Positions 1 through 12,599 of a DNA stretch of 12,599 nt are shown piece after piece. Made by a program: the position numbers and the translations under genes. The DNA is taken from positions 1 to 12,599 of the forward strand of contig JAAVAY010000023.1 in assembly GCA_014803815.1 (NCBI GenBank). The letters are read 5' to 3'. Numbering within the stretch: position 1 is the first letter of the stretch; each line of letters opens with the position of its first letter. Source of the DNA: Allobaculum sp. Lineage in GTDB: Bacteria; Bacillota_I; Bacilli_A; Erysipelotrichales; Erysipelotrichaceae. The notes under the pieces are model-generated. The model made no database searches and was not told the origin of the DNA. It saw nothing but the letters and a program-made list of their open reading frames with translations.

Positions 1-1377
1 ACCTATTTTAATACCCAAAAATCAGAAGCATTTTCTCAATCGCTCGCTGGGAGCACCGTTGGCATTGGGGCTTTGATCAGTACCCTTGAAAATGGCCATT
101 TAGTCATCAAAGATGTCTATATTAATTCCGCTTCCGACCAAGCAGGCTTAAAAGCGGGTGATGAAATTGTGACCATCGCAGGGGAAGATACCTCAAGTTC
201 TTCGCTTTCCGATTGGGTAGAACGCATTCGTCAAGCGGAAGGCCAAGACTTAGAAGTTAAAATCTTACGGGATGGTCAAGAACAAACGCTTACTCTAGTT
301 CCCAGTCCTTTTGATTCAACCGTCACGCTACAAGTTTTAGACCAAGTGGGCATCATTGGCCTATCTTCTTTTTCTCAAGACAGTGGAAAGGACTTTGTCG
401 AAGCGGTCAATCGCCTTAAAGAGCAAGGCATTCAAAATTTGATCTTGGATTTACGTGACAATACAGGGGGGTATTTAGTGGCCGCCGATCAAATTGCTTC
501 GATTTTATTGCCTGCTGATTCCGTGATTTTTCGCGAAAACCTCAAGGATGGTACCCAACAGGAAGTGCATACGAGTGCGGATTCCAATCCCGTAAGCTTT
601 GAACACATTTATATTCTTCAAAACGATAAGAGCGCGTCCGCTTCTGAAGTGTTGATTGGCGCTTTGAAGGAAAATATGCCCGATACTGTGACGACCATTG
701 GAACTACCACATTTGGAAAGGGAACCGAACAAATCACCTTGCCTTTTGAAGATGGCACGGCCTTGAAATATACCATTGCGGAGTGGACCACTCCTAATGG
801 GACCTCAGTCAATGGTGTGGGGCTTAAACCAGATATTGAGGTATCAGCCGATGAAGTCTACTCCGTAAGCTATATCATGCCTGATGAAGATGATCTCGAA
901 GGCTGGATCATTCGCCCTGATACCGTCCATCCCAATGCTTATGCGGTTCAAGTCTATCTACGTGCTTTAGGATATCCGGCAGATCGCTCGGATACCTATT
1001 TTTCGGTAGCAAGTAGTGAAGCCTTTAAACAATTTCAACAAGATCAAGGTTTAGAGGCGACTGGCATTGTAGATAAAGATTCGTTTTTGGCTTTAACCAC
1101 CCAAGTTTCCAATAAACTTAAAACGCTTTTGATTCAAGATGATCCGGATATTCATCAAGCGCTTGCTTTAATTGATCCCACTCGCTATAGCCAAGAAGCC
1201 ACAGATTCGGTCGAATCCTCTTCTGCCCAAAACGCCGAATCGACCGAAAGCCTTGAATCCGAACCACTCATTCAACCTGAAAGCAGCTTAGTGGAAACCC
1301 CTTCAAACACATTTCCTCAAGAAGAATCCCTCATCCTTCCTATGGAAGAGGGAGGATCTATTCCTCTTTACTCTTAA
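1..1377 (+). CDS. S41 family carboxyl-terminal processing protease (CtpA/CtpB type), 5' truncated
   Basis: The frame is open from base 1, so the gene starts before the window; 458 residues are visible. A TTG at 73 is inside the conserved pre-PDZ region and is not the real start. Domains in order: the end of the N-terminal helical part (GSTVGIGALI), a PDZ domain (about visible residues 25-105, with AGLKAGDEI), then the S41 catalytic core (about 110-285) with LDLRDNTGGYL, the serine motif SASASEV and the lysine motif FGKGTEQ, in which Lys and the Gln four residues later fit the Ser-Lys-Gln catalytic set of this family. A peptidoglycan-binding type 1 repeat follows (about 300-375), then a Ser/Glu/Pro-rich tail ending PLYS. 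Proteins of this build are normally membrane-anchored or exported and cleave protein C-termini at the envelope. The signal or anchor segment would lie upstream and is not visible. An intrinsic terminator follows. Family assignment is firm; substrate unknown. Confidence 0.93.
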   Translation, partial: TYFNTQKSEAFSQSLAGSTVGIGALISTLENGHLVIKDVYINSASDQAGLKAGDEIVTIAGEDTSSSSLSDWVERIRQAEGQDLEVKILRDGQEQTLTLVPSPFDSTVTLQVLDQVGIIGLSSFSQDSGKDFVEAVNRLKEQGIQNLILDLRDNTGGYLVAADQIASILLPADSVIFRENLKDGTQQEVHTSADSNPVSFEHIYILQNDKSASASEVLIGALKENMPDTVTTIGTTTFGKGTEQITLPFEDGTALKYTIAEWTTPNGTSVNGVGLKPDIEVSADEVYSVSYIMPDEDDLEGWIIRPDTVHPNAYAVQVYLRALGYPADRSDTYFSVASSEAFKQFQQDQGLEATGIVDKDSFLALTTQVSNKLKTLLIQDDPDIHQALALIDPTRYSQEATDSVESSSAQNAESTESLESEPLIQPESSLVETPSNTFPQEESLILPMEEGGSIPLYS

Positions 1378-1391
1378 CTCTGTTTCCTTTC

Positions 1392-1425
1392 AAGACCTTG
1401 AACCATTGGTTCGAGGTCTTTTTTT
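1392..1425 (+). terminator. Intrinsic terminator after the S41 protease gene
   Basis: A strong hairpin with AAGACCT pairing to AGGTCTT and an inner GAACC/GGTTC helix, followed by a run of seven T. It begins 14 bases after the stop codon. Confidence 0.9.
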
Positions 1426-1477
1426 GCTCTTTCATTTTTGTGAATTTCTCTATTTTCTCAGTCGAATAGTAAAAAGC

Positions 1478-1507
1478 TTAAAGAGAATGAGGTTCAATAG
1501 GTATAAT
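1478..1507 (+). promoter_or_regulatory. Candidate promoter for the FolT-like gene
   Basis: A perfect TATAAT at 1502-1507 with a weak -35 (TTAAAG at 1478-1483, 18-base spacer). Transcription would start near 1514, leaving a leader of about 73 bases. In the leader, CACT/AGTG and TGGTC/GACCA can form a helix (about 1538-1574) that ends at the ribosome binding site. I do not recognise the THF riboswitch consensus in it. Confidence 0.5.
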
Positions 1508-1586
1508 TCGCCTAGATCTAGAGTGAATTTTGGATCAACACTTTACTTTTTTGGTCGCAACCAAAGACCAAGTGGAAAGGAATTTT

Positions 1587-2138
1587 ATGGATTTTCAATG
1601 GATCGAATCGGTTTTGGTAGGACAACCTCTAAACAAAACCAAAACCATCACCAGTATGGCTTTACTTGCGGCGCTCTATGTATTGTTGAACAGCTTAATT
1701 ATCAATCTCAGTCCCACTTTACGCATCTCCTTTTCTTTTGTGGCGTTAGCCGTATCGTGTTCGTTATACGGCTTTTTACCTAACGTTTTCTTTTGTCTTG
1801 TGGTGGACTTCTTGGGTTTTATTGTTCATCCTGATGGATCCTATATGCCAGCCTTTGCCTTAGTACTCATCGTGAAGGCATTGATTTATTCGTTCTTTTT
1901 TTATAATCAAAAGATCACCATAACCAAAATCATTTGCGGTCAATTGCTAGTCGCAATTTTAGCTAATATCTTATTTAATTCGCTTATTTTGGCGTTTATG
2001 TATCAAATGCCTTATTGGGTAAGCGTCTCCCAACGCTTGCTTAAAAACGCGCTCTGTTTTCCCATTGAATGTTTTGTTTTGTGGCTATTTTTTAATTTAA
2101 AAGAGCGCTTAGTTAAACAAACCCACCTTTTTCAATAA
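1587..2138 (+). CDS. folT: ECF transporter S component, FolT-like (folate)
   Basis: A 183-residue, very hydrophobic protein with about five to six membrane segments. The stretch TLRISFSF near residue 50, followed by Gly/Phe-rich helices and a HPDGSYMPAFAL loop, resembles the FolT family (usual form: ITPTLRISF...FPTGPYFPGFTL). FolT binds folate and works with the shared EcfA/A'/T energising module, which is not in the window. The start is set at ATG 1587 because AAAGGA (1576-1581) lies five bases upstream. The frame runs back to a TTG at 1530, but that start has no ribosome binding site and would add a non-conserved extension. The convergent neighbour folC makes polyglutamylated folates, which supports a folate role. 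Another vitamin S component is possible but less likely. Confidence 0.82.
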   Translation: MDFQWIESVLVGQPLNKTKTITSMALLAALYVLLNSLIINLSPTLRISFSFVALAVSCSLYGFLPNVFFCLVVDFLGFIVHPDGSYMPAFALVLIVKALIYSFFFYNQKITITKIICGQLLVAILANILFNSLILAFMYQMPYWVSVSQRLLKNALCFPIECFVLWLFFNLKERLVKQTHLFQ

Positions 2139-2162
2139 AAAGTCGCCCATCAGCGACTTTTT
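2137..2162. terminator. Bidirectional terminator between folT and folC
   Basis: AAAAAGTCGC (2137-2146) pairs with GCGACTTTTT (2153-2162), giving an A-tract and T-tract flanked stem that works on both strands between convergent genes. The motif GGCGACTTTTTAG recurs just downstream (2172-2184), apparently a partial duplication of one arm. Confidence 0.85.
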
Positions 2163-2195
2163 ATCGTTTAGGCGACTTTTTAGAAAAAAGGAGAA

Positions 2196-3389
2196 TTATA
2201 TATCTTTAGGATTGGTTAAGCCATGATCCATTTTTAAAACTTCCCCCGCAAAGTAAAGAGAACCGCAAACAAGTGTGGACTTATAGGTAAAGCGTAGCGT
2301 TTTTTCCAAGTCTTCTAAAGAGATCAAAGGCAAATGATTGGTTTCACAAAGCGCCTTTAAATCGGCTAAGCGATGGGTTTCAAAAGAAACCAGTGTGATG
2401 TTTGGGGTAATGGTTTGAAGCGTTTCAATCATCTCTTGAGCTTGCTTATCGGCTAAAACGGAGAAGAAGATTTGATCGAAAGAAAATCCACTTTGTTTTA
2501 TGCTTTCCACAAGCGCTTGAATGCCATCTTTATTATGAGCTCCATCCAACACCAACAAAGGCTCAGAGCGCAAAACTTCAAATCGAGCTGGCCAAAAGAA
2601 GTTGTCCATGGCTTGTTTTAATTCTTGATGAGAAAAGGATATTCCAGCTAGTTCGAGTATGGTTTTAGCACACAAGAAATTTTGTTTTTGGTAGGCGGGT
2701 AAATGGGCTGGCCATACATTTGTAAAATTAAAGGTGGGATCGATTTCAATCAAAGTGGCATGCTTTTGAGCGGCCTGATGACGAAAGATTTCTAAGCAAG
2801 TTGGATCGCTCTCTGCTGTGACCACAAACATATCTTCTTGAATGATTCCCGCTTTGGCTTGAGCGATATCTTGTTTGGTCGAGCCTAAATAGGCCATATG
2901 ATCCATTCCAATTTGGGTGATGACGCCATAGGGGTAGTTGAAAATCGTGGTAGCATCTTTGGTTCCCCCCAGGCCGGTTTCCATTAAAACCCAATCGGGG
3001 CGAAACTTTAAAAGGGCCGCACACGCAAGCCACATATCCATCTCAAACATCGTCATCTCTCGGACCTCAAAGCGCTCTTCCCATTCCTCATACAAGGCTA
3101 TCCAATCCCTCAAGGAAATCGGAATCCCTTTGTAGCGCAAGCGCTCATTGTGACTGATGAGATGAGGCGAAGTAAAAGATAGGGTGCTTTGATGTTTTAA
3201 AGCTAATAGCACTTCCAGCCAAGTGATGACCGATCCTTTTCCATTAGTTCCCGCCACATGAATGGCTCGTTGGGGAAAAGGGGCTAAAAAGTCCTGGTGA
3301 AACCAAGCTTTGAGCTGATCTTGAGAATGGTTAAAGCCTCTTGCGGCTTCCATTTGGGCAATTTTTTCTTCAGCAGTTTTGTTTAACAT
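2196..3389 (-). CDS. folC: Bifunctional folylpolyglutamate synthase / dihydrofolate synthase
   Basis: A Mur-ligase-family enzyme that adds glutamate to dihydropteroate or folates using ATP, in the cytoplasm. Visible signatures: the P-loop HVAGTNGKGS near residue 46, FTSPHL then NERLRYKGIPI, ETGLGGTKDATT, QIGMDHMAYLG, KAGIIQ, and in the C-terminal domain WPARFEVL...LVLDGAHNKDG. The end, STLVCGSLYFAGEVL, matches the family C-terminus. Length is 397 residues from ATG 3389, close to the usual 420-440 but slightly short at the N-terminus. A GAGG lies 12 bases upstream of this ATG. A TTG at 3407 with AAGGA nine bases upstream is an alternative start adding six residues. The frame stays open back to 3530, but that part is not FolC-like. 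It is convergent with the folate transporter gene and shares a terminator with it. Confidence 0.93.
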   Translation of the reverse strand: MLNKTAEEKIAQMEAARGFNHSQDQLKAWFHQDFLAPFPQRAIHVAGTNGKGSVITWLEVLLALKHQSTLSFTSPHLISHNERLRYKGIPISLRDWIALYEEWEERFEVREMTMFEMDMWLACAALLKFRPDWVLMETGLGGTKDATTIFNYPYGVITQIGMDHMAYLGSTKQDIAQAKAGIIQEDMFVVTAESDPTCLEIFRHQAAQKHATLIEIDPTFNFTNVWPAHLPAYQKQNFLCAKTILELAGISFSHQELKQAMDNFFWPARFEVLRSEPLLVLDGAHNKDGIQALVESIKQSGFSFDQIFFSVLADKQAQEMIETLQTITPNITLVSFETHRLADLKALCETNHLPLISLEDLEKTLRFTYKSTLVCGSLYFAGEVLKMDHGLTNPKDI

Positions 3390-3714
3390 GGCTTCATCAT
3401 ACCTCAAGTCATTTTTTCCTTGTCCTTTAAACTTTGATCTGTGGAGTGGGAGTTGTCTTTCTTTTGAATCTAGGAGCAAAATAAACCTGTATGTACTTTG
3501 ACACAGTTTTAAGCTATTTAATGGCCTCAAAAAAAGGCTCTACCCAAAGCTTAAACTTGTCCGTTCATGCCTTCTTCCTTTCTCATGGCCCTTTTCCCTT
3601 TTAAGACGATTTGGAGCCTTCTTAGTGAGTTTAGGAAGAGGTTTTAGAGGAAGTTAGTCTTTCGGGCTAGGGGATAAAATAGGAAGGAAGGAGCGGATTT
3701 TCCTCCCATAAAAC

Positions 3715-3758
3715 ATGGATATCCAATCCGCAATGAAAATGAATTGGGAAACATTGAT
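3715..3758 (+). CDS. ung: Uracil-DNA glycosylase, exon 1 (5' of group I intron)
   Basis: A short coding exon encoding MDIQSAMKMNWETL plus the first two bases (AT) of an Ile codon. Joined to the exon at 4152 it reads NWETL-I-EQEFQKG, which lines up with the usual Ung N-terminus (B. subtilis WNQLKEEFEKP). The spacing from this Trp to TIYPP is 29 residues by my count, against 28 in B. subtilis and 30 in E. coli. Possible starts are ATG 3715 (spliced protein 232 residues), 3733 or 3739 (224 residues). None has an ideally placed ribosome binding site: AAGGAAGGAG (3683-3692) is 22 bases before 3715, and its GGAG can pair with CTCC just downstream. Unspliced reading continues into the intron and stops at TAA 3769. 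Confidence 0.72.
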
Positions 3759-4151
3759 TTTAAAGCCTTAAAACGCCGAGGTCTTTAAAGTCCCTTCGTA
3801 GAGAAATTTGCGAAGGTAAGGAAAAAGAGATTTTTCCAACTGCTCGAATTGCTGGAAACCCCTAAAGCTTGTCGCACGCAAGCGTGGCGAAAGCAGAAAC
3901 AAGCGACAAGATAGTGCATGGTTCAATCCTAAACACCTTTACAATGGGCAACCAGCAGCCAAGCTTTGTAAAAAGAAGGTTCAACGACTATTCCGAAAGG
4001 AAGTAGGGATGAAGCTATCCCGAAGCGGGCAGCCCTTAACGTGTTAAGGCGAAGGTGAAGAGATAGTCTATGCTTGCATGAAAGTGCAAGAAGAAAAGAT
4101 GGAGTCGTCTTTTCTTCATGGATTTGGCGCATCCATGGAATAAGCAAACAG
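3759..4151 (+). ncRNA. Group I self-splicing intron (subgroup IA-like) in ung, no ORF
   Basis: A 393-base intron. The core elements are in order: P (aattGCTGGaaa, 3847-3858), Q (aaCCAGCagcc, 3950-3960), R (ggttcaacGACTA, 3978-3990) and S (agagaTAGTC, 4059-4068). P1 is GAT|TTTAAAG (3756-3765) with CTTTAAAGTC (3783-3792), giving a U3758.G3790 wobble at the 5' splice site. Further helices: P2 CCTTCG/CGAAGG (3793/3811), P4 GCTGG/CCAGC, P5 GTCGC/GCGAC, P7 GACTA/TAGTC, P7.1 TTCC/GGAA (3991-4002), P7.2 GGGAT/ATCCC (4006-4021), P9 CTTGCA/TGCAAG (4073-4090), P9.1 AAGAAAAGA/TCTTTTCTT (4091-4116), P9.2 CATGGAT/ATCCATG (4117-4137). The terminal G is G4151, after GCAAACA; this choice is forced by the restored ung frame. 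P10 pairing is weak. The P7.1/P7.2 hairpins between R and P3' point to subgroup IA, common in phages. There is no homing endonuclease gene. Confidence 0.9.
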
Positions 4152-4806
4152 AGAACAAGAGTTTCAAAAAGGCGTTTTGGGGCCGATTCGTAGTTTTTTG
4201 GATACGGCCTATCAAGAAAAGACAATTTATCCTCCAAAGGAAGATTTGTTTAAAGCTTTGGAATTAACGCCCATGGATCAGGTAAAAGTGGTGATTTTAG
4301 GGCAAGACCCCTATCATGGGCCAAATCAAGCCCAAGGATTGGCCTTTTCGGTGCCAGCCACCCAAAAAATTCCCCCTTCATTACAAAATATTTATAAGGA
4401 ATTGGAATTGGAGTATCAACAACCCATTTATCGCACAGGCGATTTACAAGATTGGGCTAAACAAGGGGTGTTGTTGCTCAATACTTCTTTAAGTGTGGAG
4501 CAAGGAAAACCGAACTCGCATTCGAAAATTGGTTGGAATCAATTTACGGATGATGTTTTGCGCGCACTCAATGATCTCGATCAGCCCATAGTCTTTATTT
4601 TATGGGGATACAATGCCAGACAAGCAGCACGGTTTTTGAATAACCCGAACCATCTTGTCCTTCAAAGTGTGCATCCTTCCCCTTTATCGGCTCATAAGGG
4701 CTTCTTTGGATGCAATCATTTCAAACAAGCCAATAGTTATTTAGAGGCCAATGGACTCACTCCGATCAATTGGATTGAGGATAATGTAGAAGGATTGAAA
4801 AAGTAG
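4152..4806 (+). CDS. ung: Uracil-DNA glycosylase, exon 2 (catalytic domain)
   Basis: Family 1 uracil-DNA glycosylase, which removes uracil from DNA at the start of base excision repair. Signatures: TIYPPKEDLFKALELTP, the catalytic loop VVILGQDPYHGPN with its Asp and the His after Tyr, AFSVP, the uracil-binding WAKQGVLLLNTSLSV, FILWGYNAR, and the DNA-intercalation loop HPSPLSAHKGFFGCNHF ending in a family-typical TPINW segment. On its own this frame has no credible start: a TTG at 4177 lacks a ribosome binding site and would omit the N-terminal helix. In-frame codons before it (ANREQEFQKGVL) continue the Ung homology back to the intron 3' splice site. Spliced to exon 1, the protein is 224-232 residues, the normal Ung size. 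A 31-residue membrane peptide gene follows after 26 bases and the two share a terminator. Confidence 0.93.
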
Positions 4807-4832
4807 TCCATTCACTATAAGAGGTAGGAAGT

Positions 4833-4928
4833 ATGAACAATGACGATAACAACCAACAATATGGAAAATGGATTTTTTGGATTGTGGTTGGCATTTTAGC
4901 CATTCTTTGTGTGGCTTGGTTTATGTAA
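4833..4928 (+). CDS. 31-residue single-span membrane peptide, unknown function
   Basis: The peptide starts MNNDDNNQQYGKW, a polar Asn/Asp/Gln-rich N-terminus, followed by one hydrophobic helix of about 17-18 residues (IFWIVVGILAILCVAWF) that runs almost to the end. A GAGG (4821-4824) lies eight bases before ATG 4833 and an intrinsic terminator starts at its stop codon. Those signals plus the clean amphipathic layout make it a real small gene, probably co-transcribed with ung. It is not recognisable as a known toxin or holin. It could be a membrane anchor or regulatory micropeptide; function cannot be read from the sequence. Confidence 0.7.
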   Translation: MNNDDNNQQYGKWIFWIVVGILAILCVAWFM

Positions 4929-4967
4929 AAAGCCTGCTCGGTGCTTTGGCCCGACCAGGCTTTTTTT
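4927..4967. terminator. Bidirectional terminator between the ung unit and uvrB
   Basis: AAAAAGCCTG (4927-4936) pairs with CAGGCTTTTT (4956-4965), with an inner TCGG/CCGA helix and a T-run to 4967. The A-tract on the other arm lets it serve uvrB on the minus strand too. Confidence 0.9.
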
Positions 4968-4973
4968 AGATGA

Positions 4974-6956
4974 TTACGTTTCTTTTAGTTCCAACATCAT
5001 ATCGCGCAGTTGAGCGGCGCGTTCGAAATCCAGTTCAGCTGCTGCTTGACGCATCTCCGTTTCAAGTTGAGCAATGTATTTGGCTTTGTCTTTTTTGGTG
5101 AGTTTTTGTCGTCTAGCCAAATAATGGGCGGTCATATCCTTGGTCTCTTTGGAATGGACAACTTCTCGAATCGGTTTAAGAATGGTCTTAGGGATAATGC
5201 CATGTTTAGCATTGTAGTCCATTTGAATGGCGCGGCGTCTAGCCGTTTCATCGATGGCATAGCGCATCGAATCGGTGATGAAATCTCCATACAAAATGAC
5301 TTTTCCATTCGCATTCCGTGCCGCACGCCCAATGATTTGGACTAAAGAGCGCTTGGAACGCAAGAATCCTTCTTTATCCGCATCCAAAATCGCAATGAGT
5401 GACACTTCGGGGATATCCAATCCTTCTCGAAGTAAGTTGATGCCGACGAGAACATCGTATTTTCCCTTGCGCAAATCTTGGATGATTTCGGTGCGTTCAA
5501 TGGTTTTGACTTCATGATGCAACCAAGCGACTTTTAAGCCTTGGTTTTTGAAGTATTCGGTGAGATCTTCCGCCATGCGTACCGTGAGTGTAGTCACTAA
5601 CGTACGCTCATTGCGTTGTACGCGCGCTTTGATTTCATCCACTAAATCATCAATTTGGCCCATCGTAGGACGCACTTCGACTTCGGGATCGAGAAGTCCG
5701 GTGGGACGAATGATTTGTTGGACGATTTCGCCTTGAGTTTGTTCCAGCTCATAATCGCCTGGAGTAGCGGAGACATAAATGGTCTGTGGGGCCTTTTGTT
5801 CAAACTCATCAAAGCGTAAGGGGCGATTGTCTAAAGCTGAAGGCAATCGGAAACCATAATCGACAAGCGTCTGTTTGCGGGCATGATCCCCATTGTACAT
5901 CCCCCGAATTTGAGGAAGCGAAACGTGGGATTCATCCACTACGAGCAAAAAATCTTTGGGGAAGTAGTCAAAAAGCGTATAGGGCGTTTCGCCCTCTTTA
6001 CGTCCATCGATGTGACGGGAATAGTTTTCAATGCCGGAACAAAACCCGAATTGACGCAGGGATTCTATATCATACGTACAGCGTTGAGAAATGCGTTCTT
6101 TTTCCAAAGGCATGTCTTTTTCTTCAAAGTATTCTACTCGTTTGGCTAATTCAGCCTCGATATCATCAGCGGCTCGATGGATGATATCCATACTGGTCGC
6201 ATAGCCAGTAGCGGGATACAAATTGTAAAGCGAATACGCTTGAATGAGTTTTCCGGTTAAGGGATCGATTTCGCAAATGCGTTCAATTTCATCGCCGAAG
6301 AGTTCAATGCGGATGAGAAAGTTTTTCGAATACCCTGGAACAATGTCAATGACATCGCCGCGGACGCGAAAGGTTCCTGGAGCTTGTTCGATGTCGTTGC
6401 GCTTGTATTGTTGGGCAATCAAACGTTTTAACAACTCCTCACGTTCAATGACTTCACCCACACGGATGGTATCGATCATGTCTTTGTATTGTTCAGGATT
6501 AGAGGCTCCATAAATACAGGCCACAGAAGCGACAATGATCGTATCTGGTCGATGCAAGACGGAATTGATGGCGGCCATGCGCAACATATCGAGTTCTTGA
6601 TTGGTTTTGGTGTTCTTATCGATGTAGGTATCGGTTTTGGGTACATAGGCTTCAGGTTGATAAAAATCAAAATATGAGACAAAGTATTCCACGCGATTGT
6701 TAGGAAAAAACTCTTTGAATTCGGCGTACAACTGGCTTGCAAGAGTTTTGTTATGGGCAAAAACCAAAACGGGTTTGTTGACTTGAGCAATGACATTGGA
6801 AATCGTATAGGTTTTTCCCGTTCCTGTCGCTCCAAGCAACACTTGATGCTTTTTTCCCTCTTGAATTCCTTTTACCAGTTCGGCAATGGCTTGTGGTTGG
6901 TCTCCTGAGGGTTGATAGGACGAGATGAGTTCGAATTTTTTTTCTTTTTCGCTCAT
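4974..6956 (-). CDS. uvrB: UvrABC excision nuclease subunit B
   Basis: A 660-residue helicase-like protein that verifies damage loaded by UvrA and positions UvrC for incision in nucleotide excision repair. Domains in order: Walker [11 protein letters not shown] (about 42-51); the damage-probing beta-hairpin with [17 protein letters not shown] (about 95-111); the Walker B/DExH motif [10 protein letters not shown] (about 340); helicase domain 2 with [30 protein letters not shown] and QIIGRAARN; and a C-terminal UVR motif ([16 protein letters not shown]) that contacts UvrC. Length is normal (usual 655-675). The start at ATG 6956 has GAAAGGA about eight bases upstream. uvrA is not adjacent. UvrB genes are often LexA-controlled, but I see no canonical GAAC-N4-GTTC box in the intergenic region shared with ispG. 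Confidence 0.98.
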
Positions 6957-6980
6957 TAAAAAATCCTTTCTAAAAAACAG

Positions 6981-7011
6981 TTCAGAAAATTTCTAACTTA
7001 GATACTATAAA
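6981..7011 (+). promoter_or_regulatory. Candidate promoter for ispG
   Basis: TTCAGA (6981-6986) and TACTAT (7003-7008), 16-base spacer; an overlapping TATAAA at 7006-7011 could also serve as the -10. It sits in the only gap between the divergent genes uvrB and ispG. The matches are moderate. Confidence 0.4.
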
Positions 7012-7047
7012 AAACTCAAGAAGAAAAAAGGAGGAGTGGAAAACATC

Positions 7048-8112
7048 ATGAACCGAATTGAAACACGTCCCGTAAAAGCGGGCAAAGTGCAAATTGGAGG
7101 CAACAACCATGTAGTCATTCAATCCATGTGTTCCATACGCACAGCGAATACCGAGGCTGTGATTGATCAAATTTTAAAGCTCGAGAAACAAGGCTGTGAA
7201 CTCATACGGGTATCCGTTATGGATTTCGAAGATGCCAAAGCCATTGAGACCATTAAAAAACATATTCATATTCCTCTTGTAGCGGATATTCACTTTGACT
7301 ATAAATTAGCCTTAGCCGCCATTGAAGCGGGAGCGGATAAAATTCGCTTGAATCCAGGCAATATTGGATCGCGCAAAAATGTAGAAGCAGTGGTCAAAGC
7401 TTGCAAAGAAAAAGGAATTCCCATTCGCATTGGCATTAACTCAGGTTCTTTAGAAAAAGACATTCACGAAAAGTATGGTAAACCCACAGCGCAGGGCATG
7501 ATTGAATCCGCAAGACGGCATGTGCAAATTTTAGAAGATTTGGATTTTTATGATATTGTCCTTTCCTTTAAATCAAGTGATCCCATTTTGTGCTTAGAGG
7601 TGTATCGTCAAGCTGCCCAAGTTTTTCCCTATCCCTTGCATCTGGGCGTTACGGAAGCGGGAACGGTGATGACTTCCGCCGTAAAATCTACCCTCGCTTT
7701 AGGACCCTTGCTTTTAGAAGGCATTGGCAATACAATTCGCATTTCAGTCAATGGTGAAGCAAGCCTTGAACTTCCCATTGTCAAAGAGCTTTTAAAGGAT
7801 TGTGGACTCAAAAAAGATGTCCCCAATTTAATCGCTTGCCCGAGTTGTGGACGAACAGCTTGGGATATGAAACCAGTCGTTGATGAAATGGAGGAGTGGC
7901 TTCAAACTATTGAAAAGCCAATTACTGTAGCCATTATGGGATGTGCCGTCAATGGTCCAGGAGAGGCTAAACACGCCGATATTGCTATTGCAGGAGGAAA
8001 AGGAGAAGGATTACTTATTCGCAAGGGTGAAATCCTTGCCAAAATTCCACAAGAAGAGATGGTAGACCGTTTAAAAGCAGAAGTTTTGACCTTTAAGTCC
8101 AATGCCGAATAA
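7048..8112 (+). CDS. ispG: 4-hydroxy-3-methylbut-2-en-1-yl diphosphate synthase (GcpE)
   Basis: The [4Fe-4S] enzyme of the MEP isoprenoid pathway that converts MEcPP to HMBPP. It opens with the family N-terminus RPVKAGKVQIGGNNHVVIQSM, then an aldolase-like barrel (PLVADIHFDYKLA, DKIRLNPGNIG, PIRIGINSGSLE, LHLGVTEAG). The reductase-like C-terminal part carries the cluster cysteines C264 and C267 (CPSCGRT) and C299 (MGCAVNGPGEA), with the conserved Glu of NGPGE. Its 354 residues fit the family (about 350-400). I chose ATG 7048 because MNRIETRPV matches relatives and a strong AAGGAGGA lies 13 bases upstream. A GTG at 7036 is only one base from that site, which is too close. It is followed by a probable terminator. 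Confidence 0.96.
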   Translation: MNRIETRPVKAGKVQIGGNNHVVIQSMCSIRTANTEAVIDQILKLEKQGCELIRVSVMDFEDAKAIETIKKHIHIPLVADIHFDYKLALAAIEAGADKIRLNPGNIGSRKNVEAVVKACKEKGIPIRIGINSGSLEKDIHEKYGKPTAQGMIESARRHVQILEDLDFYDIVLSFKSSDPILCLEVYRQAAQVFPYPLHLGVTEAGTVMTSAVKSTLALGPLLLEGIGNTIRISVNGEASLELPIVKELLKDCGLKKDVPNLIACPSCGRTAWDMKPVVDEMEEWLQTIEKPITVAIMGCAVNGPGEAKHADIAIAGGKGEGLLIRKGEILAKIPQEEMVDRLKAEVLTFKSNAE

Positions 8113-8150
8113 AAGTCCTTGAGCCTAAAGAAAATGCTAGACTTTTTTTT
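8111..8150 (+). terminator. Probable terminator / attenuator-like region after ispG
   Basis: AAAAGTC (8111-8117, overlapping the stop codon) can pair with GACTTTT (8140-8146), with an inner AGC/GCT and a T-run to 8150. A competing hairpin, TAGACTTTT (8138-8146) with AAAAGTCTA (8151-8159), uses the same 3' arm, so the two cannot form together. Confidence 0.55.
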
Positions 8151-8172
8151 AAAAGTCTAAGGAGAATAGACC

Positions 8173-8193
8173 ATGGCTGATTGTTTTCTTTAG
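8173..8193 (+). other. Possible six-codon leader ORF (MADCFL) before pta
   Basis: ATG 8173 has AAGGAG eight bases upstream, a better site than many genes here, but the frame stops after six codons. The region also carries repeated TAGAC/GTCTA arms (8138, 8155, 8167, 8191) and CCATG/CATGG (8171/8195) that can pair, so the motif may be part of a folded leader or a gene remnant. It is upstream of the likely pta promoter. Function uncertain. Confidence 0.2.
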
Positions 8194-8259
8194 ACATGGA
8201 AATCAAAAAGGAATTTCAAAGAGATTTGTTTTTTATCTCTTGTGAAGAAATACACCAAT

Positions 8260-8288
8260 TTTTCAAACGCTTTCACTCATGGTACTAT
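8260..8288 (+). promoter_or_regulatory. Candidate pta promoter
   Basis: TTTTCA (8260-8265) and TACTAT (8283-8288) with a 17-base spacer; transcription would start near 8295, about 40 bases before ATG 8335. Each hexamer matches four of six consensus bases. Confidence 0.45.
8262..8275 (+). promoter_or_regulatory. CcpA cre-like operator overlapping the pta -35
   Basis: TTCAAACGCTTTCA fits the palindromic cre consensus (TGWNANCGNTNWCA) at about 12 of 14 positions in either orientation, including the central CG. In Bacillus, pta is directly activated by CcpA through a cre upstream of the -35; here the site overlaps the -35, which would more often mean repression. Binding is inferred. Confidence 0.45.
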
Positions 8289-8334
8289 TGAAGGGAAGTA
8301 AATCTACACTTTAATGGAGTATAAGAGGTAGTTC

Positions 8335-9327
8335 ATGATTATTGATAAACTTATTGATCTTGTTCGAGGCAAAGATACACGTATTGTCTTTACAGAAGGC
8401 TGGGATCCACGTGTTATGGGCGCGGCTGTTAAACTTCAAAAAGATAATTTGGTAAAACCCATTTTGCTTGGGGAAAAAGAAGAAGTAGAAGCTTGCGCCA
8501 AAGAAAACGGATTTGATATCACCGGCATTGAAGTCATTGCTCCTTCAGAATTCAAAGACATCGATCAGATGGCGACCCGTATGGTTGACTTACGCCGTGG
8601 TCGTATTTCGATGGAAGGCGCACAAGAAGCTCTGACTCATACCAACTACTTTGGAACAATGCTTGTGGAAATGGGCTTGGCGGATGGCTTACTTGGTGGA
8701 GCCACATACTCCACAGCCGATACGGTTCGTCCAGCTTTACAGTTGATCAAGACTGCTCCTGGTGAATCTCTTGTTTCATCTACTTTTATTTTGATCAAAG
8801 ACGATAACCAGCTCTTCATGGCTGACTGTGCAATCAACCGCGATCCAAATCCAGATGAACTCGTTGAAATCGCCATTCAAACCGCTCAAACAGCGAAAAA
8901 ATTTGGGGTAGAACCACGTGTAGCGCTTCTTTCTTACTCGTCTTTTGGTTCAGCTACTGGTCATTGTGTAGCGAAAATGTCAGAAGCTACGACTCGTTTA
9001 AAACGTATGACGCTTGATTTTGCGGTGGATGGTGAAATGCAATTTGACTGTGCTGTTTCTCCAGAAGTAGCTGCTTTAAAAGCTCCAGATTCCCCCGTAG
9101 CGGGCTATGCCAATACTTTTGTTTTCCCAAACTTATCCTCTGGTAACATTGGCTATAAGATCGCCGCTCGTCTTGGGGGTTGGGAAGCCATCGGACCTAT
9201 TCTTCAAGGATTGAATGCTCCGATCAATGACTTATCTCGTGGAGCCAACGAAGAAGAAATTTATAAAATGGCGATTGTAACCGCTGCCCAAAAAGTGGCC
9301 CGCGATACTAAACTCGATCATATTTAA
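8335..9327 (+). CDS. pta: Phosphate acetyltransferase
   Basis: Interconverts acetyl-CoA and acetyl phosphate; with acetate kinase it makes ATP and acetate in overflow or fermentative metabolism. At 330 residues it is the short single-domain Gram-positive form. Signatures: RIVFTEGWDPRVMGAA, PILLGEKEEV, TNYFGTMLVEMGLADGLLGGA, the catalytic-region STADTVRPALQ, ADCAINRDPNPDELVEIA, ALLSYSSFGSA, DGEMQFDCAVSPE, and ANTFVFPNLSSGNIGYKIA near the end. GAGG (8325-8328) lies six bases before ATG 8335. Codons lean towards CGT and TCT more than in the neighbours, as expected of a highly expressed central-metabolism gene. No ackA is adjacent; it is a stand-alone unit with its own promoter and terminator. 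Confidence 0.98.
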   Translation: MIIDKLIDLVRGKDTRIVFTEGWDPRVMGAAVKLQKDNLVKPILLGEKEEVEACAKENGFDITGIEVIAPSEFKDIDQMATRMVDLRRGRISMEGAQEALTHTNYFGTMLVEMGLADGLLGGATYSTADTVRPALQLIKTAPGESLVSSTFILIKDDNQLFMADCAINRDPNPDELVEIAIQTAQTAKKFGVEPRVALLSYSSFGSATGHCVAKMSEATTRLKRMTLDFAVDGEMQFDCAVSPEVAALKAPDSPVAGYANTFVFPNLSSGNIGYKIAARLGGWEAIGPILQGLNAPINDLSRGANEEEIYKMAIVTAAQKVARDTKLDHI

Positions 9328-9337
9328 TGCCCACGGT

Positions 9338-9370
9338 AAGCTATTCAGTTTAGGCTGAATGGCTTTTTTT
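9338..9370 (+). terminator. Intrinsic terminator after pta
   Basis: AAGCTATTCAG (9338-9348) pairs with CTGAATGGCTT (9355-9365, one T.G wobble), followed by a T-run to 9370. Confidence 0.9.
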
Positions 9371-9416
9371 CTTTTGCATTTCTGTCTTATCCTCAAAAGA
9401 GGCTTTGAAAGGACGA

Positions 9417-9425
9417 TGGTATACT
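9417..9425 (+). promoter_or_regulatory. Extended -10 promoter for the intron-split gene
   Basis: TGGTATACT: a TGn extension with -10 TATACT at 9420-9425 and no good -35 at the right distance. Transcription would begin about 9431-9433, at or next to ATG 9433, so the first start codon may be leaderless. Confidence 0.45.
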
Positions 9426-9432
9426 AAAAGAG

Positions 9433-9669
9433 ATGAAAAAAAATGAAATAATTCCTTGGGACCTCGAAGAAGGTACGGCCATGGATTATGTAGATGGCGT
9501 CTTGTGTTTGGTAATAAAGGACGATGAGTGGAATGAAAACCAACTGCAAGCCGCTAATGATCCATTTTCGGTACTGGCTTGCGAGACCAATGGACTGCTG
9601 ATCTTTTTAGTAGAAGGCGGTCCTCTTGATTATTTGGTGTGGAATCCAAGTCCATGGAACCCACGTTTT
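9433..9669 (+). CDS. Unknown protein, exon 1 (5' of group I intron)
   Basis: Encodes 79 residues starting MKKNEIIPWDLEEGTAM and ending PSPWNPRF, immediately before the intron, whose first three bases are the stop codon TAG. It is predicted to be a soluble beta-rich domain with alternating hydrophobic strands (GVLCLVIKDDEW, GLLIFLVEGGPLDYLVW). I do not recognise the family. The start is uncertain: ATG 9433 has no clear ribosome binding site and sits where the extended -10 promoter would start transcription. ATG 9481 (MDYVDGVLC) has AAGG about nine bases upstream and is the alternative. The natural product is almost certainly the spliced form with the exon at 10102, about 175 residues in all; an unspliced transcript would yield this 79-residue piece only. 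Confidence 0.65.
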
Positions 9670-10101
9670 TAGTCAGTTGGTAGGGAAACTTGCCAATTAA
9701 GGAGAAATTCCAATACTGCTCGAATTGCTGAAATCCCCCAAAGCCGACTTTGCCTGGAAAGCTTTCCAGGCCACGAAAGTAGAAACAAATAGGTTGGATG
9801 GCGCATGGTTAAATCCTAAACGCTCTTTTTTATGCATCTCTTTGGATCCACTCTCAAAGGAATATGAATAAGAAAACAACGGGCAATCAGCAGCCAAGCT
9901 TTGAAAGAAGAAGGTTCAACGACTATCCCTCTTGAGGGGAGTAGGAATCAAGCGATTCCGAAGTGGGCAGCCCTTAGCACGTGATGGTGAAGGTGAAGAG
10001 ATAGTCTGTGCTCATGTGAAAGCATGAGAAGTTTGAAAAAAACTGTGCAAGTGTAGCGAACTTGTATGAACACGCCTTGCATTTTTTCATCATGCAAGCA
10101 G
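9670..10101 (+). ncRNA. Second group I intron (subgroup IA-like), related to the ung intron
   Basis: A 432-base intron with P (aattGCTGAaa, 9723-9733), Q (caaTCAGCagcc, 9884-9894), R (ggttcaacGACTA, 9913-9925) and S (agagaTAGTC, 9997-10006). P1 is GTTTT|T (9665-9670) with GGAAAC (9684-9689), with U9669.G9685 at the 5' splice site. P7.1 CCCTC/GAGGG (9927-9938), P7.2 GGAAT/ATTCC (9944-9959), P9 CTCATG/CATGAG (10011-10028), P9.1 AGTTT/AAACT (10030-10044), possible P9.2 CTTGCAT/ATGCAAG (10076-10098). The terminal G is placed at G10101: the end GCAAGCAG resembles GCAAACAG of the ung intron, and 3' exon CCTG (10103-10106) can form P10 with TAGG (9681-9684). G10056 and G10068 also keep the frame and are less likely alternatives. 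It exceeds the first intron mainly by a peripheral insertion around 9820-9875. No endonuclease gene. Confidence 0.88.
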
Positions 10102-10392
10102 ACCTGCGATTTTTATTTCAATGTACAAGAGTGCGACGAAAAAGAGGCTTTGTTGCAAGCGAGCAATTTGGAAGTCAAAGCTCTGTTGGTGGATAAAGAC
10201 AATGTCATCAAAGCCATCAAATCAGCGACTCTATCCAAGGTCTTAACCAAAGAGCTTCATGATCTCTTTGAAAAACAAGCGAAGTATCGTTTTTTACCTG
10301 GTGAATACGATGCGAACTTGGATGGATTGCAAGCGTCCTTTGAACCGGCCGAACTCGCGCGCTATGCCAAAGTGCAATTCGCACTCAAGTAA
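10102..10392 (+). CDS. Unknown protein, exon 2 (3' of group I intron)
   Basis: Encodes 96 residues beginning TCDFYFNVQECDEKEALL. With exon 1 the junction reads PWNPRF-TCDFYFNVQEC, a plausible strand, and both splice sites are at codon boundaries. The rest is mixed: a strand NLEVKALLVDKDN, helical segments (TLSKVLTKELHDLFEKQAKY), then PGEYDANLDGLQASFEPAELARYAKVQFALK. The frame stays open upstream to an ATG at 10066, but that ATG has no ribosome binding site and its first 12 codons overlap the proposed intron 3' end hairpin, so I regard it as an artefact. No family recognised, no signal peptide or membrane segment. Followed by a strong terminator. Confidence 0.65.
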   Translation, partial: TCDFYFNVQECDEKEALLQASNLEVKALLVDKDNVIKAIKSATLSKVLTKELHDLFEKQAKYRFLPGEYDANLDGLQASFEPAELARYAKVQFALK

Positions 10393-10432
10393 AGAAAAAA
10401 CCCAAGTTTTTCCGACTTGGGTCTTTCTTTTT
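10391..10432 (+). terminator. Intrinsic terminator after the intron-split gene
   Basis: ACCCAAGT (10400-10407) pairs with ACTTGGGT (10415-10422), with outer AAAGA/TCTTT pairing and a T-rich tail. Confidence 0.88.
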
Positions 10433-10440
10433 GGATAATG

Positions 10441-10468
10441 AAAGAGTTTTTAAGAAAGAGTTTTTAAA
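10441..10468 (+). repeat. Short tandem direct repeat
   Basis: AAAGAGTTTTTAA occurs twice (10441-10453 and 10456-10468) separated by two bases. It lies in the AT-rich spacer before the structured leader; it could be part of a promoter or protein-binding region, or a slippage duplication. Confidence 0.55.
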
Positions 10469-10511
10469 ATTTATAGATAAAAGAAGTTCTTAGCCATAAT
10501 AGGATAAAGGA

Positions 10512-10636
10512 AAAGTTCAAAGAGAGTCTCTCTTGCCTAGAATTTCTGGCTTCTATCTCGTTCGGGGAGAATTGAACTTTGGTAAAAAGAGAAGACATAA
10601 AAGAAAGAAGGAGAGGGTTTTGTCTTCAACCCAATA
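10512..10636 (+). promoter_or_regulatory. Structured leader RNA before the ACT/UPF0210 operon
   Basis: Two elements. First, AAAGTTCAA (10512-10520) pairs with TTGAACTTT (10572-10580), enclosing three consecutive hairpins: AGAGA/TCTCT (10521-10533), GCC/GGC with inner AGA/TCT (10535-10550) and TTCT/AGAA with inner CTC/GGG (10551-10571). Only one base is unpaired at the four-way junction. Second, GAAGACA (10591-10597) pairs with TGTCTTC (10621-10627), and GGGTT (10615-10619) with AACCC (10628-10632), an H-type pseudoknot arrangement whose first loop holds the AAGGAGA ribosome binding site. The start codon is four bases further on. This resembles a sensor plus translational switch, but I recognise no known riboswitch class and the fold is by eye only. 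Confidence 0.45.
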
Positions 10637-10912
10637 ATGGATATGAATGCAGTAATTAGTGTAATCGGCGAAGATCGCGTAGGCATTTTGGCCATGGCAG
10701 CCAATGGGTGTGCGAACCACAATGTGAATATCTTAGAAGTGGCTCAAACCATTTTGGATGGCATCTTTTCAATGACGATGATTGTCAATATGGATAAGAT
10801 GGACATCACCTTTGATGCCTTTGCTAATGAATTTGAGGCCCTAGGTATCGCCAACAACTTAGTCATTCGCGTGATGAACCAAGAAATTTTTCAAGCGATG
10901 CACACCATTTAG
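10637..10912 (+). CDS. ACT domain-containing protein, UPF0237 family
   Basis: A 91-residue, single ACT-domain protein: AVISVIGEDRVGILAMAANGCANHNVNILEV, QTILDGIFSMTMIVNM, then a second beta-alpha-beta half ending IRVMNQEIFQAMHTI. The order and length match UPF0237 proteins, which are usually paired with UPF0210 as here. ACT domains typically bind amino acids and regulate a partner, so a ligand-sensing role for the downstream protein is inferred. The start at ATG 10637 is 20 bases from AAGGAGAGG, unusually far, but a GGGTT/AACCC hairpin between them would close the gap; ATG 10643 is the alternative. It ends 12 bases before the next gene's ATG. Confidence 0.9.
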   Translation: MDMNAVISVIGEDRVGILAMAANGCANHNVNILEVAQTILDGIFSMTMIVNMDKMDITFDAFANEFEALGIANNLVIRVMNQEIFQAMHTI

Positions 10913-10924
10913 TGAGGTTGACGG

Positions 10925-12280
10925 ATGCAAACAGAAAAAATTTTAGAAACCATCAAGATGATCGATGAGGAATGCTTAGACATTCGCACCATCACGATGG
11001 GAATTTCGCTTTTGGATTGTGCAGATCAAGACATTCACGAATCATGCCGAAAAATTGAACGCAAAATTTGTCACTTAGCGAAGGATCTTGTCAAAGTTGG
11101 AGATGAAATCAGTCGCGAGTATGGCATCCCTGTGGTCAATAAACGCATTTCGGTTACACCCATTGCCTTTTTACTCGCGGCGAGTGGGGGAGATCCTGTC
11201 GAGTACGCTTTGACTTTAGAGCGCTGTGCTCAAAAATTAGGGGTGAACTTTATTGGTGGGTATTCGGCTTTGGTGCAAAAAGGCTATTCTCATGGGGATT
11301 ATGAACTCATCGAAAGCATTCCGCGCGCGCTTAGCCAAACGCAACACGTTTGCGCTTCGGTGAATATCGGTTCCACCAAAGCTGGCATCAATATGGATGC
11401 AATAAAACAAATGGGGCGGATCATTTTGGACAGTGCCAAAATGAGCGCAGACAACAATTGCCTTGGAGCGGCAAAATTAGTTGTGTTCTGCAATGCTCCA
11501 GAAGACAATCCCTTTATGGCAGGAGCCTTCCATGGCGTAGGTGAAGGGGATTGCGTTTTAAATGTTGGGGTTTCCGGCCCTGGCGTTGTAAGAGCGGTCT
11601 TAGCCAAAGCCTCCAAAAAAGCGCCTATGGATGAAATTGCAGATTTAATCAAACGAACCGCCTTCAAAATTACGCGTATGGGACAGATGGTTGGCCGTGA
11701 AGCGTCTAAACGGCTTGGCATTCCCTTTGGGATTGTGGATTTATCTTTAGCCCCTACTCCTGCAGTTGGCGACTCGGTTGCTTACATCTTGGAAGAAATG
11801 GGGTTGCAAACGTGTGGAGCCTATGGAACGACCGCTTGCTTAGCGATGTTAAACGATGCTGTAAAAAAAGGCGGCGTGATGGCTACAAGCCATGTCGGTG
11901 GGTTATCGGGAGCATTTATTCCTGTCTCCGAAGATGCGGGGATGATTCATGCGGCCACTACAGGCGTATTGAACTTGGAAAAACTTGAAGCCATGACAGC
12001 GGTTTGTTCGGTCGGTTTGGATATGATTGTGGTTCCAGGCAATACGAGTGCCGACATTCTTTCTGGTATTATTGCCGATGAAGCAGCCATTGGTATGGTG
12101 AACTCCAAAACTACAGCCGTGCGCTTGATTCCTGCCATTGGCAAACAAGTTGGCGACGTGTTGGACTTTGGAGGTCTTTTAGGCTCTGGTCCCGTGATGC
12201 CGATTAATCAAGAAAACAACTCGGTCTTTGTCAATCGAGGAGGGCGGATTCCCGCTCCACTTCAAGCCTTGAAAAACTAA
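10925..12280 (+). CDS. UPF0210 / DUF711 family protein (PFL-like fold family)
   Basis: A 451-residue cytoplasmic protein. It begins [32 protein letters not shown], as is typical of UPF0210, and contains the conserved [59 protein letters not shown], a Gly-rich [61 protein letters not shown] and a terminal [13 protein letters not shown]. Length is normal for the family. Its biochemical activity is not established as far as I know; structural relation to pyruvate formate-lyase-like folds is noted for the family. GAGG lies seven bases upstream of ATG 10925, and the preceding ACT protein gene is probably co-transcribed, suggesting a regulatory subunit or ligand sensor. Confidence 0.93.
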
Positions 12281-12295
12281 AAGAGGATGCAAGGA

Positions 12296-12324
12296 AAAAC
12301 GGTTCGCAAAAGAACCGTTTTTTT
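12296..12324 (+). terminator. Intrinsic terminator after the UPF0210 gene
   Basis: AAAACGGTTC (12296-12305) pairs with GAACCGTTTT (12312-12321), then a T-run to 12324. Confidence 0.92.
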
Positions 12325-12376
12325 GGGTAAGAGGAAGCCATTCGCTTTAAAGGAAATCCAATCCAAGAAAAAAATA

Positions 12377-12405
12377 TTGCGCTTTGAGTATCTCTATGCT
12401 TAAAT
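12377..12405 (+). promoter_or_regulatory. Candidate promoter for the T-box transcript
   Basis: TTGCGC (12377-12382) and TTAAAT (12400-12405), 17-base spacer, placed correctly to start transcription just before T-box Stem I. Moderate matches only. Confidence 0.4.
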
Positions 12406-12409
12406 CGTG

Positions 12410-12599
12410 ATGAATACGAAGATAAGAAGGAGTACGGATGGGAAGCTTGAAGAGAGGCAGTGGTTGGTGAGAACTGCTAGTGGAATGTCCCGAACGCATC
12501 TTGGAGTGCGGGTTGGCCCCCGCCGTCTCATCCGCGTTAAGGAAAAAAGAGTCCTGACCCCAGTGGGTATTTGTGTCAGGGAAGTCAGGTGGTACCGCG
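12410..12599 (+). promoter_or_regulatory. T-box leader (tRNA-sensing), truncated at window end
   Basis: Conserved elements in order: AGTA of the Stem I specifier loop (AAGGAGTACGG, about 12427-12437); AGAGAG followed by GCAGT-GGTTGGTGAGA-ACTGC, the Stem I apical module (12453-12479); GAACGCATCTTGGAG on the 3' side of the specifier loop; a GCGGG/CCCGC hairpin; GTTAAGG; a Stem III with CCTGAC/GTCAGG; and the T-box itself, AAGTCAGGTGGTACCGCG, at the last bases. By position after GAA and before ATC the specifier looks like CGC (Arg), which would make the downstream gene argS or an arginine gene; AAC or GCA are alternatives by a shifted reading. The terminator/antiterminator and the regulated gene lie beyond the window. 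Confidence 0.92.

Follow-up and report, generated by a model that had tools for sequence, protein, structure and literature searches.

The group A IStrons, among them CdISt1, EfISt1 and FnISt1, are composed of a group IA2 intron and an IS200/IS605 transposon. In the survey of Tourasse et al. (2014; PMC4227781), on which we draw throughout, they are elements of 482-2582 nt that end in TCAG and are inserted behind TTGAT, ATTAT or TTTAT; TTGAT is also the target of the IS200/IS605 element IS8301/ISDra2. The IS joins the intron after helix P9.2, at GAACGA, GAACAA, GAACAC, GAAUAA or GAAUAU, and a stem of 6-10 bp surrounds the IS region. The same survey describes ORF-less copies of BcISt1, a group B element of emetic Bacillus cereus, which have lost both ORFs and keep a stem at the former place of the IS, and an IS-free Fusobacterium intron. 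Erysipelotrichaceae are not named in its main text. In Bacillus and its relatives, group I introns are also reported from recA, nrdE and flagellin genes, some of them phage-like, and the part of that account used here does not mention a TTGAT rule (PMC3984707).

We describe here two introns in a stretch of 12,599 nt from Allobaculum sp. (Erysipelotrichaceae), referred to as the window. One interrupts ung, which encodes uracil-DNA glycosylase, and the other a conserved gene without assigned function, gene 2. As a first-pass annotation had proposed, they are two related, endonuclease-free introns of subclass IA in protein genes of chromosomal type. In our reading they are probably self-splicing IA2 introns from the lineage of the RNA half of group A IStrons, which lack the transposon half, were placed by the transposase TnpA and were then inherited vertically. 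The features are as follows.

3733..3758, plus strand: 5' exon of ung, ending ...ACATTGAT, from the spliced reading against locus L001
3754..3758, plus strand: target word TTGAT at the intron 1 5' splice site, present once on the coding strand of spliced ung
3756..3792, plus strand: P1 of intron 1, guide GUC paired to exon GAU, U3758 facing G3790, extension within the intron
3759..4151, plus strand: intron 1, group I (IA2-type), 393 nt, ending AAACAG, from RF00028 and the L001 borders
3929-4237, minus strand: ORF across the end of intron 1, without Pfam match
4117..4143, plus strand: P9.2 hairpin CATGGAT/ATCCATG of intron 1, then GAATAA (4138-4143), from repeats and RNA fold
4152..4806, plus strand: 3' exon of ung, from Pfam UDG and the NCBIfam ung equivalogs
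9433..9630, plus strand: 5' exon of gene 2, ending ...CTCTTGAT, from comparison with L001
9626..9630, plus strand: target word TTGAT at the intron 2 5' splice site, present once on the coding strand of spliced gene 2
9626..9676, plus strand: P1 of intron 2, exon UUGAU able to pair with GUCAG, U9630 opposite G9672
9631..10101, plus strand: intron 2, group I (IA2-type), 471 nt, ending AAGCAG, from RF00028 and the L001 borders
9697-9897, minus strand: ORF inside intron 2, without Pfam match
From ATG 10066, plus strand: ORF starting within intron 2 and continuing as exon 2, from the list of ORFs of at least 60 aa
10068..10101, plus strand: GAACAC motif after P9.2, then a 7-bp stem and CAG, intron 2, from repeats and RNA fold
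10102..10392, plus strand: 3' exon of gene 2, from relatives

The borders are fixed by comparison with L001, a syntenic locus that is free of introns. The spliced ung reading MKMNWETLIEQEFQKGVLGP agrees with MNWEEFFQQEFQKGVLGP of L001, to which the 3' exon is 69% identical, and the interval 3759-4151 first given for intron 1 is thereby confirmed. The true start of ung is unsure, because an in-frame ATG upstream, at 3715, is possible. A P1 with the splice behind GCCTT also pairs, but it is ruled out by the spliced frame and by L001. The start of intron 2, earlier put at 9670, lies at 9631 according to L001 (...EGGPLD|TCDFYF...) and to the P1 fold; positions 9670-9672 are instead an in-frame TAG, upstream of P2, that terminates the unspliced gene 2 frame. 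Intron 1 likewise carries an in-frame stop, TAA at 3769-3771, on the loop side of its P1. Once spliced, ung is a frame of 226 codons and gene 2 one of 162, and in both genes the frames of exon 1 and exon 2 are intact. The 5' exon of gene 2 has the same residue as L001 in 43 of 66 codons, and with dN 0.22 and dS 1.36 it is, on these substitution rates, under constraint; among the 12 relatives found for this gene, eight are uninterrupted across the insertion site.

The assignment to group I is borne out by the Rfam covariance model RF00028 (gathering score 50), which matches intron 1 at 3790-4090 with 93.7 bits (E 1.6e-23) and intron 2 at 9672-10028 with 75.1 bits (E 6e-18). A core of P3-P8 with the P, Q, R and S elements is present in both, as are P7.1/P7.2 and P9.0/P9.1/P9.2, which align with those of IStron introns. 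A U lies opposite a G in each P1, and each intron terminates in G (...CAG). The P1 of intron 1, formed by the repeats 3756-3765/3783-3792, folds at -26.4 kcal/mol with z -5.35 (RNA fold over 3750-3825); that of intron 2 has z -3.03 (9622-9705). Ten related introns were aligned; in this alignment, from which the tested structure was itself taken, 95.4% of 962 cells are paired and 62 of 98 pairs change on both sides; none of 500 shuffles matched any of five covariation measures, and sliding the 3' partners left only 31-43% paired. All four P7 pairs are invariant (4/4). The helices P4, P7.1, P7.2 and P9 named at first pass are present, with covariation in this alignment. On sequence grounds both introns belong to group I, subclass IA2, and they would be expected to splice. 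They are not recent copies of each other, since their best local match is just 82% over 137 nt and their cores agree at 73% of 261 columns. No endonuclease ORF was found in either intron or in the window among ORFs of at least 60 aa searched against Pfam, no plus-strand ORF of that size is confined to either intron, and the two minus-strand ORFs have no Pfam match.

The two sites had been described as different target sequences, which they are not: in both genes TTGAT closes the 5' exon and A opens the 3' exon. In the 10,023 nt of coding sequence of the window, both sites included, TTGAT ends at 25 of 2756 T and 25 of 247 GAT are part of TTGAT, from which the chance of finding TT before GAT at both sites is about 0.01. 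In intron 1 the pairing between intron and exon alone accounts for GAU, not for the preceding TT.

Like group A IStrons, the two introns are of type IA2 with P7.1/P7.2 and P9.0-P9.2, follow TTGAT without target duplication (by comparison with L001), carry one of the five published motifs after P9.2 (GAATAA in intron 1, GAACAC in intron 2), have a CAG-like end and lie inside chromosomal protein genes (PMC4227781). Unlike them, they measure 393 and 471 nt, end in ACAG and GCAG rather than TCAG (CAG alone being common), and carry no TnpA or TnpB, neither of which was found in the introns or among the scanned proteins of the window. No IS follows either motif. After GAATAA only 8 nt are left to the 3' end of intron 1, in which a repeat search found no IS stem. 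In intron 2, GAACAC (10068-10073) is followed by a 7-bp stem, CTTGCAT/ATGCAAG (10076-10082 with 10092-10098), and then by CAG; together these may be left over from a group A IStron, from its stem and its right end. This stem appears in the RNA fold (10008-10101, z -1.90) and is absent from the DNA fold (10028-10110). The left ends of both introns likewise fold weakly as DNA (z -1.70 and -0.69), and with the stemless intron 1 these results leave hairpins for TnpA not evident. As they lack TnpA/TnpB and the exact TCAG, we class the introns as IStron-type introns free of an IS, and not as IStrons in the strict sense.

Other described introns share part of this picture. BcISt1 copies resemble the introns in being inherited vertically at orthologous loci; they differ in a GG-ending target, a CGG end and a distribution over one strain cluster, against seemingly several species here (PMC4227781). 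The Fusobacterium intron is likewise a stand-alone IA2 intron at TTGAT, without IS stem and, as intron 1, with a 3' end that is not that of an IStron; it comes from another phylum and is likened to ours by description only (PMC4227781). The introns of Bacillus and relatives have in common with ours that they are group I introns in bacterial protein genes, and here too the comparison is one of descriptions (PMC3984707). The location in housekeeping-type genes had been called unusual, which is overstated, as 118 of the 202 IStron sites with gene predictions are intragenic (PMC4227781) and the recA, nrdE and flagellin introns are known (PMC3984707).

Related elements were found in the same family and in phages. 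L111, from the same bacterial family, is a full IStron behind TTGAT with TnpA and TnpB (Y1_Tnp, OrfB_IS605). One genome holds two ORF-less copies: L117 lies in a HAD-hydrolase gene, behind TTGAT, and L108 in the gene for topoisomerase IV subunit A, behind ATTAT. The borders of L117, L108, L132 and L111 were set by eye from frames and motifs; for L109, L128 and L129 they are approximate. A Clostridioides phage carries an element behind TTGAT (L130) whose downstream frame resembles TnpB by eye. Enterocloster phage CB457P1 has in its terminase gene an IA intron of the same class (L131), with the same core and a guide for GAU; it differs in holding a GIY-YIG endonuclease gene and in standing, apparently, behind TTGGAT. 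Blastn matches to the ribozyme class occur in phage records (48 and 79), and an exact core pattern had no match in viral contigs. An RF00028 scan of 272 genomes of the family, run with stricter filters and with at most seven candidates scored per genome among those listed, so that absence is weak evidence, gave E <= 0.001 in nine and scores above the cut-off in four. Blastn with intron 2, with two candidates scored per genome and a query from 9632, one base inside the final border, found matches in 5 of 266 genomes of the family and 6 of 315 of the order. The TnpA loci of RD49, considered as a source acting in trans, gave just short matches of 16-24 bases to L135, L140 and L142.

Core trees were built from 19 of 20 rows; the phage C72C1 row is in neither tree (P4 start not found), and the second tree omits the Finegoldia and G276 rows for their very long branches, the Finegoldia start being probably misplaced. 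The two introns are placed next to the IStron-type rows and not among them (80/85), with weak support for the joint branch (39/0). A grouping of the two with the remaining Erysipelotrichaceae elements is rejected (p-AU 0.007), and one of the pair with phage intron L131 is not (p-AU 0.30). Given this placement and the p-AU of 0.007, descent from an IStron is not shown by the trees, to which a sister relation would be as good a fit. The introns are relics or close cousins of IStrons, and the core tree does not decide which.

We propose that TnpA, an HUH transposase of IS200/IS605 acting on single-stranded DNA, inserted an IStron-type element behind the TTGAT of ung and behind that of gene 2. The transposase region would have been lost, or would never have been in the copy if this moved in trans, and both introns would then have been handed down with the chromosome. 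The ribozyme would have been kept because both genes can be read through only after splicing. In group I chemistry a guanosine attacks the 5' splice site, and the exon so released then attacks behind the G that ends the intron. Here the guanosine would attack behind the U of TTGAU, which forms the U-G pair in P1, and the freed exon would attack behind the final G, joining ...ACATTGAT to AGAACA in ung and ...CTTGAT to ACCTGC in gene 2. Ribosomes may be kept from the ribozyme by the in-frame stop that each intron has early on, near P1.

The introns could instead be free-standing IA2 introns, sister to or older than the IStrons and never linked to an IS, as has been proposed for the Fusobacterium TTGAT intron; TTGAT would then be due to guide pairing plus chance, or introns of this kind would have been raw material later captured by an IS. 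We consider this unlikely. In its favour, the trees put both introns beside the IStron-type rows, intron 1 has no IS stem, neither intron ends in TCAG, GAU is intrinsic to the guide, and the Fusobacterium TTGAT intron is described and called distinct (PMC4227781). The weak support in those trees tells against it, as do the full TTGAT at both sites although intron 1 pairs GAU only, improbable by the count above, and the GAACAC, stem and CAG of intron 2, as in IStrons. A related proposal, to which we give little credence, is a free-standing TTGAT-targeting sister lineage moved in trans by an IS200/IS605 transposase, non-autonomous and MITE-like, with intron 2 half-way between a bare ribozyme and an IStron; if it were true, the successive steps by which IStrons arise or decay would be directly readable.

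Spread by reverse splicing to unrelated sites, or by homing with a trans-acting endonuclease, from a phage-type IA intron had been suggested at first pass. The ribozyme class is indeed found in phages, with GIY-YIG in L131, and the p-AU of 0.30 is compatible with such a source, but the suggestion lacks positive evidence and is improbable. Homing requires the same gene in donor and recipient, whereas ung and gene 2 have in common only TTGAT|A at the junction; group A IStrons and L111 use that same word, and the window yielded no endonuclease. It is very improbable that the introns are non-splicing remnants in genes that are dead or read from internal starts such as the in-frame TTG at 4177 (ung exon 2) and ATG 10066 (gene 2), for the frames of both genes are intact, gene 2 exon 1 is constrained, the helices are kept with all P7 pairs invariant, and internal starts would cost gene 2 its first 66 residues.

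Returning to TnpA-placed, vertically inherited introns, the proteins provide some indication of age. Residues of the 5' exon are missing from the nearest relatives of the exon 2 proteins (P0001-P0003 and P0005 for gene 2; P0013, P0014 and P0016 for Ung) and are present in those more distant relatives of both proteins that were read. The N-terminus of P0002, LVRKYKK, is codon-compatible with a P9 hairpin with one mismatch in 21; this 7-mer was chosen by eye, and none of 2964 control 7-mers was as good. These protein fragments, rather than DNA, suggest that both introns are present in related species, and as related species seemingly hold both, the introns look old and vertically inherited. The range of IStron-type introns is extended here to a lineage of Erysipelotrichaceae, with two IS-free copies apparently common to several species. 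From such copies one can learn how a selfish chimera of intron and transposon settles into a bare self-splicing intron, and whether ribozyme or transposon sets the target word. In the databases, the nearest entries for the two host proteins are either truncated at the N-terminus or odd ORFs, as expected from a missed intron.

The introns in ung (intron 1) and in gene 2, a conserved gene of 162 codons (intron 2), are most likely IS-free introns of the group A IStron type. Group A IStrons are IA2 introns fused to IS200/IS605 transposons; they have the targets TTGAT, ATTAT or TTTAT and end in TCAG, and their IS is joined past P9.2 after one of five motifs, enclosed by a stem of 6-10 bp (Tourasse et al. 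2014, PMC4227781). Since introns 1 and 2 carry neither IS ORFs nor the TCAG end, they are not IStrons by definition.

The first-pass annotation proposed two introns and described their structure well; both are real, as demonstrated by the Rfam Intron_gpI model, which matches both intervals (3790-4090 at 93.7 bits, 9672-10028 at 75.1 bits), and by covariation in an alignment of ten introns. Apart from them and a T-box leader (RF00230, 12410-12599, 93.1 bits, cut by the window end), no Rfam match in the window exceeds its family cut-off. By Pfam and NCBIfam, the window encodes an S41 peptidase, an ECF transporter-like protein, a Mur-ligase-like protein, which we read as FolC from its position and length, uracil-DNA glycosylase, UvrB, GcpE/IspG, a phosphate acetyl/butyryl transferase, an ACT-domain protein and then an NCBIfam hypothetical protein (PRK05313). 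The corresponding stretch of Erysipelotrichaceae bacterium RD49 (L001) was recovered by scanning genome contigs with Ung exon 2 (69% identity). The gene order of the window is the chromosomal order in L001, with 9 of 10 query pieces collinear and equally oriented; the remaining piece, the Ung N-terminus of 12 residues, is too short to match. Both ung and gene 2 are uninterrupted in L001; no group I match above the cut-off occurs in the L001 stretch, and none was found in the genome that contains it (0/1). Downstream of the RD49 folC-like gene region Rfam places a THF riboswitch (RF01831, L001 7804-7901); none is reported in the window. The insertion points are fixed by MNWEEFFQQEFQKGVLGP and EGGPLDTCDFYF of L001, so that intron 1 occupies 3759-4151 and intron 2 9631-10101, the latter having been started 39 nt too late in the earlier annotation. 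Joining the exons yields an open frame of 226 codons for ung and one of 162 for gene 2; the unspliced frames end at stops at 3769-3771 and 9670-9672.

The alignment comprises the window pair, four introns from three genomes of the RD49 family, and introns of a Clostridioides phage, an Enterococcus plasmid, a Paenibacillus larvae plasmid and one genome of the order. Its consensus fold has 98 pairs, 62 of them with changes on both sides, and 95.4% of 962 cells are paired (P7 entered as a pseudoknot); none of 500 shuffles matches the observed covariation and pairing, the structure being derived from the same alignment and thus favoured over slid versions. All four pairs of P7 and 4/6 of P4 are invariant; the poorest fit is found in outer P7.2, P8 and P9.2, where 75-83% of cells pair. 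P9.0, P9.1 and P9.2 are also seen when each intron is folded singly as RNA (intron 1, z -4.00; intron 2, z -1.90).

The two target sequences, thought at first to differ, share a word: at both junctions the 5' exon ends in TTGAT and the 3' exon opens with A, and TTGAT occurs just once on the coding strand of each spliced host gene. In the coding sequence of the window (10,023 nt, the two sites included) TTGAT ends at 25 of 2756 T and accounts for 25 of 247 GAT; the chance of finding it at both introns is about 0.01, even with GAU required by the guide. In the P1 folds of both introns the final exon U faces a G, and the guide is able to cover all five bases in intron 2 and GAU only in intron 1. 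The ribozyme itself accounts for GAU, not necessarily for TT, because an intron of this class in a phage apparently lies behind TTGGAT, the point to which the alignment of its exon with relatives extends:

L131, 1630-3621: terminase gene of an Enterocloster phage, split by an IA intron carrying a GIY-YIG endonuclease gene

The motif past P9.2 is GAATAA in intron 1 and GAACAC in intron 2, both among the five listed in PMC4227781. In intron 2 the motif is followed by a 7-bp stem and CAG, compared with the stem and TCAG of IStrons, and in intron 1 by just eight further bases, CAG being the last. The stem of intron 2 is absent from the DNA fold and the left ends of both introns fold weakly as DNA, so the hairpins needed by TnpA are not evident. 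The term 'Erysipelotrich' is absent from the main text of PMC4227781; a text search found it together with 'group I intron' in a C. difficile study, and our literature search, covering mainly work outside subscription journals, found no publication that, by its entry, describes these introns.

Spread by reverse splicing or by an endonuclease acting in trans, as proposed initially, is not upheld, both introns lying behind the target of group A IStrons (PMC4227781); most likely a TnpA-type event set them behind TTGAT, and splicing kept them. The tree built from 19 cores joins introns 1 and 2 (76/82) and places them outside the branch holding the IStron-type rows (83/85). Dropping two long rows leaves a branch made up of the ten IStron-type rows (80/85), which the window pair adjoins, the joint branch being unsupported (39/0). 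Trees that unite the pair with the other Erysipelotrichaceae elements can be rejected (p-AU 0.007); those that unite it with the phage intron cannot (p-AU 0.30). These results allow two origins: the introns may descend from an ancient IStron whose IS was lost, or may form a sister lineage of free-standing introns, comparable to the TTGAT intron of Fusobacterium in the 2014 survey (PMC4227781).

IS-free introns of IStron type recur among these bacteria, as three of the following elements are ORF-less (borders placed by eye, using frames and motifs):

L111, 1448-3348: complete IStron of group A behind TTTGAT
L117, 504-989: ORF-less intron of IStron type in a HAD-hydrolase gene, close to the gene start, with TTTTGAT in front and ACAG as its last bases
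L108, 1176-1892, minus strand: ORF-less intron of IStron type in a gene for topoisomerase IV subunit A, with GATTAT in front and ACAG as its last bases
L132, 1430-1830, minus strand: ORF-less intron resembling group B, with GGGG in front and, by reading frame, ACGG as its last bases

L111, from a genome of the RD49 family (G195), carries Y1_Tnp and OrfB_IS605 after its intron; Pfam gives no match for its host frame, and our guess from the neighbouring gene is comEC. L117 and L108 belong to one genome (G043) and are 88.5% identical over 323 nt; the former falls, by eye, within the DxD motif of the hydrolase, and about 275 nt past P9.2 in the latter could be omega-RNA or an IS remnant. That genome has no Y1_Tnp match and five Cas12f1-like_TNB (TnpB C-terminal) matches, one interrupted by a stop. 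The host of the L132 intron is a small gene whose neighbours resemble integrative-element genes. In another locus (L115, 1401-1475) a RAGATH-18 RNA (RF03064, 70 bits) lies immediately 5' of a group I R-to-S segment, with a TnpB-like C-terminus 3'. On the Paenibacillus larvae plasmid (L129, 1-2732) a TnpB gene is flanked by two group I intron matches, the second ending GGTTCAG when taken as ORF-less.

Judging from protein fragments, both introns are probably older than the split of several species, because the N-termini of the closest exon 2 relatives differ and one of them fits a P9 hairpin; contig ends can also yield short ORFs. Of the gene 2 relatives, P0001 (99% identity, 17 contigs), P0002, P0003 and P0005 (74-80%) are missing residues 1-66, and 8/12 (P0004 and P0006-P0012, 55-68%) read through the insertion site; P0008 and P0009 start within exon 1, yet span the site. 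Among the nine Ung sequences compared, out of 120 listed, the xWE-type N-terminus is missing from P0013 (91%), P0014 (81%) and P0016 (84%) and present in P0015, P0017, P0018, P0020, P0029 and P0033 (53-71%). The N-terminus of P0013, MSREQEFQ, is that expected for an intron ending AGCAG ahead of A-GAA-CAA. P0002 begins MLVRKYKK...CEQNSLFSSKDQ|TCDFYF, and its LVRKYKK, a 7-mer chosen by eye, matches the P9 hairpin of L117 with 1 mismatch in 21; among 2964 control 7-mers taken from relatives of Ung, none fits as well.

Comparison of the window with L001 shows that the host frames have been preserved, an indication of splicing provided that exon 1 matters. For gene 2 exon 1, dN is 0.22 and dS 1.36; for the remaining three exons differences were counted by codon position and are more frequent at third than at first and second positions; they affect 127/212 third and 94/424 first and second positions in Ung exon 2, and 59/96 and 49/192, respectively, in gene 2 exon 2.
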